From Nitrososphaeraceae archaeon (GTDB lineage Archaea; Thermoproteota; Nitrososphaeria; Nitrososphaerales; Nitrososphaeraceae): 64,000 bases of DNA. The notes beneath the pieces are model-generated. The model worked only from the letters and a program-made list of their open reading frames with translations. It was not told the origin of the DNA and made no database searches. Within the stretch, counting starts at the first letter, position 1, and every line of letters starts with the position of its first letter. Below, piece after piece: positions 1 through 64,000 of the stretch. The stretch is taken from assembly GCA_031316115.1 (NCBI GenBank), contig JALDRC010000008.1, positions 62,001-126,000 of the forward strand, written 5' to 3'. Position numbers and translations under genes: made by a program.

Positions 1-351
1 TTCCAAGCAATGAAGAGTTAATTGGTTCTATACATATCCATAACCAAAAATGTTGACTACCAATCTGAATAATTGTTTCATCTATAATAAAAGCAGTTAC
101 TCTTTTTCTTTTGTAGATCTGACAGGAACCAAACCTTTGTATCCAATTCCAAACAGAAACATGACTCCTTTTATCATCTCTAAATACTACTAATGCTTTA
201 GATGTACTGCGTAGGCTCAAACCAAGAAAAGTAGATAAAGAGAATACATTACAATAAAAGAAACTGTTCTATTTCTTTCAAATTTGATTTGATTCATACG
301 ATAAATATAAAGTTCTTAGCTATAGCTGTTTCTGCTTAAGTTAACAGAACC
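1..351 (-). mobile_element. IS6-like element, copy 1 (partial at window edge, frameshifted transposase)
   Basis: This is the 5' end of an IS copy reading leftward out of the window. The transposase start is the ATG at 297-295 and the outer terminal repeat ends at 351. The sequence is close to the intact copy at 35040-35760, including the GGTTCTGTTAAC-type end. One base is missing in the segment coding for the early Tyr-Leu-Tyr stretch (near 230), so the reading frame is broken. The distal half lies outside the window, so its target duplication cannot be checked. Confidence 0.85.
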
Positions 352-879
352 TCTTTTCATAAAAATCATAGAATTCATCATGATTCAATTTATTGAAATC
401 TGTTCATCAAGTTATGATTTAAAAGAGTTATCGGTTGTCTATAGTAATTTAACAGTAGTTATCAATCCATATATTTAAAATACATATAATAAAGTAGAAT
501 ATTATATTGTTTGATAACACATGATAGTAGTTTAATTTCTTAATATGCTTAAATATTTCTATTGTTATTCTCTATTCAATAGTTGGTTGGAAAATTTTGT
601 TATTAATGATATTTTCTTCAGATCCGTATACAGATAACATATAATTTTGATATGATTTATGAATAATAGAATAATTCAAAAACAAATCTTTTAAAAATAA
701 TCTTTTCAAGTTTTTCTTAATTTTCATTTAATATTTTATAGTTTTTGAAAGTACAGACTAAAAATCTTGAATGTATAATGCACAAAACAAAATAATTAAA
801 TTATACTGTAATTGAAAAAATATAGCCATAGTTATAATTTTAGAATGATTTTTATTATAACATTTAATAGAAGAAAGAT
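352..879. other. AT-rich intergenic stretch, no gene seen
   Basis: I see no convincing open frame, tRNA or repeat here. It separates the IS end from the first envelope gene. Several AT-only stretches could be TATA-type promoter elements, but none is distinctive. Confidence 0.5.
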
Positions 880-1581
880 TTGTTAATTCAAAATGATCGT
901 AGATTGAATATTGTTAGATTTTTTATATTCTTTATTAATTTGATTATCATATTCTATTTTTTTTATCCAAATCTCTCTTTTGAACAATTAAATACAAAAC
1001 AATATAGAATGACTGAGCATATTGATGGAATACTTTATTATAAATATGAAAATCCAATGATCGATTTTGTTTTTAAATATCCTTATAATTGGAAATTATT
1101 TGAGCATATTGATCATCCTTCCCTTAAAGATATAAAAGGTATTGGCTTTGAAATACAAGACTCAGAAAATACCAAGATAAAAAAGAATGAACATACCAGC
1201 AAAGATTTTGAAACATTTGATCAATACTATCCACCAATAGTTAACGTTTTGTGGTATAATACAAAATTTAAGCACATTTCAATGACAGAATTAGCAAAGA
1301 TAAAAATTCAAGATTTAGAGAATCTTTTCAAATATAACGATTTTAAAATAGTAAAGAACGAGACTGGAACTATAAATGAAAATATACCTATATTAAAATT
1401 ACAATATACTACAGAACAATATTTTACTAATGAATTGCGGCAAGATTTAAAAATGACATTGTGTATATTAATTCCAAGAGGAGAAGTACTTTATGAAATC
1501 GAATATATTTCATCTCAAGAAGACTATTCTAAAAACCTTGAAGAAGTAAATACTTTTATTAGCTCTATTCGATTCCGTTGA
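880..1581 (+). CDS. Membrane-anchored PsbP-like secreted protein
   Basis: A 233-residue protein with an N-terminal hydrophobic segment (about residues 11-31) acting as signal or anchor, followed by an extracytoplasmic domain. That domain opens with a Tyr-x-Asn-Pro...Phe-x-Tyr-Pro-x-x-Trp pattern typical of PsbP-related archaeal proteins, and the same pattern occurs in the 204-residue protein at 21099-21713. The start shown is TTG; no in-frame ATG precedes the hydrophobic segment. PsbP-fold proteins of this kind are numerous in soil thaumarchaea but have no assigned role. It heads a same-strand run of four exported proteins ending with a C5-epimerase-like enzyme, so an envelope role is inferred. 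Family placement is by pattern only. Confidence 0.7.
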   Translation: MLIQNDRRLNIVRFFIFFINLIIIFYFFYPNLSFEQLNTKQYRMTEHIDGILYYKYENPMIDFVFKYPYNWKLFEHIDHPSLKDIKGIGFEIQDSENTKIKKNEHTSKDFETFDQYYPPIVNVLWYNTKFKHISMTELAKIKIQDLENLFKYNDFKIVKNETGTINENIPILKLQYTTEQYFTNELRQDLKMTLCILIPRGEVLYEIEYISSQEDYSKNLEEVNTFISSIRFR

Positions 1582-1690
1582 GTTTATTATTTCTAAATAA
1601 AATTGAACCGATTGATAAACACAAAGAGATAGTATCTACACTTTTCTATTGAAACAATATTATATATAACATGTATTTGAATAAATCTTG

Positions 1691-1960
1691 ATGAAATTTT
1701 CAATAAAAATTACTATATTTTTACTCTCTATTTTCATTTCAAACTTGTTAATAAATGAATTCACTGAGTTTCTTAAGGTGTATTCAGCTCATGCACTACA
1801 GGAAATAACCCCAGAACATATAAAAGAAATTAGAGAAAATCTTTTAGAAGTAAGACTTGCATTACAGAAGGGAGATCTCATAGAAGCATTACAACACCTT
1901 AATAATGTTGATGAAGAGTTACTTTTGTTATCATCAAATATATCTAATTCAGGTAGGTGA
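1691..1960 (+). CDS. Small exported helical protein
   Basis: About 89 residues: a hydrophobic N-terminus (about residues 5-22, signal-like, ending near an Ala-His-Ala site) and a mature part of about 50 residues predicted almost wholly helical, rich in Glu and Leu. I chose ATG 1691; a TTG directly before it is the alternative. The layout (signal peptide plus short amphipathic helical pair) resembles the 75-residue protein at 15580-15807, including a 'helix, Gly-Asp, helix' turn, so the two may be one family. Function is not recognised. It lies 12 bp before the next gene and is probably co-transcribed with it. Confidence 0.6.
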   Translation: MKFSIKITIFLLSIFISNLLINEFTEFLKVYSAHALQEITPEHIKEIRENLLEVRLALQKGDLIEALQHLNNVDEELLLLSSNISNSGR

Positions 1961-1972
1961 GGAAAATTTTCC

Positions 1973-2701
1973 ATGGAACAAAAAAAAACATTCGCAAATA
2001 TAAATCAGCAAATTAAAGAACGCATCAACTTTGACTGTAATTTACCAAATATTACACTGATTTGTAGTTTTTTAATAATGACATTGCTATTTTTTTCTTT
2101 CGCTTTTATAGAAATTCATGCTGAAGAAATAACACAAGAACCAAATTTAAGGATTGATGATATCGCAGAGGGAATGGAGAATCTAAAGATATCTTTTGAT
2201 TCAATTAAGATAAACAATGATCATGATTTATTATTTAATGGTGAATGGGATATCGATGTTTATGTAAATGGAAAAAGATTATCATTGCTTAACAGCTCTA
2301 ATTATGTTGAAAGTGGTCAGACAATTTTCTTTCCAAAAGGTCAAAAATCCATAGATATATCAATTATGAATAATGAAACTCTTAGGATTATAACTTTAGG
2401 GTTAGAATATGATAGTAAGATAGATCAATTGAAAGATTATTTACCTGATATCACCAATATTTTAGATAACAATGATCCATTATCAGATGATAAAGACAAA
2501 TCAAGGTTTAGTGTCGAACCATTAACTGCCTTTGATAGAAATGATTCTGTTGGTATAATAGCTAAAGAGTTTTCGATTAAAGATAACTTTGGACGAGGTT
2601 TGAATCACAATTATTGTTCTGAAACCTCTGGTGAATCTGGTGATTTATATGATATAGTAGATACAAATTGTGATTTTCGACTTGCCTTTACTATTGAATA
2701 A
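1973..2701 (+). CDS. Exported protein of unknown function
   Basis: A 242-residue protein with one strongly hydrophobic segment at about residues 28-48, which probably anchors it with the C-terminal 190 residues outside. The exterior part looks beta-rich and acidic, with two Cys near the C-terminus (an Asn-Tyr-Cys and an Asn-Cys-Asp) that could form a disulphide. The ATG at 1973 follows the preceding gene closely and the epimerase-like gene follows 26 bp later, so this is a likely operon. I do not recognise the family. The N-terminal 27 residues before the membrane segment are polar, so the true start may be internal. Confidence 0.6.
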   Translation: MEQKKTFANINQQIKERINFDCNLPNITLICSFLIMTLLFFSFAFIEIHAEEITQEPNLRIDDIAEGMENLKISFDSIKINNDHDLLFNGEWDIDVYVNGKRLSLLNSSNYVESGQTIFFPKGQKSIDISIMNNETLRIITLGLEYDSKIDQLKDYLPDITNILDNNDPLSDDKDKSRFSVEPLTAFDRNDSVGIIAKEFSIKDNFGRGLNHNYCSETSGESGDLYDIVDTNCDFRLAFTIE

Positions 2702-2727
2702 GAAATAAGCCTGTTAAAATTATCAAA

Positions 2728-3639
2728 ATGTATTTTCTATTTATGATTTTTATGCTTTTTGTTTTATCTATCTCTATAACAATGATAATCTATGAAAATA
2801 TGAACAGTTTAGAATGGAAGAATGCATTGTTTGTTAGCTCTGTGCATGCATATACTGGAACTGGGGGACCACAAGTAGAACCAGATGAAAATGGAATTTT
2901 CAAAGTTAAATATCCTGGAGTTCAAAGGAATGTTTATAATCCTCTAACTGTGGCTACTGGAGCATTGAAGTATTATTTCGATTATTCTAAAAACATAGAT
3001 AAAGAAGAGTCAAAAAAAAAATTTATTAATTCAGCAAATTGGTTAGTGGACAATAGTAAAGAAAAAGGAGAATACGCTTTATGGGAATATGACTTTCCAT
3101 GGAGATTTTATGGCTGGATTTCACCTCCTTATGTGTCTGCTCTAGCTCAGGCTAAAGGTCTTCAAGTACTAATATTAGCCTATGAATTGACTGAAAATGA
3201 AAAATATTTGAATTTGTCTAATAAAATCATTAAATCATTTTTGATTGATTATGACAAAGGTGGATTTGTATCCCATGAGAATATTGGAAATACTTCCATA
3301 TTTCTTCACATAATTGCGAAACCTGGGCTACCCAAGACTTATGTTCTAAATGGTCATACTCAAGCTTTAATTACTTTATGGAAATATTATGAAAAAACTC
3401 AAGACCCCTTGGCAAAAGGAATTTTTGACAAAGGAATAAATTTTTTGAAGGAAAATTTGTTCAAATATGATTCTGGTTATTGGTCTTATTATGATCTAAT
3501 GGAAAATTGGTCAATGATAAATTATCATAAAGGACAAATACAACAATTAAAAATTCTTTACGAAATTACAAAAGAGCCAATTTTGAAAGACTTTGCCAAT
3601 AGATTTGAAAAATATTTAAAATATATAAATCTGGAATAA
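2728..3639 (+). CDS. D-glucuronyl C5-epimerase C-terminal domain protein
   Basis: A 303-residue protein with an N-terminal hydrophobic signal/anchor (residues 1-21) and then an (alpha/alpha) barrel domain of the Glce C-terminal family. Features supporting this are the Ser-Ala-Leu-Ala-Gln-Ala-Lys-Gly-Leu stretch near residue 137, a Gly-Gly-Phe at about 175, the Tyr-Val-Leu-Asn-Gly-His segment at about 205-211, and a terminal Tyr-His-x-x-Gln-Ile-x-Gln-Leu motif. Characterised family members epimerise D-glucuronic to L-iduronic acid residues in polysaccharide. Here the substrate is unknown; extracellular or cell-surface polysaccharide is plausible given the signal segment and the exported neighbours. 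It ends the run of genes that starts at 880. Confidence 0.8.
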   Translation: MYFLFMIFMLFVLSISITMIIYENMNSLEWKNALFVSSVHAYTGTGGPQVEPDENGIFKVKYPGVQRNVYNPLTVATGALKYYFDYSKNIDKEESKKKFINSANWLVDNSKEKGEYALWEYDFPWRFYGWISPPYVSALAQAKGLQVLILAYELTENEKYLNLSNKIIKSFLIDYDKGGFVSHENIGNTSIFLHIIAKPGLPKTYVLNGHTQALITLWKYYEKTQDPLAKGIFDKGINFLKENLFKYDSGYWSYYDLMENWSMINYHKGQIQQLKILYEITKEPILKDFANRFEKYLKYINLE

Positions 3640-3856
3640 GTCAATGTAAAGCTAAAGTAATCAAATTATCTTTGCGACTCTACTAGTTTAATAAAAAGAC
3701 ACAATATTATACTCTTTTTGGTATGAGTTATGTATTCTATGGACGTATACATTTTACTTTCAAGTTATATTTGGTATTTTTTTTTGTGATCTTAATATTT
3801 ACCAATCTGGATATCATCACTTCAAATTAGAGTTATAGTTAACTTCATTCAAAGAA

Positions 3857-5923
3857 CTAACCTAGGATAAAAATACTTCCGGTGGCAGTGTTAGATACAT
3901 AAATGTTATCGTTGTTAGAATTGAATTCTATCCCAGTAAGATTATTATCATTATTAGATACATTAATAGTATCAATCACTGTATTAAGAAATCCATCAAT
4001 AACTGAAACTGTTCCATTTATTGAGTTTGTAATATAAATATCGCCATCATATTCATTATATGTTATCCCTATAGGTCTATGACCAGTAGAAACGGTTTCA
4101 ACAACCTTATTTGTTGTTCCATTTACAATAGCTACCGTATCTGATCCAGTGTTCACTACATACAAATAATTGTTAACTGGATTATAAATTATAGACGAAG
4201 GAGCTATTCCACCTGTAGAAATTACGTCTACCAAGGCTTTTGTTGTGCTATTAATTACTGAAACAGTATCTAATCCCCTATTAGTAACATACAGGTTACC
4301 ATTATCGTAATTATATGCAATTCCAGAAGGACTGAAAAATTTTCCTGTCATTTGACTTATAATATCTGTTATAATATTGGAAGTGCCATTTATTATAATT
4401 ACTGTATTCGTTCCACTGTTTGTAGCATAAATTGTATTATTAAATGGATTTATTGCTATTCCTGAAAGACCTGTTCCCAAGAAATTACCAATATTAATTG
4501 AGTCAGATAATAAATTAGTAGTAGTATTAATTATTGATATCACATCTGAATTAGAATTTGTAACAAAAATTAAGTCATTAGCTGAATTGTAAATAATTGC
4601 GTTAGGATTATTACCTGCAGGTATAATTGAATCAAAACTATTATTTGTAGTATTTATGACTAAAATTGAGCCAGGCTTATTAAGAATTGCAGAATTTGTA
4701 ACATAAAGCAAATTATTATTTGAGTTAAATGCCAGTCCATAAGGTGAGCTAAACCCAGATATTGTTCCTATTACAGAGAGTTGTGATTGTGGCGTAATTA
4801 CAGGTTGTACTATATTTACTTCATTCGTTATAATACAAACTTTTGCTTGACCTGATTTTATGTTCCCATCACATCCATTTGAATAAGTTGCTGAGTACCC
4901 TAGTGGACCTTTTTCTGTTACGCTATATCTACCAGGATCAAGGGTTACAGTAATTCCACTTCCTGATCTGCCAGGAAATGATTTAGGTGATGGATCGTTT
5001 CCATTTACCTTGATTGTAAATGCAGAAGATTTTAATTTTACAACCGAGTCATTATCATTATAGGAATTAACGACATCTTTTATAACTATCAGTTGTGCAG
5101 ACTGATCTTTAGGTTGAAAAACATTTGTTATAGTGCATGTAATTTTCTGGCCTGGACTCATATTACCTAGACAACCGCTCGAATAGTCAGCATTGTATTC
5201 TGAAGGACCAGTTTCAGTAACAGAGTAAGCACCTTTTTTTAAATTCACATTCACACCGGTTGAACTTCCAGGAAAAGATGATGGCTGCGGAGCTTTCCCA
5301 TTCACTGTAATAGTAAAATCAGAAGGACCTCTAGACCCTCCTCCATCGTTAACGACTTTTTTCACAACTTTTAATGTTCCTGTGATAACAGGGGTACTAT
5401 AATCATAGGTAATAGTACAGGTTTTTGTTTGTCCAGGATTTATCGTTCCAGAACATGAACTAGATTTACTTACAGTATAATCAGATGATGTACTTTCGCT
5501 AACGCTGTATTTTCCTTGTTCTAGTTTTACAATTGTACCTTCAGAATCTCCAGGAAATGATGATGGATTAGGATTATTACCTTCTACTTGTATTGTAAAA
5601 TCTGATGGATTCTTTTTACCACCTCCTTCGTTGTTTACTTGTGTAACTACGGTCAATTCACTAGGTAATGGTTTTAAAAATCCATTCTCTGTTTCTCCGT
5701 TTTGAATTTTTGAATTGTCAGAAAATGATGAAGAAGAATTTTCCTTTATTTTTTTATTTAGTTTTCCTTCCGATGGCAGAGAATCTGAAAATTCGGAAAA
5801 TTTTTCAAGTTTATCATGAGAAATGCCGTAAGCGTTAAGAACTCCTGATAGTGAAACTAAAAAAAATGATAATTTTAGCAAAAATATCTTGCTTGGAAGC
5901 GTTGAAGAATTCTTGAATATCAA
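3857..5923 (-). CDS. Large surface protein: three prealbumin-like repeats plus YVTN beta-propeller
   Basis: A 688-residue protein starting at TTG. An N-terminal hydrophobic segment (about residues 11-33) is signal-like. After a Ser/Lys/Glu-rich linker come three repeats of about 90 residues (roughly 90-180, 185-270 and 275-370). Each has a Pro-x-x-Phe-Pro-Gly turn, a Tyr-Ser-Val-(Ser/Thr)-Glu strand and a conserved Cys pair about 12-15 residues apart. These resemble prealbumin-like surface repeats. The C-terminal half (about 380-688) is six to seven propeller blades with the Tyr-Val-(Thr/Val)-Asn signature, each about 42 residues. Together this indicates an exported adhesion or matrix-type protein; no catalytic residues are seen. 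It is transcribed toward the epimerase gene, with a 217-bp gap between the two ends. Confidence 0.75.
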   Translation of the reverse strand: MIFKNSSTLPSKIFLLKLSFFLVSLSGVLNAYGISHDKLEKFSEFSDSLPSEGKLNKKIKENSSSSFSDNSKIQNGETENGFLKPLPSELTVVTQVNNEGGGKKNPSDFTIQVEGNNPNPSSFPGDSEGTIVKLEQGKYSVSESTSSDYTVSKSSSCSGTINPGQTKTCTITYDYSTPVITGTLKVVKKVVNDGGGSRGPSDFTITVNGKAPQPSSFPGSSTGVNVNLKKGAYSVTETGPSEYNADYSSGCLGNMSPGQKITCTITNVFQPKDQSAQLIVIKDVVNSYNDNDSVVKLKSSAFTIKVNGNDPSPKSFPGRSGSGITVTLDPGRYSVTEKGPLGYSATYSNGCDGNIKSGQAKVCIITNEVNIVQPVITPQSQLSVIGTISGFSSPYGLAFNSNNNLLYVTNSAILNKPGSILVINTTNNSFDSIIPAGNNPNAIIYNSANDLIFVTNSNSDVISIINTTTNLLSDSINIGNFLGTGLSGIAINPFNNTIYATNSGTNTVIIINGTSNIITDIISQMTGKFFSPSGIAYNYDNGNLYVTNRGLDTVSVINSTTKALVDVISTGGIAPSSIIYNPVNNYLYVVNTGSDTVAIVNGTTNKVVETVSTGHRPIGITYNEYDGDIYITNSINGTVSVIDGFLNTVIDTINVSNNDNNLTGIEFNSNNDNIYVSNTATGSIFILG

Positions 5924-7062
5924 TATGCAATTGATAAAGATCGGAGATGCAAATATACTGTTTGGTTTTTTAATATATTTTAAGCTATTGGAATTTATCT
6001 TTATGATTAAGAATCCTTTGTAAAGGTATTAAAATTTCATATTTTCGAGTAAAAAGCAGATTTTAAGGACTTCAATTTTATATAGATTTATTTGAATGAC
6101 AATATTTTAAAATAATTCGAATTTTTAAATTCTTGTATAATCTAAGCATATGAACATATTGATGTTACGATCTTATTACCCAATTAAAGTTTAGAATTTC
6201 AATTATTTTTAGTTAATTTATATTTATTATTCAATATGATACAAATTAGCAAAAATTCACCTACTGATTACTTACCATAAGATATGTTATTATCCACAAA
6301 AACTCTTTGAAATATAGGGTATTTGAATTTAAATGGAAAAAATATAATATATTAAATTTCTTTAAATTCACTAAATTTGATTTACAATATATTGAATTTT
6401 TTATTACATATTGATGAATTTAGATTCGTATTTTTTCTGCAGATTATTTAAATAGAAATTCGATATACAAATTAATATTATTTTTATATTAATACAATTG
6501 ATTACTTTAATTAGCGTTATGATCTACACTATATATCATAATATGCTATGAAATTAGTTTATCATTGAAAATGCTACATATTATCTTTTTTTTCAGTAAA
6601 AATTTCAGATTTTATTGGTAAGTTCTCCTTCTGAAATACTTCAAAAATATTCTCATATTTATTATGCAATTTTAGATTCTGATTATTATTGTACTATGAT
6701 AATAACCGAAATGTGTCAAATAAAAGAATTTTATTTTAGCTTTAAAATAAGATACTATGACAATATGATAAATTGTATTTCAACACGAAAGAAAATGTAA
6801 AATTCGCTTGGAATACATAAGATTTATCATGTTGGTAGTTCTGCCATTTTGTCTTGAAGTCGATGTAATATTTATGTCAAATTTTATAAACTTCTATCAA
6901 TCTTTAGTTCTGTCCATATAAATTTCTTAAATAACAAGATAAATAATGAAAAAAATTACATTTAATTTTTTTATTGTATTTTTTTTTAGAAATGGATAGA
7001 AAAACTATAAAATATTTAAGTATAGAAATATTAACAGTACTAGTTGGTGGGGTGGGAAATAA
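5924..7062. other. Long AT-rich gap without a convincing gene
   Basis: About 1.1 kb. The only longer frame (6615-6800, 61 codons, non-ATG start) has no recognisable features and I do not call it. Just before the next gene there is a G-rich GGTGGGGTGGG run at about 7046-7056, which could act as the ribosome binding site for the TTG at 7063. Confidence 0.5.
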
Positions 7063-8562
7063 TTGGTATTCTTATCTGATCTTGATTTAATGAAAGATAT
7101 TAAAGAAAGTGATCAAGATTTATCCTTCTTTAATCCTCTTGCTCAACCTATATCTAGATGGTATGAATTTCATAAAAGGATTAGGTTATTTCCCTGGTGG
7201 CTACGGTATAATTTAGGATCTGGAAGAGAAGTAAAATTAAAGAATAGAATTATCGAACTTGGAATGGAATTTGGAATTCCTAGTCCTTGGATGAATAAAA
7301 TCATAAGACATGCTATTGCTGAATTTTCTAAGAAGGGTTTAGGATTTGACTATTATGGATATCATAATATTTATCATGAATTAGAAGCTACATATTTTAC
7401 ACTACTAGCAGCAAAAAAGCATTACTCAGATAAAAATTTCAATTTTACAGATATTAAATATTTATTTTTAGCAGCATTATTTCATGATTTTGATCCGTTG
7501 AAACGATTCGATAAACCTAATGAAGAAGAAGTGGAATGGTTCATAAGAAAAGATAATAAAATTAAAAATTTTATTAAAGAAGGAGAATTAAATATTGAAA
7601 TATTAATAGCGCTCATTTACCGAACTGCATATCCATTTAGAGATAATATTGCTAGACATGCTATTGAGAGAATGAATCAATTATTTTCAAAAGCTGGGAT
7701 ATCGGATGATGATAAAAAGACACGGAAACATTATCATGATCTTGGCTGGTTTCTGTCTGTTTCTGAACGTGTAGCTGGTTATGCATTAGGTAGCTTTGAT
7801 CGTGCTATGGAACTTGCCAGACTCAATGCCCATGGTTTAGGATGGCATCCATCCTTAATAAACAAAGAATCTGTCAAATACTTCAGTTTACTAAAGGAAG
7901 AAAAAGAAATGCTTGATAAAGTATTGTATTGTGTATCTAAAAAATACCAACAAAATTTTCTTGAAAATATAGCAAAATTCAAAGAAGGTTGGACAAAGGA
8001 GGTTGAAATAAAAACATTGTTGAGAAATAATGAGATAAGTTTAGTACCATTTATAGAAAGAAATAATGAAAAAATTGATGTAAATACATTAGATAGAATT
8101 ATAGAAATTAAGGATGGATTAGATATTTCATCTCTTGCAAGTAATAAAAAAAAGTTTGTAAAATCCATAAAAGATTCAAATTGTATTCTCATTACATTGA
8201 GAGTAAAAGAAAAAGAGAACAAGGTTGTTGGTTTTGCAAAAGGAGGAGCATTAGAACAATATAGGTTACGTAGAGGAACATATGATGAAAATTTGGGTGA
8301 AAATAATACTACATTTATAGAGCCGATATATATTCAGTCTGGTTATTGGGGAGAAAAAGGGGGTCACATTCTTAGATTACAATTTTTAAACGAAGCAAAA
8401 AAACGTGGATATAAGTTTGTCACGGGATATGTACATCGTGATGTTCTTACACGCAGGATTGAAAAGGGAGAGCCTATAAAAATAGTGCAAAAGTACGATC
8501 CCGATAAGCTAGATTATTACAGAACACATCTTGATCTGTTTAATTATAATTTGTTCATCTAA
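7063..8562 (+). CDS. HD/PDE-like phosphohydrolase fused to a GNAT-like domain
   Basis: A 499-residue protein. The N-terminal half carries an HD-superfamily signature: Tyr-His-Asn-x-x-His at about residues 107-112, followed about 40 residues on by Ala-Ala-Leu-Phe-His-Asp-Phe-Asp (about 144-151). The His-Asn-x-x-His plus His-Asp-x-Asp arrangement resembles class I cyclic-nucleotide phosphodiesterases more than generic HD proteins. The C-terminal part (about 365-499) reads as a GNAT-like fold: a Val-Val-Gly-Phe-Ala strand, an acidic central strand, a Gly-Glu-Lys-Gly-Gly loop where acetyl-CoA would bind, and a final Glu-Ala-x-x-Arg-Gly-Tyr helix/strand. A second messenger or acylation role is an inference. 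Start TTG at 7063 follows a G-rich tract; ATG 7090 is an alternative. It stands alone. Confidence 0.65.
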   Translation: MVFLSDLDLMKDIKESDQDLSFFNPLAQPISRWYEFHKRIRLFPWWLRYNLGSGREVKLKNRIIELGMEFGIPSPWMNKIIRHAIAEFSKKGLGFDYYGYHNIYHELEATYFTLLAAKKHYSDKNFNFTDIKYLFLAALFHDFDPLKRFDKPNEEEVEWFIRKDNKIKNFIKEGELNIEILIALIYRTAYPFRDNIARHAIERMNQLFSKAGISDDDKKTRKHYHDLGWFLSVSERVAGYALGSFDRAMELARLNAHGLGWHPSLINKESVKYFSLLKEEKEMLDKVLYCVSKKYQQNFLENIAKFKEGWTKEVEIKTLLRNNEISLVPFIERNNEKIDVNTLDRIIEIKDGLDISSLASNKKKFVKSIKDSNCILITLRVKEKENKVVGFAKGGALEQYRLRRGTYDENLGENNTTFIEPIYIQSGYWGEKGGHILRLQFLNEAKKRGYKFVTGYVHRDVLTRRIEKGEPIKIVQKYDPDKLDYYRTHLDLFNYNLFI

Positions 8563-9628
8563 ATATCTATTATTAGTAGAAGGAATTATTTTTTGATTTT
8601 TGATATACTTGTTAATGAGTCAATAGTAAATTATTAGAAATATTTTGACAGATCTATATTTTTATTATTTAGAAGGTCTTGTTAAGTAAAAATAATCTTC
8701 ATATCTTGCTCATTCATACTAATTATGATTAGCCGCAATTGTATCCCTATAAATAGGCACGAATAATTGTATCTTTTTATACAACTAAAATAATTCACAT
8801 ACCTTTTTTTATCTAGATAATAGGGTTCGCGCATATGGATTGTGAGAAATATCGAATGACAAGTTATATAGATTTTGTTTTAATAATCATTGTTTATACC
8901 ATCTGAAGCCAATTATATTAGATGTTTCATAATAACAACATGTCCATTTAACAGGAAGAACTTTCGCTTATAATCCCTTGATACGAGAGATTTAAAGAGG
9001 TTTTAACTCGTAAGCATTTATCTCTGAATTACAAACAAACACCTACCTATGTATTTGTTTTTTATACTAAACCATAACCTAAAATGTCAGGTAAGATATT
9101 GAATAATGCTTTGAAGTTTACTTTAATAAAGACTTATTCTCATATCCCTAGGATTTCGTGATAGGACCATATTAGTTTATTCCAAATTCATATAAATACG
9201 TAGTTTCTTTTCTCATATCAGTCTAAAAATCTCTATATTTAATTTGTAAATAAGCGTACAGTGAAAATACATTAGGATAAAATAACTTAGTTTTCGAATC
9301 AAATTTTCAGATATTCAATAATGATTTTTGAGACTATGGGGTTTGCTGCTTATAAGATCAGAAAGTTTTATATTCTATAATTCACGATTCATCAAGTTAT
9401 GAAATAACATAATAAAATATTTTTATCGTCTTTTTTATTGTTCTAGATGATTGTTACTAATTGTTTATCAGGTCTGAAATGAGATTTGGTACCTTCAAAT
9501 AGAAATAATTTTAATGTTAAAATCTATTAGCTAATCATTTCTTATCATCATCTTCTAAATATTAAGATGAACAAGCTATGCATATTCATTGGCTTTTACT
9601 AAAAAAATTATTATAGCTAATGTAATTT
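8563..9628. other. Gene-free AT-rich stretch
   Basis: About 1.1 kb with frequent stops in all frames. The longest plausible peptide (ATG 9083, 25 codons) is too short to support. No tRNA-like fold, repeat or IS sequence was recognised. Confidence 0.45.
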
Positions 9629-9637
9629 TTGTATTGT

Positions 9638-9994
9638 ATGCTTCATAAAATATGCGAAGATAGATCCATAGATGAAGGGTCTACTAAATTATTTACAGTT
9701 AACAAAGATGATCATAATTTATCAATCCTAATTGGAAGAAAAAATAATATTCTCTTTGCATGTGATAACTATTGTCCGCACAGAGGCGCATCACTATCAA
9801 AAAGTCAATTATCATGTGAAAATGATAGATTGGTATGTTATCTTCACGATTTTGAATACAATGTCTTTTCAGGAAAATTGGAAAAAATTCCTGAAAAGTG
9901 GAAAGACCAGAGTCAAGAATGGAAAAATTCAGGAGATCTGATGATCTATCGAATTTTCGAAAATGATGGAGCAATTTTTGTTGATATTCCATAA
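9638..9994 (+). CDS. Rieske-type [2Fe-2S] ferredoxin
   Basis: About 118 residues forming a single Rieske domain. The first cluster-binding box is Cys-Pro-His-Arg-Gly-Ala (about residue 46) and the second is Cys-Tyr-Leu-His-Asp-Phe (about 68), spaced as in the family (Cys-x-His ... Cys-x-x-His). There is no transmembrane segment, so it should be a soluble electron carrier or the small partner of an oxygenase/reductase. Start ATG 9638 is preferred; a TTG nine bases upstream is in frame. No oxygenase subunit lies beside it, so the electron acceptor cannot be named. The second box has Asp after His where many Rieske proteins have Gly. Confidence 0.85.
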   Translation: MLHKICEDRSIDEGSTKLFTVNKDDHNLSILIGRKNNILFACDNYCPHRGASLSKSQLSCENDRLVCYLHDFEYNVFSGKLEKIPEKWKDQSQEWKNSGDLMIYRIFENDGAIFVDIP

Positions 9995-10082
9995 TTTGAC
10001 TCATACTAATTGAGGGATTCCAAGAAATGTCACTAAGTTGAATTTTTTTATTTATTCTCCTAAATTTTACTATTTTGAACTA

Positions 10083-10382
10083 TTATTTAATTTTCCTGTT
10101 AATATCATCTATTATTCTTTTTTTTTCTAAGTTTAGTTCTTCAGTTGTTATTGGATTTGCTAGTAATATATCATTGTCAGTAACGTCTTTCTCAAGATTA
10201 AAATCCCTAGCCGTGAAAACGGCAGCATAAGGAGCGTTTTTTAAAATATTGTAAATTTCTTTATCTGTAGATGAAAAGCTCAATTGGAAATCTTTTAGTG
10301 GGATTATAGACCCATAATCATCGATATCTAACTCGGTAACATATACCTTATTATGGTTAACTGAGTTAACTTTTACCAACAT
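10083..10382 (-). CDS. Small conserved-looking protein, unknown function
   Basis: A 99-residue cytoplasmic protein, ATG start, with no membrane segment. It has an N-terminal beta-rich part with Asp/Tyr, a central Ala-Pro-Tyr-Ala-Ala-Val-Phe-Thr-Ala segment, and a charged helical C-terminus rich in Lys, Ile and Arg. I do not recognise a family. Codon use and an ATG start make it a believable gene. It lies alone between the Rieske gene and the aminotransferase, on the opposite strand to both. Confidence 0.5.
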   Translation of the reverse strand: MLVKVNSVNHNKVYVTELDIDDYGSIIPLKDFQLSFSSTDKEIYNILKNAPYAAVFTARDFNLEKDVTDNDILLANPITTEELNLEKKRIIDDINRKIK

Positions 10383-10766
10383 ATTATAATATAGAATAGA
10401 CTAATAATTACGTATTTCTACATATTACTAAAATCTTCTAATGATATTACTTAAAAGTACTCTTACAAAAAATGATTTCTCATTAATTTTGATGAAAAAT
10501 ATGATTTTATGATTATATAGATAATAATTATTAATAATTAGTTCTGCTTAAAATTTGAAAAAATATTATCGGTCTCTATATTTGTGGAACAAAGCCTCTA
10601 AAAGCAAGGATTTAGATTTTGAATCAACATAATATAGTCTGAATAATTAAATTGAATTGTGTTGGATATATGCAATTATTATAAAAATGGATAAATACTT
10701 ATTCAGATGTTTAAAGATAATATGAAATGAATAAAATTTATAACTTAATAAATTGGATCACAATTC
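10383..10766. other. AT-rich divergent intergenic region
   Basis: This 384-bp gap separates two divergent genes and presumably holds both promoters. I see no further gene or repeat. Confidence 0.4.
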
Positions 10767-11942
10767 ATGTCTGTTGATTGGGATGAATATCGAAATGATT
10801 TTCCAGTTATAAAAAACTGCACATATTTAAACAATGCAGCTATATCTCCGATCCCGAAAATAGTATATCATGAAGTAGTAAAATTTTACAATGAATCTCT
10901 CAACTATGGAGGCAAGAGATGGAATCAATGGGAAAAACAAATTGAACAGACTAGAGAACTATTTGCCAATTTTATAAATGCAACCAGTCCCAATGAAATA
11001 GCTTTTACTCACTCTACAAGTGAAGGAATGAATATTTTTTCACATATGCTTTCTTCTTATGGAATAGTTATATTAAATAAATTGGAGTTTCCCTCTTCGA
11101 ATTTACCATGGATTAACAGTAATTATAGAGGCAATATTAGATTTGTAAGATCTAGAAATAAGAATGAAATAAAAATTTGTGACATTGCTGAGCTAATAGA
11201 AAAAACGAATTCTACAAACCCTAAAAATCCAATCAAAACTATTGTTACTAGTCATGTTCAATATTCTACAGGATTTAAGCAGGATTTAGTTGAACTGTCC
11301 AAACTTTCAAAAAAATATGGGATCTTCCTGGTAATAAATGGAACTCAATCCGTTGGTGCGATGGATTTTAACGTCAATAAGTCAGGTATTGATTTTATGT
11401 GTATAAATGGGCATAAATGGATGTTATCGTCTTTTGGTATTGGAACCATCTATATTAAAAATACATATGTAAAACAAGGTGAAGTATTTATGCCAAAGTT
11501 CTTTAGTCAATCCGGGCAGAAAGACAAGAACCTTTATACAAATAACACAAGATTATGCTTTTCGAATACTGCTACAAGGTTTGAAATAGGCTCTCCACAT
11601 ATACCAAATATAATTGCTTTAAATGCAAGCTTAAGATATCTATCACAAATAGGAAGCAGTAAAATAGAAGAACGGATATTGAAGTTGACAGATTTTCTGA
11701 TTGAAAAACTCCAATCGATAAACCTAAAAATACTTTCACCAATTGCAGAAAAAAAAAACAGGTCAGGCATCATACTCTTTCAATCTAAAACTCATAATCC
11801 AATACAACTTACACGAATATTAGAGAAGAAATACAATATTATTGTCTCTGCAAGAGCTAATGGTATTCGTGTATCTCCTCATTTTTACAATAACGAAGAT
11901 GATATTAATAAGTTGGTTTCAGTATTGGACAGGATTTCCTAA
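10767..11942 (+). CDS. Class V aminotransferase-fold PLP enzyme with Asp-to-Asn change
   Basis: A 391-residue protein of the cysteine desulfurase / isopenicillin-epimerase-like fold. The N-terminus has Tyr-Leu-Asn-Asn-Ala-Ala, and the substrate loop has His-Ser-Thr-Ser-Glu-Gly at about 80-85. The PLP lysine is Lys217 in Gly-His-Lys-Trp-Met, followed by a Ser-Ser-Phe-Gly-Ile-Gly-Thr loop. The position that normally carries the Asp contacting the PLP ring nitrogen is Asn191 here (Val-Ile-Asn-Gly-Thr-Gln). No conserved desulfurase Cys loop is obvious near residue 330, so cysteine desulfurase activity is doubtful. Substrate unknown; it stands alone with no Fe-S assembly genes nearby. Confidence 0.75.
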   Translation: MSVDWDEYRNDFPVIKNCTYLNNAAISPIPKIVYHEVVKFYNESLNYGGKRWNQWEKQIEQTRELFANFINATSPNEIAFTHSTSEGMNIFSHMLSSYGIVILNKLEFPSSNLPWINSNYRGNIRFVRSRNKNEIKICDIAELIEKTNSTNPKNPIKTIVTSHVQYSTGFKQDLVELSKLSKKYGIFLVINGTQSVGAMDFNVNKSGIDFMCINGHKWMLSSFGIGTIYIKNTYVKQGEVFMPKFFSQSGQKDKNLYTNNTRLCFSNTATRFEIGSPHIPNIIALNASLRYLSQIGSSKIEERILKLTDFLIEKLQSINLKILSPIAEKKNRSGIILFQSKTHNPIQLTRILEKKYNIIVSARANGIRVSPHFYNNEDDINKLVSVLDRIS

Positions 11943-12175
11943 AATTATTTCAACGAAAATATTCAAAACTATCCATCTTATCAAATATCAAAATAAACTA
12001 TTTCAATAATCAAAAAAGCTAAAAAAATTTTACATCATAATATGTTTTTACTTGACTAATAATTGCAATTTTCGAATAAATATCTCAATTCCTTGACAAA
12101 AAACAGCTATTGAAAGTTTAAATTGAATCAAACTTACATAAACTTTTATATCAACATCAATATATTGTATATAAT

Positions 12176-12391
12176 ATGCCACATGTTGCAAAAATAATTG
12201 AGATAATTGGTAGTTCAGAAAAGGGATGGGAAGATGCAACCCAAGTTGCAATAGATGAGGCGAGAAAGACAATACATGGAATAACGGGTGTAGAAGTAGT
12301 AGATATGACTGCAAAAGTAGATCCAGATACAAATAGAATAAAATTATATCGTGTTTGTGTAAAAATTGCTTTTGGTATAGAACATCCTTAA
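12176..12391 (+). CDS. Dodecin
   Basis: 71 residues, the usual dodecin size. The beta-alpha-beta-beta pattern is clear: an N-terminal Val-x-Lys-Ile-Ile-Glu-Ile strand with Gly-Ser-Ser, the helix Trp-Glu-Asp-Ala-Thr-Gln-Val-Ala-Ile-Asp-Glu-Ala, then Ile-x-Gly-Ile-Thr-Gly-Val-Glu-Val-Val and two strands ending Val-Lys-Ile-Ala-Phe. Dodecins form hollow dodecamers that bind flavins or flavin precursors and buffer free flavin. It is a single gene with its own TATA-like region upstream. Confidence 0.9.
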   Translation: MPHVAKIIEIIGSSEKGWEDATQVAIDEARKTIHGITGVEVVDMTAKVDPDTNRIKLYRVCVKIAFGIEHP

Positions 12392-13187
12392 ATAATATTA
12401 CCCAATTTTTTTTATCTGTTTTGACTTTAAGGTTAATCATGTACCTTAAGATAATTTTTTATTTAATTTATTATGTTAAAGGTAAAAATTACAATAACTT
12501 CAGTAAAAATATTTCATAATTTTCTTACGAATTTGAGACAAATTCATTTAATCTGAGGTAGCATTTGTTCCTTTTATTAGTAGCTATTTTAGTATAATTA
12601 CTCAAGATATAGTGAAAAAATCATTTTGTATACATCAAAAAGGTCGAATAAAATATGTATAAATGAAAAAATTAGATACAATTAAAATAATTTTTTTATG
12701 CATAATACTGAACAATGTTAACATATTTTTTATTTATAATTGAAAGTATATAAAATCATGATCTAAAAACTTTTCTGCTTTGAAACATAGATTTTATTTT
12801 ATTATATAAAAGAACTTGAAAGATAAAAGTTAAAACTTTTATGATGAGACTTGGTAGATAACTAGTAGTAATGCTCTAATAACATATAATAAAATTTAGT
12901 CTTCAACATTTCATAATTGAATCAAATTAAATTTTATACTCTGAATCCAAGAATTCAAAATAAATTACTATTTAACATTAGAATCGAACTACCCTCAAAA
13001 ACACAGTATCTATCAAAGAGTCTTTGTTAAGCATCAACTCGAGATAGATATGGAATATAATATGAACTTTTGTTATGACAAGAATTTTAATGTATTCGAT
13101 TTACACATTACAGCAGATCAAAACCGTAAAGTACCTTGTTTATACTTTTTGGTACGAACATATAAATATTTTTTGTGTTCGTTAAAG
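12392..13187. other. Gene-free AT-rich stretch
   Basis: About 800 bp with no supportable gene. It contains several runs of A/T and nothing recognisable as RNA or repeat. Confidence 0.4.
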
Positions 13188-13367
13188 ATGATGAAAAGAA
13201 AAAAAGCGTTTCGTTTGGCATTGCTCTCCTCTTCCGAAAATTTCATAGATCCAAACATATTAACAACTACTAAAGATCCTTTTGATACCATAGTTAACGA
13301 TCTATCAACAAAATTAAAAAATAGAAGGTATAAAAAAAGAGAATATGTTAATAAAAATTTTAAATAA
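13188..13367 (+). CDS. Possible small basic protein
   Basis: From the tandem ATG at 13188/13191 a frame of 59 residues runs to 13367. It is very basic at both ends (Met-Met-Lys-Arg-Lys-Lys at the start, a Lys/Arg-rich tail) with a central acidic patch. The same frame continues upstream to 13050 but that part looks non-coding (Cys/Tyr/Phe-rich). A frame of similar length overlaps on the other strand, so the call is weak. Confidence 0.25.
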   Translation: MMKRKKAFRLALLSSSENFIDPNILTTTKDPFDTIVNDLSTKLKNRRYKKREYVNKNFK

Positions 13368-13745
13368 AAACTAAAATATTTTTTTTTATTATTCGTAGTA
13401 ATACTAGTAAAGAAATCACGATCTATTTTCTTAAGATTTTTATAAAAAATAATCTTATTTATCAAGTTTTCTGAGAAGTCTCCTTTCTACTCTATACCAA
13501 ATTAAAGAATCCTGTTGTTTTATCCTTATAATGAGCAAGTTTATAAAACGATACTTGCAAATCTTCATTGACATTTAAATAAATCGATGAAAACAATGGA
13601 TCGGTAATATTTCTAAAAATGATGTGATTATCCTATTTGTATATTAAAAATGATTACTAGTTCTAAAAAAAGACAGTAAAATAAATATTCAGTTATTTAT
13701 TTGTCTAGATTTTTGTTCCGATATCGTCTAACGCGATTTTCTTAA
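13368..13745. other. Intergenic, left border of the decayed element
   Basis: No gene seen. Coding-like sequence of the mobile-element remnant begins abruptly at about 13746, so a truncation junction probably lies at the right end of this stretch. Confidence 0.4.
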
Positions 13746-14111
13746 CCAATCTGTAAGTGCTACTACTGTCCAGCAGAGTTTGACACAACAGAAGAACACC
13801 TAAAACATTCAGTCAACAAACACCCTGGTAAACCTGCACAACCAACCAAAGCACTAATTGAACATATTAAAACCAAATGGATTTTTGAAGATAGTACTGC
13901 TAATCCTACAGATTACGAGAACCTTGAACCTAAAGGTAATCCATGGGAAGTAAATGATAGTATTGTAACAGTAGTAACACAACAGGAATATGATGATGGG
14001 GAAACGGTAACCCAACAAGAGTTAGATAGAGCAGACCAGGAGATACTGGACGACATTGAATATACTTATAGCGATACTATAGAAGAAGAAAGAGAAGATA
14101 CGGTAGCATAA
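13746..14111 (+). pseudogene. 5'-truncated C2H2 zinc-finger protein of an integrated element
   Basis: An open frame of 121 codons with no usable start codon, opening directly after a stop. It begins with a C2H2 finger (Cys-Tyr-Tyr-Cys-Pro ... His-Leu-Lys-His ... His-Pro-Gly) and ends in a very acidic tail. The high GC of third positions and acidic makeup differ from surrounding intergenic DNA. The N-terminus looks lost, so I call it a truncated gene. It sits 13 bp before a primase-like gene, and the two together look like the remains of an archaeal plasmid or viral replication module. Confidence 0.6.
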
Positions 14112-14124
14112 CAAAAGAAAGAAA

Positions 14125-15196
14125 ATGGCTTTTAATCAACAAACCTGTAAAACATACCATTACGGAAATAGAAGCAGGTTTAGATTTCATACTGGAACAT
14201 TTTGACCAAAGTAGGTTATTTCCAAGGACCATAATGACTAGGAAATTAGGCTATCAGAAAGAGGTATTTTCAAGGGAGGAAACCCTAAAGTATTTCCAAG
14301 AATCGGATTATTTGGATTGCAGAATTAATGCTTTTCCCTCTTTTACAGAATACAAAGGAATACAGAGATACCCACCTGATCTTTTATTTGTGGATCTTGA
14401 TATATCTACAATTCCTCCCTTACATGAAGATTTGATAAATACTCTTAGAACTATAAAACTAACTTTTGATAGTAGTAAAGAAGTTAAACCAACTGTCATA
14501 ATGTCTGGAAATGGGTTTCATATCTTGCAACCCATATTTTGTCCAGAAGTATTAGAAAACATAAAAGAATTCCAAGAATATGATAATCCTTCTGAGGAAT
14601 TATTAAGATTTGCCAAACAAGAGTTATCTAATGATAAGGCAGATAAAAATAATCATCCTTCCTTCAAGTCATGTTTACTTAGGATTCCAGGTTCAATAAA
14701 TTCTAAAAATGGTAAAGTTGTAAAGATAGTACAGAAATGGAATTGGTATAGACCTCCAGCCTACAACTTATTAGTAGAATTCAAGCGATATTTACGCAAG
14801 AAAAAAGTAGATGATATGATTTCCGCAAGATATAAAACACAAGAATCCAATTTGAATAATATCAATCCAGAAAATTACCAATGGATAGAAAAATTATTAG
14901 AAACAGGAATTGAAGACTGCAGAAAGTTAACTTTGGATTTAATCTTAGCACCCTATCTTGTTCATATAAAGAAATTTACTGATAAGAAATCCACTGAAAC
15001 AATTAGTGAATGGCTCGTCAAGTGCAACAATGTTAGAAGATTGGACAACAATAAAAGTTTCAATGATAGAATAGATTATGCTCTAAAATCAACACTAAAG
15101 AAGCAAATACCTCCAATGTCTCCAACTACAATAAAATCAGAGAGCAGATATCAGAACTTGTATAGAATGCTTAAAGACAAGGGAGTTTTAACCTAG
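14125..15196 (+). pseudogene. AEP (primase-polymerase) superfamily protein, frameshifted near the start
   Basis: From ATG 14234 the frame gives 320 residues, but coding-like sequence extends upstream to ATG 14125. The two parts are joined if one T is removed from the TTTT run right after the second codon (about 14130-14133). The protein shows the archaeo-eukaryotic primase signature: an Asp-x-Asp motif in Leu-Phe-Val-Asp-Leu-Asp (about residue 55 from ATG 14234), a Ser-Gly-Asn-Gly-Phe-His motif about 40 residues later, and a downstream Arg-Ile-Pro-Gly-Ser-Ile-Asn-Ser-Lys segment. Such proteins prime replication of plasmids, viruses and integrated elements. The catalytic core looks intact; the start region does not. 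If the extra T is a sequencing error, the gene may be whole. Confidence 0.65.
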
Positions 15197-15337
15197 CGAA
15201 ATGACTAATGACGACAACGACGATCCAGATAAGAAGAAGGAAGAATAACCATTTACAAGAAAACAAGTAGAGGAAGAGTTAACCACGTTCTCACATGGTT
15301 AAATAAAACTTATGGAAAGTATTATGAGCATCAAGGA

Positions 15338-15373
15338 CTTGAGGAGAGTTTCTGCGATATATCTGCTCTCAAG
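15338..15373. repeat. Inverted repeat (hairpin)
   Basis: CTTGAGGAGAG and CTCTCAAG flank a loop of about 17 bases; one bulged G interrupts the left arm. The flanks (GGA ... TCC) extend the pairing. It may be a structured RNA or a remnant of the element's origin or terminus. Confidence 0.45.
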
Positions 15374-15422
15374 ATCCAAGATATGGTATCGACCAGAAAT
15401 GAAATACCCCCGATTGCTCATT

Positions 15423-15490
15423 TCAGCCTATATACCCTTAACCTACTAGAAAGGCCCACCTCAATCCCTTTCTGGGTGGATATGGGCTGA
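15423..15490. repeat. Nested inverted repeat
   Basis: Outer arms TCAGCCTATATACCC and GGGTGGATATGGGCTGA pair with two mismatches. Inside, AGAAAGG pairs with CCTTTCT. The nested arrangement and the GC-richness, against an AT-rich background, make it stand out. A run of T/A follows on the right. It could be a terminator, small RNA, or attachment/origin structure. Confidence 0.5.
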
Positions 15491-15579
15491 TATTATTATT
15501 GTATTGTAGTAAAATTTCTATGGAAACTATTAATTTTATTTTGAACAAGAATAAATATTATTAAGATTAGTACAGTTCT

Positions 15580-15807
15580 ATGAATAAATCAAAACTACAA
15601 GGAACAATGTTGTCTGCGATACTAGTAGCATCTTCACTTTTGTTTGTATCTTGGATTTCAGAACATAATGCTGAGGCAGATATTATCTGTCCTCCTACAT
15701 GTGATGAAGCAAAACAACATCTAGACGAAGCCAAGAAATCTCTAGATGCAGGAGACACAGAGGGTGCTAAAACACATATAGATAAAGCAAGAGAATCAAT
15801 TAAGTAA
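15580..15807 (+). CDS. Small exported helical-hairpin protein
   Basis: 75 residues with a signal-like hydrophobic segment (about 9-24) and a mature part of about 40 residues. The mature part holds a Cys-Pro-Pro-Thr-Cys motif and then two amphipathic helices separated by Ala-Gly-Asp-Thr-Glu. The helices resemble a tetratricopeptide-like or anti-parallel hairpin unit. Similar layout occurs at 1691-1960. Function unknown. The two Cys could form a disulphide or bind a metal outside the cell. Confidence 0.65.
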   Translation: MNKSKLQGTMLSAILVASSLLFVSWISEHNAEADIICPPTCDEAKQHLDEAKKSLDAGDTEGAKTHIDKARESIK

Positions 15808-15940
15808 CTCTACCAAATACACTTCTATATTTTTTATTAATAAATTTAGAATTACTGTTTTGCTGGACAATTAAAAAATAGAGAGGTTGTTGGATTTATC
15901 TTACAGAATTTTTATTTATTTTAAATATATTGTTTTTGTC

Positions 15941-16661
15941 GGCTCTGTTAATTTAATCAGAAACAGCTATAGCTAAGAATATTCAATTTATCATATGAAT
16001 CAAATCAAATTTGAAAGAAACAGAACATTTACGTGTATAGTAATGTATTCTTTGTATTTGTACTTTCTTGGATTGAGTTTACGTAATACGTCTAAAGCAT
16101 TAGTAATATTTAGAGATGAAAAGCGAAGTCATGTTTCTGTTTGGAATTGGATACAAAGATTTGGTTCTTGTCAGATCTACAAAAGAAAAAGAGTAACGGC
16201 TTTTATTATAGATGAAACAATTATTCAGATTGGTAACAAGCATTATTGGTTATGCGTTTGTATTGAACCAGTACATAACACTGTGCTTGGAATCTATATC
16301 TCTGAAGATAGAAACATGCTTGTAGCTGAAAAATTCATCAGATCTCTTGTATCAATATATGGAAAACATACCATCTATACAGATGTTGGTACCTGGTATA
16401 GTGAAGCATGCAATGTAATTGGATTAAAACACTATTTGCATTCTTCAATAGAGAAAAGTTTGATGGAAAGATTAAATCAGTACCTGAAAGATCGTATAGA
16501 AAGTTATGATGATTACTATCCATGTAGACAAGAGGAATGTAATTTATTTCATGTTCATAACTGGATACAATTCTTTGTATCTATGTATAATGATACTATA
16601 GCAAACAATAATCATTTTGAGTTAGAAAAGGAGGTGAATATTATCTTAAATTAACAGAGCC
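15941..16661 (+). mobile_element. IS6-like element, copy 2 (complete, 721 bp)
   Basis: Left end GGCTCTGTTAATTTAA and right end its inverse (TTAAATTAACAGAGCC) bound an intact transposase gene. No matching 8-bp duplication flanks it: the left flank is TTTTTGTC and the right is TAAAAATC. It is followed directly by a fragment of another copy, so the junction probably arose by recombination or deletion between copies rather than by simple insertion. Confidence 0.85.
15995..16654 (+). CDS. IS6-like DDE transposase (copy 2)
   Basis: 219 residues, the typical size for this compact transposase type. The probable catalytic triad is Asp in Ile-Ile-Asp-Glu-Thr, Asp in Tyr-Thr-Asp-Val-Gly-Thr-Trp-Tyr, and Glu in Leu-Met-Glu-Arg-Leu-Asn-Gln-Tyr. 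An N-terminal HTH-like stretch (Val-Ser-Val-Trp-Asn-Trp) precedes it. The residue after the second Asp is Val here, while the other intact copies have Gly, so this copy may be impaired. The stop lies inside the right terminal repeat. Confidence 0.85.
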
Positions 16662-16994
16662 TAAAAATCCCTCAGATCATTAGTTGCAGAATATGGAAAA
16701 CATACAGTCTATACAGATGAGGGTACCTGGTATAATGAAGCCTGTAACATAATTGGATTAAAACACTATCCACACTTATTCAGAAAAGTTTGATGGAAAG
16801 AGTAAACCAGTATTTGGAAGATAGAATAGAAAGTTTTGATGACTATTATCCTTGTATCAAAGAAGAAGAATGTAATCTATTTCAAGTGTATAACTGGATA
16901 CAATTCTTTGTTTCTATGTACAATGATATGATAGTAAATAATAATCATGATTTTTTATTAAAGGAGGTGAATATTATCTTAAATTAACACAGCC
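16662..16994 (+). mobile_element. IS6-like element, copy 3 (3' fragment)
   Basis: Only the distal part of the transposase gene and the right end remain. Homology starts near 16670 and the end GGCTGTG-type repeat finishes at 16994. The frame is broken at 16755-16790 by a short lesion. That same lesion (ACTATCCACACTTATTCAG) is present in the copy at 37064-37780 and absent from the intact copies, so the two share ancestry. The fragment abuts copy 2. Confidence 0.8.
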
Positions 16995-17753
16995 TTAAAT
17001 GGGCTTATAATGATATCGGACTTTTCCGTTCGACACTTGAAATAACTAAAATCGCAGATATCAAATCAAACGATATAGTGTTGGATTTGGGTTGTGGAAC
17101 AGGAGCTGTTTCCAAAAAAATATTGGAAAAATTAGGAAAAGAGGAAAAATAGTAACCATAGATATTTCACGTGAGGCTTTAAATATAGCTAAAAAAGAGA
17201 TTCAAAAACCAAAATGCCTATTTTCTAGAAATGGATTTAGAAAGGGTTGCTTTTTCGATAAATTTTACAAAGGTTTTTTGTCAGTTTGCGTTAATGTTTT
17301 TGCCTTTTCCGGAGATATCCCTTAAGACAATAAACGAATTGATGACAAAAAAAGGGAAAATATTGATATCAGTACATGGAAAACCAGAAGAAGTTCCTTA
17401 TTTTAGATGCATAATGAATAGCATTATAAAATTTTTTCCTAATATCTTCCCCTCAGGATCTCCTTCAGTACATGCCTTAGGAAATCGTGAAAAATTAAAG
17501 AATTTTTTGGAAAGCGCAGGATTTCAAACTGTTCATATCTTTGAATATGATTTCACTTATGCGACTTTGTCTTTAAGATTATTGGAGTAATTATATGCAA
17601 GTCACAGCTAATTCAATAAAACAAATAATACAAAAAGACTATAACTTATTTCTACAAATAAAAGAAGATGCCAAAAAAAATTCTCAAAAGTTCATCAAAA
17701 GAGGAAATTTAATCTTCCCTTGGAAAGTTTATATAGCTTCTGCGAAAAAATAA
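16995..17753 (+). pseudogene. SAM-dependent methyltransferase, decayed
   Basis: Homology to a class I methyltransferase can be read across several frames. It starts in mid-domain at the IS end. The SAM-binding loop Asp-Leu-Gly-Cys-Gly-Thr-Gly is at about 17083-17103, and a frameshift follows near 17140. A Val-Thr-Ile-Asp-Ile-Ser motif sits near 17154, then a second shift near 17225, a Leu-Met-Phe-Leu-Pro-Phe-Pro segment and a C-terminal part to about 17590. A further shift leads to a 52-codon tail (ATG 17595) ending Phe-Pro-Trp-Lys-Val-Tyr-Ile-Ala-Ser-Ala-Lys-Lys. The 5' end was removed with the IS insertion. It cannot encode a working enzyme as written. Confidence 0.7.
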
Positions 17754-17812
17754 CACAATTCTCGATTAGTTAATTAAGCACATAACTATCACTATGGTTA
17801 ATTATGTGTATT

Positions 17813-18406
17813 TCAATTATCAATTTTTATAGCATAGAGCTTACAAATTTCTTGATGTACAACTGCTATACTTCTTTGACCATCAATAATATGCCAACCA
17901 AATTTTTTAGACAATTCCCGATAATTTTTCTCAACTTTGGTTAGCAATTCTATATTCTCTTCAAAAAGATCTCTATTATTCATTACTCTTTCCTTGGATA
18001 CATTTGGATTTATCTCTAATACTATTACCAATTCTTCCTTTGGCAATCCCCGGTCTAGATTGATCAACCAATCCAGATCTAATCCGCTAGAGATACCATA
18101 CACCAAGTTAGATTGATAATAACGATTCATAATAATTGTAGTACCAGAACTCAGAATATTTTCTATTTCCTCTTTTTTTTCCCATCTGTTAGCGGATAAT
18201 AATATATGCTGCACTTCCTTAGGAAATCTATTTTTTTGATGTAAAAACTTTTTTATTTCTTTTCCAAGAATGGAGTTATAATCGGGAAATTCCATCCTGA
18301 CACAACTTTTGCCCCGGTTCTTTACAAATTCTTGCAATAATTTACACTGAGTACCTTTTCCTGCCTTATCCATTCCTTCAAATACAATTAAATGACCTTT
18401 ATCCAA
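17813..18406 (-). CDS. tmk: Thymidylate kinase
   Basis: 197 residues. The P-loop reads Phe-Glu-Gly-Met-Asp-Lys-Ala-Gly-Lys-Gly-Thr-Gln at residues 9-20, and a Glu-Phe-Pro-Asp-Tyr follows near 39-43 as in dTMP kinases. Arg-Trp-Glu-Lys (about 73-76) and Asn-Arg-Tyr-Tyr-Gln-Ser-Asn (about 95-101) match the DR(Y/F) region, with Asn in place of the usual Asp. The enzyme phosphorylates dTMP to dTDP for DNA synthesis. Start is TTG at 18406; no ATG lies before the P-loop. Single gene, convergent with the methyltransferase remnant. Confidence 0.9.
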   Translation of the reverse strand: MDKGHLIVFEGMDKAGKGTQCKLLQEFVKNRGKSCVRMEFPDYNSILGKEIKKFLHQKNRFPKEVQHILLSANRWEKKEEIENILSSGTTIIMNRYYQSNLVYGISSGLDLDWLINLDRGLPKEELVIVLEINPNVSKERVMNNRDLFEENIELLTKVEKNYRELSKKFGWHIIDGQRSIAVVHQEICKLYAIKIDN

Positions 18407-18653
18407 AAATAATACAATTGATTTGATTATTTAATATATTATCTTTATCTAAAAGAAATATAAATATGAATTTGTAAATATTCGCTTCCGAATTCTTTTT
18501 CAGAACCTTAATTTATAAATATTAAACTGTGTTAGATTGTTCGTAGTTATAAGGTGAATTAAAATTTTTAATCTTTGGAAAAAAAAGATCGAACACTGCT
18601 CTATTTGTAAAAAAGAGTTAAGGCATAAATATAAACCTGCAAAAAATTGGGAA

Positions 18654-19010
18654 ATGGAGGGATTATTATGCGGTGATTGTTATACATTGAAGACAGAGGA
18701 ATTCTTTCAAAAAGAACAGGAAGAAAAAGTCAGGCAAGAAAAAGAAGCGAATACTTGTACGATATGTAATTCGAGCGTTGATTCTGATTCGGAAAAATTT
18801 AAACCCAAGTGGCAATGGAATATAGATAAAAATATTATCCTATGCAAAAAATGTTACGGGAAAAAAGAAATTGAATTTGAAAAAGAAAGAAATTATTGTG
18901 CAATATGTAATGGAACTCTTAACTTCTTCAGATATAATCCTAAACCAAAATGGAATATTAAAGGTCAATTGTGTAGAAAATGCTGGGATCGAAGAAATGG
19001 AATGAAATAA
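18654..19010 (+). CDS. Multi-module zinc-ribbon protein (5' end probably frameshifted)
   Basis: As read from ATG 18654 the protein has 118 residues with Cys-x-x-Cys pairs at the start (Cys-Gly-Asp-Cys), then Cys-Thr-Ile-Cys ... Cys-Lys-Lys-Cys and Cys-Ala-Ile-Cys ... Cys-Arg-Lys-Cys. The first pair lacks a partner. That partner, His-Cys-Ser-Ile-Cys, is encoded immediately upstream in the same frame (about 18597-18610), but the frame has no normal start. Removing one A from the A8 run at 18579-18586 would join it to TTG 18575, giving three complete Cys4 modules. It looks like a nucleic-acid or protein-binding zinc protein; no enzyme motif is seen. Confidence 0.6.
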   Translation: MEGLLCGDCYTLKTEEFFQKEQEEKVRQEKEANTCTICNSSVDSDSEKFKPKWQWNIDKNIILCKKCYGKKEIEFEKERNYCAICNGTLNFFRYNPKPKWNIKGQLCRKCWDRRNGMK

Positions 19011-19057
19011 CATATATTATAAATCCTTTTAATTGACAATATTTCAAACATTCTTGA

Positions 19058-19132
19058 GGGCTCATAGTTCAGTTTGGATAGAATGGCTGCCTGCGGAGCA
19101 GCTGGTCGAGGGTTCAAATCCCTCTGGGCCCA
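19058..19132 (+). tRNA. tRNA-Arg (anticodon GCG)
   Basis: A complete cloverleaf is readable: acceptor GGGCTCA pairs with TGGGCCC, the anticodon stem GCTGC/GCAGC encloses the loop CTGCGGA with anticodon GCG, and the T-arm is GAGGG-TTCAAAT-CCCTC. The discriminator base is A, and no CCA is encoded. No intron is evident. It reads CGC (and CGU by wobble/modification). No integrated element is seen directly at its 3' end. Confidence 0.95.
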
Positions 19133-19408
19133 TTTCCCATAATTAGTATAGACTATAAATGTTTAAGATATACAAAAAAGTAGTAAAGAAAATGAAAAAA
19201 ACGAGATAAACGATAAAGTAGACAAATATTGTATCATAGATGTTTTTAGATAGATTTTTCTATATTAATTTTATAAACATTTTATATGTTAATTTATATT
19301 AAAACATAATATATAGTAATAATTCATACATGTAAGATTATATAATTTTTTACTATATAATTTAAGCAATAGCATTAAAATATTGAATAATAATTAATTT
19401 TTCGTCAA

Positions 19409-20641
19409 TTGATAATTAATAGATATAGTATTTTGAACTTAATTTTGCTAGGTGTTTTGTTTTCTTTAATATTATCTAGCAATAGTATCTTTAACAGAAA
19501 TTCTATTAATCAGGAATATAAATTTATGAATCCTAGTTTAAGTTACAAATATGCATACGGTGCGATATTCCCTGATAATGAGGGGAGTTCATTTGATTAT
19601 GTTTTCGATCCATCTGAATATGTAGATGATTTTAATGGTAAAGACGTGGAAGATTATATAGATGAAAAATTGGATTCACAAATAACAGAAGAGAATGAGA
19701 ACATTGGAACTACAAAAGATGGTGTTATTAATAAAAAAGAAGTTAATGACAATGCAATTTCTTCATCAATGGACAATTATGATTTTGAAAAGAAAAGATC
19801 AAACAATATGGATTTCAATTTTGTAGCAGTTGGGGATTGGGATTGTACTTCAGATACTAAAGCTACCGTAAAAAATATTTTAAAACAAGATCCTGAACTA
19901 GTATTAGCTTTAGGTGATCTTTCATACAACGGTAAGGCTAAATGCTGGCTAAAATTAATACAACCATTTGTAGATAAAACTCAGATTGTTTTTGGAAATC
20001 ATGAAGTAGAATCTTCCAAAATATTAAAAGATTATATGAATTATTTTGGCCTAGAAAGACAATATTATTCTTTTAACTACAAGAATATTCATTTTATCGC
20101 ACTTTCTACAGAAGTTCCTTATGAGGAGGGGTCGACACAATACAAAGCCATAGAAAAGGATCTTCAGAAATATTCAAATGATCCATCAATCGATTGGATA
20201 GTAGCTTTTTACCATAGACAAGCATATAGCTCTGGGGGAGGTCCAGATGATGAATCCGAATTCAGAGAAACCTATCATCCGTTATTTGATAAATATAAAG
20301 TCGATCTAGCCCTACAGGGACATTTGCATGCTTACGAAAGATTATTTCCTATAATTTTTAATCACGATCGGAATAGCAAACCATTTGTTGCTGATCCAAA
20401 TAGTAACTATTATCAAAATCCGGAAGGAACTATTTTCATTACTGCTGGTACTGGCGGCGCCCATGATATGGACCTGGCTTCACCCAAATATTACTCTGCA
20501 AATGGGATTGATGGAGAATTTGGTATTTTGAATATATCTGTGGAAAATAATGGTAATGTACTTAGAGGATATTTCATAGGGAACGACGGAAATGAGGTAT
20601 TTGATGAATTTGAAATCATAAAGAACAAGAGTCAGGAGTAA
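19409..20641 (+). CDS. Secreted calcineurin-like metallophosphoesterase (purple acid phosphatase-like)
   Basis: 410 residues with a signal-like segment (residues 7-25) and an acidic linker to about residue 130. The catalytic domain has the metal-binding motifs in order: Gly-Asp-Trp-Asp, Gly-Asp-Leu-Ser-Tyr-Asn, Gly-Asn-His-Glu, Phe-Tyr-His-Arg and Gly-His-Leu-His-Ala-Tyr-Glu-Arg. This is the pattern of purple acid phosphatase-type enzymes with a dinuclear metal centre. It should act outside the cell, releasing phosphate from esters. A shorter paralogue at 34521-36197 is interrupted by an IS. Start is TTG 19409. The gene follows tRNA-Arg by about 280 bp. Confidence 0.85.
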   Translation: MIINRYSILNLILLGVLFSLILSSNSIFNRNSINQEYKFMNPSLSYKYAYGAIFPDNEGSSFDYVFDPSEYVDDFNGKDVEDYIDEKLDSQITEENENIGTTKDGVINKKEVNDNAISSSMDNYDFEKKRSNNMDFNFVAVGDWDCTSDTKATVKNILKQDPELVLALGDLSYNGKAKCWLKLIQPFVDKTQIVFGNHEVESSKILKDYMNYFGLERQYYSFNYKNIHFIALSTEVPYEEGSTQYKAIEKDLQKYSNDPSIDWIVAFYHRQAYSSGGGPDDESEFRETYHPLFDKYKVDLALQGHLHAYERLFPIIFNHDRNSKPFVADPNSNYYQNPEGTIFITAGTGGAHDMDLASPKYYSANGIDGEFGILNISVENNGNVLRGYFIGNDGNEVFDEFEIIKNKSQE

Positions 20642-21098
20642 ATTTTAGATGACATAAAAACATAGAAAAAGATTCTCTAAACTTTAACAGTATTTTTAAT
20701 CAAGTATTATTTAAGATGAAAAATAACAATAATACTTATCCTATCAAATTTTATTTAAATTAGTTAAGAAAAGCTAATAATTGAATGAGTAGAGTATAAT
20801 ATGTGTTAGAAACTCTAAATCGTAATCTAAAATCAAATATATTATCCAAAGTCTGCTCATATGGTTTCTCTGGGATTTCGATATTTTTCATTGGTTATGT
20901 TCTCTTTCAAATGATTTTTCAATATCCTCCAAAGCCAGTAGGAATTTATCCTTGATCTAAAATGCGAATAATATCAATTTTTCAATAGTTCAAGATTTAT
21001 CAAATTTATGCTTATCATCTTTAATAATTAGATTTGTTAAATTTACAATAAATGGTAATTCAGAAGATAAATATATAGAAGATATTTCAATTTATTAA
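20642..21098. other. AT-rich gap, no gene seen
   Basis: About 460 bp. Nothing recognisable; stops are frequent in all frames. Confidence 0.4.
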
Positions 21099-21713
21099 AT
21101 GAAGATATTTCTTCTTTTTTGTGCTATTTTGAGTATACTCTATCTAATTAGCCTTAATTTCCTAACTAATGATATTAATGCAATATTAGAGCAGGATCTT
21201 AATTTTTCTCAATATACTAATCCTAAATATGATTTTTCTATTAAATATCCAGCTTCTTGGGATCTCTCAGAGATAAAATCAAAAAGTATGGAAAATCTGG
21301 TAAATGTAGAAATTAAATCTAACTTTGACGGGCCTCAAGATATGATCCAGGAAAAATTTGTTATTAGTATAAATAAACTACCTAGAAATCTTGATTTAAA
21401 TAAATATGTAGACGAAGCATTAAAGCAAATCAATTCAACATATCAGGAATTCAAATTGATATCTGACCAGTTTTCTGAGAAAGATAATATCCAGTCAAGA
21501 ACAATCTCATATTCATATCTTGCGGGAATACCACCTATTTCCACTAAAATCGTTATGACTACTGAAATATTTTCATATGGCGATAAAGTATATGTGTTGT
21601 CATTTGGAACACCACCAAATAAATATTATGATCTTTTGCCAGTAATGAATGAAATTTTTGAATCATTTCAGATTTTAAACAGACCTCAAATGATTTACCT
21701 CTACCTCTCTTAA
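21099..21713 (+). CDS. PsbP-like secreted protein
   Basis: 204 residues with an N-terminal signal-like segment (residues 2-20). The mature domain begins with Tyr-Thr-Asn-Pro-Lys-Tyr-Asp-Phe-Ser-Ile-Lys-Tyr-Pro-Ala-Ser-Trp, the PsbP-related pattern also seen in the protein at 880-1581. The mature part alternates strands and two helices and ends in a Phe-x-Phe/Ile region. No catalytic residues known. Start ATG at 21099. It stands alone between the phosphoesterase and an IS copy. An extracytoplasmic binding or assembly role is likely but unproven. Confidence 0.75.
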   Translation: MKIFLLFCAILSILYLISLNFLTNDINAILEQDLNFSQYTNPKYDFSIKYPASWDLSEIKSKSMENLVNVEIKSNFDGPQDMIQEKFVISINKLPRNLDLNKYVDEALKQINSTYQEFKLISDQFSEKDNIQSRTISYSYLAGIPPISTKIVMTTEIFSYGDKVYVLSFGTPPNKYYDLLPVMNEIFESFQILNRPQMIYLYLS

Positions 21714-21939
21714 ATTTACGAACATTTCTAGGTAATTATTACTAATATTCTAATGAATATTTGTCCTACAATATAGGCTGATAGTATATTTTTTAATTAA
21801 ATAGCATTTTGATACACATTCTTCCTGTACGCTTAATTTTAATGCCTTCTATTTTTTTTAAATTCTCGGTAAGCATTAGCTAATGTTTGTTGGATAGGAT
21901 GTGTTAGATCTCGATTTATTTATTTATTCAAGTATTCAC

Positions 21940-22661
21940 GGCTCTTAATTTAAGATAATATTCACCTCCTTTTCTAACTCAAAATTACTTTTATTTGGTA
22001 TAGTATCATTGTACATAGAAACAAAGAATTGTATCCAGTTATACACTTGAAATAGATTACATTCTTCTTCTTTGATACAAGGATAATAGTCATCAAAACT
22101 TTCTATTCTATCTTCCAAATACTGGTTTACTCTTTCCATCAAACTTTTCTCTATTGAAGAATGCAAATAGTGTTTTAATCCAATTACATTGCATGCTTCG
22201 CTATACCAGGTACCACCATCTGTATAGATGGTATGTTTTCCATATATTGATACAAGAGATCTGATGAATTTTTCAGCTACAAGCATGTTTCTATCTTCAG
22301 AGATATTGATTCCAAGCACTGAGGAGTGAATCGGTTCAATACAAACGCATAACCAATAATGCTTGTTACCAATCTGAATAATTGTTTCATCTATAATAAA
22401 AGCCGTTACTCTTTTTCTCTTGTAGATCTGACAGGATCCAAACCTCTGAATCCAATTCCAAACAGAAACATAACTTCGATTTTCATTTCTAAATATTACT
22501 AATTTTTTAGCTGTATTACGTAACCTTAAAACAAGAAAGTACAGGTAAAGAGAATACATAACAATATAATTATGTGTTCTATTTCTTTCAAATCTTATTT
22601 TATTCATAATATATTTAGAATGTTCTTAGATATAGCTTTTACTGCTTAAGTTAACACAGCC
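21940..22661 (-). mobile_element. IS6-like element, copy 4 (complete, intact transposase)
   Basis: The right end carries GGCTGTGTTAACTTAAG and the left end a shortened GGCTCTTAATTTAAG, with two bases missing compared with other copies. Flanks do not form an 8-bp duplication (GTATTCAC versus CTTTCTCA). The two ends therefore belong to different end subtypes (GGCTCT and GGCTGT), which suggests a recombinant element. Confidence 0.8.
21945..22607 (-). CDS. IS6-like DDE transposase (copy 4)
   Basis: 220 residues with the full set of motifs: Ile-Ile-Asp-Glu-Thr, Tyr-Thr-Asp-Gly-Gly-Thr-Trp-Tyr and Leu-Met-Glu-Arg-Val-Asn-Gln-Tyr. The second motif has Gly-Gly like copy 6, unlike copy 2. The frame is open from ATG to a stop inside the terminal repeat, so this could be one source of active transposase for the family in this genome. 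Confidence 0.85.
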
Positions 22662-22939
22662 CTTTCTCATGTCTCTTTTCCACTTTAAATGGTTTGAATA
22701 GCCTAGATGTATGTCGTATTAGATACTAAGAGATTACGTACAAATGATACAATGCTCAACGGAAAGATATTTTATTATGGACAAATCTCAAATAATCTAT
22801 ATTGGTAGTGGATTACTTTTACATATTAGTTCTTTCCTAAAGAGAACAGTATTTATTGTAAAGAAAATCAAAAATAAGAATCGACATATTGTAATGGGAT
22901 TTCTTTTTCTCATCTATTATTAGTAGTTATCAAAAGATA

Positions 22940-23371
22940 TTAATAAATACCTATAATTTGTACCATAACCTTTCTATTCCTGGGTCTTATATCCATTTCT
23001 AAAATGACAATTTGTTGCCATGTCCCTAGACATAAGTCACTTCCGTGAAATGGTATTGTCAAACTAGGTCCGACTAATGAAGCTCTAACATGTGAATGTC
23101 CATTTCCATCATGCCAAGTATTATCATGTTCATATTCAATATCTTTAGACGCTACACGTTCTAACATTCTAGGAAAATCCTTTTTCAAACCAGGTTCATA
23201 CTCTATAGTAGTTATCGATGCCGTAGATCCCATTACAAATAGCGTGACTATCCCATCTTTCAATTTACTTGTAAATAAGATTCTCTTGACATCACTTGTG
23301 ATATCGATACTATCATTTTCACCTTTAGAAGACAATTCAATATATTTAGAGATGATGTTAAATCCAATCAT
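22940..23371 (-). CDS. YjbQ/UPF0047 family protein
   Basis: 143 residues, the normal length of this single-domain family. The C-terminal signature is clear: Asn-Gly-His-Ser-His-Val-Arg-Ala-Ser, Leu-Gly-Thr-Trp-Gln-Gln-Ile and the ending Arg-x-Arg-Lys-Val. The His pair likely binds a ligand or metal. Characterised members show weak thiamine-phosphate synthase-like activity, but the physiological role is unsettled. ATG start; single gene next to an alpha/beta hydrolase on the same strand, about 200 bp apart. Confidence 0.85.
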   Translation of the reverse strand: MIGFNIISKYIELSSKGENDSIDITSDVKRILFTSKLKDGIVTLFVMGSTASITTIEYEPGLKKDFPRMLERVASKDIEYEHDNTWHDGNGHSHVRASLVGPSLTIPFHGSDLCLGTWQQIVILEMDIRPRNRKVMVQIIGIY

Positions 23372-23574
23372 TTCATTTAAAATATTTAAATTTTGAATTT
23401 AAATCAAACGGTAAATTCTCAAAAATTACAGGTTGGGCTTATTGTTGCCTCATATCAAAATATTAAAGTAAAAAATATTCAACTTCGTGTGTATGAAATC
23501 TAAAAAAATCGAATAATACCCAACCATATGTTACATAACATTTTACTGTGAAGTCTTAGAGATGAAATTTTTTC

Positions 23575-24447
23575 TTAACTCTCATTTATCATGAAAGTTT
23601 TACTACCTTTCTCATTGATGTTATAAAGGTCGTTATTTAAAAATTGAAATACTGTTTTATTAAATTCTTCCACTTTCTCTACATGGGGATAATGCCCACA
23701 ATTATTAAAGATCACAAGCTTTGAGTTCGGAATTTTGAAATCCTTTGCATATTTTAATGGCATTAATTGATCGTCCTTACCCCAAATTAATAAAGTAGGA
23801 ATATTAATTTTTAATCTATCTTTTAGATCAGGGTTGTTCTTAAGTGAAATTAGTGTAGACATAAAAGCGTATTTAGCGTTATTCAAGCTCATTCTATTAA
23901 TAAAATCACGTATCGAAGCTTCTGTAACTGAACGAGGATCATATACCATTTCATAATATGCTGTTGCTACATTATAAAAGGTAGGATATAGGGCTGCAGA
24001 TATATACAAATTTAGTGTAGGTGTTACCCTATTCATCATTCCTGCTGGGGACAATAAAACTAGTTTGTTTACTTTTTTGGGGAATTTAATCGCAAACTCC
24101 AAGGCTAAAAGACCGCCAAATGAAGAACCTATAACATACAAGTTATCAATATTCAAAGCTTGAATAAAATTCTCTATAAATTTTATGAAAAATTCTATTG
24201 AATACTCAACATGAGGTTTATCACTGTAGCCAAAACCTACTATATCAGGTATAATCAATCTATAATTATTTGAAAAGAAGGGAATTACCTTTGACCATCG
24301 TTCTAATGAACCTCCTAGACCATGAAGTAGTAGAATTGATTTATCATCTGGCTTATTGCCTTTAGATCCATATGTATCGATAAATCTAATGTAGCAATTA
24401 TCGATTTTAATCATTTTCATTATTTCATAGTCTTTTGAATATTCCAC
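23575..24447 (-). CDS. Alpha/beta hydrolase
   Basis: 290 residues in the alpha/beta hydrolase fold. Seen are the oxyanion motif His-Gly-Leu-Gly-Gly, the nucleophile elbow Gly-Ser-Ser-Phe-Gly-Gly (about residue 108), the acid in Trp-Gly-Lys-Asp-Asp-Gln and the catalytic His in Cys-Gly-His-Tyr-Pro-His. Similar proteins include esterases, dienelactone/C-C bond hydrolases and lipases. Its position before the PHA genes could hint at polyester or acyl-ester turnover, but the PHA genes are on the other strand and start 3 kb away. The start shown is GTG 24447; the ATG of codon 11 is an alternative. Confidence 0.8.
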   Translation of the reverse strand: MEYSKDYEIMKMIKIDNCYIRFIDTYGSKGNKPDDKSILLLHGLGGSLERWSKVIPFFSNNYRLIIPDIVGFGYSDKPHVEYSIEFFIKFIENFIQALNIDNLYVIGSSFGGLLALEFAIKFPKKVNKLVLLSPAGMMNRVTPTLNLYISAALYPTFYNVATAYYEMVYDPRSVTEASIRDFINRMSLNNAKYAFMSTLISLKNNPDLKDRLKINIPTLLIWGKDDQLMPLKYAKDFKIPNSKLVIFNNCGHYPHVEKVEEFNKTVFQFLNNDLYNINEKGSKTFMINES

Positions 24448-24612
24448 GATATTGATAGAATAAAATTAGATTTCGATATAAAAATGTCTGTAACTAGAAG
24501 TTAAATTTAATTGAAAAAAATTGGTATTTATAAATATGCATGTAGCTTTATTTTTTATTAGAGATCTACTAAATGTATATATTTTGGTAATAGCAATTTA
24601 ATTTGAACAAAA

Positions 24613-25101
24613 ATGACTAATTTCAATGAAAAAGATGAAAATCCTAAAGCTGGAAATGATCAAACTTACTCATCAATCAATAGAAAATACGAAGTGTATG
24701 ACTCCATTAGAGATAATACAAATAAAATTATTAACGAAATCGCTAAAACTCAGCCAGCGTACATACAGTCAATTTCAAACTTACAAATGGAATGTATAGA
24801 ATCTACTAAGGGTTTAGTAAATACCACAATAACCATACAAAAACAAGTGTATGAATGTTTAAATTCAAATCCTATCCCTACGTTTACAAAACAATATGTC
24901 AAACAAGGAAATGAATTCACAAATAATGTTATAGAATTTAACAACATTAACAATAAGCTATTTGCAAATTTATTAGATATTACATCGGATAGTATCAAAA
25001 ACTACACAAAAACATTAGATACCTTTGTAAAATTCAATACAAATGTTGTAGAACAATGGTTATCGGTCTTCAAAAATTCTCAAACTTTTAACAAGGTATA
25101 A
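24613..25101 (+). CDS. Phasin-like helical protein (inferred)
   Basis: 162 residues, almost entirely helical by eye and rich in Asn, Thr, Gln and Ile, with no signal or membrane segment. The pattern (long amphipathic helices, Phe/Val/Leu every third or fourth residue, few Gly/Pro) resembles granule-coat phasins. It lies 2.1 kb upstream of phaE-phaC on the same strand. The family assignment is inferred from composition and neighbourhood, not from a motif. ATG start. Confidence 0.45.
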   Translation: MTNFNEKDENPKAGNDQTYSSINRKYEVYDSIRDNTNKIINEIAKTQPAYIQSISNLQMECIESTKGLVNTTITIQKQVYECLNSNPIPTFTKQYVKQGNEFTNNVIEFNNINNKLFANLLDITSDSIKNYTKTLDTFVKFNTNVVEQWLSVFKNSQTFNKV

Positions 25102-26313
25102 ATTTACCCTTAGAACACATATTTATTTATTTTTTAGTATTATTTATTATACTTAAATAATCCTATTAGAATTCCACCATAATTGCAACACTTTTCGATT
25201 AAAAATCTTGCTATTCGTAAATATTTTATCTCATGTTGACAAGGAAGATTTGGTATATGCTTGAACAATTGTTTCTGCCATGGTCTCCTACTCTAATTTA
25301 TATTCGAAAATTCCTACAACAAAACAAATCAACATAGAATACACATTACTCCATATTGAACATGTCTTCAATTCCACAACCTCGTTTTTAACTATTTTAT
25401 TATATCTATTTTTTATCAACTAGTTCTACATCTCTAACAACCAGAGGTTTATTTTTTAGTCTTATTATGTTCTATTCTATAGGAAACTCTTTTGTAAACT
25501 AACTGTTTATGGCTAGAATGTTGGATTCTATGTAATATTTAATATTCGTACCAAGCTAGTATTTTCCTAATTGCTTTAGTGCATATAGTAGAAGTTGTCT
25601 TTTTGTTTCTTTACTAAGCAAAAAGTACATTTCATCTGGAATAGTCATCTTAATTTGACAAAATCGTTCGTTGGAAGAGAATTCTTAATTTAAGATCGTA
25701 TGAAAACATTCAGCTCCGACAATTCATTTGGTTGTCCATTACAAATCTTCGATAGCCTTATTTCTCATTTTAGATATTGGTAAATTCAATCCATGGCTTT
25801 ACAATGTTTGTATATTTTTTCAATATCTAATGATATCCTAAGTGTTATAATCTGAATGTTATCCTAATCTATCTAAATAATTTTGTTGTACGTTAATAAA
25901 CTGGTGATTAGGTGTATACCAAATGGTATTGTGAACTTCCCCTGTAAAATGAATATCTCCAACTTTATGTAAGTTTTACTGCTCTTGTATTATATTTTTT
26001 TAGGTGTATTAGATCTTGGATCTATCAGAGATATTTGTTACCCTAATTGTAATAATCAACTCTTTCTGATGAATTAAATATGATTTTATTCACACTTATC
26101 CTGAATCTACTTAGAATCAAAAGAAAGACATGGCATAATTGGCAGAAAGTGACGATGTAATTCATCCAGGAAAAAATACAACAATGATGTATAATAGAAT
26201 ATTCTTTCTGGGAATGTTGTATATTTGTTTATTTAAAGTATTTTAACAAATCATTATTTTAAATGTTTTGTAGAAAGACATTTTTATATGATTGATATTA
26301 GGTTAACTATAAA
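25102..26313. other. Long gene-poor stretch with possible relics
   Basis: About 1.2 kb. A 30-codon frame on the minus strand (25648-25556, ATG) and a 30-odd-codon stretch read from about 25955 back to 25870 look protein-like but are isolated and short. They may be relics of a decayed gene. I recognise no family. Confidence 0.35.
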
Positions 26314-26706
26314 ATGATACCATATGAATTTATTTATTCTTTTACAAAATCTATACTACTTATTGATGATGCGATCAGATGGGTAGGTATAACAGACAAA
26401 CAAGGTACTTTAATTAATGAAAGATACAGAGAAGGCGTGGTATTATTACTAAATGAGGAGGAAAATGAAGAATACGCTTCAAATGCCATATCCAGGCAAC
26501 GTTCAAGAGTCAAATTTGAACCCAAAATCGGTAAATTAATTTATGCTTTCGGAAAATACGAGAATGTTAGTAGAGTGACTATACCTATTAGCGAAAATTA
26601 TTATTTGCTATTAACTTTGGATTCTATGGAAAAAAAAGTTGATGAAATAATCATGTCAAAAGTCATTCCGATAATAAATCAAACAAAAGAGAAATTTACG
26701 ACATAG
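26314..26706 (+). CDS. Small protein of a thaumarchaeal roadblock-like type
   Basis: 130 residues, no membrane segment. The order of elements (helix, two strands around Val-Gly-Ile-Thr-Asp-Lys-Gln-Gly, helices, then two C-terminal strands with Tyr-Leu-Leu-Leu-Thr-Leu and a closing helix) resembles roadblock/LC7-like or small PAS-like regulatory proteins, which are multiplied in soil ammonia-oxidising archaea. A second protein of the same size and layout is at 31735-32127. Role unknown; signalling or sensing is plausible. ATG start. Confidence 0.5.
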   Translation: MIPYEFIYSFTKSILLIDDAIRWVGITDKQGTLINERYREGVVLLLNEEENEEYASNAISRQRSRVKFEPKIGKLIYAFGKYENVSRVTIPISENYYLLLTLDSMEKKVDEIIMSKVIPIINQTKEKFTT

Positions 26707-26882
26707 TAGCAACTCATGCATCCAAAGTGTTTGTTAATTGTTACTTCGTATTCTACAAAAGTGTTTAATTCCCCCTCTTGAAATTAACAAATTACAAAAC
26801 TATTATTTTAATAAGGTTATTTGAATAATAATTAACATTACAAATACTAAAAAATAAATATTCTCTTTAGGAGGTATTATTA

Positions 26883-27011
26883 ATGAATTATGATTACGTT
26901 GGAGGTACCTTGCGGTGTAAAATCTGTGCGATGGAATTTTCTACAAAAAATGAAGCGGATGAACATTATAAAACTATGCATGCTGGAGAAGTTACTACCG
27001 CTGGAGAATAA
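26883..27011 (+). CDS. Mini C2H2 zinc-finger protein, 42 aa
   Basis: ATG 26883 is preceded by a good ribosome binding site (AGGAGGT at about 26869-26875). The 42-residue product has one C2H2 finger: Cys-Lys-Ile-Cys, 12 residues, then His ... His in Glu-His-Tyr-Lys-Thr-Met-His. Single-finger mini proteins of this kind are common in thaumarchaea and may bind DNA or RNA. It lies 160 bp upstream of phaE on the same strand. Confidence 0.7.
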   Translation: MNYDYVGGTLRCKICAMEFSTKNEADEHYKTMHAGEVTTAGE

Positions 27012-27182
27012 CAAATCCCATCTATTCGTAAATCATTATTCTATCAATATTCACACTATGATTTTATTATAAGCTAAATCTTTAAAGTAGCAATTAATGC
27101 TAAGAATAAAGCATTAAAACTAATCTAAACAATAATAGATAAATATTTTTTTGTATATTAATAATCTATTAGTGTGTGGGGA

Positions 27183-27752
27183 ATGACGGTAGAACAGGAT
27201 TTTAATAAAAAATACCAAGAATTAATAAATAGCTATAACGCGATTTGGAAGGATTTTAAAATTCCTAACTTTAATATGTTTAGTCCTTATTTTCAATTTG
27301 AACAAGATCAAAAACAATTTCAGGATTTATTTGCTCTTTTCTTAAAATTTCATGGAAGTATAATAAATTATATGGTTCAAGTTAATCAAACATATTTAAA
27401 ATCTATAAAAGAGCTACAATCTAAACATCCAGAATTGCCAAACTTTCAGTCAGAAGATGAGATGAAGAAATACAAGAATATAGCGATAGATGTGTTTGAA
27501 GATTCTTTTACTAAATTATTTCAGTCAAATGAGTTTTCCATTGCGGTTTCTGAACTTCTATCTAATTATTCATCGTTTGGAAAACTATTAGGAAATGCAT
27601 TTAATGATTATCTGAAATCCATGAATTTACCAAACAGATCTGAGATCGACACAATTTTAAGAGATATGCAAGAATTAAAGAGAGATGTTCACAGATTACG
27701 GAAAAATTTAGATTTAATAATGAGTGAAGAAAAAGAAGTTGTCCTTAAATAA
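27183..27752 (+). CDS. phaE: PHA synthase subunit PhaE
   Basis: About 189 residues, helical, with a C-terminal coiled coil ending Glu-Leu-Lys-Arg-Asp-Val-His-Arg-Leu-Arg-Lys-Asn-Leu. It resembles PhaE, the non-catalytic partner of class III PHA synthase. It immediately precedes phaC and overlaps it by 29 bp, supporting translational coupling and a 1:1 complex. The ATG at 27183 is preferred; GTG 27174 is in frame. PhaE-PhaC polymerises hydroxyacyl-CoA into polyhydroxyalkanoate granules for carbon storage. Confidence 0.8.
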   Translation: MTVEQDFNKKYQELINSYNAIWKDFKIPNFNMFSPYFQFEQDQKQFQDLFALFLKFHGSIINYMVQVNQTYLKSIKELQSKHPELPNFQSEDEMKKYKNIAIDVFEDSFTKLFQSNEFSIAVSELLSNYSSFGKLLGNAFNDYLKSMNLPNRSEIDTILRDMQELKRDVHRLRKNLDLIMSEEKEVVLK

Positions 27753-28890
27753 GGTAGCTGCCACTTCAGATTCTGGAATAAAGGTAGATTATATTCCTAG
27801 TAAAGTTCCTAGTGTAGACAATACGACAAAATCCCATAGTGGAGAACTTGAGAAAGATAAGAATAATGATTTGATGGCAAAGATTAACAAAGTACTAGAG
27901 GTATATCGAAAATCTTCTTCATTGGATGTTGGCGCAACTCCACATGAAGTAGTTAAAGAAACGAGGTTGTATAGATTATTACATTATAAACCTATTTTTG
28001 ACAGTCCTATAAGACCACCAATCCTAATTGTCTATGCTCTAATAAATCGATCTTATATTTTGGACCTTCAAAAGGACAAAAGTTGGGTAAGAAATTTGGT
28101 GAATCAAGGATTTGATGTCTATCTCATAGACTGGAAACCTCCGTCATTAAATGATAAATATGTTTCATTTGATGACTATGTTAATGTTTTCATCGACCAG
28201 TGTGTTGATTATATTAGAAATAATAAATCAGTTGAAAAAATAACACTTCATGGATATTGTATGGGGGCAACTATGTCTGCAATGTATTGTTCATTACAAC
28301 AATACAAGATAAAAAATCTAGTGACTTTGGCTCCGGTAATAGATACTAGTAAAGATTCGACGGTTATTGGAAACTTCGCAAGGCATCTGGATGTTGAAAA
28401 AATTATGGAATCAGTAGGCAACATGCCTCCTGAATTGTTACGTACATGTTTTTCTGCGTTGAAACCATTTAAGCAAGGAGTAAACAAGTATTATTCACTT
28501 CTTGAGCATATAAATGACCGAAGATTTATTGAGAACTTTCTTAGAATCGAAAAGTGGTTATATGATATTCCTCCTATAGCCGGAGAGGCATTCAAACAAT
28601 GGATAAAAAATATCTATCAAGAAAACCTTTTAGTGAAGAACAAGATGAAGTTAGGCGATGAATTTGTAAATTTATCCAGGATAAATATCCCTCTGCTCAA
28701 TATTATTGCTAATGAAGACCACCTAGTTTCCCCCGAAGGGAGTGCGGAGCTTAATAATCTAGTATCAAGTAAAGACAAGAGGATAATGAGATTTCCTACT
28801 GGTCATGTTGGATTAATAGCAAGTAGTTATTCCCAGATAAATGTATTGCCTAAAACTGGAAGATGGTTTTTCTTACGATCTAATACTTGA
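27724..28890 (+). CDS. phaC: Class III PHA synthase catalytic subunit PhaC
   Basis: 388 residues. The lipase-like box reads Gly-Tyr-Cys-Met-Gly with catalytic Cys179. Asp332 lies in Asn-Glu-Asp-His and His361 in Gly-His-Val-Gly. The spacings Cys-Asp 153 and Asp-His 29 are the same as in the well-studied class III enzyme of Allochromatium vinosum (Cys149, Asp302, His331). The enzyme polymerises 3-hydroxyacyl-CoA. GTG start within the end of phaE. No phaA or phaB lies in the window, so precursor supply is encoded elsewhere. Confidence 0.92.
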   Translation: MKKKKLSLNKVAATSDSGIKVDYIPSKVPSVDNTTKSHSGELEKDKNNDLMAKINKVLEVYRKSSSLDVGATPHEVVKETRLYRLLHYKPIFDSPIRPPILIVYALINRSYILDLQKDKSWVRNLVNQGFDVYLIDWKPPSLNDKYVSFDDYVNVFIDQCVDYIRNNKSVEKITLHGYCMGATMSAMYCSLQQYKIKNLVTLAPVIDTSKDSTVIGNFARHLDVEKIMESVGNMPPELLRTCFSALKPFKQGVNKYYSLLEHINDRRFIENFLRIEKWLYDIPPIAGEAFKQWIKNIYQENLLVKNKMKLGDEFVNLSRINIPLLNIIANEDHLVSPEGSAELNNLVSSKDKRIMRFPTGHVGLIASSYSQINVLPKTGRWFFLRSNT

Positions 28891-29050
28891 CATGGTAAAG
28901 TGTTGAATAAGAATTATTTTTTTTTGTGTGTGTGCTCTAATATTATATCGATCTTTTGAAAATTAAAAGGTATGGATAAAAAATTTTACAATATAAGAGC
29001 ACATTTTATCAAATCTAAATGATCTTTTACACTTAAAATTATTTCAACAA

Positions 29051-29302
29051 ATGAGTACATGGAGGAAGGAATTTATTATTTTTCAATATGTCAACCGTAG
29101 TTTGAAAAATACAGTGAATCTAAAAGTGGATTATTATTATAAGTTAGAAAGCAGAGATAAAGCAGTCAGAAATATTATCTTATTATCAAATACTGTAAAA
29201 TTGTTAAATCTATTTCAGAAAGCAAATGATCTTGAGACTAGTAAACACAAAATCTATGAATTCAAGAAAACTCGATTGTACTATATCTACCAATATATAT
29301 GA
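29051..29302 (+). CDS. Possible small basic protein
   Basis: 83 codons from ATG 29051. The product is basic and rich in Lys, Asn, Tyr and Leu. No motif or signal is seen. The frame is longer than most chance frames in this AT-rich DNA, but no ribosome site or neighbour supports it. Confidence 0.3.
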   Translation: MSTWRKEFIIFQYVNRSLKNTVNLKVDYYYKLESRDKAVRNIILLSNTVKLLNLFQKANDLETSKHKIYEFKKTRLYYIYQYI

Positions 29303-29485
29303 TACAAAAAAGTTGAATATGTTTTTGTAAAGGGATTAGTATGATATCTATTGTTTAATACATCAATTGTGATTGTTCAATAGGTAAAAATCATAACCTA
29401 GCTATTTATAAAAAACAAAAACTTTGTGATACAAATAGCCTACAATTAAATACCGAAAACATACGATGTTACAAGATAGGTAGTG

Positions 29486-30136
29486 ATGACTAATATGGAT
29501 CTATCTCATAATGCGAAACCAGCATTAATAGTGATCGATGTTCAAAACGGGTTTGTCAGCAAGGGGGGATCTTATGACCTTCTTGGAATTAAATTAGATA
29601 ACTACCAAAAAGTGATTCCAAAGATAAAAGAACTCATAAAATTGTGTAGAAGTGTGAATATCCCTATTTTTTATACACAAGCTGTAAGAGAGCCTTCTGG
29701 AATAGATCTGTTGACGAGAACTCACAGGATTTTACCAAAATCAAGAGAAGAAAGAATCAAGACAAGACCCATATGTGTAAGAGGTACTTGGGATTCGAGG
29801 ATAATCGAAGAGGTCAAACCAATTGGAAAGGACCATATAATTATTAAAAGAAGAGATTCTGCTTTTCAAGATACAGAAACAGAGGTATGGTTAAAAAGTA
29901 TAGGAATAGACACGTTAATTTTCTGTGGGATAGATACTTCCATATGTGTAGAAACCTCTTTAAGAGATGGATTCAATAGAGGATATGATGTTATTCTAAT
30001 ATCAGATGCTACGGCATCAAGTAATCTTCAACATTATAAAACAACACTTGAACATGTAAAGGAGTATTATGGAATGATTTTAAGTGTTAAAGAATTAAAG
30101 AACATCTTTAAAGCTCTGTTTTTACCTCGATTATAA
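29486..30136 (+). CDS. Isochorismatase-family cysteine hydrolase
   Basis: About 216 residues. The family features are present: an N-terminal Ala-Leu-Ile-Val-Ile-Asp-Val-Gln-Asn strand (catalytic Asp), a central Lys-Arg region, and the nucleophile Cys in Gly-Ile-Asp-Thr-Ser-Ile-Cys-Val, followed by Asp-Gly-Phe-Asn-Arg-Gly and a Ser-Asp-Ala-Thr-Ala-Ser strand. Members hydrolyse amides or vinyl ethers (nicotinamide, carbamoylsarcosine, isochorismate). The substrate is not determined by sequence. ATG 29486 directly follows a GTG; either could start it. Confidence 0.85.
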   Translation: MTNMDLSHNAKPALIVIDVQNGFVSKGGSYDLLGIKLDNYQKVIPKIKELIKLCRSVNIPIFYTQAVREPSGIDLLTRTHRILPKSREERIKTRPICVRGTWDSRIIEEVKPIGKDHIIIKRRDSAFQDTETEVWLKSIGIDTLIFCGIDTSICVETSLRDGFNRGYDVILISDATASSNLQHYKTTLEHVKEYYGMILSVKELKNIFKALFLPRL

Positions 30137-30488
30137 ATTACACCAAAAGTTCGGTGAGAACTCTAACTTGATTCCTAGAGAATGTGTCTATAGGGGATTC
30201 GAATTTAGTCCCACCAGCCTTCTACTAATTTTTCATTTTCTAATTGTCTGTTAAATTTTGTGTATCGCATCTAGTTAGGAAAGCTGATTTTCTAAAATTA
30301 GTTAGAAATAATTATTGTGAAGAATACTTATGGAAAGGTTGTTCACTGGTAATTATTTTTGTTTATTTAAAACTAATGAGGTATTTTACAGAACTAAAGA
30401 TTATATAAAGCAAGATCATCCAAATTGTTCTTTTACAGTTTATATATTTCATCTTCTATTTTATAATTCTCAAATCGTTCCAAAAAAG
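30137..30488. other. Intergenic, no supported gene
   Basis: About 350 bp between convergent genes. A 71-codon frame starting at 30330 has no features (Cys/Phe/Tyr-rich) and overlaps the amidohydrolase remnant, so I reject it. Confidence 0.4.
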
Positions 30489-31605
30489 TTATTCTCTATA
30501 AACTATTTTTCCCTCTGCAATTACATTCTCAGGATAACTGGATAAAATGAATGGATCATCATTCCACATGGTCAAAGATGCTGTATATCCTGAGATTTGA
30601 CCTAGCCTTCTTGCCCCTATTATCTCCGCAGATTCTTTGGTTATTTTTGAAATAGCATCAGCCCTGGATAAACCAAAACGCAATAGATGTCGCAGGGAAT
30701 AAAATAGATTTCTCTGTAATATCACAGGATGATCACTCATCAAGGCAAACTTGGCTTTGGATTTTACTAATTTTTGAACATTTCGCCAACTTTCGTTTCT
30801 TAGTTCAACTTTGTAAGCAAAAGAATCCAATGGGCCATAAACAATAGGAATCGAAAGATCTCTTAGATGCGAAAAGATTCTTTCATTAGAAACATCAAAC
30901 AAATGATTCGCTATCGCCTTTATTTTGAATTCTTTGATCAAATCCAATAAAATCATTATATCGTCTTCTTTATGAACATGTACCATGAGATTTATTTTAT
31001 TAGATAGAATATCGATGAAAACTTCAGTGGTTGGATCTATCTCTTCTCTGACTTTCTTTTTATTCTTCAAAAGTGTCATTGTTTTTGTTGCCTTGATTAG
31101 ATTATCCCGAAGTAATGCTAACGTCCCCATCCTAGTATATGGTCTATTACCTTTCCAATCTATAGTACTTGGATTATAACCTAAGGCTGTTTTTATTCCA
31201 ACATCAGAAATATATGCATCCCCAATATTGGATACATAATTTTTTACAAGTATCCTTTACCACTTATTATATTTCCACTTCCTGGAAGAACAACTGAGTA
31301 GAGAACTCCAAAAGCAACAGACTCTTTAAAGGATGAATCATCCATATAGACACTATGCAAAGCATTGCCTAATGGAAATATGGATTCCATATGTTCATTT
31401 GCTTCTTCCTCAATTGCTGGTTCTCCCGAACGAACCATTCCAATATGACTATGTGCATCTATAAAGTCTTGGATAACTGCTCCGCACTCATAAGTTAAAT
31501 CATGATTTCCTGAGGGTTTTTTCTGACCTACATATGTTATAATGTCTTTTTCTAATCCAATAAAACAATCTTTTAGTTCATTAAAACCATCGAACAGAAT
31601 CTGCT
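30489..31605 (-). pseudogene. Amidohydrolase (metal-dependent hydrolase), frameshifted and 5'-truncated
   Basis: Coding sequence runs from about 31605 to 30489 on the minus strand. The N-terminal part has the metal motif Asp-Ala-His-Ser-His followed by Met-Val-Arg-Ser-Gly-Glu-Pro. After Ile-Ser-Gly-Lys-Gly a single base is missing (near 31258), and the other frame continues Leu-Val-Lys-Asn-Tyr ... Arg-Met-Gly-Thr and on to the C-terminal Ser-Asp-His-Pro-Val motif with the metal-binding Asp. A stop (TAG) close upstream of the Asn-terminal segment and no start codon show that the 5' end is also lost. If the single-base gap is a sequencing artefact, only the 5' truncation remains. Confidence 0.7.
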
Positions 31606-31734
31606 AGTTTAATTTATTATTAACAGATAATTAGAGGATGATGACAATGGTAATTCATACATTTAATAATCTTCTGGTTTTAAAACTAATAACAAAGAGG
31701 TTAATTTCAAATATATGATGATGTTCTTAATCAT

Positions 31735-32127
31735 ATGGAAAATAGTGTTGGATATGATAAGATCAAACATTTAGTAGAGGTAGAGGAACATATTCTCGCT
31801 GTATTTACTATGAATACAAATGGAACAATGGGAAATCTGAATATAGCAAAAGATATAGATTTAGATAAAAATCATATCGAAAGTATATTCTCTATTCTTC
31901 AGAATAGTCAAGATAAAGTCAAAATTGATAATAATGGTGAGACGATAAAACAACTAGGTAAGATAAAATGGAAAATTTTTGAATTTGAAAGATTTAGAAT
32001 TTTACAGATATTTGACCGTGAAACTGTGATAGTTTTAATAAAGGCGAATACCAGTTTAAATGAAACAGTTGACAATATTTTAGGTTACTACTATGAAGAG
32101 GAAAATATACCAAAAAGTCTTTTTTGA
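31735..32127 (+). CDS. Small roadblock-like protein, unknown function
   Basis: 130 residues, ATG start, no membrane segment. The N-terminal helix-strand unit with Phe-Thr-Met-Asn-Thr-Asn-Gly-Thr-Met-Gly, middle helix Ser-Ile-Phe-Ser-Ile-Leu-Gln and C-terminal strands with Arg-Glu-Thr-Val-Ile-Val-Leu-Ile-Lys look like a compact alpha/beta regulatory fold, similar in size to the protein at 26314-26706. It is separated from the antiporter by 240 bp on the same strand. No function can be assigned. Confidence 0.5.
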   Translation: MENSVGYDKIKHLVEVEEHILAVFTMNTNGTMGNLNIAKDIDLDKNHIESIFSILQNSQDKVKIDNNGETIKQLGKIKWKIFEFERFRILQIFDRETVIVLIKANTSLNETVDNILGYYYEEENIPKSLF

Positions 32128-32367
32128 TAATTTTATTGTTCTTACATTAATAAATTTGATATTTTTATGATCATTGAACCAATCAAGATTCTAATTATTT
32201 AGGATACCAATAAATTTGAAGTAATTATGTCCATAATATAGATTAGATCTTTTTCTATTATGTTATATTGAAGTCAATTTAAAATCCCTATTATATTCTA
32301 GTTTAAAAGCTATGAATTTGTTTTATGAATCACACTTATATTATATTATTCTAATAATCAATAACCT

Positions 32368-33582
32368 ATGGCAGTAGGTACAGAATCATCTACGATATTT
32401 ATCCATGTAGTGATTTCATTATCTCTGTTACTATTTACTTCAAAAATATTTGCAGAACTTTTTCACAGAATAAAGCTGCCAATAGTATTGGGCGAACTAT
32501 TGGCTGGGATGATCATAGGTCCATATGCCTTAGGCGGTTTAATAGTGTTCGATGGAGAACCTCTGGTTGACCTCGATGAAACAATAAAACACATAGGCGA
32601 GTTAGCGGCTATAGTAATTCTTTTTGTGGCAGGATTAGAAATAACTCCAAGAGAGTTTCTAAAAGGTGGGGTAAGTGCGTTTACAATAGGTGCGCTAGGA
32701 GTGATTATACCATTTTTCGCAGGTTTTATGATATTTACGCTATATGGACTGGAGTTGTTACAGATTCTACTTATTGCTACTGCATTGACTGCAACTAGTA
32801 TTGCTATATCGATACAAGTATTGACATCTTTGGGAAAAATGCAATCAAAGGAAGCTAGATTGATTCTGGGAGCCGCAATAGTTGATGATATTTTAGCTAT
32901 TGCAGTATTATCAGTTGTTCTCACAATGGTTCAAACAGGCAATACAACTCCAGATGTTATCGATATTTCAATTCTAATTTTGAAAATCTTAGGACTCTTT
33001 GCGGCTCTACTGATAGGTTCAATTTTGATTGTTCCAAGGATATTACATCGTGAAAGACTATGGAAATCCCGTGGAAGTATAGAAGGAATAACTACTGCAA
33101 TTTTCTTTGGTGGTGCAGGAATTGCTGCTATTGTAGGACTGTCTCCCATAGTAGGAGCTTTTGCTATTGGTATGGCAGTAGCCAGTACACGTTTAATTAA
33201 ACAAGTTGAAGAATATGTTCACAAATTGCAAATTATCTTCGCCCCATTGTTTTTTGCAATAATAGGAGCTCAGGTAGATCTAAGAGGAGTGAATATTGAG
33301 GTTCTATCGATAGCAGGCATACTTGTTGCTGTAGCAATACTTACAAAGTTATTAGGTTGTGGTTTACCGTCATGGATATTTCTTAAAGATAAGACTAAGT
33401 CTATGCGAGTTGGAATAGGAATGGTATCAAGGGGAGAGGTTGGATTAATAGTAGCAGGGGTAGGTGCATCGTCAGGAGTATTATCTGGAGATATCTATAC
33501 AGCTATTATTATAATGGTAGCAGCTACGACGATAATAACACCTATTTGGCTTAAAAAGTCATATCAGAAAGAGCTAGCTTAG
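32368..33582 (+). CDS. CPA2-family Na+(K+)/H+ antiporter (Kef/Nha-like)
   Basis: 404 residues with about 12 hydrophobic helices and no C-terminal regulatory domain. Diagnostic features are Gly-Glu-Leu-Leu-Ala-Gly-Met-Ile-Ile-Gly-Pro (about 41-51), Leu-Glu-Ile-Thr-Pro, and the ion-binding Ile-Val-Asp-Asp-Ile-Leu double Asp (about residue 173). The Asp-Asp pair is typical of electrogenic antiporters. It would exchange Na+ or K+ for H+ across the cytoplasmic membrane. ATG start; followed by two small genes on the same strand. Confidence 0.88.
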   Translation: MAVGTESSTIFIHVVISLSLLLFTSKIFAELFHRIKLPIVLGELLAGMIIGPYALGGLIVFDGEPLVDLDETIKHIGELAAIVILFVAGLEITPREFLKGGVSAFTIGALGVIIPFFAGFMIFTLYGLELLQILLIATALTATSIAISIQVLTSLGKMQSKEARLILGAAIVDDILAIAVLSVVLTMVQTGNTTPDVIDISILILKILGLFAALLIGSILIVPRILHRERLWKSRGSIEGITTAIFFGGAGIAAIVGLSPIVGAFAIGMAVASTRLIKQVEEYVHKLQIIFAPLFFAIIGAQVDLRGVNIEVLSIAGILVAVAILTKLLGCGLPSWIFLKDKTKSMRVGIGMVSRGEVGLIVAGVGASSGVLSGDIYTAIIIMVAATTIITPIWLKKSYQKELA

Positions 33583-33660
33583 GTCAATTGATTATTCACT
33601 AAAAATTATTTCTTTATAGCAAAGAGTTAACTAGAAGAATAACGTAATTACAAAACAGAG

Positions 33661-33927
33661 ATGAGTGAATTCGCTTTTTTTAGATTTTTAAGTTATAATC
33701 TTCTCACCGAGGAAGAAAAGGAAAACAAAGAAGAAATTATTAATCTGACGGAGGAGGTGTTGGATGCAAAGGGTTTAGAATGTGATTCAAGAATAAGCAA
33801 GCTCTCTAGAGAGGAAATAGAAGAAATTTTAAAGGAAGTCAGAAAAAAACGTGAAAAGAAAAAGAAAACTAAAGATAATCAAGAGATTGAATCTGATTCG
33901 GTCGAGCAAGTTACTATATATAAATAA
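33661..33927 (+). CDS. Small charged protein, unknown
   Basis: 88 residues, ATG start. Highly charged (Glu/Lys-rich) with an N-terminal aromatic patch (Phe-Ala-Phe-Phe-Arg-Phe-Leu) and a helical Glu-Glu-Ile-Glu-Glu-Ile-Leu-Lys-Glu core. No motif recognised. It lies 78 bp after the antiporter and 26 bp before the next gene, so it may be in the same transcript. Confidence 0.5.
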   Translation: MSEFAFFRFLSYNLLTEEEKENKEEIINLTEEVLDAKGLECDSRISKLSREEIEEILKEVRKKREKKKKTKDNQEIESDSVEQVTIYK

Positions 33928-33953
33928 TCTACATTAATAAAATAAATCTAGGA

Positions 33954-34271
33954 ATGAGCAATAATTCTTCAACGCCTGTTTGGCCCCTGATAACTGGAGT
34001 TGCTACTTTAGCTTTAAGTGCAATATTAGTTATATTAAAATCTGGCATTCTTGTTGCAATTCTCTTTCTTTTGTTAGGTGCTTCACTTGTTTTAGCATGG
34101 TATTATTTTTATAGTAAAAAAAAATTTCCATTACGAAAGAAAGGTTCTGAATGTGCTTGTCAAGTCTGTAACCATGATAACTCTGATGCATGCTTTTCTA
34201 ATAAATGCGCTTGTTGTATAATAATGAAAGATAACAAAATTATAGGACATTCAAATAATCCACTGCAATAA
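33954..34271 (+). CDS. Two-helix membrane protein with Cys-rich tail
   Basis: 105 residues. Two transmembrane helices (about 9-26 and 27-50, close together) are followed by a basic stretch and a cytoplasmic-or-exterior tail. The tail holds seven Cys: Cys-Ala-Cys-x-x-Cys, a single Cys, and Cys-Ala-Cys-Cys. Such clusters may bind Zn, Cu or an Fe-S centre. The family is not recognised. It follows the antiporter and a small charged protein on the same strand. Confidence 0.55.
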   Translation: MSNNSSTPVWPLITGVATLALSAILVILKSGILVAILFLLLGASLVLAWYYFYSKKKFPLRKKGSECACQVCNHDNSDACFSNKCACCIIMKDNKIIGHSNNPLQ

Positions 34272-35031
34272 ATAACAACCTAAAAATTTGTATTATTAAA
34301 AAAATTAGATATTGTAAAAACTCCAAATTAAAAGAAAAATAAAAATAAATTTATTTAAACAACAAGTCAGATATTTTTATTCATGGAAAAGTATCTTATT
34401 GTGTTGAAAAAATAAAATTCCGTTGAAATTATTTAATAATTTAGAAAAGTTTAATTTCGTATTTCATTTTTTAAAAATGCTATTATATGTTCTAAATTTG
34501 TAGTGAAATAAAAAAAAGTATTATGGTTTTTTAATTGTAAAACTGTCGATTTTTTTATCATTATTGTTAATAAATTCTCCAAAGAGTGTCTTCCCGTCTT
34601 CTAGGAAATTAAGATTCAGAAAACCAAACCGTTCGTCTTGTTGAAAGTTTGTAAAATGATTAGAGTCTGTAAGTTTATGTAATTTAGCTCCTCCAGTTCC
34701 CACAATAAGGAAGATTATACCATCTGGAGCGTTGTATGAAGTAGTATTGTTTTCAGTGATAATGGGATTCAAGGGATCGTCGTCGTTAAACATTAAAGGA
34801 AATGTTCTTTGATAATTATGGGTATGTGCTTGTATTGTTAAATCCACTTTATTATTTTCAAATAAAGGATGTAATACTTCTATCAATTTACTTTTCATCT
34901 TGACATATGAATTTGGTGATGTATATAGGGGATTATGTAGGAAAGAGATTATCCAATTAATTTTAGGATTAGATTTAGCATTTTTTAGGTCATTTTCTGC
35001 AAATTTATACTGTTCTGACTCTGAATCATAT

Positions 35032-35039
35032 GGAATAGC
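35032..35039. repeat. Target-site duplication, left copy (8 bp)
   Basis: GGAATAGC directly abuts the left end of the IS and recurs at 35761-35768. Confidence 0.9.
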
Positions 35040-35760
35040 GGTTCTGTTAACTTAAGCAGAAACAGCTATAGCTAAGAACTTTATATTTATCGTATGAATC
35101 AAATCAAATTTGAAAGAAATAGAACAGCTTCTTTTATTGTAATGTATTCTCTTTATCTGTACTTTCTTGGTTTGAGCCTACGCAGTACATCTAAAGCATT
35201 AGTAGTATTTAGAGATGATAAAAGGAGTCATGTTTCTGTTTGGAATTGGATACAAAGGTTTGGTTCCTGTCAGATCTACAAAAGAAAAAGAGTAACTGCT
35301 TTTATTATAGATGAAACAATTATTCAGATTGGTAGTCAACATTTTTGGTTATGGATATGTATAGAACCAATTAACTCTTCGGTGCTTGGAATCTATATTT
35401 CTGAAGAGAGAAACATGCTTGTTGCAGAAAAATTCATTAGATCATTAGTTACAAAATATGGAAAACATACTGTCTATACAGATGGCGGTACATGGTACGA
35501 GGAAGCGTGTCATGTAATTGAATTAAAACACTATCTACATTCTTCAATAGAAAAAAGTTTGATGGAAAGAGCAAACCAGTATTTTAAAGATAGAATTGAA
35601 TCATTTGATGATTACTATCCTTGTAAGCAAATTGAATGTAATCTATTTCATGTTCATAACTGGATACAATTCTTTACTTCTATGTATAACGATGTAATAA
35701 CAAATAATAACAATAATTTTTGGTTAAAGGAGGTGAATATTATCTTATCTTAACAGAGCC
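35040..35760 (+). mobile_element. IS6-like element, copy 6 (complete, intact, 721 bp)
   Basis: Ends are GGTTCTGTTAAC on the left and TTAACAGAGCC on the right. The perfect 8-bp duplication and intact transposase make this the clearest recent insertion in the window. It lies inside a phosphoesterase gene, in the opposite orientation. Eight-base duplications are the rule for the IS6 family. Confidence 0.92.
35094..35753 (+). CDS. IS6-like DDE transposase (copy 6)
   Basis: 219 residues with Ile-Ile-Asp-Glu-Thr, Tyr-Thr-Asp-Gly-Gly-Thr-Trp-Tyr and Leu-Met-Glu-Arg-Ala-Asn-Gln-Tyr motifs in order. The likely catalytic Asp, Asp and Glu are all present. The frame is unbroken from ATG to a stop within the right end. 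Confidence 0.88.
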   Translation: MNQIKFERNRTASFIVMYSLYLYFLGLSLRSTSKALVVFRDDKRSHVSVWNWIQRFGSCQIYKRKRVTAFIIDETIIQIGSQHFWLWICIEPINSSVLGIYISEERNMLVAEKFIRSLVTKYGKHTVYTDGGTWYEEACHVIELKHYLHSSIEKSLMERANQYFKDRIESFDDYYPCKQIECNLFHVHNWIQFFTSMYNDVITNNNNNFWLKEVNIILS

Positions 35761-35768
35761 GGAATAGC
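35761..35768. repeat. Target-site duplication, right copy (8 bp)
   Basis: GGAATAGC, identical to 35032-35039. Confidence 0.9.
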
Positions 35769-36197
35769 TGTTGTTAAGGCTAAAAAATGAATATTTTCAT
35801 AATCAAAAGAATAGTATTGAGATTGCAAATCAAATTCATCCATGTATTGGTTAGAGAGAGGTTCAGGTTTATCCTTATTTCCTAAAATAATCTTCATAAC
35901 AGATCTGAAAGGTTGTATTTGATCTAACCAACAGTCACCCGTTGACTGATATGAGTTATCCCCTAGTGATAATATTAATTCTGGTTTGTAATTTAAAATG
36001 GACTTTACAGTTGATTCACTATTTGAATTACAATCCCAATCACCTACTGCTATAACATTGAATTCTGAGGAATTTGCAAATGCAACAATAAAATTATTGG
36101 GATAAAAAATGAGAGAAAATGAGCAGATAATTAAAAGGGGGACCAACATTAACAAATCATATTTATGTTCATCTAATGAAATTTTTTCTGTGAACAT

Positions 36198-36533
36198 ACT
36201 TGAATGATTAAGCTGTTAATATATTTACCTTTGGAAAAATCAGTAAAACTTTATTATTAGATTTAAATGAAAAGTTTGATTGTTAAAAACTATTTTGTTC
36301 TGTATTTTAATGATGTCAGTCTTAAGTTTGGCTAATTATCATATTATTGGTCACATTGCGTGAACTCCAAAATCTATTTTGTTGTTTCTATACTATAACG
36401 ATAGATTTTTATTTTTACTATATCATATGGTTTATCATTTGGGTTTTATTATAATAATAATTAAAAAAAAAGTATTAGAACTGATTATTTTGTATTTATT
36501 TATAATTAATTTCAATAGATTTGAGTAATATTA
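36198..36533. other. AT-rich gap, no gene seen
   Basis: About 340 bp; nothing recognised. It should contain the promoter of the disrupted phosphoesterase gene on the minus strand. Confidence 0.4.
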
Positions 36534-36872
36534 TTATTCATTTATGTTCATCCTTTTGCAATAAGCTTCGATTATGTGCTCTAATGCTTTTTCTTCTTCT
36601 TTTGCAGCAAAAACGAACTCTTCGTAGTAATTGAGCTCCTGGATTCTCTTTATTAGACTAAAAAACTCATTACGCTGATGATCTTCCAAATCAGATAATT
36701 TTATAATAGCATTTTGATCAAATATGGATCTGATTAGAGTTAGTTGAATTAATAATCTATTAAATCTAAGAATTGCAAAATATTTACGAAATATGTTGAT
36801 TCTATTATCCCTACCTATTTTTTCGAGGTCCGTTGATGAAGGCAATGGGAATTCTCTTAATCTTTCTACCAT
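36534..36872 (-). CDS. Small helical protein, unknown
   Basis: From ATG 36872 the product has 112 residues, helical throughout, with many Leu, Ile, Glu and Arg and a motif Asp-Leu-Glu-Asp-His-Gln-Arg-Asn-Glu-Phe. No membrane segment. A TTG seven codons upstream would add a hydrophobic start that looks spurious. Family not recognised. It lies just before the IS at 37064. Confidence 0.45.
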   Translation of the reverse strand: MVERLREFPLPSSTDLEKIGRDNRINIFRKYFAILRFNRLLIQLTLIRSIFDQNAIIKLSDLEDHQRNEFFSLIKRIQELNYYEEFVFAAKEEEKALEHIIEAYCKRMNINE

Positions 36873-37055
36873 CAAGGTATATAAAAAAAACAACGTTTAA
36901 AGATTTTTGAAGCAGCTCTATCAGAAGCGTCATTCCCAGAAAAATTGAACTAAAATTATTTAAGATATCAGAACATTTCACAAATTTATCATTAATAGTA
37001 AAAATACAAGCAAATGTGGGAATAATAAGGTTATTCAAGTTTGTTTGAATTCCTT

Positions 37056-37063
37056 AGAATATA
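37056..37063. repeat. Target-site duplication, left copy (8 bp)
   Basis: AGAATATA abuts the left end of the IS and recurs at 37781-37788. Confidence 0.88.
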
Positions 37064-37780
37064 GGCTGTGTTAATTTAAGATAATATTCACCTCCTTTAA
37101 TAAAAAATCATGATTATTATTTACTATCATATCATTGTACATAGAAACAAAGAATTGTATCCAGTTATACACATGAAATAGATTACATTCTTCTTTGATA
37201 CAAGGATAATAATCATCAAAACTTTCTATCCTGTCTTTCAAAAACTGGTTTGCTCTTTCCATCAAACTTTTCTGAATAAGTGTGGATAGTGTTTTAATCC
37301 AATTATGTTACATGCTTATTCATACCAGGTACCACCATCTGTATAGACGGTATGTTTTCAATATTTTGATACAAACGATCGAATGAATTTCTCAGCAACA
37401 ATCATGCTTCTCTCTTCTGATATATAGATTCCAAGTACAAAACTGTGAACTGGTTCTATACATATCCATAACCAAAAATGTTGACTACCAATCTGAATAA
37501 TTGTTTCATCTATAATAAAAGCCGTAACTCTTTTTCTTTTGTAAACCTGACAGGATCCAAACCTCTGAATCCAGTTACAAACAGCAACATAACTCCTTTT
37601 ATCATCTCTAAATATTACTAATGCTTTAGACGTATTACGTAAACTCAATCCAAGAAAGTACAGATAAAGAGAATACATTACAATATAGTTAGATGTTCTA
37701 TTTCTTTCAAATTTGATTTTATCCATATGAGAAATAGAATGTTGTTAGCTATAGCTTTTACTGCTTAAGTTAACACAGCC
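37064..37780 (-). mobile_element. IS6-like element, copy 7 (717 bp, dead transposase, perfect TSD)
   Basis: Both ends are GGCTGTGTTAA-type and an exact 8-bp duplication flanks the element. Its transposase has in-frame stops after Ser-Lys-Tyr and within the Tyr-Glu segment, and a short lesion further on. The lesion is the same one found in the fragment at 16662-16994. The element therefore descends from an already-broken copy or has been converted by it. Confidence 0.88.
37071..37726 (-). pseudogene. IS6-like transposase (copy 7), broken
   Basis: N-terminal 122 codons are open from ATG 37726 to a stop at 37358 (a TGA where intact copies read Gly). A TAA follows about 15 codons later, and the distal 64 codons are in another frame. 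The first Asp motif (Ile-Ile-Asp-Glu-Thr) and the Glu motif (Met-Glu-Arg-Ala-Asn-Gln) survive, but no full-length product is possible. Confidence 0.88.
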
Positions 37781-37788
37781 AGAATATA
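37781..37788. repeat. Target-site duplication, right copy (8 bp)
   Basis: AGAATATA, identical to 37056-37063. Confidence 0.88.
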
Positions 37789-38269
37789 ACATAAAAATTC
37801 AACATCTACATGTCTTACAGAATTTCTCTACTAAGGATATTGTCATTGTCGATAAAGAAGAAGCAAAAATAATAAAAAAAGTCTTATTTAATCATCGCAT
37901 GAAAGAGTTGTTTTTCCTGCATGAATATTTCATGGTGTCCTAAAATGAATTAAGAAAATAAAATTATTTAACTGTAGAAAATAAAATTGTTGTTTATTTA
38001 TTATGATTAATAAAAACATTTAATAAATAGTTAAATGAAGATAATAATTTATTAATTTAATTTTACCAAAGAATAACTTAAATGTTTAATTTAAAGATAT
38101 TTAAAGTAAAGATTATCTTTTTTGAAAAACATGTTCTTTTTTTCTTGACTTTATATTAAAAATTTTAGTAGGTAATTATTCTTTCGTAATAAAATGCCGA
38201 AAATATTGCTTTAATAATTTAAGGTCTAACATATATAAATAAGAATTACCTGTTGAATATCTTAAAATC
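37789..38269. other. AT-rich stretch with a possible short gene relic
   Basis: A plus-strand frame of about 50 codons without a start (about 37795-37943, ending Glu-Tyr-Phe-Met-Val-Ser) reads like protein. The frame appears to run through the IS insertion site to about 36950, also without a start. It may be a decayed gene. Nothing else is recognised. Confidence 0.3.
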
Positions 38270-38910
38270 TGATTTGAAAGAAATAGAACACATAATTATA
38301 TTGTTATGTATTCTCTTTATCTATAGTTTCCTGGCTTAAGTTCAAGAAATAATTTCAATAAACTAGTAATATTTAGAAATGAGAAGTTGCTTAAATTTCG
38401 TAAGGAACCAGATTTAGATATTAAGTTCGTATCAAATTTATAAAACAAAAACAGTAACCATATTTATTATATATGAAATTGTTTTACAGATTGACATCGA
38501 CATTTCTGCTTATGGTTTTGTATTGAACCTATAAAGTGCTATTTTTGGGATCTGTATTTCATAAACAAATATTATTTTGTAGAAAAATTCGATCTATTGT
38601 TTTGTATCCAAATATATTATACATACAGTTTACACTGATGAAGATACATGTTATAATTAAACATGTACCATAATTGAATTAAAACAAATCCAAATTTTTT
38701 GATAGATCGGAGTTGGATAGAAAGCGTAATCCATTATTTAAAAATCAAAATAGAAGAGTTTGATAAATATTATTCATGGAGGCTAAAGTAATGTTGCCTA
38801 TTTAATTGAAATAACTGGATAGTATATTTTGTTTCTAAATATAAATGTACTATAGCAAAAAAATTCTAGTCATTTTGAGATTGATATTTAGTTCAATATT
38901 ATCCTGAATC
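38270..38910 (+). mobile_element. IS6-like element, copy 8 (ancient, heavily decayed)
   Basis: The sequence follows the transposase gene from its fourth codon or so (GATTTGAAAGAAATAGAACA) through recognisable segments corresponding to the Asp motifs and the C-terminal Tyr-Ser-Trp area. Substitutions, stops and small gaps are frequent. The ends are no longer clear; an ATCAGAGC-like trace occurs near 38910. This is the oldest copy in the window. Confidence 0.7.
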
Positions 38911-39013
38911 AGAGCTAAAATATAGAGCAAAGTCATGTTTTAGCAAATCTTAGTCGACATCGACTTATTTAAAATATGTGATATTGATTTAGGTCACATA
39001 TTCAAATTATTAA

Positions 39014-39334
39014 TTAGGGTAAGTCATAAGATTCGGAAACATCAAAAACAAAAACTCTACCTTTTATAGTCCCTTTTTTAACTTCTGTTAGAAGTTTTTC
39101 AGCTTCGGACTCTGGAATAATTACTTCAACTCTTTTCCTAGGAGCATAATCAGGAACATACTTTTCCCCAGTTCTGTATGCATACGATTTTATAATCTTT
39201 TCAACTTCTTCTCTTTTTAGCTTTCCACGTCCCATAATATCAAAGTACGATATACCTTCTACCTTATTTTTGTGCAATATCTCATTAAGAGAGTCAAATG
39301 AACCTTCCGTTACGTAAAAAATTAAACCTTTCAT
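39014..39334 (-). CDS. PII-like (GlnB/GlnK superfamily) protein
   Basis: 106 residues with the PII ferredoxin-like fold order: beta Lys-Gly-Leu-Ile-Phe-Tyr-Val, helix, beta with Gly-Ile-Ser-Tyr-Phe-Asp-Ile, Gly-Arg-Gly, a long loop, beta Arg-Val-Glu-Val-Ile-Ile, helix and a final Lys-Gly-Arg-Val-Phe-Val-Phe-Asp-Val strand. Classical PII has Gly-Asp-Gly-Lys before that last strand; here it is Gly-Thr-Ile-Lys-Gly, lacking the Asp. The T-loop is also unlike the canonical Tyr-Arg-Gly-Ala-Glu-Tyr. It should still sense nucleotides or carbon/nitrogen state. It lies near the urea genes (next gene cluster on the same strand), which fits a nitrogen role by inference. Confidence 0.75.
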   Translation of the reverse strand: MKGLIFYVTEGSFDSLNEILHKNKVEGISYFDIMGRGKLKREEVEKIIKSYAYRTGEKYVPDYAPRKRVEVIIPESEAEKLLTEVKKGTIKGRVFVFDVSESYDLP

Positions 39335-39949
39335 ACAATATTAATTTAAAATTATTTATATAACTTTTTATTGGATATCTTAATTAAAATAAATATTCTA
39401 ATATTTTGGCTAATATTGTTTTTTCTTAACAACTCTAATATTTTAAGAATATTTTATCAAAGGTCCTTATTTCCGGCTTAATATCATATACTAAATTCAT
39501 TTTCACTTTTTAGATTTCTAAATCTAAAGCCAAAAAAATTACAACATTTTATTGAAAAATAAAAATGATTAACATAATAAAATAAAGATACATAGCATAT
39601 ATAGATAACTGAGTTACTGATTTTTGAACATTAAAAAAGTAGAGGTAGTATTTATTATCAAGGAAATTAAGCATATAAAAATTTAGAATGTTACGCAAAA
39701 TCCTTTGATAACGATTGAACACATCATAGTTTCACGAGTCTAGCAATAGATAATTCGATTCTTGAATTAAGATGATTACTAAGTTTCTAGTTCTATTCAT
39801 TTTTTAGAATATTTAACCATTTTTGTAATTGTTCTTCATTTATTTAGTTAGTATATCTGATAATGATTTTAGTAGTTTCTCCATTAAAACTGAAATATCA
39901 AATATAAAAATTAATTTTAAAGATTTCGAAATTTTTGATCATTTTCATG
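39335..39949. other. AT-rich gap, no gene seen
   Basis: About 600 bp with no supportable gene; promoter of the PII-like gene must lie at its left end. Confidence 0.4.
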
Positions 39950-40444
39950 TTATAATAATTTTCCTGCCTCCCTCAATCTCGCCTTCATTCTCTCTTCTCC
40001 TTGTTTGAATCTGATTTTCTCTTCCTCAGTATTTAAGAGAAGTTGAGGAACTTCCATTGGTTTACCATATCTATCAATAGCAACCATAGTCACAAAGGCC
40101 CTTCCGGCATGAACCCTCGAGTTGTAATCAAGATCTTCGGCATGAATATTCACTTCAATTTCAACTGATGATCTCTTAACATAGTTAATTTTTGCTGATA
40201 AAATAAGAGCATTTCCAATAAATATAGGTTTTATAAACGTCATTCTGTCAATACTGGCGGTAACAACATTGGCCTGATTTGCATGTCTTTTAGCTACAAC
40301 CCCTGCAATTAGATCGACATGTTTTAGGATTACACCTCCGAATACGTTTCCCTTAGGATTAGCATCTGATGGTAGCATTACAATAGTAGTCTCTGCTTTA
40401 GAGTCTTCAGGACTTTTTTGAATTCTTACGTTTGAGTTATCCAT
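39950..40444 (-). CDS. Acyl-CoA thioesterase (hot-dog fold, YciA/ACOT-like)
   Basis: About 164 residues. The hot-dog signature is present: Asn-Pro-Lys-Gly-Asn-Val-Phe-Gly-Gly-Val-Ile-Leu (catalytic Asn/Asp region, about 29-40), Asp-Leu-Ile-Ala-Gly, Ala-Ser-Ile-Asp-Arg-Met-Thr-Phe and the C-terminal Ala-Phe-Val-Thr-Met-Val-Ala. These enzymes hydrolyse acyl-CoA esters. ATG 40444 is preferred over the TTG nine bases upstream. Single gene between the PII-like protein and the urea operon, same strand. Confidence 0.85.
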   Translation of the reverse strand: MDNSNVRIQKSPEDSKAETTIVMLPSDANPKGNVFGGVILKHVDLIAGVVAKRHANQANVVTASIDRMTFIKPIFIGNALILSAKINYVKRSSVEIEVNIHAEDLDYNSRVHAGRAFVTMVAIDRYGKPMEVPQLLLNTEEEKIRFKQGEERMKARLREAGKLL

Positions 40445-40634
40445 AATTAACAACTCTCTCTCTGTATCGTAAAAATATTAGCAATCATAATAGTTTTCAT
40501 ATTTACTTTTTAGGTGATTATTATTTAATACTATCAATATGTATGTTTAAAAAAGAAAAACTTTGGTCTCAAAAAGTCTTTAAAATTATGTAATATCTAT
40601 AACTTTTAATAATTCTCATGTATAAAATATCAGG

Positions 40635-40787
40635 TTGAACGCTTTAGATAAAAATAAAAAAAAATGTACCGCTTGGTGTGAGGATTGTGAGGAGGTGTTT
40701 GACAATATAATAGATTCCGAAATTCACAAAGATTTCAAAAAACACAGAATAAAACTAATAGAATTTTGGACGATATCGAAAAGATAA
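40635..40787 (+). CDS. Small Cys-rich protein, 50 aa (candidate)
   Basis: TTG 40635 opens a 50-residue frame. It has Cys-Thr-Ala-Trp-Cys-Glu-Asp-Cys near residue 11, a Lys-rich start and a helical tail with His-Lys-Asp-Phe-Lys-Lys-His. The three-Cys plus two-His layout is a plausible zinc site. Support is limited to composition and the absence of competing frames. It is convergent with ureD. Confidence 0.4.
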   Translation: MNALDKNKKKCTAWCEDCEEVFDNIIDSEIHKDFKKHRIKLIEFWTISKR

Positions 40788-40868
40788 TATCAAAATACAA
40801 ATAATGCCTTAGTATTGTATACCAAAATAAAATCTAAAAAATAGAACAGCTATCCAAGATTTTTGTAG

Positions 40869-41807
40869 TTAGTTTTTGCGTATTTTGCTAAATTTAGCAT
40901 TTAATATCTCTTGTCTGCAAATTGTCAATATATTAAATAGTACCTTTTTTATATCATCGAATGTCTGTGCAAGAATTCTTATTCCTATTCCTGAATCATC
41001 AGGTAGGATTGAACATCCTCCGCTTACATTTGAAGTAGATACGATAATTTCATTTATACTGTCGTTTAATTTATCTATATACTTAGTCTCAGTCAGAATA
41101 TAAGTATTAGACAATATCAGGAATTGGTCAAGTATTCCAAATTTTGTTAATTTATTCTTTTTGGGTTGTAATAGTGCAGTATCAATAAATCTGAGTTTTC
41201 CTTTCTGATTCTTTCCTACCATTTTGAGGTAACAAATATCATATAGAAAATTTTCGTTCATAGCCATACGTCCTGGTACTATAGTTTCAGAATATATCAT
41301 TGTTGCAGTCTCATGGATATTTAGATTTACTGCTTGATAAAATCGAGAATCCCTATATGGTATAATTTGGTCAGGTATAAATTCACAATAGCTTCCACTT
41401 TCTAATGTAATATTGATTATTTGGGTAGCAAAGTTCTTGTCCATTTTATAAACTCTGGTGGCTCCCTGGGTTGTAATATGAGATAAAGCATTAGTCCCTA
41501 GTTTTAAATCAATTCTGTATCGGTCACCCTGTAGGATTCCTCCTGAAGGAGACATAATATATATATACGCCATAGATGGCAAACTCTCCTCAAGATATAG
41601 AGCTCTATGGACAAAAAGAGGAACCTTGGAATATTTTTCTTTCAGTATGGTTTTATTCTGGTTTGTATCTTTTTCAAGGAGTAAAATTAATGATCCCAAC
41701 TTACCTGCCTTTCCCACACCTAATTGACTTAGCGGAGAATCATAAAATAAAATTTCTTCTGGAATATTTTCAGGTAAAAAGTATTCCAGGTCAGACCGTT
41801 GTGTCAT
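40869..41807 (-). CDS. ureD: Urease accessory protein UreD (UreH)
   Basis: 312 residues with the UreD features Ser-Pro-Ser-Gly-Gly-Ile-Leu-Gln-Gly-Asp-Arg, then Thr-Thr-Gln-Gly-Ala-Thr-Arg-Val-Tyr-Lys-Met, and Glu-Phe-Ile-Pro-Asp-Gln-Ile-Ile-Pro-Tyr-Arg-Asp-Ser-Arg-Phe. UreD is the scaffold that binds apo-urease and, with UreF and UreG, channels nickel to the active site. It is the last gene of the minus-strand urea operon, 15 bp after ureG. Confidence 0.93.
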   Translation of the reverse strand: MTQRSDLEYFLPENIPEEILFYDSPLSQLGVGKAGKLGSLILLLEKDTNQNKTILKEKYSKVPLFVHRALYLEESLPSMAYIYIMSPSGGILQGDRYRIDLKLGTNALSHITTQGATRVYKMDKNFATQIINITLESGSYCEFIPDQIIPYRDSRFYQAVNLNIHETATMIYSETIVPGRMAMNENFLYDICYLKMVGKNQKGKLRFIDTALLQPKKNKLTKFGILDQFLILSNTYILTETKYIDKLNDSINEIIVSTSNVSGGCSILPDDSGIGIRILAQTFDDIKKVLFNILTICRQEILNAKFSKIRKN

Positions 41808-41822
41808 TTTTTAATCTAGTTT

Positions 41823-42488
41823 TTAAGCAGTTTTATTAATAACGGTTTTTGGAGGCTCTTCAAATAAGACATCCTTGATGATATGTTCTGCTACTTCTTG
41901 TACACCCTGGCCAGTTTTGCAATTTACGAATACATATGGTTTGTTTTTTCTCACTACCTTTGCGTCATTTTCCATTACTTTAAGATCAGCCCCTATATAC
42001 GGAGCGATATCTATTTTATTAATAACCAAAAGATCACAATTCTCAATTCCAAGACCTCGTTTTCTTGGATATTTATCGCCACTAGAAACGTCGATAATGT
42101 AGATAAAATAATCTGCCAATGCCGGACTAAATGTCGTAGTAATATTATCTCCTCCACTTTCGATTATTATCAAATCAAGATCCGTATTATGTTTGGCTTC
42201 AATTTCTTCTACCACAGAGATGTTCATAGAGGGATCTTCCCTGACTGCAGTATGAGGACATCCCCCTGTAGCTAGACCTATCACAAGACTCTCTGGCAAA
42301 AGCCCTCTTTCAGATGCTAAATTCTTACGCATTCTATCAGCATCTATTTTTGATACCACATCATTAGATATTATAGCTGTTTTATAGCCCTTTTGACTTA
42401 ATAAAGGAACAAATTGTTCTATTAACATTGTTTTTCCTGATCCAACAGGCCCACCTATGCCAATCCGAGGAATTCTCTTGTGATTCAT
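41823..42488 (-). CDS. ureG: Urease accessory GTPase UreG
   Basis: 221 residues. P-loop Gly-Gly-Pro-Val-Gly-Ser-Gly-Lys-Thr (about 12-20), a nickel-binding Cys-Pro-His in Gly-Gly-Cys-Pro-His-Thr-Ala, Glu-Ser-Gly-Gly-Asp-Asn and the guanine-specificity Asn-Lys-Ile-Asp. UreG hydrolyses GTP to deliver Ni2+ to urease. In the operon it lies between ureF (21 bp) and ureD (15 bp). Length is normal. Confidence 0.95.
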   Translation of the reverse strand: MNHKRIPRIGIGGPVGSGKTMLIEQFVPLLSQKGYKTAIISNDVVSKIDADRMRKNLASERGLLPESLVIGLATGGCPHTAVREDPSMNISVVEEIEAKHNTDLDLIIIESGGDNITTTFSPALADYFIYIIDVSSGDKYPRKRGLGIENCDLLVINKIDIAPYIGADLKVMENDAKVVRKNKPYVFVNCKTGQGVQEVAEHIIKDVLFEEPPKTVINKTA

Positions 42489-42509
42489 ATTATGATAATA
42501 ATGATTTTT

Positions 42510-43265
42510 TCATGTAATAAACATTTTTGAATCCATCCTTTCATGAGAAATTTGCAAGATATCAATCCCGGGGGAAAATTGCCACATTTTAGAATGTGCT
42601 CTGTCAATATTTTTCTTTATGACTTCTAAGATAACGGGTTTTAAAGAATGGATTATTTGTTGTCCTTCAAAATGAGGAAACATTCCCAACCTAAGTGCTG
42701 CTCCAACTATACTTACAGTGAAACCATATAATAATAACATACATGCACGTTCTCTTGTTATATTCAGCACATTTGATGCTAATCCTAAAGCAATAGGATA
42801 AACACCATGGGCATCTTTAGATTTTATCGCATCAAAATAAGAAGAGATTACTGATTTAGAACTATTGTTATCTTTATTATAGATATTCTCACTGGTTGGA
42901 GTTTCATTGATGAAACTTAGCACACAATTTAACAACTGAGTGCCAGATCTGGTTGAAGCTTCTCTAATTTCCTTTACCAATTTCATGGAAAAAAGCAAGT
43001 CATCGATTTCGATTATTGTTTTTAGATCTGAACTTTGAGCCGCTTTATGTGAGTTTGATAGTGCTGTACAATCTGCTGGACCTAATTGGTATTTAAGACA
43101 AACAGAGATAAATTCAGAAATCTGTTCTTTACTTTTTATCCTTTTGTTGTAAAATAAAGCCTCCAAACCGCTTGAGGTTGTATACATACCAGTAGGGAAA
43201 AAGGAATCTCCTAACTGGAGCATACTTATTTCATCAATCGTTAGATCTAAATTTTTAATGTTCAT
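42510..43265 (-). CDS. ureF: Urease accessory protein UreF
   Basis: 251 residues from ATG 43265, which overlaps the end of ureE by 11 bp; an upstream ATG at 43292 lies deeper inside ureE and is less likely. It has the UreF signature Leu-Gln-Leu-Gly-Asp-Ser-Phe-Phe-Pro-Thr-Gly-Met-Tyr at the start and Ser-Ile-Val-Gly-Ala-Ala-Leu-Arg-Leu near the C-terminus. UreF bridges UreD and UreG in the nickel-loading complex. Confidence 0.9.
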   Translation of the reverse strand: MNIKNLDLTIDEISMLQLGDSFFPTGMYTTSSGLEALFYNKRIKSKEQISEFISVCLKYQLGPADCTALSNSHKAAQSSDLKTIIEIDDLLFSMKLVKEIREASTRSGTQLLNCVLSFINETPTSENIYNKDNNSSKSVISSYFDAIKSKDAHGVYPIALGLASNVLNITRERACMLLLYGFTVSIVGAALRLGMFPHFEGQQIIHSLKPVILEVIKKNIDRAHSKMWQFSPGIDILQISHERMDSKMFIT

Positions 43266-43770
43266 GAATATGATGTTCCTCTTCTGGTTCAAAAACCATA
43301 TGATCTGTTTTGATTTCTATGAATCTATTAAATGGAGCAAATAGCTTTTTCAACATTTCTAGTTCTGTCTCTGCTTGTAATGGAAACATAACTTGATTTT
43401 TTGTTACCTGTATTGGTCTATGTAAATTTCCCAGGTTATGGCCAATTTTTATAGATAAGAGAAAGACTTGATCGTTTTTATCAGTATCTTTTAATGTGAT
43501 TATTCCAACATATTCAGGTTCTAATTCTAATAAGATCATTTTATTTTCATCTAAATATATTACATCACCATGTCTGAGTTGAGGATTATGTTCAAAAACA
43601 AAAGCAAGATCTGAACCTTTGTCTGTATTCTTTCTCATTCGAAGCTTTTGTGTTTCTAATCTGGTTATAGTAACTTTTTCGGAACTTCCTTTAGAATTCA
43701 TTAATTCATATTTTTCTTCTAATTGCTTGTCTGTTGTTATATTCCCAATTATGTTTTTAATAACTAGCAT
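43255..43770 (-). CDS. ureE: Urease accessory metallochaperone UreE
   Basis: 171 residues. The C-terminal domain carries Ile-Gly-His-Asn-Leu-Gly-Asn-Leu-His-Arg-Pro-Ile (about 107-118), the usual metal-site region, and the protein ends in a short His-rich tail (Glu-His-His-Ile-His-Glu-His). UreE delivers Ni2+ to UreG. The tail is shorter than in many bacterial UreE. The ATG overlaps the end of the preceding 136-residue gene by 14 bp. Confidence 0.9.
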   Translation of the reverse strand: MLVIKNIIGNITTDKQLEEKYELMNSKGSSEKVTITRLETQKLRMRKNTDKGSDLAFVFEHNPQLRHGDVIYLDENKMILLELEPEYVGIITLKDTDKNDQVFLLSIKIGHNLGNLHRPIQVTKNQVMFPLQAETELEMLKKLFAPFNRFIEIKTDHMVFEPEEEHHIHEH

Positions 43771-44167
43771 TTTTATCCCTAATATTCTCCAATGTATTTT
43801 TTTTCGATTTTGCTTTATTAATTGATTTTGATTTCATGAGATTATTTACCTTTTCAATCATTTCAGATAGATTTTTAGTATAATCAGGGTAACCATAATT
43901 GTCAAAATGTGATGAAACTACAGAAGCAAATCTAAATCCATTAATACCAAATAGAATATCCGAACCTATTTCAAATTTTTTGGCAATAATACATTTGCTT
44001 ACCTTATGTAAATGATAATTCGTATTAAGATGAGAAGCAGGATCAACATATCCAGACATTGATTTGATCTTTCCTCCAAAAATTACAACATGTCTTATTT
44101 TTGTTGGATCTTTAACAATCATATTTTCATCTACATTCTCCTCTTCAACACAATGACGAATTTGCAT
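43757..44167 (-). CDS. Unknown protein inside the urease operon, 136 aa
   Basis: 136 residues, no membrane segment. The N-terminus is acidic with an Arg-His-Cys near the start. The middle has Val-Val-Ile-Phe-Gly-Gly-Lys-Ile-Lys-Ser-Met-Ser-Gly-Tyr and several His; a Ser-Ser-His-Phe-Asp segment follows, and a basic Lys-Ser-rich tail ends it. No family recognised. It starts 6 bp after the chaperonin stop and overlaps ureE by 14 bp, so it is firmly in the operon. By position an accessory role in urease assembly, nickel handling or chaperonin function is likely, but this is inference. Confidence 0.7.
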   Translation of the reverse strand: MQIRHCVEEENVDENMIVKDPTKIRHVVIFGGKIKSMSGYVDPASHLNTNYHLHKVSKCIIAKKFEIGSDILFGINGFRFASVVSSHFDNYGYPDYTKNLSEMIEKVNNLMKSKSINKAKSKKNTLENIRDKNASY

Positions 44168-44172
44168 ATTTT

Positions 44173-45729
44173 TTACCTCTTTGTTTCAGAAACAGCTTGT
44201 GGGCTAAGATCTTCAGCAGCAAGATTTCTATCTATTCTCAAAACAGATTTTGAAATCTCCCCTGCTGCTTCTAATGCCAGGATTTTTACTAATAGTGGAT
44301 CAATCACTCCCTTTTCACACATGTCGACCAAATCTCCTGTATCTATGTCAATGCCTATATTTTGGTTTGATGCTTTAGCAGCCATAACTTTTTCTAACCC
44401 GTTAAAACCTGCATTTGTAAGGATTTGTCTCATTATACTTTCAAGAGCTGATGCAACCACTTCTACTCCTACTTGTTCTAATCCCCTCAGGCGGAGATTT
44501 TTTAATTTGTCAATGACATGTAACTCGGCTGCTCCACCTCCTGCCACTATCCCCTTATTTAGAGCTGCTTCAGCTGCGTTAACCCCGTCTATTGCTGATC
44601 TCCATCTTTCAAGCGAGGTTTCTTTTGTACTTCCTGATACAATTATAGAAACTATTTGTTTCCCAGATCCATTTTCAATGTATGTCAATCCTTCATCCTC
44701 ATTTTCATATACATTATCAGCTGTCCCGACTATTTTGTCTCCTTTCAAATCATCTAGCATTCTAACCGGTTTTATTCCTAAATAGCGTGATAAAAACTCG
44801 ATTTCATCTGAGGAAATTCTAATCCCGTATATTTTTTTGGACACTAGTAAATTCTCTATAATCTCGTCAATTTCTGGTGATGCTATTAAAAGTGTATTAG
44901 CTCCGGTAGACACAATTTCATCAACAATTTTTTTTGACTTAGAAAGTCTATCGTTTTCCATGGTCAATATTTCTTCATATCTGTTATTTTCTTTCAACCA
45001 AGATTCCTTTACCGGTTTTAAGTCCAACTTCACTATCATTATTTTTGGCTTTGTGACTTTTATAGGCATTTCAATATCTAATCTCCTCCTTTCCAGTACA
45101 ACTCCATTAAATACCATATCAGAGACATTTGTTTTCCTAATGACTTTTATCGATTTGTCAAAATCAAAAGAGCCGTCATAGATAGAATTTTCTCCTACTG
45201 TTCTGATGGATTTTATAACTAAGGTAGATAACTTTGAACCATCCAGTTTAGAATTAAGCGAAGTTTTTATTATTTGTTCAAGTTCTTTATCTTTCAAACT
45301 TATTTTTTTTGCATCTTTTTCTAACAATTTACAAGCTTGTTTAACACCATTTTCTATCCCTTCGACTACCTTTGTTGGATGAACCCCTAATTCTTTTATG
45401 AGTCTCTTACCTTCCTTTATCATCTCTGAAGCCATTACTACCGCGGTTGTTGTACCATCTCCCACAAGCTGTTCCTGTCGTTCAGCTATCTCAACTATCA
45501 TTCGTGCGACTGGATGGATAGCTCTTAAAGATAACAAAATTGTAACTCCATCATTGGAAACGTGTCTGTTCATCGCTTGATCAATCAATAGTTTATCAAG
45601 ACCTTTTGGGCCTAGGGTAGTTCTAACAGTCTCTGCTACAGCCATTACTGCCAGAGAGTTTGATTCTAGAGCGTTAAACTCTACATTTTCTGCTATCGGT
45701 CGCCAAACTCCATAATTTGGATTGGACAT
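44173..45729 (-). CDS. Group II chaperonin (thermosome-like), urease-operon paralogue
   Basis: About 518 residues from ATG 45729. It has the group II chaperonin ATP motifs Thr-Leu-Gly-Pro-Lys-Gly-Leu-Asp-Lys, Asn-Asp-Gly-Val-Thr-Ile-Leu, Gly-Asp-Gly-Thr-Thr-Thr-Ala-Val and C-terminal Gly-Gly-Gly-Ala-Ala-Glu. The segment after Asp-Lys-Leu-Leu-Ile-Asp differs from typical thermosomes and the tail is short, with no Gly-Met repeats. It lies 71 bp downstream of ureC. Its place between ureC and the accessory genes suggests folding or assembly of urease, as in other soil ammonia-oxidising archaea; function untested here. Confidence 0.88.
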
Positions 45730-45805
45730 AAACAATATCTTGCTATTGGGTTATATATCTCGATAAAAAAAGAAAAATAAAAAATAGAAGATTTATTTGG
45801 TTGTG

Positions 45806-47533
45806 CTAGGCCATGAAATATCTTTGTGCTAAAGCTAGTTCTTTTGCCGGATCCACTGTAGCTATCTTTCCATCTAGTTTTACTTCGTATGTTTCAGGAT
45901 CAATAGTTATCTCTGGTGTTTTGTCATTCCAAATCATATCTTTTTTGCCAATATTCCTACAATTATGTACTGGGTATAGCTTCTTTTGTACTCCTAATTT
46001 CTCTTGAACACCCAAGTTCACAGCCGCTTTTGATGACAAGGTCACACAGGTATTTTTCACTGCTTTACCCATAGCTCCAAACATTGGTCTATAATAAACT
46101 GGTTCTGGTGTAGGTATGGATGCGTTAGGATCTCCCATTATCGACCAAGCAATGAATCCTCCTTTAAGTATCATTTTTGGCTTGGCAGCAAAGAATGGAG
46201 TCTGGTACATTACAATATCAGCATATTTTCCTACCTCTAAAGAGCCTAGGAGGTCTGTACATCCTTGAGTAATGGCACAATTTATTGTCGTTTTGGCTAT
46301 ATACCTTTTAGCACGTACATTATCATTATCTCCTGTTTCTTCTGCTAGTCGTCCTCTCATCTTTTTCATCTTGTCAGCAGTTTGCCATGCTCTAATTGCC
46401 ACTTCGCCAATTCTACCCATTGCCTGACTATCAGAAGAATACATACTGAGTACTCCCTCATCATGTAATACATCTTCTGCTGCGATCGTTTCTGCTCTAA
46501 TTCTGGATTCTGCAAATGCTACATCTTCTGGAACCGCTGGATTTAGGTGATGACAAAACATGAGCATGTCTAGGTGCTCGTCAACTGTATTTACAGTATA
46601 TGGCCTGGTGGGATTAGTAGATGATGGTAATGCAAATTGTTCTCCAGCGATTTTCATAATATCAGGAGCATGTCCTCCTCCCGCACCTTCTGTGTGATAG
46701 GTATGAAGTGTTCTACCATCTATTGCATTAATGGTATCTTCCACATATCCGCATTCATTAATAGAATCGGTATGAATTGCTAATTGTGTATCTGTTTTAT
46801 CTACTGCTTGAAGAGAAGCATCTAATACCGCTGCAGTTGTTCCCCAGTCCTCATGGTCTTTTAATCCACAAGCACCAGCCTCTATCTGTTCTAATTGTGT
46901 AGCAAGAGAAGGATGAGAATCATTTCCTTTTCCTAAAAAGCCCCAATTGACCGGAATATCTTCAACAGCCTCGATCATTCTGCTAATATTAAAGACTCCT
47001 GGAGTACAAGTTGTTGCATTCGTTCCATCTGCAGGACCAGTTCCTCCTCCTACCATTGTTGTAATTCCATTGCTAATAGCATCCACGTATTGTTGGGGCG
47101 ATATCATATGAACATGGTTGTCCCAATGTCCTGGTGTACAAATTGTATGCTCGCCAGCAGTTGCCTCAGTACAAGCTGAAACGATCATATTAGTATTAAC
47201 ATTATCCATTGTTAATGGATTCCCAGCCTTTCCTATTCCAGCAATTTTCCCATCTTTTATTCCAATGTCTCCTTTGATGATACCTAATACTGGATCTAGG
47301 ACTACCGCATTTGTAATGACAAAATCAAGTGCACCATTTGAATTTGTAATACCGGATGCTTGTGCGAGTCCATCCCTTAGCGTTTTTCCTCCGCCAAAAA
47401 CACATTCGTCACCTGGAGATATCAGATCTTTTTCTACTTCTATCATAATATCGGTGTCGCCAAGTCGGATCTTATCACCCTTTGATGGCCCATACAAATC
47501 TGTATATTGTTTTCTAGTTAATTTTAAAACCAT
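45806..47533 (-). CDS. ureC: Urease alpha (catalytic) subunit UreC
   Basis: 575 residues. All nickel-site and catalytic motifs are present: Asn-His-Val-His-Met-Ile, Gly-Leu-Lys-Asp-His-Glu-Asp-Trp-Gly (the carbamylated Lys), Ala-Ile-His-Thr-Asp, His-Thr-Glu-Gly-Ala-Gly-Gly-Gly-His, the flap Met-Phe-Cys-His-His-Leu and Ser-Ser-Asp-Ser-Gln-Ala-Met-Gly. Urease hydrolyses urea to ammonia and carbamate, supplying ammonia for oxidation and assimilation. Separate ureA, ureB and ureC reflect the bacterial-type three-subunit arrangement. It is 14 bp after ureB. Confidence 0.97.
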
Positions 47534-47547
47534 CTTAAACCACTCCT

Positions 47548-47922
47548 TTACTTGCTAGCCCCTTTATAGCCGAGCTTAGCTGCTTTTTCCATTGAAGCAT
47601 TTCTGACATTTGACGAAGAGAGGCCGCCCATTACTAGACCATTGAATCCGTATACAATTCGTTTACCTCCTAGCTCACATAATTCAACTTCTCGTGAATC
47701 ACCTGGTTCAAATCTAATTGAGGTTCCTGCAGGAATATTCAATCTGTAACCATATGCCTTTTCTCTTGGAAAATCAAGAGCTCTGTTTACTTCAAAAAAG
47801 TGTGTATGAGAACCTATTTGACAAGCCCTATCGCCAGTATTCTTGACTGTAATTTTTACTGTTTTATATTTATGATTACATATTACAGGTTCTGAAGATA
47901 GAACATATTCACCTGGAATCAT
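47548..47922 (-). CDS. ureB: Urease beta subunit UreB
   Basis: 124 residues, normal length. The [11 protein letters not shown] core, Arg-Phe-Glu-Pro-Gly-Asp and the Val-Tyr-Gly-Phe-Asn-Gly-Leu-Val motif are typical. Structural subunit of urease, needed to hold the active site. It lies 67 bp after ureA; a purine-rich site precedes its ATG. Confidence 0.95.
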
Positions 47923-47989
47923 TTTTATTCAAAAACCTCCTTACTATTGTTTGATATATTTTGATTTTTTTTATTCATTTTTTTCACTC

Positions 47990-48292
47990 CTATTGAACTG
48001 GATCATGAACAGTAACAAGCTTAGTACCATCAGGAAATGTAGCTTCAACTTGGACTGTATGAATTAATTCTGGAACACCTTCCATTACATCACTCCTTGT
48101 TAAAATCTCTCTTGCAGATTTCATTAAATCTGCTACACTCTTACCTTCTCGAGCTCCTTCTACTACATAATTGGCGATATATGCAACAGTTTCTGGATGA
48201 TTAAGTTTTATTCCTCGTTTTTTCCTACCTTCTGCAATTTGCGCTGCTGTCCAAATCATCATTTTATCCACTTCACGTGGAACTAACATCAT
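47990..48292 (-). CDS. ureA: Urease gamma subunit UreA
   Basis: 100 residues, as usual for UreA. It shows [10 protein letters not shown], Val-Glu-Gly-Ala-Arg-Glu-Gly-Lys and the conserved end [13 protein letters not shown]. Structural subunit. A TATA-like box (TTTATATAAATT on the minus strand, about 48350-48361) and a perfect palindrome lie upstream, so ureA probably has its own promoter. Confidence 0.96.
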
Positions 48293-48349
48293 ATTTCCAA
48301 TTCACCTTATCATAATAGCAAGTTTGAATTATTTTAAATTTCAAAGAAT

Positions 48350-48361
48350 TAATTTATATAA
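48350..48361 (-). promoter_or_regulatory. Probable TATA box of ureABC
   Basis: The minus strand reads TTTATATAAATT here, about 60 bp before the ureA ATG at 48292. Archaeal transcription would start about 25 bp downstream, leaving a leader of roughly 30 bp. Recognition is by sequence and position only. Confidence 0.45.
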
Positions 48362-48382
48362 AAGTAATTTTACTAGTAGATT

Positions 48383-48402
48383 TTTGCCGATGTCGGCAAA
48401 AT
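48383..48402. promoter_or_regulatory. Perfect palindrome upstream of ureA (candidate operator or terminator)
   Basis: TTTTGCCGA-TG-TCGGCAAAA has perfect 9-bp arms around a 2-bp centre. It lies between the end of the 194-residue gene and the TATA-like box of ureA, about 35 bp from the box. Such a position suits an activator or repressor site; it could also help end the upstream transcript. I saw no second copy near the other urea genes. Confidence 0.5.
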
Positions 48403-48412
48403 TAATCTTAAT

Positions 48413-48997
48413 TTAATCCAAATTTATAGAAACTTTTACCGGTAAAATTTTAAGCCAATGGGACATTCTGAAAAAATCACCATTTTTTTTAGCCGGTAAA
48501 ATATATTCGTAAGTTTTATTTTTAGCTATTATACTGAGATAATTTTTTGATATAAAAGATCCAAACATATTCCTTACAACTGTATTTGATCCTCTGTCAA
48601 TTATAACTTCTTGGACTGAGTCATAATCTATCGAATATTCAAGATTTGGATCATTTAATATTCTTTCCAAATTGAAATTTGATGAATTCTTTATTTTTGA
48701 GTTTTGTTTTTTAGTAGATAAGATCATGTATGGAAAAGGCCCCATTCCAGCTACATAACCTAGATCCAGAAATTTATTCAAAAAACTCCTTTGCCTACTG
48801 ATTATACGTTTTGTAGTAAAATCCAATAATGAGCTATTTCCTAAAACTTCATGTTCCTGTGAACAAAGCCGTAATAAAATTTCTTCATAATTATTTTTGT
48901 TACACCATTCCATAAAGATCTTTATCTTTTGGATATCAGAGAATTGATTCTTTGAATTTGTATATTTTAAAAATTCGTTGAATTTTTGTATATTCAT
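48413..48997 (-). CDS. Unknown protein between UT transporter and ureA, 194 aa
   Basis: 194 residues, ATG start, no signal or membrane segment. The N-terminal half is helical and Lys/Asn-rich with an Arg-Leu-Cys-Ser-Gln-Glu-His segment; the C-terminal half looks beta-rich (Tyr-Glu-Tyr-Ile-Leu-Pro-Ala-Lys-Lys, Trp-Leu-Lys-Ile-Leu-Pro-Val-Lys-Val). No family recognised. It begins 41 bp after the transporter stop and is co-oriented with the urea genes. A structural match would be needed to guess at its role. Confidence 0.6.
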   Translation of the reverse strand: MNIQKFNEFLKYTNSKNQFSDIQKIKIFMEWCNKNNYEEILLRLCSQEHEVLGNSSLLDFTTKRIISRQRSFLNKFLDLGYVAGMGPFPYMILSTKKQNSKIKNSSNFNLERILNDPNLEYSIDYDSVQEVIIDRGSNTVVRNMFGSFISKNYLSIIAKNKTYEYILPAKKNGDFFRMSHWLKILPVKVSINLD

Positions 48998-49038
48998 AAG
49001 TGTTCATTAAAAAAAAGAATTGTTGGTATTATTAAAAA

Positions 49039-50157
49039 TTAAGGTCTTGACCAACCGATCCCTGCAGGTATATTCTCGAAACCAGATATTCCCAATAAGA
49101 ACACCCATGTTGTAAAAACGAATGGACCCGTTAACGCAGGTAATCCCCACATTCCAAAGAATCTTTGTAATGCAGGCATTACGAAACTACATGAAACTGT
49201 TGCAAGTAAAGCAATCATTACCGCTTGTGGGGTAAGAGGGATAAAACTTGTAAGAGCTATCATCACTAAGACCTGGTTGAATCCATGGAGACCAGCACGT
49301 ATTTCTGCTGTAGGTAATTTAGTTAATATGGCCATTGCAGCACCAACCGCGGAACCCACAAATGCCATAAGACCTCCTAAGTATAATGGTGAAAATTCAT
49401 TCCATTGTGCTGTATAACCATTTGTCCACCAAGGTCTATCCTGCACTCCAGTAATAAATGGAGCGAGTTCGAATGTCAATGTGAGCCCCATTACCCAAAA
49501 TATTCCTGTTTTCCAATTGTCAACGAATGTAACCTGAGAAACTCCTTTGAGAGTTGATTTTATAAATTCTCCAGCGGTCCATTTGAAATTTTCTTCTTGG
49601 ACCAAAACTGGATTACTGCTTCCTTTTATCAGTTTTTCTGGTTCTGCTTCGATTGGTGCAGGCCATATATCATGGCCAAACCTCTTTGTTGCATACATTA
49701 ATGCCCATGTAGTAAAGATGAAAGAGGAAGTAAATCCAGGAATTGCCCATGATTCAGATAAACCATTCAAAATGAACATGTCACCCATTAGATGAGCCAT
49801 AGCCATCCAAACAACTGCTGTAACTGCAGCACCAAAGATAGATATAAAGAATGTAACCTTATTTGACTTTACAAAAGGTCCTGACCAAAATGCCATACCA
49901 GTTAATATAGAGTTGTACCCGAAGAGTCCAAATGCTACTAGGCCATAGGGAGCACCAAGCGCTATTGCCATTCCAGCACCTATTAATCCAGAAATTATCA
50001 TCATTATTCCAGCATTTCTTGAAGCAATAAAGACTCCAATTAATATCAAAATACCAGTGACAGGAGAACTGAGTAATGGCACTTCAGATATTCCATTGAA
50101 CAGAATGTTAAAAAAGTCCAGTCCAGGATTATTAGACACAAAATCAGCTACTACCAT
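49039..50157 (-). CDS. Urea transporter, UT family
   Basis: 372 residues with about ten hydrophobic helices in two homologous halves. The halves are marked by Leu-Phe-Gly-Tyr-Asn-Ser-Ile-Leu-Thr-Gly in the first and Gly-Leu-His-Gly-Phe-Asn-Gln-Val-Leu-Val in the second, matching the paired urea-selectivity repeats of the UT/SLC14 channel family. It lets urea pass down its gradient. ATG start. It heads the minus-strand urea block; a DUR3-like active symporter lies at 56032-58347, so passive and active urea uptake are both present. Confidence 0.92.
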   Translation of the reverse strand: MVVADFVSNNPGLDFFNILFNGISEVPLLSSPVTGILILIGVFIASRNAGIMMIISGLIGAGMAIALGAPYGLVAFGLFGYNSILTGMAFWSGPFVKSNKVTFFISIFGAAVTAVVWMAMAHLMGDMFILNGLSESWAIPGFTSSFIFTTWALMYATKRFGHDIWPAPIEAEPEKLIKGSSNPVLVQEENFKWTAGEFIKSTLKGVSQVTFVDNWKTGIFWVMGLTLTFELAPFITGVQDRPWWTNGYTAQWNEFSPLYLGGLMAFVGSAVGAAMAILTKLPTAEIRAGLHGFNQVLVMIALTSFIPLTPQAVMIALLATVSCSFVMPALQRFFGMWGLPALTGPFVFTTWVFLLGISGFENIPAGIGWSRP

Positions 50158-51222
50158 GCAAGTAGGATTTCACAACGTATCCTTTAATGATTTAAAATTT
50201 AATTCTGTTTATTAACAAACCTAAATATTTTCATTTTATCTTAATTTACCACATAAAATAATTTATTTTCTACCTTATTCAATTTAAAATTACTAGAACT
50301 GTGTAAACTTTTTAAAAATGATACAACGATTGTTTAACAATGCAAAAAATAGCATCTTGAAAATTGATAAAAAGTAATGAAACTAATAGTAATTTTGTGG
50401 GTAGGAAAACTATTTCTTTACCAATCTTTTTATCAAGTCTACAAATATATTATTAATTCCGCTTATTCCGAAAGGTTTAAAGCTATTCAAACATCATTAT
50501 ATGAATTTGTTTATGCAAATGAACGCCGAGTAAAGAGTATCAATAAACTACATGCACTTGATTAATTCTATATTTTGAAATGTATTTTTAAATGATAACT
50601 AGATTCGATGTCAAAATGAATAAATGATATAATTATTCCCAACATACATTTCTATCTTAATGATGACAATCGTTTCGAAACAATATTTCTCAAAGAAAAT
50701 ATAAAGCGACTAATAAATGGTATAAAGATAGGTTAAGAGGATAAATGTATTAAAGCTACAAATATACGCTATTTTGATTCAAGTTGGTATTATGATAATA
50801 ATCAATACAAGATCTTATTTTAAATTTTGAAGTAATAATTTTCAAACCTGTTGTCTATTTGAAGATAAACTAGAGCTCTACTATTTATAGAAATATTAAC
50901 TTTATATGAAATTGTTTACGTTATGAAATGCAAGTCAATTTTTTTGTTTTTTTAGTTATAATTATGAATACCCAATCCATTTCAGATTATATGTATAGCA
51001 AAAAAATGAAAAACATATTCGAGACAAAAACTCGATGTCATTTTTTTTATTTTTTCTTCACTTGATATGGTAAAAAATATTTAAGATTCCTTTTTTGGCT
51101 CTTTTTGAATGAAATATATTCTCTTACATTTGAGTTAGTTCCTTTTAATATAATAAAAATAAGAATTATGGATGTAGTAATAATAAATGGGTTTAAGATA
51201 AGTACAAAAAAAATTGCTCTAG
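50158..51222. other. Gene-poor AT-rich stretch
   Basis: About 1.1 kb. It contains the promoter side of the UT gene. A 62-codon frame at 50377-50565 and one at 51047-51241 (minus) lack features; neither is called. Confidence 0.4.
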
Positions 51223-51366
51223 ATGAATAGAAAATCTCCAAAAATTGATTTGATTAAACAAAAAGATATTACCAGAACAGAAAAGTTTTGGATATTTGAT
51301 TCTAGTTTTCCAAATATTAGAGATGAACCTAATCATCACCTATTGGTTAAACGTCTAGTATACATA

Positions 51367-51374
51367 GAACTTAG
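51367..51374. repeat. Target-site duplication, left copy (imperfect)
   Basis: GAACTTAG here and GAATTTAG at 52095-52102 differ by one base, an aged duplication. Confidence 0.7.
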
Positions 51375-52094
51375 GGCTGTGTTAATTTAAGATAATATTC
51401 ACCTCCTTTAATAAAAAATCATGATTATTATTTGCTATGGTATCATTGTACATAGAGATAAAGAATTGTATCCAGTTATACACATGAAATAGATTACATT
51501 CTTCTTTGATACAAGGATAATAATCATCAAAACTTTCTATCCTGTCTTTCAAAAACTGGTTTACTTTCCATCAAACTTTTTCTCTATTGAAGAATGCAGA
51601 TAGTGTTTTAATCCAATTATGTTACATGCTTGATCATACCAGTACCACCATCAGCAGATGGTATGTTTTCAATATTTTGATACAAACGATTTCAGAATGA
51701 ATTTCTCAGCAACAATCATGCTTCTCTTTCTGATATATAGATTCCAATTACAAAACTGTGAACTGGTTCAATACATAACCATAACCAATAATGCTTGTTA
51801 CCAATCTGAATAATTGTTTCATCTATAATAAAAGCCGTAACTCTTTTTCTTTTAAAACTCTGACAGATCCAAACCTCTGAATCCAGTTCCAAACAGCAAC
51901 ATAACCTCTTTTATCATCTCTAAATATCACTAATGCTTTAGATGGATTAATGCAAACTTCAACCAAGAAAAGTATAGATAAAGAGAATACATAACAATAT
52001 AATTATGTGTTCTATTTCTTTCAAATCTTATTTTATTCATAATATATTTAGAATGTTCTTAGCTATAGCTTTTCCTGCTTAAGTTAACACAGCC
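51375..52094 (-). mobile_element. IS6-like element, copy 9 (720 bp, decayed transposase)
   Basis: Both ends are GGCTGTGTTAA-type. The transposase frame has several one- or two-base gaps and insertions (for example near 51565, 51650 and 51720), so no product is possible. The lesion seen in copies 3 and 7 is absent. Its age is intermediate: ends are good, the duplication has one mismatch. Confidence 0.88.
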
Positions 52095-52102
52095 GAATTT
52101 AG
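52095..52102. repeat. Target-site duplication, right copy (imperfect)
   Basis: GAATTTAG; see 51367-51374. Confidence 0.7.
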
Positions 52103-52145
52103 TAATATTAATAAAAGAGAAGGGAAAAAGGTCGGAAAAATCTAG

Positions 52146-52627
52146 AAAATCTAATTTCAAGTTCAAAAAAGTATCGTAATTAAAATTAGGGAAAGAAATT
52201 TAAAACAATTCAAAATAGAAAAGCGATTTTCTTCTCATGATTGGGGTATTTATTTTGTGTTAAAATATTGTATGACAATAAATGGAGTACTCTGAATTCT
52301 AGATTTTGAATATCCGTCTCCTAACGATGTTGCTAAACATTTGGATCAGAAACGAATAGAAAAGATTCAATGGACTTTTTCAGAAGTTTCCTAACGTCGA
52401 CGATTCAAAATAATTCGACTTTAGAATTTCCGCTAGTAGGTGATTGGCATTTAAGAGAAACAGATCTTAATAATTCCTTTGTTGAGATGAGGTTATAAAA
52501 TATTAAAAATGCCATAATACTACTCGGAAAGATGGATTATTTGGATAATATTGACTATTGATATAAAAGAATTGAAAGACTTGAAATGTTATTCTACTAA
52601 TCTAATGGTAAAAACATAAAGTATAGC
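52146..52627. other. Decayed-looking stretch before the ABC genes
   Basis: About 480 bp. A short protein-like piece (about 52303-52394, with Pro-Ser-Pro-Asn-Asp-Val-Ala-Lys-His-Leu) sits between stops, suggesting a gene relic. No family recognised. Confidence 0.35.
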
Positions 52628-53374
52628 ATGGTTAACGATAAAGTCACAGTATCTAATATAATAGAAATTAGAAACCTTTCATTTGGATATAAATACCATG
52701 ATCCTATAATTGATGGAGTGTCGCTAGATATCCCACGAGGAAGATTTATCGGCCTATTGGGTCCTAGTGGTGCGGGAAAGACCACTTTATTAAAGTTAAT
52801 TCTAGGTTTGAACAAACCATGGAATGGAAATATAAAATTTAGAAAAAAAAATGACAGAGATAAAACGAAAGAATTTCCATCAATAGGATATTCACCTCAG
52901 GCTGAAAGTGTTGATTGGGACTTTCCTATTACTGTAACAGAATTAGTCTCCATGGGGTTATGGAATTCTTCTGGAGTATTTCCATGGATAAATAATAATA
53001 CAAAGAAAAGGATACGAATACTTCTTGATGAGTTGGAAATAGGTAAATATCATAATAGACAAATAAGAGAATTGTCAGGGGGCGAGCAGAAACGTGTATT
53101 TTTAGCTAGAGCATTAATCAATAATCCTGACATATTGATTCTAGACGAACCAACCTCAGGACTAGACCCGTTATCAAGGGAAAATATTATTCAAAAACTA
53201 ATCGAGATAAATAATAGTGGAATCACTATTATGATAACAACACATGATATAGATGGCGTTGCAAAGAAAATCCCTTGGGTAATTTGTTTAAACAGACAAA
53301 TAGTTTCTCAAGGAAATCCAAATGTTATCTTGTCCGAAAATACTATATATAAAACATATGGGTTAAAGGAGTAA
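52628..53374 (+). CDS. ABC transporter ATP-binding protein, Zn/Mn type
   Basis: 248 residues. Walker A Gly-Pro-Ser-Gly-Ala-Gly-Lys-Thr-Thr (about 41-49), signature Leu-Ser-Gly-Gly-Glu-Gln-Lys-Arg (about 146) and Walker B Ile-Leu-Ile-Leu-Asp-Glu-Pro-Thr, with the Ser-Pro-Gln-Ala-Glu-Ser-Val-Asp-Trp-Asp motif typical of the metal-cation (ZnuC/MntB) group. It energises metal uptake with the permease that follows 24 bp later. No substrate-binding protein gene is in the window. Confidence 0.9.
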   Translation: MVNDKVTVSNIIEIRNLSFGYKYHDPIIDGVSLDIPRGRFIGLLGPSGAGKTTLLKLILGLNKPWNGNIKFRKKNDRDKTKEFPSIGYSPQAESVDWDFPITVTELVSMGLWNSSGVFPWINNNTKKRIRILLDELEIGKYHNRQIRELSGGEQKRVFLARALINNPDILILDEPTSGLDPLSRENIIQKLIEINNSGITIMITTHDIDGVAKKIPWVICLNRQIVSQGNPNVILSENTIYKTYGLKE

Positions 53375-53398
53375 TTAAAACAAGGGTAGGGAATTTGA

Positions 53399-54286
53399 GT
53401 GGACTTTTTGGTTCCTTTTCAATATGAATTTTTTACCCGTGGTATAATCGTGTCTTTGATTTTAGGAGCTATTTGTGGGATGTTAGGAGTTTACGTTGTT
53501 CTACGAGGAATGAGCTATATTGGACATGGATTATCTCATGCAGTTTTTGGAGGGGCAGTCAGTAGCTATATAATTGGCCTTAATTTCTATATAGGAGCAT
53601 CTATTTGGGGATTTCTTTCAGCAATATTAATAACAGAAATAAATAAAAGATATAAGATTAAAGCAGATGCCGTAATAGGTATAATCACAACTGCGGGATT
53701 TGCATTAGGTGTTTTGCTGATGAATGTAGGTTATAGTCCAATAAAAAATTTTGAATCTTTGTTATTTGGAAACATATTGTCTGTAACCGATTTTGATTTT
53801 TTTATCATTTTGGTAGTATCAATAGCTACTGTATTGTTTTTATTTTTCTATCAAAAAATATTGTTATTTACAATTTTTGATACGGATACTGCAAAAGTAT
53901 ATGGAATTAAGACCGATAGAACTGATATCATATTTTCGCTTGTACTTGCCGGCGTGGTAATATCTGCTATGAATTCGATCGGTGTCACACTTCTTGCAGT
54001 AGCTATAATTGCTCCTGCTGCCTCTGCAAGGCTTTTGACAAATAATTTTTCTAAAATGTTGATTTTATCTACAATGATAGGAACTATTACAGCATTTTTT
54101 GGAATGTATGCAAGTTTCTATATAGATGCTCCATCAGGGTCAACTATAGTTTTATTTGGTGCAGCCATTTTTGGGGTATCAATTTTATATGTTTATCTAA
54201 AAAGACTGCATCACATGCACTATCATGGAGATAAAAAACATTCTCATTCTCACATTCATGTTGATGAGCATAGGCATGAACATTAA
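53399..54286 (+). CDS. ABC transporter permease, Zn/Mn type, with His-rich C-terminus
   Basis: 295 residues with eight or nine hydrophobic helices of the ZnuB/MntC family, including Gly-Met-Ser-Tyr-Ile-Gly-His-Gly-Leu-Ser-His-Ala near the start. The C-terminal tail after the last helix is very His-rich (about eleven His in 25 residues), suggesting metal binding on the cytoplasmic face. Start is GTG 53399. The metal could be Zn, Mn or, given the urease genes nearby, nickel; only experiment can tell. Confidence 0.88.
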   Translation: MDFLVPFQYEFFTRGIIVSLILGAICGMLGVYVVLRGMSYIGHGLSHAVFGGAVSSYIIGLNFYIGASIWGFLSAILITEINKRYKIKADAVIGIITTAGFALGVLLMNVGYSPIKNFESLLFGNILSVTDFDFFIILVVSIATVLFLFFYQKILLFTIFDTDTAKVYGIKTDRTDIIFSLVLAGVVISAMNSIGVTLLAVAIIAPAASARLLTNNFSKMLILSTMIGTITAFFGMYASFYIDAPSGSTIVLFGAAIFGVSILYVYLKRLHHMHYHGDKKHSHSHIHVDEHRHEH

Positions 54287-54419
54287 CAAAATTTAAAATA
54301 CATCAAAAAGTTCTAATTTTTAAAAGAAATTTATCTTTTTGTGGAAAATCTATATTTTTTGAACGTTTTTAAACCATAATGATAAAAAACAATATAAACA
54401 TAAAGTCTAATCTACTATT

Positions 54420-55304
54420 GTGGAGTTTGTCGATACAAGTATTGTTGAGCAAATAGAAATGAAGATGATTCGACCTTCTTCATTCGCTGTAAGAGACAAA
54501 TTTCAGAGATATTCTGAAGATGATGATACATTAATTATTAGTATTAGGGAACACGGTTTACTACAACCTATCATTATTAGACCTCTGACTCATGGTTTTG
54601 AAATTGTAGCTGGACATAGAAGATACCAGGCTTGCAGATCACTTAGATGGCGATTTATTCCATGTAAGATCCGTGAAATGTCTGAGAAACAAGCATTCGA
54701 AGTTCAGTTAACAGAGAACATCCAGAGGAAAACCATGGATCCTGTTGAAGAAGCGGAAGCATTCAGAAAATATGTGATCGACTATGGATGGGGCGGAGTA
54801 AGTGATCTCGCAAAAAAAATAGGCAAAAGCGAAGAATATGTTTCTCATAGAATTCAATTACTCAGATTACCAGAAGAAATAAAGAATAAAGTCTCAACTA
54901 AAATACTTAATGTTAGTAAGGCTATTGAACTATCATCTATACCGATAGAAAAGCATCCAGATATCGTTGAAGAGATAATTAGAGATAAAATATCAGTTAG
55001 AAACATAAGGGAAATTAAAAGAGTAATGAAAGAAAATTTACATGAAGATATTATAAATATTCAAAATCAAAACAATACATACATATCTAAATCCTTGAAA
55101 ATCACAAAAAAAGCATCTCTTTCATTAAAAGTAAGCTTGGCTAGAATCGATAATCTCATAGAAGAAGCTGAGGTTTCAATTGAACCAGAACAAAGAACAG
55201 AACTTATTAATTTTTTAATGGAGATAAGATTAAAGATTCATGGTTTGATAGATGAAACGATAAGGTTTAAAAACTATAGCAAGAAAACAATAAAAGTGAA
55301 ATAA
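54420..55304 (+). CDS. ParB/Spo0J-like protein
   Basis: 294 residues. The N-terminal ParB domain has Ile-Arg-Glu-His-Gly-Leu-Leu-Gln-Pro-Ile-Ile-Ile-Arg and Val-Ala-Gly-His-Arg-Arg-Tyr-Gln-Ala-Cys-Arg (about 45-72), and the HTH region follows (Glu-Asn-Ile-Gln-Arg-Lys at about 99-104, then Lys-Ile-Gly-Lys-Ser-Glu-Glu-Tyr-Val-Ser). Arg-Arg-Tyr-Gln rather than Arg-Arg-x-x-Ala is a minor variation. ParB proteins bind centromere-like sites with ParA; no parA is near. It could be a partition or transcription factor. Start GTG 54420. Confidence 0.85.
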   Translation: MEFVDTSIVEQIEMKMIRPSSFAVRDKFQRYSEDDDTLIISIREHGLLQPIIIRPLTHGFEIVAGHRRYQACRSLRWRFIPCKIREMSEKQAFEVQLTENIQRKTMDPVEEAEAFRKYVIDYGWGGVSDLAKKIGKSEEYVSHRIQLLRLPEEIKNKVSTKILNVSKAIELSSIPIEKHPDIVEEIIRDKISVRNIREIKRVMKENLHEDIINIQNQNNTYISKSLKITKKASLSLKVSLARIDNLIEEAEVSIEPEQRTELINFLMEIRLKIHGLIDETIRFKNYSKKTIKVK

Positions 55305-55326
55305 GTCACAAAATCTTTCTTTTTTT

Positions 55327-55872
55327 TTATCTACTTAAGAATGGCGGAAACCACTCTTCTAAAAAGCATTTATACTCTTTATTGGTGTAACATAATCCTT
55401 GAATGGATAGATCCTTAGTTGGAATAAAATCATATACCTCATAAGTCTGAATTATGTCACCAAAGAGATTTCTATAAATGTCCATTTCCTCATCTGCCAT
55501 TTCTTCCGTTAAAAATGCCTGTATCCAAATCCAATCATAACCTCCTCTTGTCTTTCCCGAATACAATACAAAAGGAGCGTCTGCAAGATATTTCTTTAAT
55601 CCCTCCATACGGCTTGGTAGATGTTGAGAAGGTCTGAATTTAACTAGAATAAATCTAATAATCCTACAATTAATTTTTTTTGTGTCAACAGATATAGTAT
55701 ATTTAGTAATTATTTTATCATCTTCTAGACGTGAGATTCTAGATTCAATTTCGGTTTCTGTTATGCTATATCCATGATCACGCAAAAACTCCCATATCTC
55801 ACGGGTATCTTGCCTAGCATTTTTAGTTAATGCAGAAAGTATGATTTCATCAATTTTATCTACTTTATTCAA
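55327..55872 (-). CDS. Lrp/AsnC-like transcription regulator
   Basis: 181 residues. An N-terminal winged HTH (Ile-Asp-Glu-Ile-Ile-Leu-Ser-Ala-Leu ... Glu-Ser-Arg-Ile-Ser-Arg-Leu-Glu-Asp-Asp-Lys-Ile-Ile) resembles Lrp/AsnC proteins. The C-terminal part has Arg-Gly-Gly-Tyr-Asp-Trp-Ile-Trp-Ile-Gln-Ala-Phe as a possible ligand-binding domain, then a Cys-containing tail. It is divergent from the DUR3-like symporter, with 159 bp between, so it may control that gene. TTG start. Confidence 0.7.
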   Translation of the reverse strand: MNKVDKIDEIILSALTKNARQDTREIWEFLRDHGYSITETEIESRISRLEDDKIITKYTISVDTKKINCRIIRFILVKFRPSQHLPSRMEGLKKYLADAPFVLYSGKTRGGYDWIWIQAFLTEEMADEEMDIYRNLFGDIIQTYEVYDFIPTKDLSIQGLCYTNKEYKCFLEEWFPPFLSR

Positions 55873-56031
55873 AGAAGGTATTGATTTAATACTAGAAGGC
55901 TTATTTTAATTTTAATAAATCGATATTTTACATATTTCTACATAATATTGTTTGAGTGAAATAGTTTAGAAGATTATCCTGAGATTTCTGTGCAGTCTAA
56001 TCTTAAATAACTCTATATATATTTACAAACA

Positions 56032-58347
56032 TTGCAGGCAATCCTGTCCCAAGAATTTGGTTATTTCATATTGTTGGGTATTGGAATAGCCATGGCAATA
56101 ATAATCATGATATTGGTTAAAGCTGAAACTAAATGGCTTGGAACTAGAAAAACTTTTGAATGGTTTTCAACTGCTGGAAGAAATGTAAAATCTGGATTAA
56201 TTGCATCATCAGTGGTTTCAGCATGGACCTGGGCTGCCACCTTACTTCAATCATCTACTGTAACATATGAATTTGGCATAGGAGGACTTTTTTGGTATGC
56301 GGCGGGTGCTAGTATACAGGTTGTTCTTTTTGCTATTTTAGTTATAGAATTAAAGAGAAAGGCGCCTTCTTCTCACACATTTCCAGAATTAATTTCTGCA
56401 AGATTTGGATTCAAAGCGCATAAAGTCTTTTTGTTTTTTGGTCTGATCACAAATATAATCATAACCACTATGTTGATCCTTGGTGGTGCAGCTGTAGTAA
56501 ATGCATTAACAGGAGTAAATATCACAGTTGCTGCATTTTTGATTCCTATTGGAGTTATTATTTATACTATTTTTGGAGGGCTAAAAGCTACATTTTTTGC
56601 AGATTACCTTAATACTGCTTTTATTTTTTGTATAGTTTTGATATTTGTATTTGCGATTTATTTTATTAATCCACAAATAGGCGGAATTGAAGGTATGTAT
56701 AAGAAATTAACTGATATTTCATTAATCAATCCAGTTGAGGGTAATTCTCATGGATCTTATCTAACCTTGGCTTCGATAGGAGCTTTAAGTTTTGGTATAA
56801 TAAATATTGTTGGAAATTTTGGAAGTGTTTTTACTGATCAAGCATATTGGCAAAGAGCTATAGCATCAAGGCCAAAATCAGCTATACGTGGATTTTTGAT
56901 TGGAGGATTAGTATGGTTTGCTATTCCATTTACATTGGCCACATCTTTGGGACTGGCTGCTATTTCTATGGGAATTTCTTTAACGCCTCAAGAGGTCAAT
57001 TATGGATTGGTAGCGCCATCTGCTGCATCAGCTCTATTAGGAGACATTGGTGCAATATTGATATTGACTGCAGTATTCACTGCAGTGACCTCTGCAGGCT
57101 CTGCACAACTAATAGCAGTATCATCTCTAACTACTTATGATATTTATAGAGCATACATTAAACCTTCAGCTTCAGGACGTGAGCTTATTCGTATATCCAG
57201 ACTTGCTATCATAGGGTTTGGTGGAATTATCGGAATATTAGCATTGCTTCTCTTTCCTCTTGGGGTCAGTCTAGGGTATATGTACCTAACTATGGGTATT
57301 ATAATAGGACCGTCTGTAATTCCTATTACAATAGCCTTGATTTGGAAGAAGACAAACAAGAATGCAATAATTATAGGATCCATGTTAGGATTAGTATTTG
57401 GGATTACAACATGGCTATTGGTTGCTTATACTTATTACGGAGAGATATCAATCAATTCAACTAAGGAATATATACCTCTTTTATTTGGTAACATTGTTTC
57501 CATATCATCAGGTGGAATAATATCGGTAGTAATAAGTCTGTTAAAACCAGAAAACTTTAATTTTAATATTATGAAACAAAAGATTTTTGTTACTGATCAA
57601 AAAATTAGAGAAATTATTGAACAAGATAATGATGAAAATTTTTTGAAAAAGAATGCTCGCTTTACTTACAAATTTGCTATATTCTTTACATTTTCCCTTG
57701 TCATTATTTGGCCACTTCCGCTTTATATTTCTGGATATGTATTTTCTTTAAATGTCTTTACTTTATGGATTTATATTGCAATTATTTGGGCAGCTGGTTC
57801 AGCAATAACTATGATTATGTTACCAATTATTGAATCAAGAGGAGGAATAATAGAAGTCCTAAGGAAGGTAACAACAATTCACAACCAAAACATATCAGAT
57901 CGTAGTTCTAACACAGAAGACAAATATACACCAGAACATCATAATATTAAAAAAATACTTGTAGCAATAGATGGATCATTTAAATCTATTAAATCTTTAA
58001 AATATCTGGAATACTTATTTGAAAATAATACTAATGTAAAAATTTTTCTAGTGCATATAATCGAATGGATCGAACAAGATGAAGAAATACTTGACTATGA
58101 ATTAATTGAACAAATGGAACATAATGGTAGAAAAATATTAAAAAGCATTATAATTGACAATAGATATAGGTGTGAAAGAATAGTAAAATTGGGTGATCCG
58201 GGAAACAAAATAATAGATCTGGCCGAAAAATTAGATGTAGATCTGATTGTAATGGGTTCAAAGGGATTAGGTCAAACAGAACAAGAAATTGGAAGTGTGG
58301 CAAAAAAAGTACTTAAATCAACAACAAAACCAATTATTTTTCTGTAA
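56032..58347 (+). CDS. DUR3-like Na+/urea symporter (SSS family) with C-terminal UspA domain
   Basis: 771 residues. Residues 1-600 form a sodium:solute symporter with about 14 helices. The motif Ser-Ala-Trp-Thr-Trp-Ala-Ala-Thr-Leu-Leu-Gln-Ser-Ser (about 63-75) is a hallmark of DUR3-type urea transporters. Residues about 640-771 are a universal stress protein domain: Ile-Leu-Val-Ala-Ile-Asp-Gly-Ser at its start and Gly-Ser-Lys-Gly-Leu-Gly near its ATP-binding loop. The USP domain may sense nucleotides and gate transport. The start is TTG 56032; TTAAATA at about 56003-56009 could serve a leaderless transcript. A second urea entry route beside the UT channel. Confidence 0.9.
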   Translation: MQAILSQEFGYFILLGIGIAMAIIIMILVKAETKWLGTRKTFEWFSTAGRNVKSGLIASSVVSAWTWAATLLQSSTVTYEFGIGGLFWYAAGASIQVVLFAILVIELKRKAPSSHTFPELISARFGFKAHKVFLFFGLITNIIITTMLILGGAAVVNALTGVNITVAAFLIPIGVIIYTIFGGLKATFFADYLNTAFIFCIVLIFVFAIYFINPQIGGIEGMYKKLTDISLINPVEGNSHGSYLTLASIGALSFGIINIVGNFGSVFTDQAYWQRAIASRPKSAIRGFLIGGLVWFAIPFTLATSLGLAAISMGISLTPQEVNYGLVAPSAASALLGDIGAILILTAVFTAVTSAGSAQLIAVSSLTTYDIYRAYIKPSASGRELIRISRLAIIGFGGIIGILALLLFPLGVSLGYMYLTMGIIIGPSVIPITIALIWKKTNKNAIIIGSMLGLVFGITTWLLVAYTYYGEISINSTKEYIPLLFGNIVSISSGGIISVVISLLKPENFNFNIMKQKIFVTDQKIREIIEQDNDENFLKKNARFTYKFAIFFTFSLVIIWPLPLYISGYVFSLNVFTLWIYIAIIWAAGSAITMIMLPIIESRGGIIEVLRKVTTIHNQNISDRSSNTEDKYTPEHHNIKKILVAIDGSFKSIKSLKYLEYLFENNTNVKIFLVHIIEWIEQDEEILDYELIEQMEHNGRKILKSIIIDNRYRCERIVKLGDPGNKIIDLAEKLDVDLIVMGSKGLGQTEQEIGSVAKKVLKSTTKPIIFL

Positions 58348-58583
58348 AAAATGCTCATAGAATAGATCTTAAATACATCAACTCATTAATTGAGACACAT
58401 TTTCCTAATTTATTTCTATATTTAATATAAGAAATGGTATGAGCGAACATTAAGACAATGAAAGATTCCAATCTTAAAACCTAAAAAAATTATCATCATT
58501 TCTAATTTTTTTAATTTGTAAGATATTGATTTAAGAAAATAAAATACTGTATTTTAAAAAAAATAGCATATCGTTATTGTGTC

Positions 58584-59339
58584 TTATTTCGCAGACATAC
58601 CACCGTCTACATCAAGTTCTGTTCCAGTTACCCATTTAGAATCATCTGAACACAAATAGAGTACAGCATTAGATACATCTATTGGATCACCGATTCTTCC
58701 CAGTGGAAATGCGGATTCTAGAGTCTTTCTTGCGTTTTCATCATTCATGTATGGTTCCAAATAGGGGGATCTTATGGACGATGGAACAATACAGTTACAT
58801 CTTATGCCATATTTACCGTATTCTACAGAGATATGTTTTGTGAATGATATTAATCCTCCTTTTGTGAGACCATAAATTGAAAGAGGAACTCCAGGGATTG
58901 CTTTTGTCCCTAATGTAGACGAAATATTTACAATATTACCATATTTATTTTCCATCATAATTGGTAAAACTGATTTGGTCATATGCAAAGTACCTACTAA
59001 ATTAACCTCGATCAATTTTCTCCATTCATCTTCGTTAGTCACGTGAAATGGTTCGGGATCATTTATTATTCCTGCATTATTTACCAAAATATCAACTGTA
59101 TTAAAAATATTTGTAGTTTGTTCTACAATATTTAAAACATCCCCTTCCTTTGTGATGTCTGATGGTAAAGGTAGAAGATTATCTTTATTCCCGAGATCTT
59201 GTACCAATTTTTTTAATTTCTTACTATTTTTACCCACAAGAACAACCTTACACCCTTCTGAAACAAGTTTTTTGCTAATATCTCTCCCTACGGTTCCACT
59301 TGCACCTGTAACTATTGCAACCTTATTCTGTAATTTCAA
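58584..59339 (-). CDS. SDR-family oxidoreductase
   Basis: 251 residues, classical short-chain dehydrogenase. The cofactor loop is Thr-Gly-Ala-Ser-Gly-Thr-Val-Gly-Arg (about 11-19), then Asn-Asn-Ala-Gly-Ile, Ser of Asn-Ile-Ser-Ser-Thr-Leu (about 141) and the active-site Tyr-Gly-Leu-Thr-Lys (about 154-158). Function beyond a 3-ketoacyl/sugar-type reductase cannot be told. ATG start; stands alone. Confidence 0.88.
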   Translation of the reverse strand: MKLQNKVAIVTGASGTVGRDISKKLVSEGCKVVLVGKNSKKLKKLVQDLGNKDNLLPLPSDITKEGDVLNIVEQTTNIFNTVDILVNNAGIINDPEPFHVTNEDEWRKLIEVNLVGTLHMTKSVLPIMMENKYGNIVNISSTLGTKAIPGVPLSIYGLTKGGLISFTKHISVEYGKYGIRCNCIVPSSIRSPYLEPYMNDENARKTLESAFPLGRIGDPIDVSNAVLYLCSDDSKWVTGTELDVDGGMSAK

Positions 59340-59543
59340 AAATTAATCTTAACCTCGTTTATAAGATATATTAGCATATATTCTAAGTTTACGGATTTTT
59401 TGATAATTTGAAAAAAATTCAGGTTTTTTAGTTAGATTTTATTTGCATTTTTACTAAAATTGAAAATATGAATCTATTTCTATTCCATAAATGGAATAAC
59501 GGTATTAAATTCTTTAAATAATTTCGTTAACAAGGAAAGGAAA

Positions 59544-60512
59544 ATGAATTCATTAGAAGCTATGGAAAGGGAAATTTATCGTCAGATTCTGGAAATTCCG
59601 AAGATAAAAAGGTTTAATCAAATTGTAAACAATCAAAATTGTATTTTTACAGGATCAGGTGATTCATATGTGGTAGGTCTTATTTGTAGCTATCTCACTA
59701 ATTTCAATACAATATGCATTGATCCTGCAGATATGGTAATCAATCCCTCTATTAGCAAAGGGAAAACTGTTTTTATAATTTCAATTTCTGGCAAAACTCA
59801 AGAAAATATTTTAGTCGCTCAAAAAATTAAAAAATATTCGAATAAAATAGTAGCAATAACTAACAGCCCTAATAGCCAATTAGCTAAAAATTGTGATAGT
59901 GTAATACATCTTGATTATAAAAGTTTTCCAGTAACCACCGCAGGAACGTTGAGTTTTGTAATAAGTATGTTAACATGTGTAAATATATTGGGAAAATCTC
60001 TGGAGATAGATAATCTAAGTTCTATATACGAAAAAACTAGGAAAAAAGCAGAAAACCTAGTTTCTAAAACTGAAAATATCTTTACTTTCCCTAGCTGTAG
60101 ATCTATTATATTCCTAGGAAATTCTATATTATTTCCTATAGCCCTATATGGATCTTTAAAAATTAACGAAGTATTTGGTTGGAAATCGTTCGCCTATTCT
60201 TTAGAGAATTTTTGTCATTCTCCTCTATTTGAAACTACCGAAGATGATTTAATATTTGTATTTTCATCTAAGAGACATAGCTTACATAATAAAATAAAAA
60301 AATTAAACACATTGTTGCAAAAAAGAAAAATAACTACATTGATGATGGAAATTCCTGATTATAATGATATTCAAATTTTATTGTTTTCAACTTTTTTGAT
60401 TCAATTATATGTAGCAAAACTTGCGAAAAAGTTAGAGTTCCAAAATTGTTATTTTTTAGAAAATAAAGAATTACTAAAGATCAGTTCTCAATTAATCTAT
60501 AACACAAAATAA
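59544..60512 (+). CDS. SIS-domain sugar isomerase-like protein
   Basis: 322 residues with two SIS halves. The first has Phe-Thr-Gly-Ser-Gly-Asp-Ser-Tyr (about 35-42), Ile-Ser-Ile-Ser-Gly-Lys-Thr-Gln-Glu (phosphosugar-binding Ser loop) and Ile-Thr-Asn-Ser-Pro-Asn-Ser. The second has Ile-Ile-Phe-Leu-Gly-Asn-Ser and a Glu-Asn-Phe-Cys-His-Ser-Pro loop. It resembles the isomerase half of GlmS/FrlB or archaeal phosphoglucose/mannose isomerases. A good ribosome site (AAGGAAAGGA) precedes ATG 59544. It is the first of four co-oriented genes leading to mannose-related enzymes. Confidence 0.8.
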   Translation: MNSLEAMEREIYRQILEIPKIKRFNQIVNNQNCIFTGSGDSYVVGLICSYLTNFNTICIDPADMVINPSISKGKTVFIISISGKTQENILVAQKIKKYSNKIVAITNSPNSQLAKNCDSVIHLDYKSFPVTTAGTLSFVISMLTCVNILGKSLEIDNLSSIYEKTRKKAENLVSKTENIFTFPSCRSIIFLGNSILFPIALYGSLKINEVFGWKSFAYSLENFCHSPLFETTEDDLIFVFSSKRHSLHNKIKKLNTLLQKRKITTLMMEIPDYNDIQILLFSTFLIQLYVAKLAKKLEFQNCYFLENKELLKISSQLIYNTK

Positions 60513-60652
60513 TTTACAAATTCTTCATGATATCAAAATGCGTTACAATAAATAGAAATCAACAGAAAAACCAAGGAAATTTAGTTTTTATAATAATATT
60601 CAAAGATATGCAAAAAGAAATAAACTCGAATAAACAATATACCAGATAATAA

Positions 60653-61219
60653 TTGGACATTCATGGATATTACGCTATTCTAGGATTAACTATCGAAGCG
60701 GATCCCACAGAGATAAAAAAAGCTTATAGGAAATTAGTTAAAAAATATCATCCAGATAAGAATTTAGACAAGATAAATAACTTAGAGATGATTAAAAAAA
60801 TTAATCTAGCTTTTGAAGTTTTGTCTGACAATACTAGAAGGAATGATTACGATAAATTATGTTTAGAGCTGCAGAATACCAAAATTGCTGATAACCTAGA
60901 TATAATTATCCATCACGCTGACGAACAGATTGACAGAAATAAAAAACCCAAGGATTCCTTTATAAAATTCGATGAACAAAATAGTAAATCTAAATTTAAA
61001 ATTCTAATAGAAGATTCATTATGTATGGCTTTTGGTAGTTGTGAAATCCTAGCCCCAAATGTTTTTCGTATTGAGACTAATAGGATAATCAATCCAAAAG
61101 CAAAAGTGATTTCTGAATCAGGAAATGAATTTAATGATATATTGGATGCTGCTCAGACATGTCCCACAAAAGCTATTAAAATTATCGATAAATCTACAGG
61201 AAGACAGATCTTTCCATGA
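60653..61219 (+). CDS. DnaJ-ferredoxin fusion protein
   Basis: 188 residues. Residues 1-68 are a J-domain with the His-Pro-Asp motif (Tyr-His-Pro-Asp-Lys-Asn). After a linker, about residues 108-180 form a ferredoxin domain with Cys-x5-Cys (Cys-Met-Ala-Phe-Gly-Ser-Cys) and a distal Cys-Pro-Thr-Lys-Ala. The J-domain recruits DnaK; the cluster may make this redox-sensitive. Such DnaJ-Fer proteins are known in Thaumarchaeota, where transfer from a plant/algal lineage has been proposed. With only three of the four usual Cys, a [3Fe-4S] cluster is possible. Start TTG 60653. Confidence 0.85.
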   Translation: MDIHGYYAILGLTIEADPTEIKKAYRKLVKKYHPDKNLDKINNLEMIKKINLAFEVLSDNTRRNDYDKLCLELQNTKIADNLDIIIHHADEQIDRNKKPKDSFIKFDEQNSKSKFKILIEDSLCMAFGSCEILAPNVFRIETNRIINPKAKVISESGNEFNDILDAAQTCPTKAIKIIDKSTGRQIFP

Positions 61220-61291
61220 TGTGTAAAATTCTTATGTAACTTGTTACGTTAAAGTATAAGTTAGTTTTCTTAAGGAAAAGAGTAAAAAGAT

Positions 61292-62143
61292 ATGAAATAC
61301 TTGATTTTTTCAGATATTGATAATACGCTCATACAATCATATGTTAGAAACAATGGAGAAATGATTCATTCTGATGGTTATGGAGATATCAAAAAATTTG
61401 TAAAAATGCTTAAAGACAACTACATTCCATTAATTCTTTGCTCAACCAAAACAAGAATAGAACAAGAAAAAATAAGACATGATCTAGAAATAGATGATCC
61501 ATATATCGTAGAAAATGGCGGGGCCATAATATTTCCAGAAAATTATTTCAATATTGATTTTGAGGATTTAGGTTTAGATACCAGAGAAAGTGATGGGAAT
61601 TTTGTTATTGAATTAGGAAAATCTTATGAGAAAATAGTGAATATACTTAAAGATATACGCAGTAATTTTCAAATCGAATTTAAAACTGTATCAGATTTTT
61701 CAATTGAAGAATTAGCAGGTAGGGTAGGAATTTCCACAAAGGATGCAAAGTTAATGGCATCAAGAGAGTATAGTGAAACTGTTATTGATATAAATGAAAA
61801 CAATAGAAACAACCTAGAACAGATCTTGAAGAATAAAAACCTAATGATGCTGCAAGGTACGAGATACTTGACAATTTCAGCATTACACAATAAAGGGTCA
61901 GCAGTCTCAATCTTGAAGAACTTGTTTTATAAAAAGTATGGAAATAAAAACATCCAAGCAATAGCAATTGGAGATGCTATAAATGATGTCTCAATGTTTG
62001 AAAATGTCGATCAGGCTTTCTTAGTCAGGAATATTTTCAAAGGCTATGCACAGATAGATATCAATAATTTAAAAAGGGTAAAGGGCATTGCACAGGAAGG
62101 CTGGAAAGAAGTGATATTAAATTATGTTTTAGAGAGGAATTAA
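61292..62143 (+). CDS. mpgP: Mannosyl-3-phosphoglycerate phosphatase (HAD superfamily)
   Basis: 283 residues, HAD subfamily IIB. The nucleophile motif is Phe-Ser-Asp-Ile-Asp-Asn-Thr-Leu (about 7-14), motif II Cys-Ser-Thr-Lys-Thr, the cap Val-Glu-Asn-Gly-Gly-Ala-Ile, and motif IV Ile-Gly-Asp-Ala-Ile-Asn-Asp (about 229-235). It would dephosphorylate mannosyl-3-phosphoglycerate to the compatible solute mannosylglycerate. No MPG synthase is in the window. A Shine-Dalgarno-like AAGGAAAAGAG precedes ATG 61292; the next gene starts 2 bp after its stop. Confidence 0.8.
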   Translation: MKYLIFSDIDNTLIQSYVRNNGEMIHSDGYGDIKKFVKMLKDNYIPLILCSTKTRIEQEKIRHDLEIDDPYIVENGGAIIFPENYFNIDFEDLGLDTRESDGNFVIELGKSYEKIVNILKDIRSNFQIEFKTVSDFSIEELAGRVGISTKDAKLMASREYSETVIDINENNRNNLEQILKNKNLMMLQGTRYLTISALHNKGSAVSILKNLFYKKYGNKNIQAIAIGDAINDVSMFENVDQAFLVRNIFKGYAQIDINNLKRVKGIAQEGWKEVILNYVLERN

Positions 62144-62145
62144 AC

Positions 62146-64000
62146 ATGAATGAACCAACCATTCATGTAGTCCCACATATGCATTACGATGCTGTATGGA
62201 TTTTAAATAGACAGGATTATTATTTTGTAAATATCGAGGTAATTCTAAAACAAGCTATAGATCTCATAAAAAAAGCAGATTACAAATTTATGATTGAACA
62301 AACATATTTACTAGAGAAAATAGAAAAAGATTATCCTCATTTATTTGCAGAAATAAGTGATTTGATTAAAGAAAATAAAATTGAAATTGCTGGTGGGCAA
62401 TATTTGTTGGCTGATACAATGATTCCAAATGGAGAAGTACTTATTAGAGAAATTATTGAAGGTAAAAAATTTGTAAAGCAAAAATTTGGTCATGATATAT
62501 CTGTTGCTTATGGAGCAGACGAATTTGGATTTAATGCTCAGTGGCCACAAATTTTAAAAAATGCAGGCTATAAATACTGTATTTTTAGAAGAGGTATTGG
62601 TAATGCTGTACCTTCAGAGTTTTATTGGGAAGGTATCGATGGTTCAAGAATTTTAACCCATTGGATGCCATTAGGGTATCGTGCAGGATTATTTTTAGAT
62701 GAGTTAGACAAAGCATATAGAAAATTAAAAACGCATTCATCTACTAATCAGATTTTAATGCTATCAGGAAGTGGTTCCACTCCACCGCAACCTGAGTTAA
62801 TAAAAGTAATAAAAGAATGGAATGAAAAATCAATAGATAAAAATGGAAATTTTACAAAAAATTATAAAATGTCTATTTCTACACCTATTAGTTTTTTTAA
62901 AGCATTAGAAAAACAAAATATAAAATTTAAAATTAGAAAAGGAGAAATGTATTCAGGCAAATTTTCTGCGGTATATCCTAATTCTACTTCAACTAGAATG
63001 TGGATAAAACAAGGAGCAAAAGAATTTGAGAATAGTCTTTTGTTACTCGAAAGGTTAGATACAATTGCAGGGTTAATAAATATCCATGATGAGAATATAT
63101 CAGATCTATTATCCAAGTATTGGAAAGAAATGCTATTTATCGCAATGCATGATGTCTTACCAGGTACTGGAGTAGATGAGGTTTACAAGGAGATAAAAGA
63201 AATTTTTGATAATGCAAAAAAAAGTATAGGAAGTTCTATCCAAGAATATTTGAAAAAACTATCTCAAAAGACTGGAAATAATTCTGATATTTTTATTTTT
63301 AATCCATTGTCATGGGAGGTTACCAATTGGACTGAACTAAGTTTAGAATTTAATGAAAAAGAGATTATGGGAATTTCCGAATTAATAGATAACGATCAGA
63401 GGATTGATATAGAAATCCTGGATTATTCGTTATATCCTGATAATTCTATAAAGAGAATTAATATTGGATTTATTATTACTGTTCCTTCTTTAGGATATAA
63501 AACATTGAAAATTGTAAAATCAGATAGCATGGATTCGGAAACTATTATTACGCATGATACAACTTTTAATAATAAAGAATATGAAATAGAAGTTAATCGA
63601 GAAAATGCAATAATCACTATTACAAAGACCGATAAAAATAAGAATAAAATAACATATCTAAAAGGCAATGAAATATGTTTAGAAGAAGAAATTGGAGATT
63701 TGTACTATCACAGAGCAAATTTGGATTTGGTAAAATCTGAATCAGGTGAGGGTATTAAGTATGGGATATTCAATCCAGAAAAATACGATGTAGTAAAAGG
63801 CAGGTTGAGGACACATATTAAATTCAAGAGTAAATATTATGCATTGAGATGGCCATACAGATTTACTGAAAAACTAAAACCTGTATTATTTAGACATGAT
63901 TTTATTGATATAGAAAAGGAAATAATAATTTTTAAAAATTTAAACAGAATAGATTTTAAAACACATATTTACCATAAACATCCCAACTCTAGACTCAGGG
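62146..64000 (+). CDS. GH38 family alpha-mannosidase-like protein (partial, runs off the window)
   Basis: Open from ATG 62146 to the window end, 618 codons without a stop. The GH38 signature starts at residue 7 (Val-Val-Pro-His-Met-His-Tyr-Asp-Ala-Val-Trp). The likely nucleophile Asp is in Gly-Ala-Asp-Glu-Phe-Gly-Phe-Asn (about 125), followed by an Ala-Gly-Tyr-Lys-Tyr segment and a C-terminal beta-sandwich start. Related enzymes release alpha-mannose, and some split mannosylglycerate. It follows mpgP by 2 bp, so the pair is probably co-transcribed, suggesting breakdown of, or control over, the solute. Confidence 0.85.
   Translation, partial: MNEPTIHVVPHMHYDAVWILNRQDYYFVNIEVILKQAIDLIKKADYKFMIEQTYLLEKIEKDYPHLFAEISDLIKENKIEIAGGQYLLADTMIPNGEVLIREIIEGKKFVKQKFGHDISVAYGADEFGFNAQWPQILKNAGYKYCIFRRGIGNAVPSEFYWEGIDGSRILTHWMPLGYRAGLFLDELDKAYRKLKTHSSTNQILMLSGSGSTPPQPELIKVIKEWNEKSIDKNGNFTKNYKMSISTPISFFKALEKQNIKFKIRKGEMYSGKFSAVYPNSTSTRMWIKQGAKEFENSLLLLERLDTIAGLINIHDENISDLLSKYWKEMLFIAMHDVLPGTGVDEVYKEIKEIFDNAKKSIGSSIQEYLKKLSQKTGNNSDIFIFNPLSWEVTNWTELSLEFNEKEIMGISELIDNDQRIDIEILDYSLYPDNSIKRINIGFIITVPSLGYKTLKIVKSDSMDSETIITHDTTFNNKEYEIEVNRENAIITITKTDKNKNKITYLKGNEICLEEEIGDLYYHRANLDLVKSESGEGIKYGIFNPEKYDVVKGRLRTHIKFKSKYYALRWPYRFTEKLKPVLFRHDFIDIEKEIIIFKNLNRIDFKTHIYHKHPNSRLR

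Follow-up and report, generated by a model that had tools for sequence, protein, structure and literature searches.

A gene in the window, the whole 64,000 nucleotide stretch of contig JALDRC010000008.1 that was analysed, encodes a protein in which a predicted class I phosphodiesterase (PDE)-like domain is followed by a domain with a GNAT fold. The fusion is not a one-off but a conserved protein of ammonia-oxidising archaea, which are widespread nitrifiers, and the residues of its putative metal site are invariant. A function linked to cyclic nucleotides is close to evenly poised between right and wrong, leaning if anything towards right. The features of the gene and its product are listed in Table 1.

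Table 1. Features of the fusion gene and its predicted product (window positions).
Feature	Position	Strand	Basis or remark
Complete gene, 499 aa, TTG start	7063..8562	+	ORF list; homologues with 41-60% identity, aligned almost end to end
Class I PDE-like all-helical domain, residues 24-325 (predicted)	7132..8037	+	AlphaFold2 model, Foldseek, weak profiles
HNIYH motif, with a putative general acid (H101) and a putative metal ligand (H105)	7363..7377	+	Both His invariant
HDFDP motif: H141, D142 putative metal ligands; D144, P145 invariant	7483..7497	+	Alignments
RTAYPF motif: R187, T188, P191 invariant	7621..7638	+	Alignments
E235-R236: putative site of the fourth metal ligand (D or E in every sequence), then invariant R	7765..7770	+	Alignments
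GNAT-fold domain, residues 326-499 (predicted)	8038..8559	+	PF00583 over cut-off; Foldseek; beta/alpha order in model
YWGEKGGH loop at CoA-binding P-loop position, non-canonical (Y-W-G-x-x-G-G-[HSR])	8344..8367	+	Motif comparison
DYYR (D484-R487), invariant, last GNAT strand	8512..8523	+	Alignments, model

Gene, host and distribution of the fusion

The open reading frame, with a TTG start and 499 codons, lies exactly where the initial annotation placed it, and it almost certainly encodes a real, stand-alone protein with the PDE-like and GNAT architecture. A frame or assembly artefact is ruled out, as many genomes, some of them on a single contig, share the same fusion. An origin from a plasmid or virus is likewise ruled out, with no relatives in phages, plasmids or viral contigs. 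Neither an NCBIfam search with the protein nor a search of PDB sequences with it as a single query returned a match. The genome carrying the gene encodes an archaeal AmoA and its named close relatives in the close-relative scan are Nitrososphaera MAGs, and the host is therefore an ammonia-oxidising archaeon. The gene does not lie in a conserved operon; no neighbour is kept across families, and the surroundings thus give no operon clue to a pathway. Elsewhere in the window, a gene at 3857-5923 on the reverse strand predicts a 688 aa product, likely a surface protein, in which NHL/YncE beta-propeller repeats come after three SpaA_2 prealbumin-like domains.

The initial annotation knew of no such domain combination and proposed searching for it elsewhere; it was found in about 130 of the 161 sampled genomes of the ammonia-oxidising families, all four such families being represented, and in none of the approximately 89 genomes sampled from the rest of the order. 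By family, it is present in 43 of 70 genomes of f1, to which the window belongs, 7 of 7 in f2, 2 of 2 in f3 and 78 of 82 in f9, these four being the families that bear AmoA. Shorter orthologues, of about 440 aa, occur in f9. The counts come from a sample of 250 genomes of the order and were made by hand, so that family totals are approximate and some non-matching genomes are not individually listed. The fusion is kept intact across the four families, and in a phylum-wide sample of 300 genomes every match for it lies within the order. Extra copies with in-frame stops (G031:C96 and G404:C149) are apparent pseudogenes beside intact copies.

The gene is present in a single copy in its genome, and a search of that genome gives only one further match, which is partial and falls on the PDE-like portion of a protein of about 820 aa. 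This paralogue (L002, G000:C17, match at 19501; also L030 and L031) carries a second PDE-like HN..HD domain, and was seen in f1 alone. Its N-terminal part looks membrane-spanning by eye and its C-terminal part weakly resembles Methyltransf_4, exceeding the cut-off in L031. Genomes of f1 that are without the fusion usually have the membrane paralogue, and hence still a PDE-like domain.

The N-terminal PDE-like domain

The HN-x-x-H and H-D-x-D motifs, which the initial annotation had recognised as having the spacing of class I cyclic-nucleotide PDEs, are located at residues 101-105 and 141-144, 40 residues apart. Across 53 sequences compared, the spacing ranges from 38 to 47 and the motif residues are invariant in all 53, the exception being N102, which is T in one genus. 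The pair arises in only 8 of 200,000 composition-preserving shuffles of the N-terminal half and, together with the full conservation, this rules out a chance origin. Residues H101, H105, H141, D142, D144, R187 and R236 are invariant both in an alignment of 28 members (41-60% identity) and in the wider set of 53, and position 235 is always D or E. In class I PDEs a general-acid His works alongside four primary metal ligands, and by analogy the conserved residues would reproduce this pattern. Neither of the refuting observations named in the initial annotation emerged: a GNAT fold is predicted for the C-terminal half, and the putative metal-site His and Asp are invariant in a domain modelled as a PDE fold.

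When modelled alone with AlphaFold2, the domain has a pLDDT of 90.2 and a pTM of 0.89, and class I PDEs account for all 50 of the PDB matches listed by Foldseek, including PDE5, PDE1, PDE9, PDE2, PDE8, kinetoplastid PDEB1 and RhoPDE. The TM score is about 0.5 over 270-350 columns with 12-16% identity. The best E-value is modest (5.6e-4) and the rmsd high (about 7 Å), which marks the domain as a distant relative. Modelled at full length (pLDDT 84.6, pTM 0.79), the protein has PDB fold matches to the GNATs RimI, PaiA and GCN5 and to PDE5A. The structure predictions thus agree with the initial annotation for both halves.

The Pfam PDEase_I (PF00233) match in the window protein falls exactly on the HNxxH-HDxD segment but scores 9.6-11.4 bits against a gathering cut-off of 24.8, and no hit over the cut-off was obtained in the 61 genomes searched. 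Among 38 family members, 32 match PDEase_I weakly, and a sequence profile built from the domain finds PDE5 with an E-value of 0.0098, covering the HNxxH-HD segment only. From sequence alone the PDE call is weak; it is the predicted fold and the family-wide evidence that support it. HDxxHxGxxN, which we take to be the PROSITE-type class I PDE signature, is found in none of the 53 sequences, where HDxDP stands in place of HDxDH, and the second-site His is replaced by Pro in all aligned members. At the position expected for the purine-clamp Gln, placed from the QxxF spacing rather than by structural superposition, 37 of 38 members have R or K and only the window protein has Q. The N-terminal half fails two defining sequence tests, and its place among the class I PDEs is no closer than that of a divergent relative. 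With the signature missing and the purine-clamp Gln apparently so, the domain may have another nucleotide substrate, or may sense without hydrolysis.

In the first case the domain would be an HD-type nucleotidase or pyrophosphohydrolase whose substrate is a non-cyclic nucleotide (a 5'-deoxynucleotidase or (d)NTPase, for instance), and the protein a housekeeping enzyme, not a signalling one, whose GNAT half acetylates or senses something in metabolism. The HD profile is matched by 24 of the 38 members and a YfbR-like 5'-deoxynucleotidase profile by 5 (best 7.8e-4), the purine-clamp Gln is not conserved at its presumed position, and HD proteins of the AtCN-PDE1/YpgQ kind act as pyrophosphohydrolases in bacteria but as a cGMP PDE in plants (PMC6692503). 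However, the predicted fold is of the large class I PDE type, neither YfbR nor YpgQ is among the best 50 PDB matches listed for the N-terminal model, and HNxxH is a general-acid motif of the PDE type. An HD hydrolase of this kind is considered rather unlikely.

The C-terminal GNAT domain

Membership of the GNAT fold is clear for the C-terminal half, which the initial annotation had described as acetyltransferase-like. PF00583 is matched at residues 377-453 with 22.2 bits against a cut-off of 20.7, and Foldseek assigns a probability of 1.00 to RimI, PaiA and GCN5 in the PDB. A family profile of the GNAT half found no match among PDB sequences, and a search of a viral fold library gave only generic acyltransferases as its top matches. 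Among the positions checked, G395, E398, G434, R438, D484 and Y485 are invariant, as are E420 and R487 in the 28-member alignment. In one genus (g6; L020, L022, L023, L025, L027) a tandem duplication of about 20 aa lies inside the GNAT half, before the CoA loop.

The canonical CoA loop [QR]xxGx[GA] is missing from the C-terminal half in 50 of the 53 sequences, which have YWGxxGG[HSR] instead, and with a non-canonical loop the domain might be inactive. It could then be a pseudo-acyltransferase, sensing acyl-CoA and adjusting the hydrolase to pass carbon or energy status on to the messenger, and other Pat enzymes do have catalytically inactive acetyl-CoA-binding regulatory domains (PMC8556138). 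This arrangement is judged improbable, since the GNAT half retains invariant acids and the DYYR motif, as expected for catalysis, and some family members score well to PF00583 (8e-8).

Cyclic-nucleotide context, proposed function and known systems

Class III cyclase domains are present in about 160 of the 161 genomes of the fusion-bearing families, and the window's genome has 11, among them one fused with a cupredoxin-like domain (L083), another with a receiver (L084) and a third with a KaiC-like ATPase (L090). Cyclases without the fusion protein occur in some families of the order that do not oxidise ammonia. In L083 (1402-2502 of that locus, reverse strand; G000:C14:329984-330484), the cyclase follows a cupredoxin-like copper-binding domain that is sub-threshold (E 0.0013). 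By eye it keeps the Asp residues that bind metal in cyclases and the N/R pair of the transition state, and it is possibly a copper-sensing cyclase in an ammonia oxidiser.

Across the window's genome and 40 relatives, no c-di-AMP synthase (DAC) was found, and a c-di-AMP hydrolase is rejected on that basis. A RelA/SpoT synthase domain occurs in only 2 of these 41 genomes, the window's own not being one of them, and a (p)ppGpp hydrolase is rejected on this count; the suggestion of the initial annotation that (p)ppGpp might be the messenger is weakened accordingly. The window's genome also has no CYTH (class IV-like) cyclase and no CRP-type cNMP-binding domain (PF00027), the latter detected by the same search in 10 of 14 control genomes. 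With cyclases abundant, DAC absent, RelA/SpoT rare and no CRP-type receptor, cyclic mononucleotides are the best candidate ligand, and the fusion protein is the best candidate for their receptor or hydrolase among those found here. Class III cyclases and CpdA-type PDE annotations have been reported in Thaumarchaeota (PMC9289680). Nothing was found in the open-access literature on a class I PDE, a cyclic-nucleotide receptor or a PDE-GNAT fusion in ammonia-oxidising archaea. The link between a nucleotide second messenger and acetylation that had been proposed from the outset is plausible, and is strengthened by the near-universal class III cyclases, though it is still one that we infer.

The reading put forward here, with doubt slightly outweighing confidence, is that the fusion is a soluble cyclic-nucleotide-responsive acyltransferase. 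H105, H141, D142 and D/E235 would form a metal centre, with H101 as the proton donor, at which the PDE-like domain would bind, and most likely hydrolyse, a 3',5'-cyclic nucleotide. The occupied site would control the GNAT domain, which would transfer acetyl, or a different acyl group, from CoA to a protein or small molecule, and hydrolysis of the cyclic nucleotide would reset this gating. In this way the protein would read, then erase, the signal from the class III cyclases of the cell. The gating is modelled on type III (ligand-gated) GNATs, and the predicted architecture, an N-terminal small-molecule domain followed by a C-terminal GNAT, is of that type. That one protein would act as receptor, phosphodiesterase and effector acetyltransferase, so that a single molecule reads and erases the cyclic nucleotide and turns its signal into protein acylation, is a more tentative proposal.

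A domain with lost or reduced catalysis could instead serve as a pure cyclic-nucleotide receptor that gates the GNAT, taking the place of the missing CRP-type receptors. Loss of the PROSITE signature, the second-site Pro in all members, the absence of PF00027 from the window's genome and the type III GNAT precedent (PMC8556138) are all consistent with this. However, in 53 sequences none of the four primary metal-ligand positions has been lost, nor has the general acid, which would be unusual for a dead enzyme, and a pure receptor is given little likelihood. The fusion is a concrete candidate for both a cyclic-nucleotide receptor and a class I PDE of ammonia oxidisers, conserved across widespread nitrifiers, in which acetylation is predicted to be linked directly to a cyclic nucleotide. 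The class I PDE fold is best known in eukaryotes, and the fusion would extend it to archaea.

Several known systems resemble parts of the fusion. Class I PDEs (PF00233; PDE5, PDE9, PDE2) have in common with it the predicted helical fold, the HNxxH and HD motifs and a late acidic ligand. The fusion differs from them in having HDxDP rather than HDxDH, in lacking a conserved purine-clamp Gln where one would be expected, in scoring below the Pfam cut-off, and in being archaeal and joined to a GNAT. The HD hydrolases YfbR, YpgQ/YedJ and AtCN-PDE1 share an HD metal site and weak profile matches with it, but have no GNAT and are not in the best 50 PDB fold matches listed. RimI, PaiA and GCN5 (PF00583) share the predicted fold and Pfam match of the C-terminal half, whereas the fusion has a non-canonical CoA loop, a PDE-like partner domain and a family profile with no PDB sequence match. 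The mycobacterial cAMP-Pat proteins (MtPat Rv0998 and MsPat MSMEG_5458), which are type III GNATs, likewise have an N-terminal nucleotide-sensing domain followed by a C-terminal GNAT, and in these cAMP bound to the N-terminal domain relieves autoinhibition and switches the GNAT on (PMC8556138). However, their sensor is a CRP/PKA-type cAMP-binding domain without a hydrolase, whereas the archaeal fusion has a predicted class I PDE-like fold with a conserved putative metal site.
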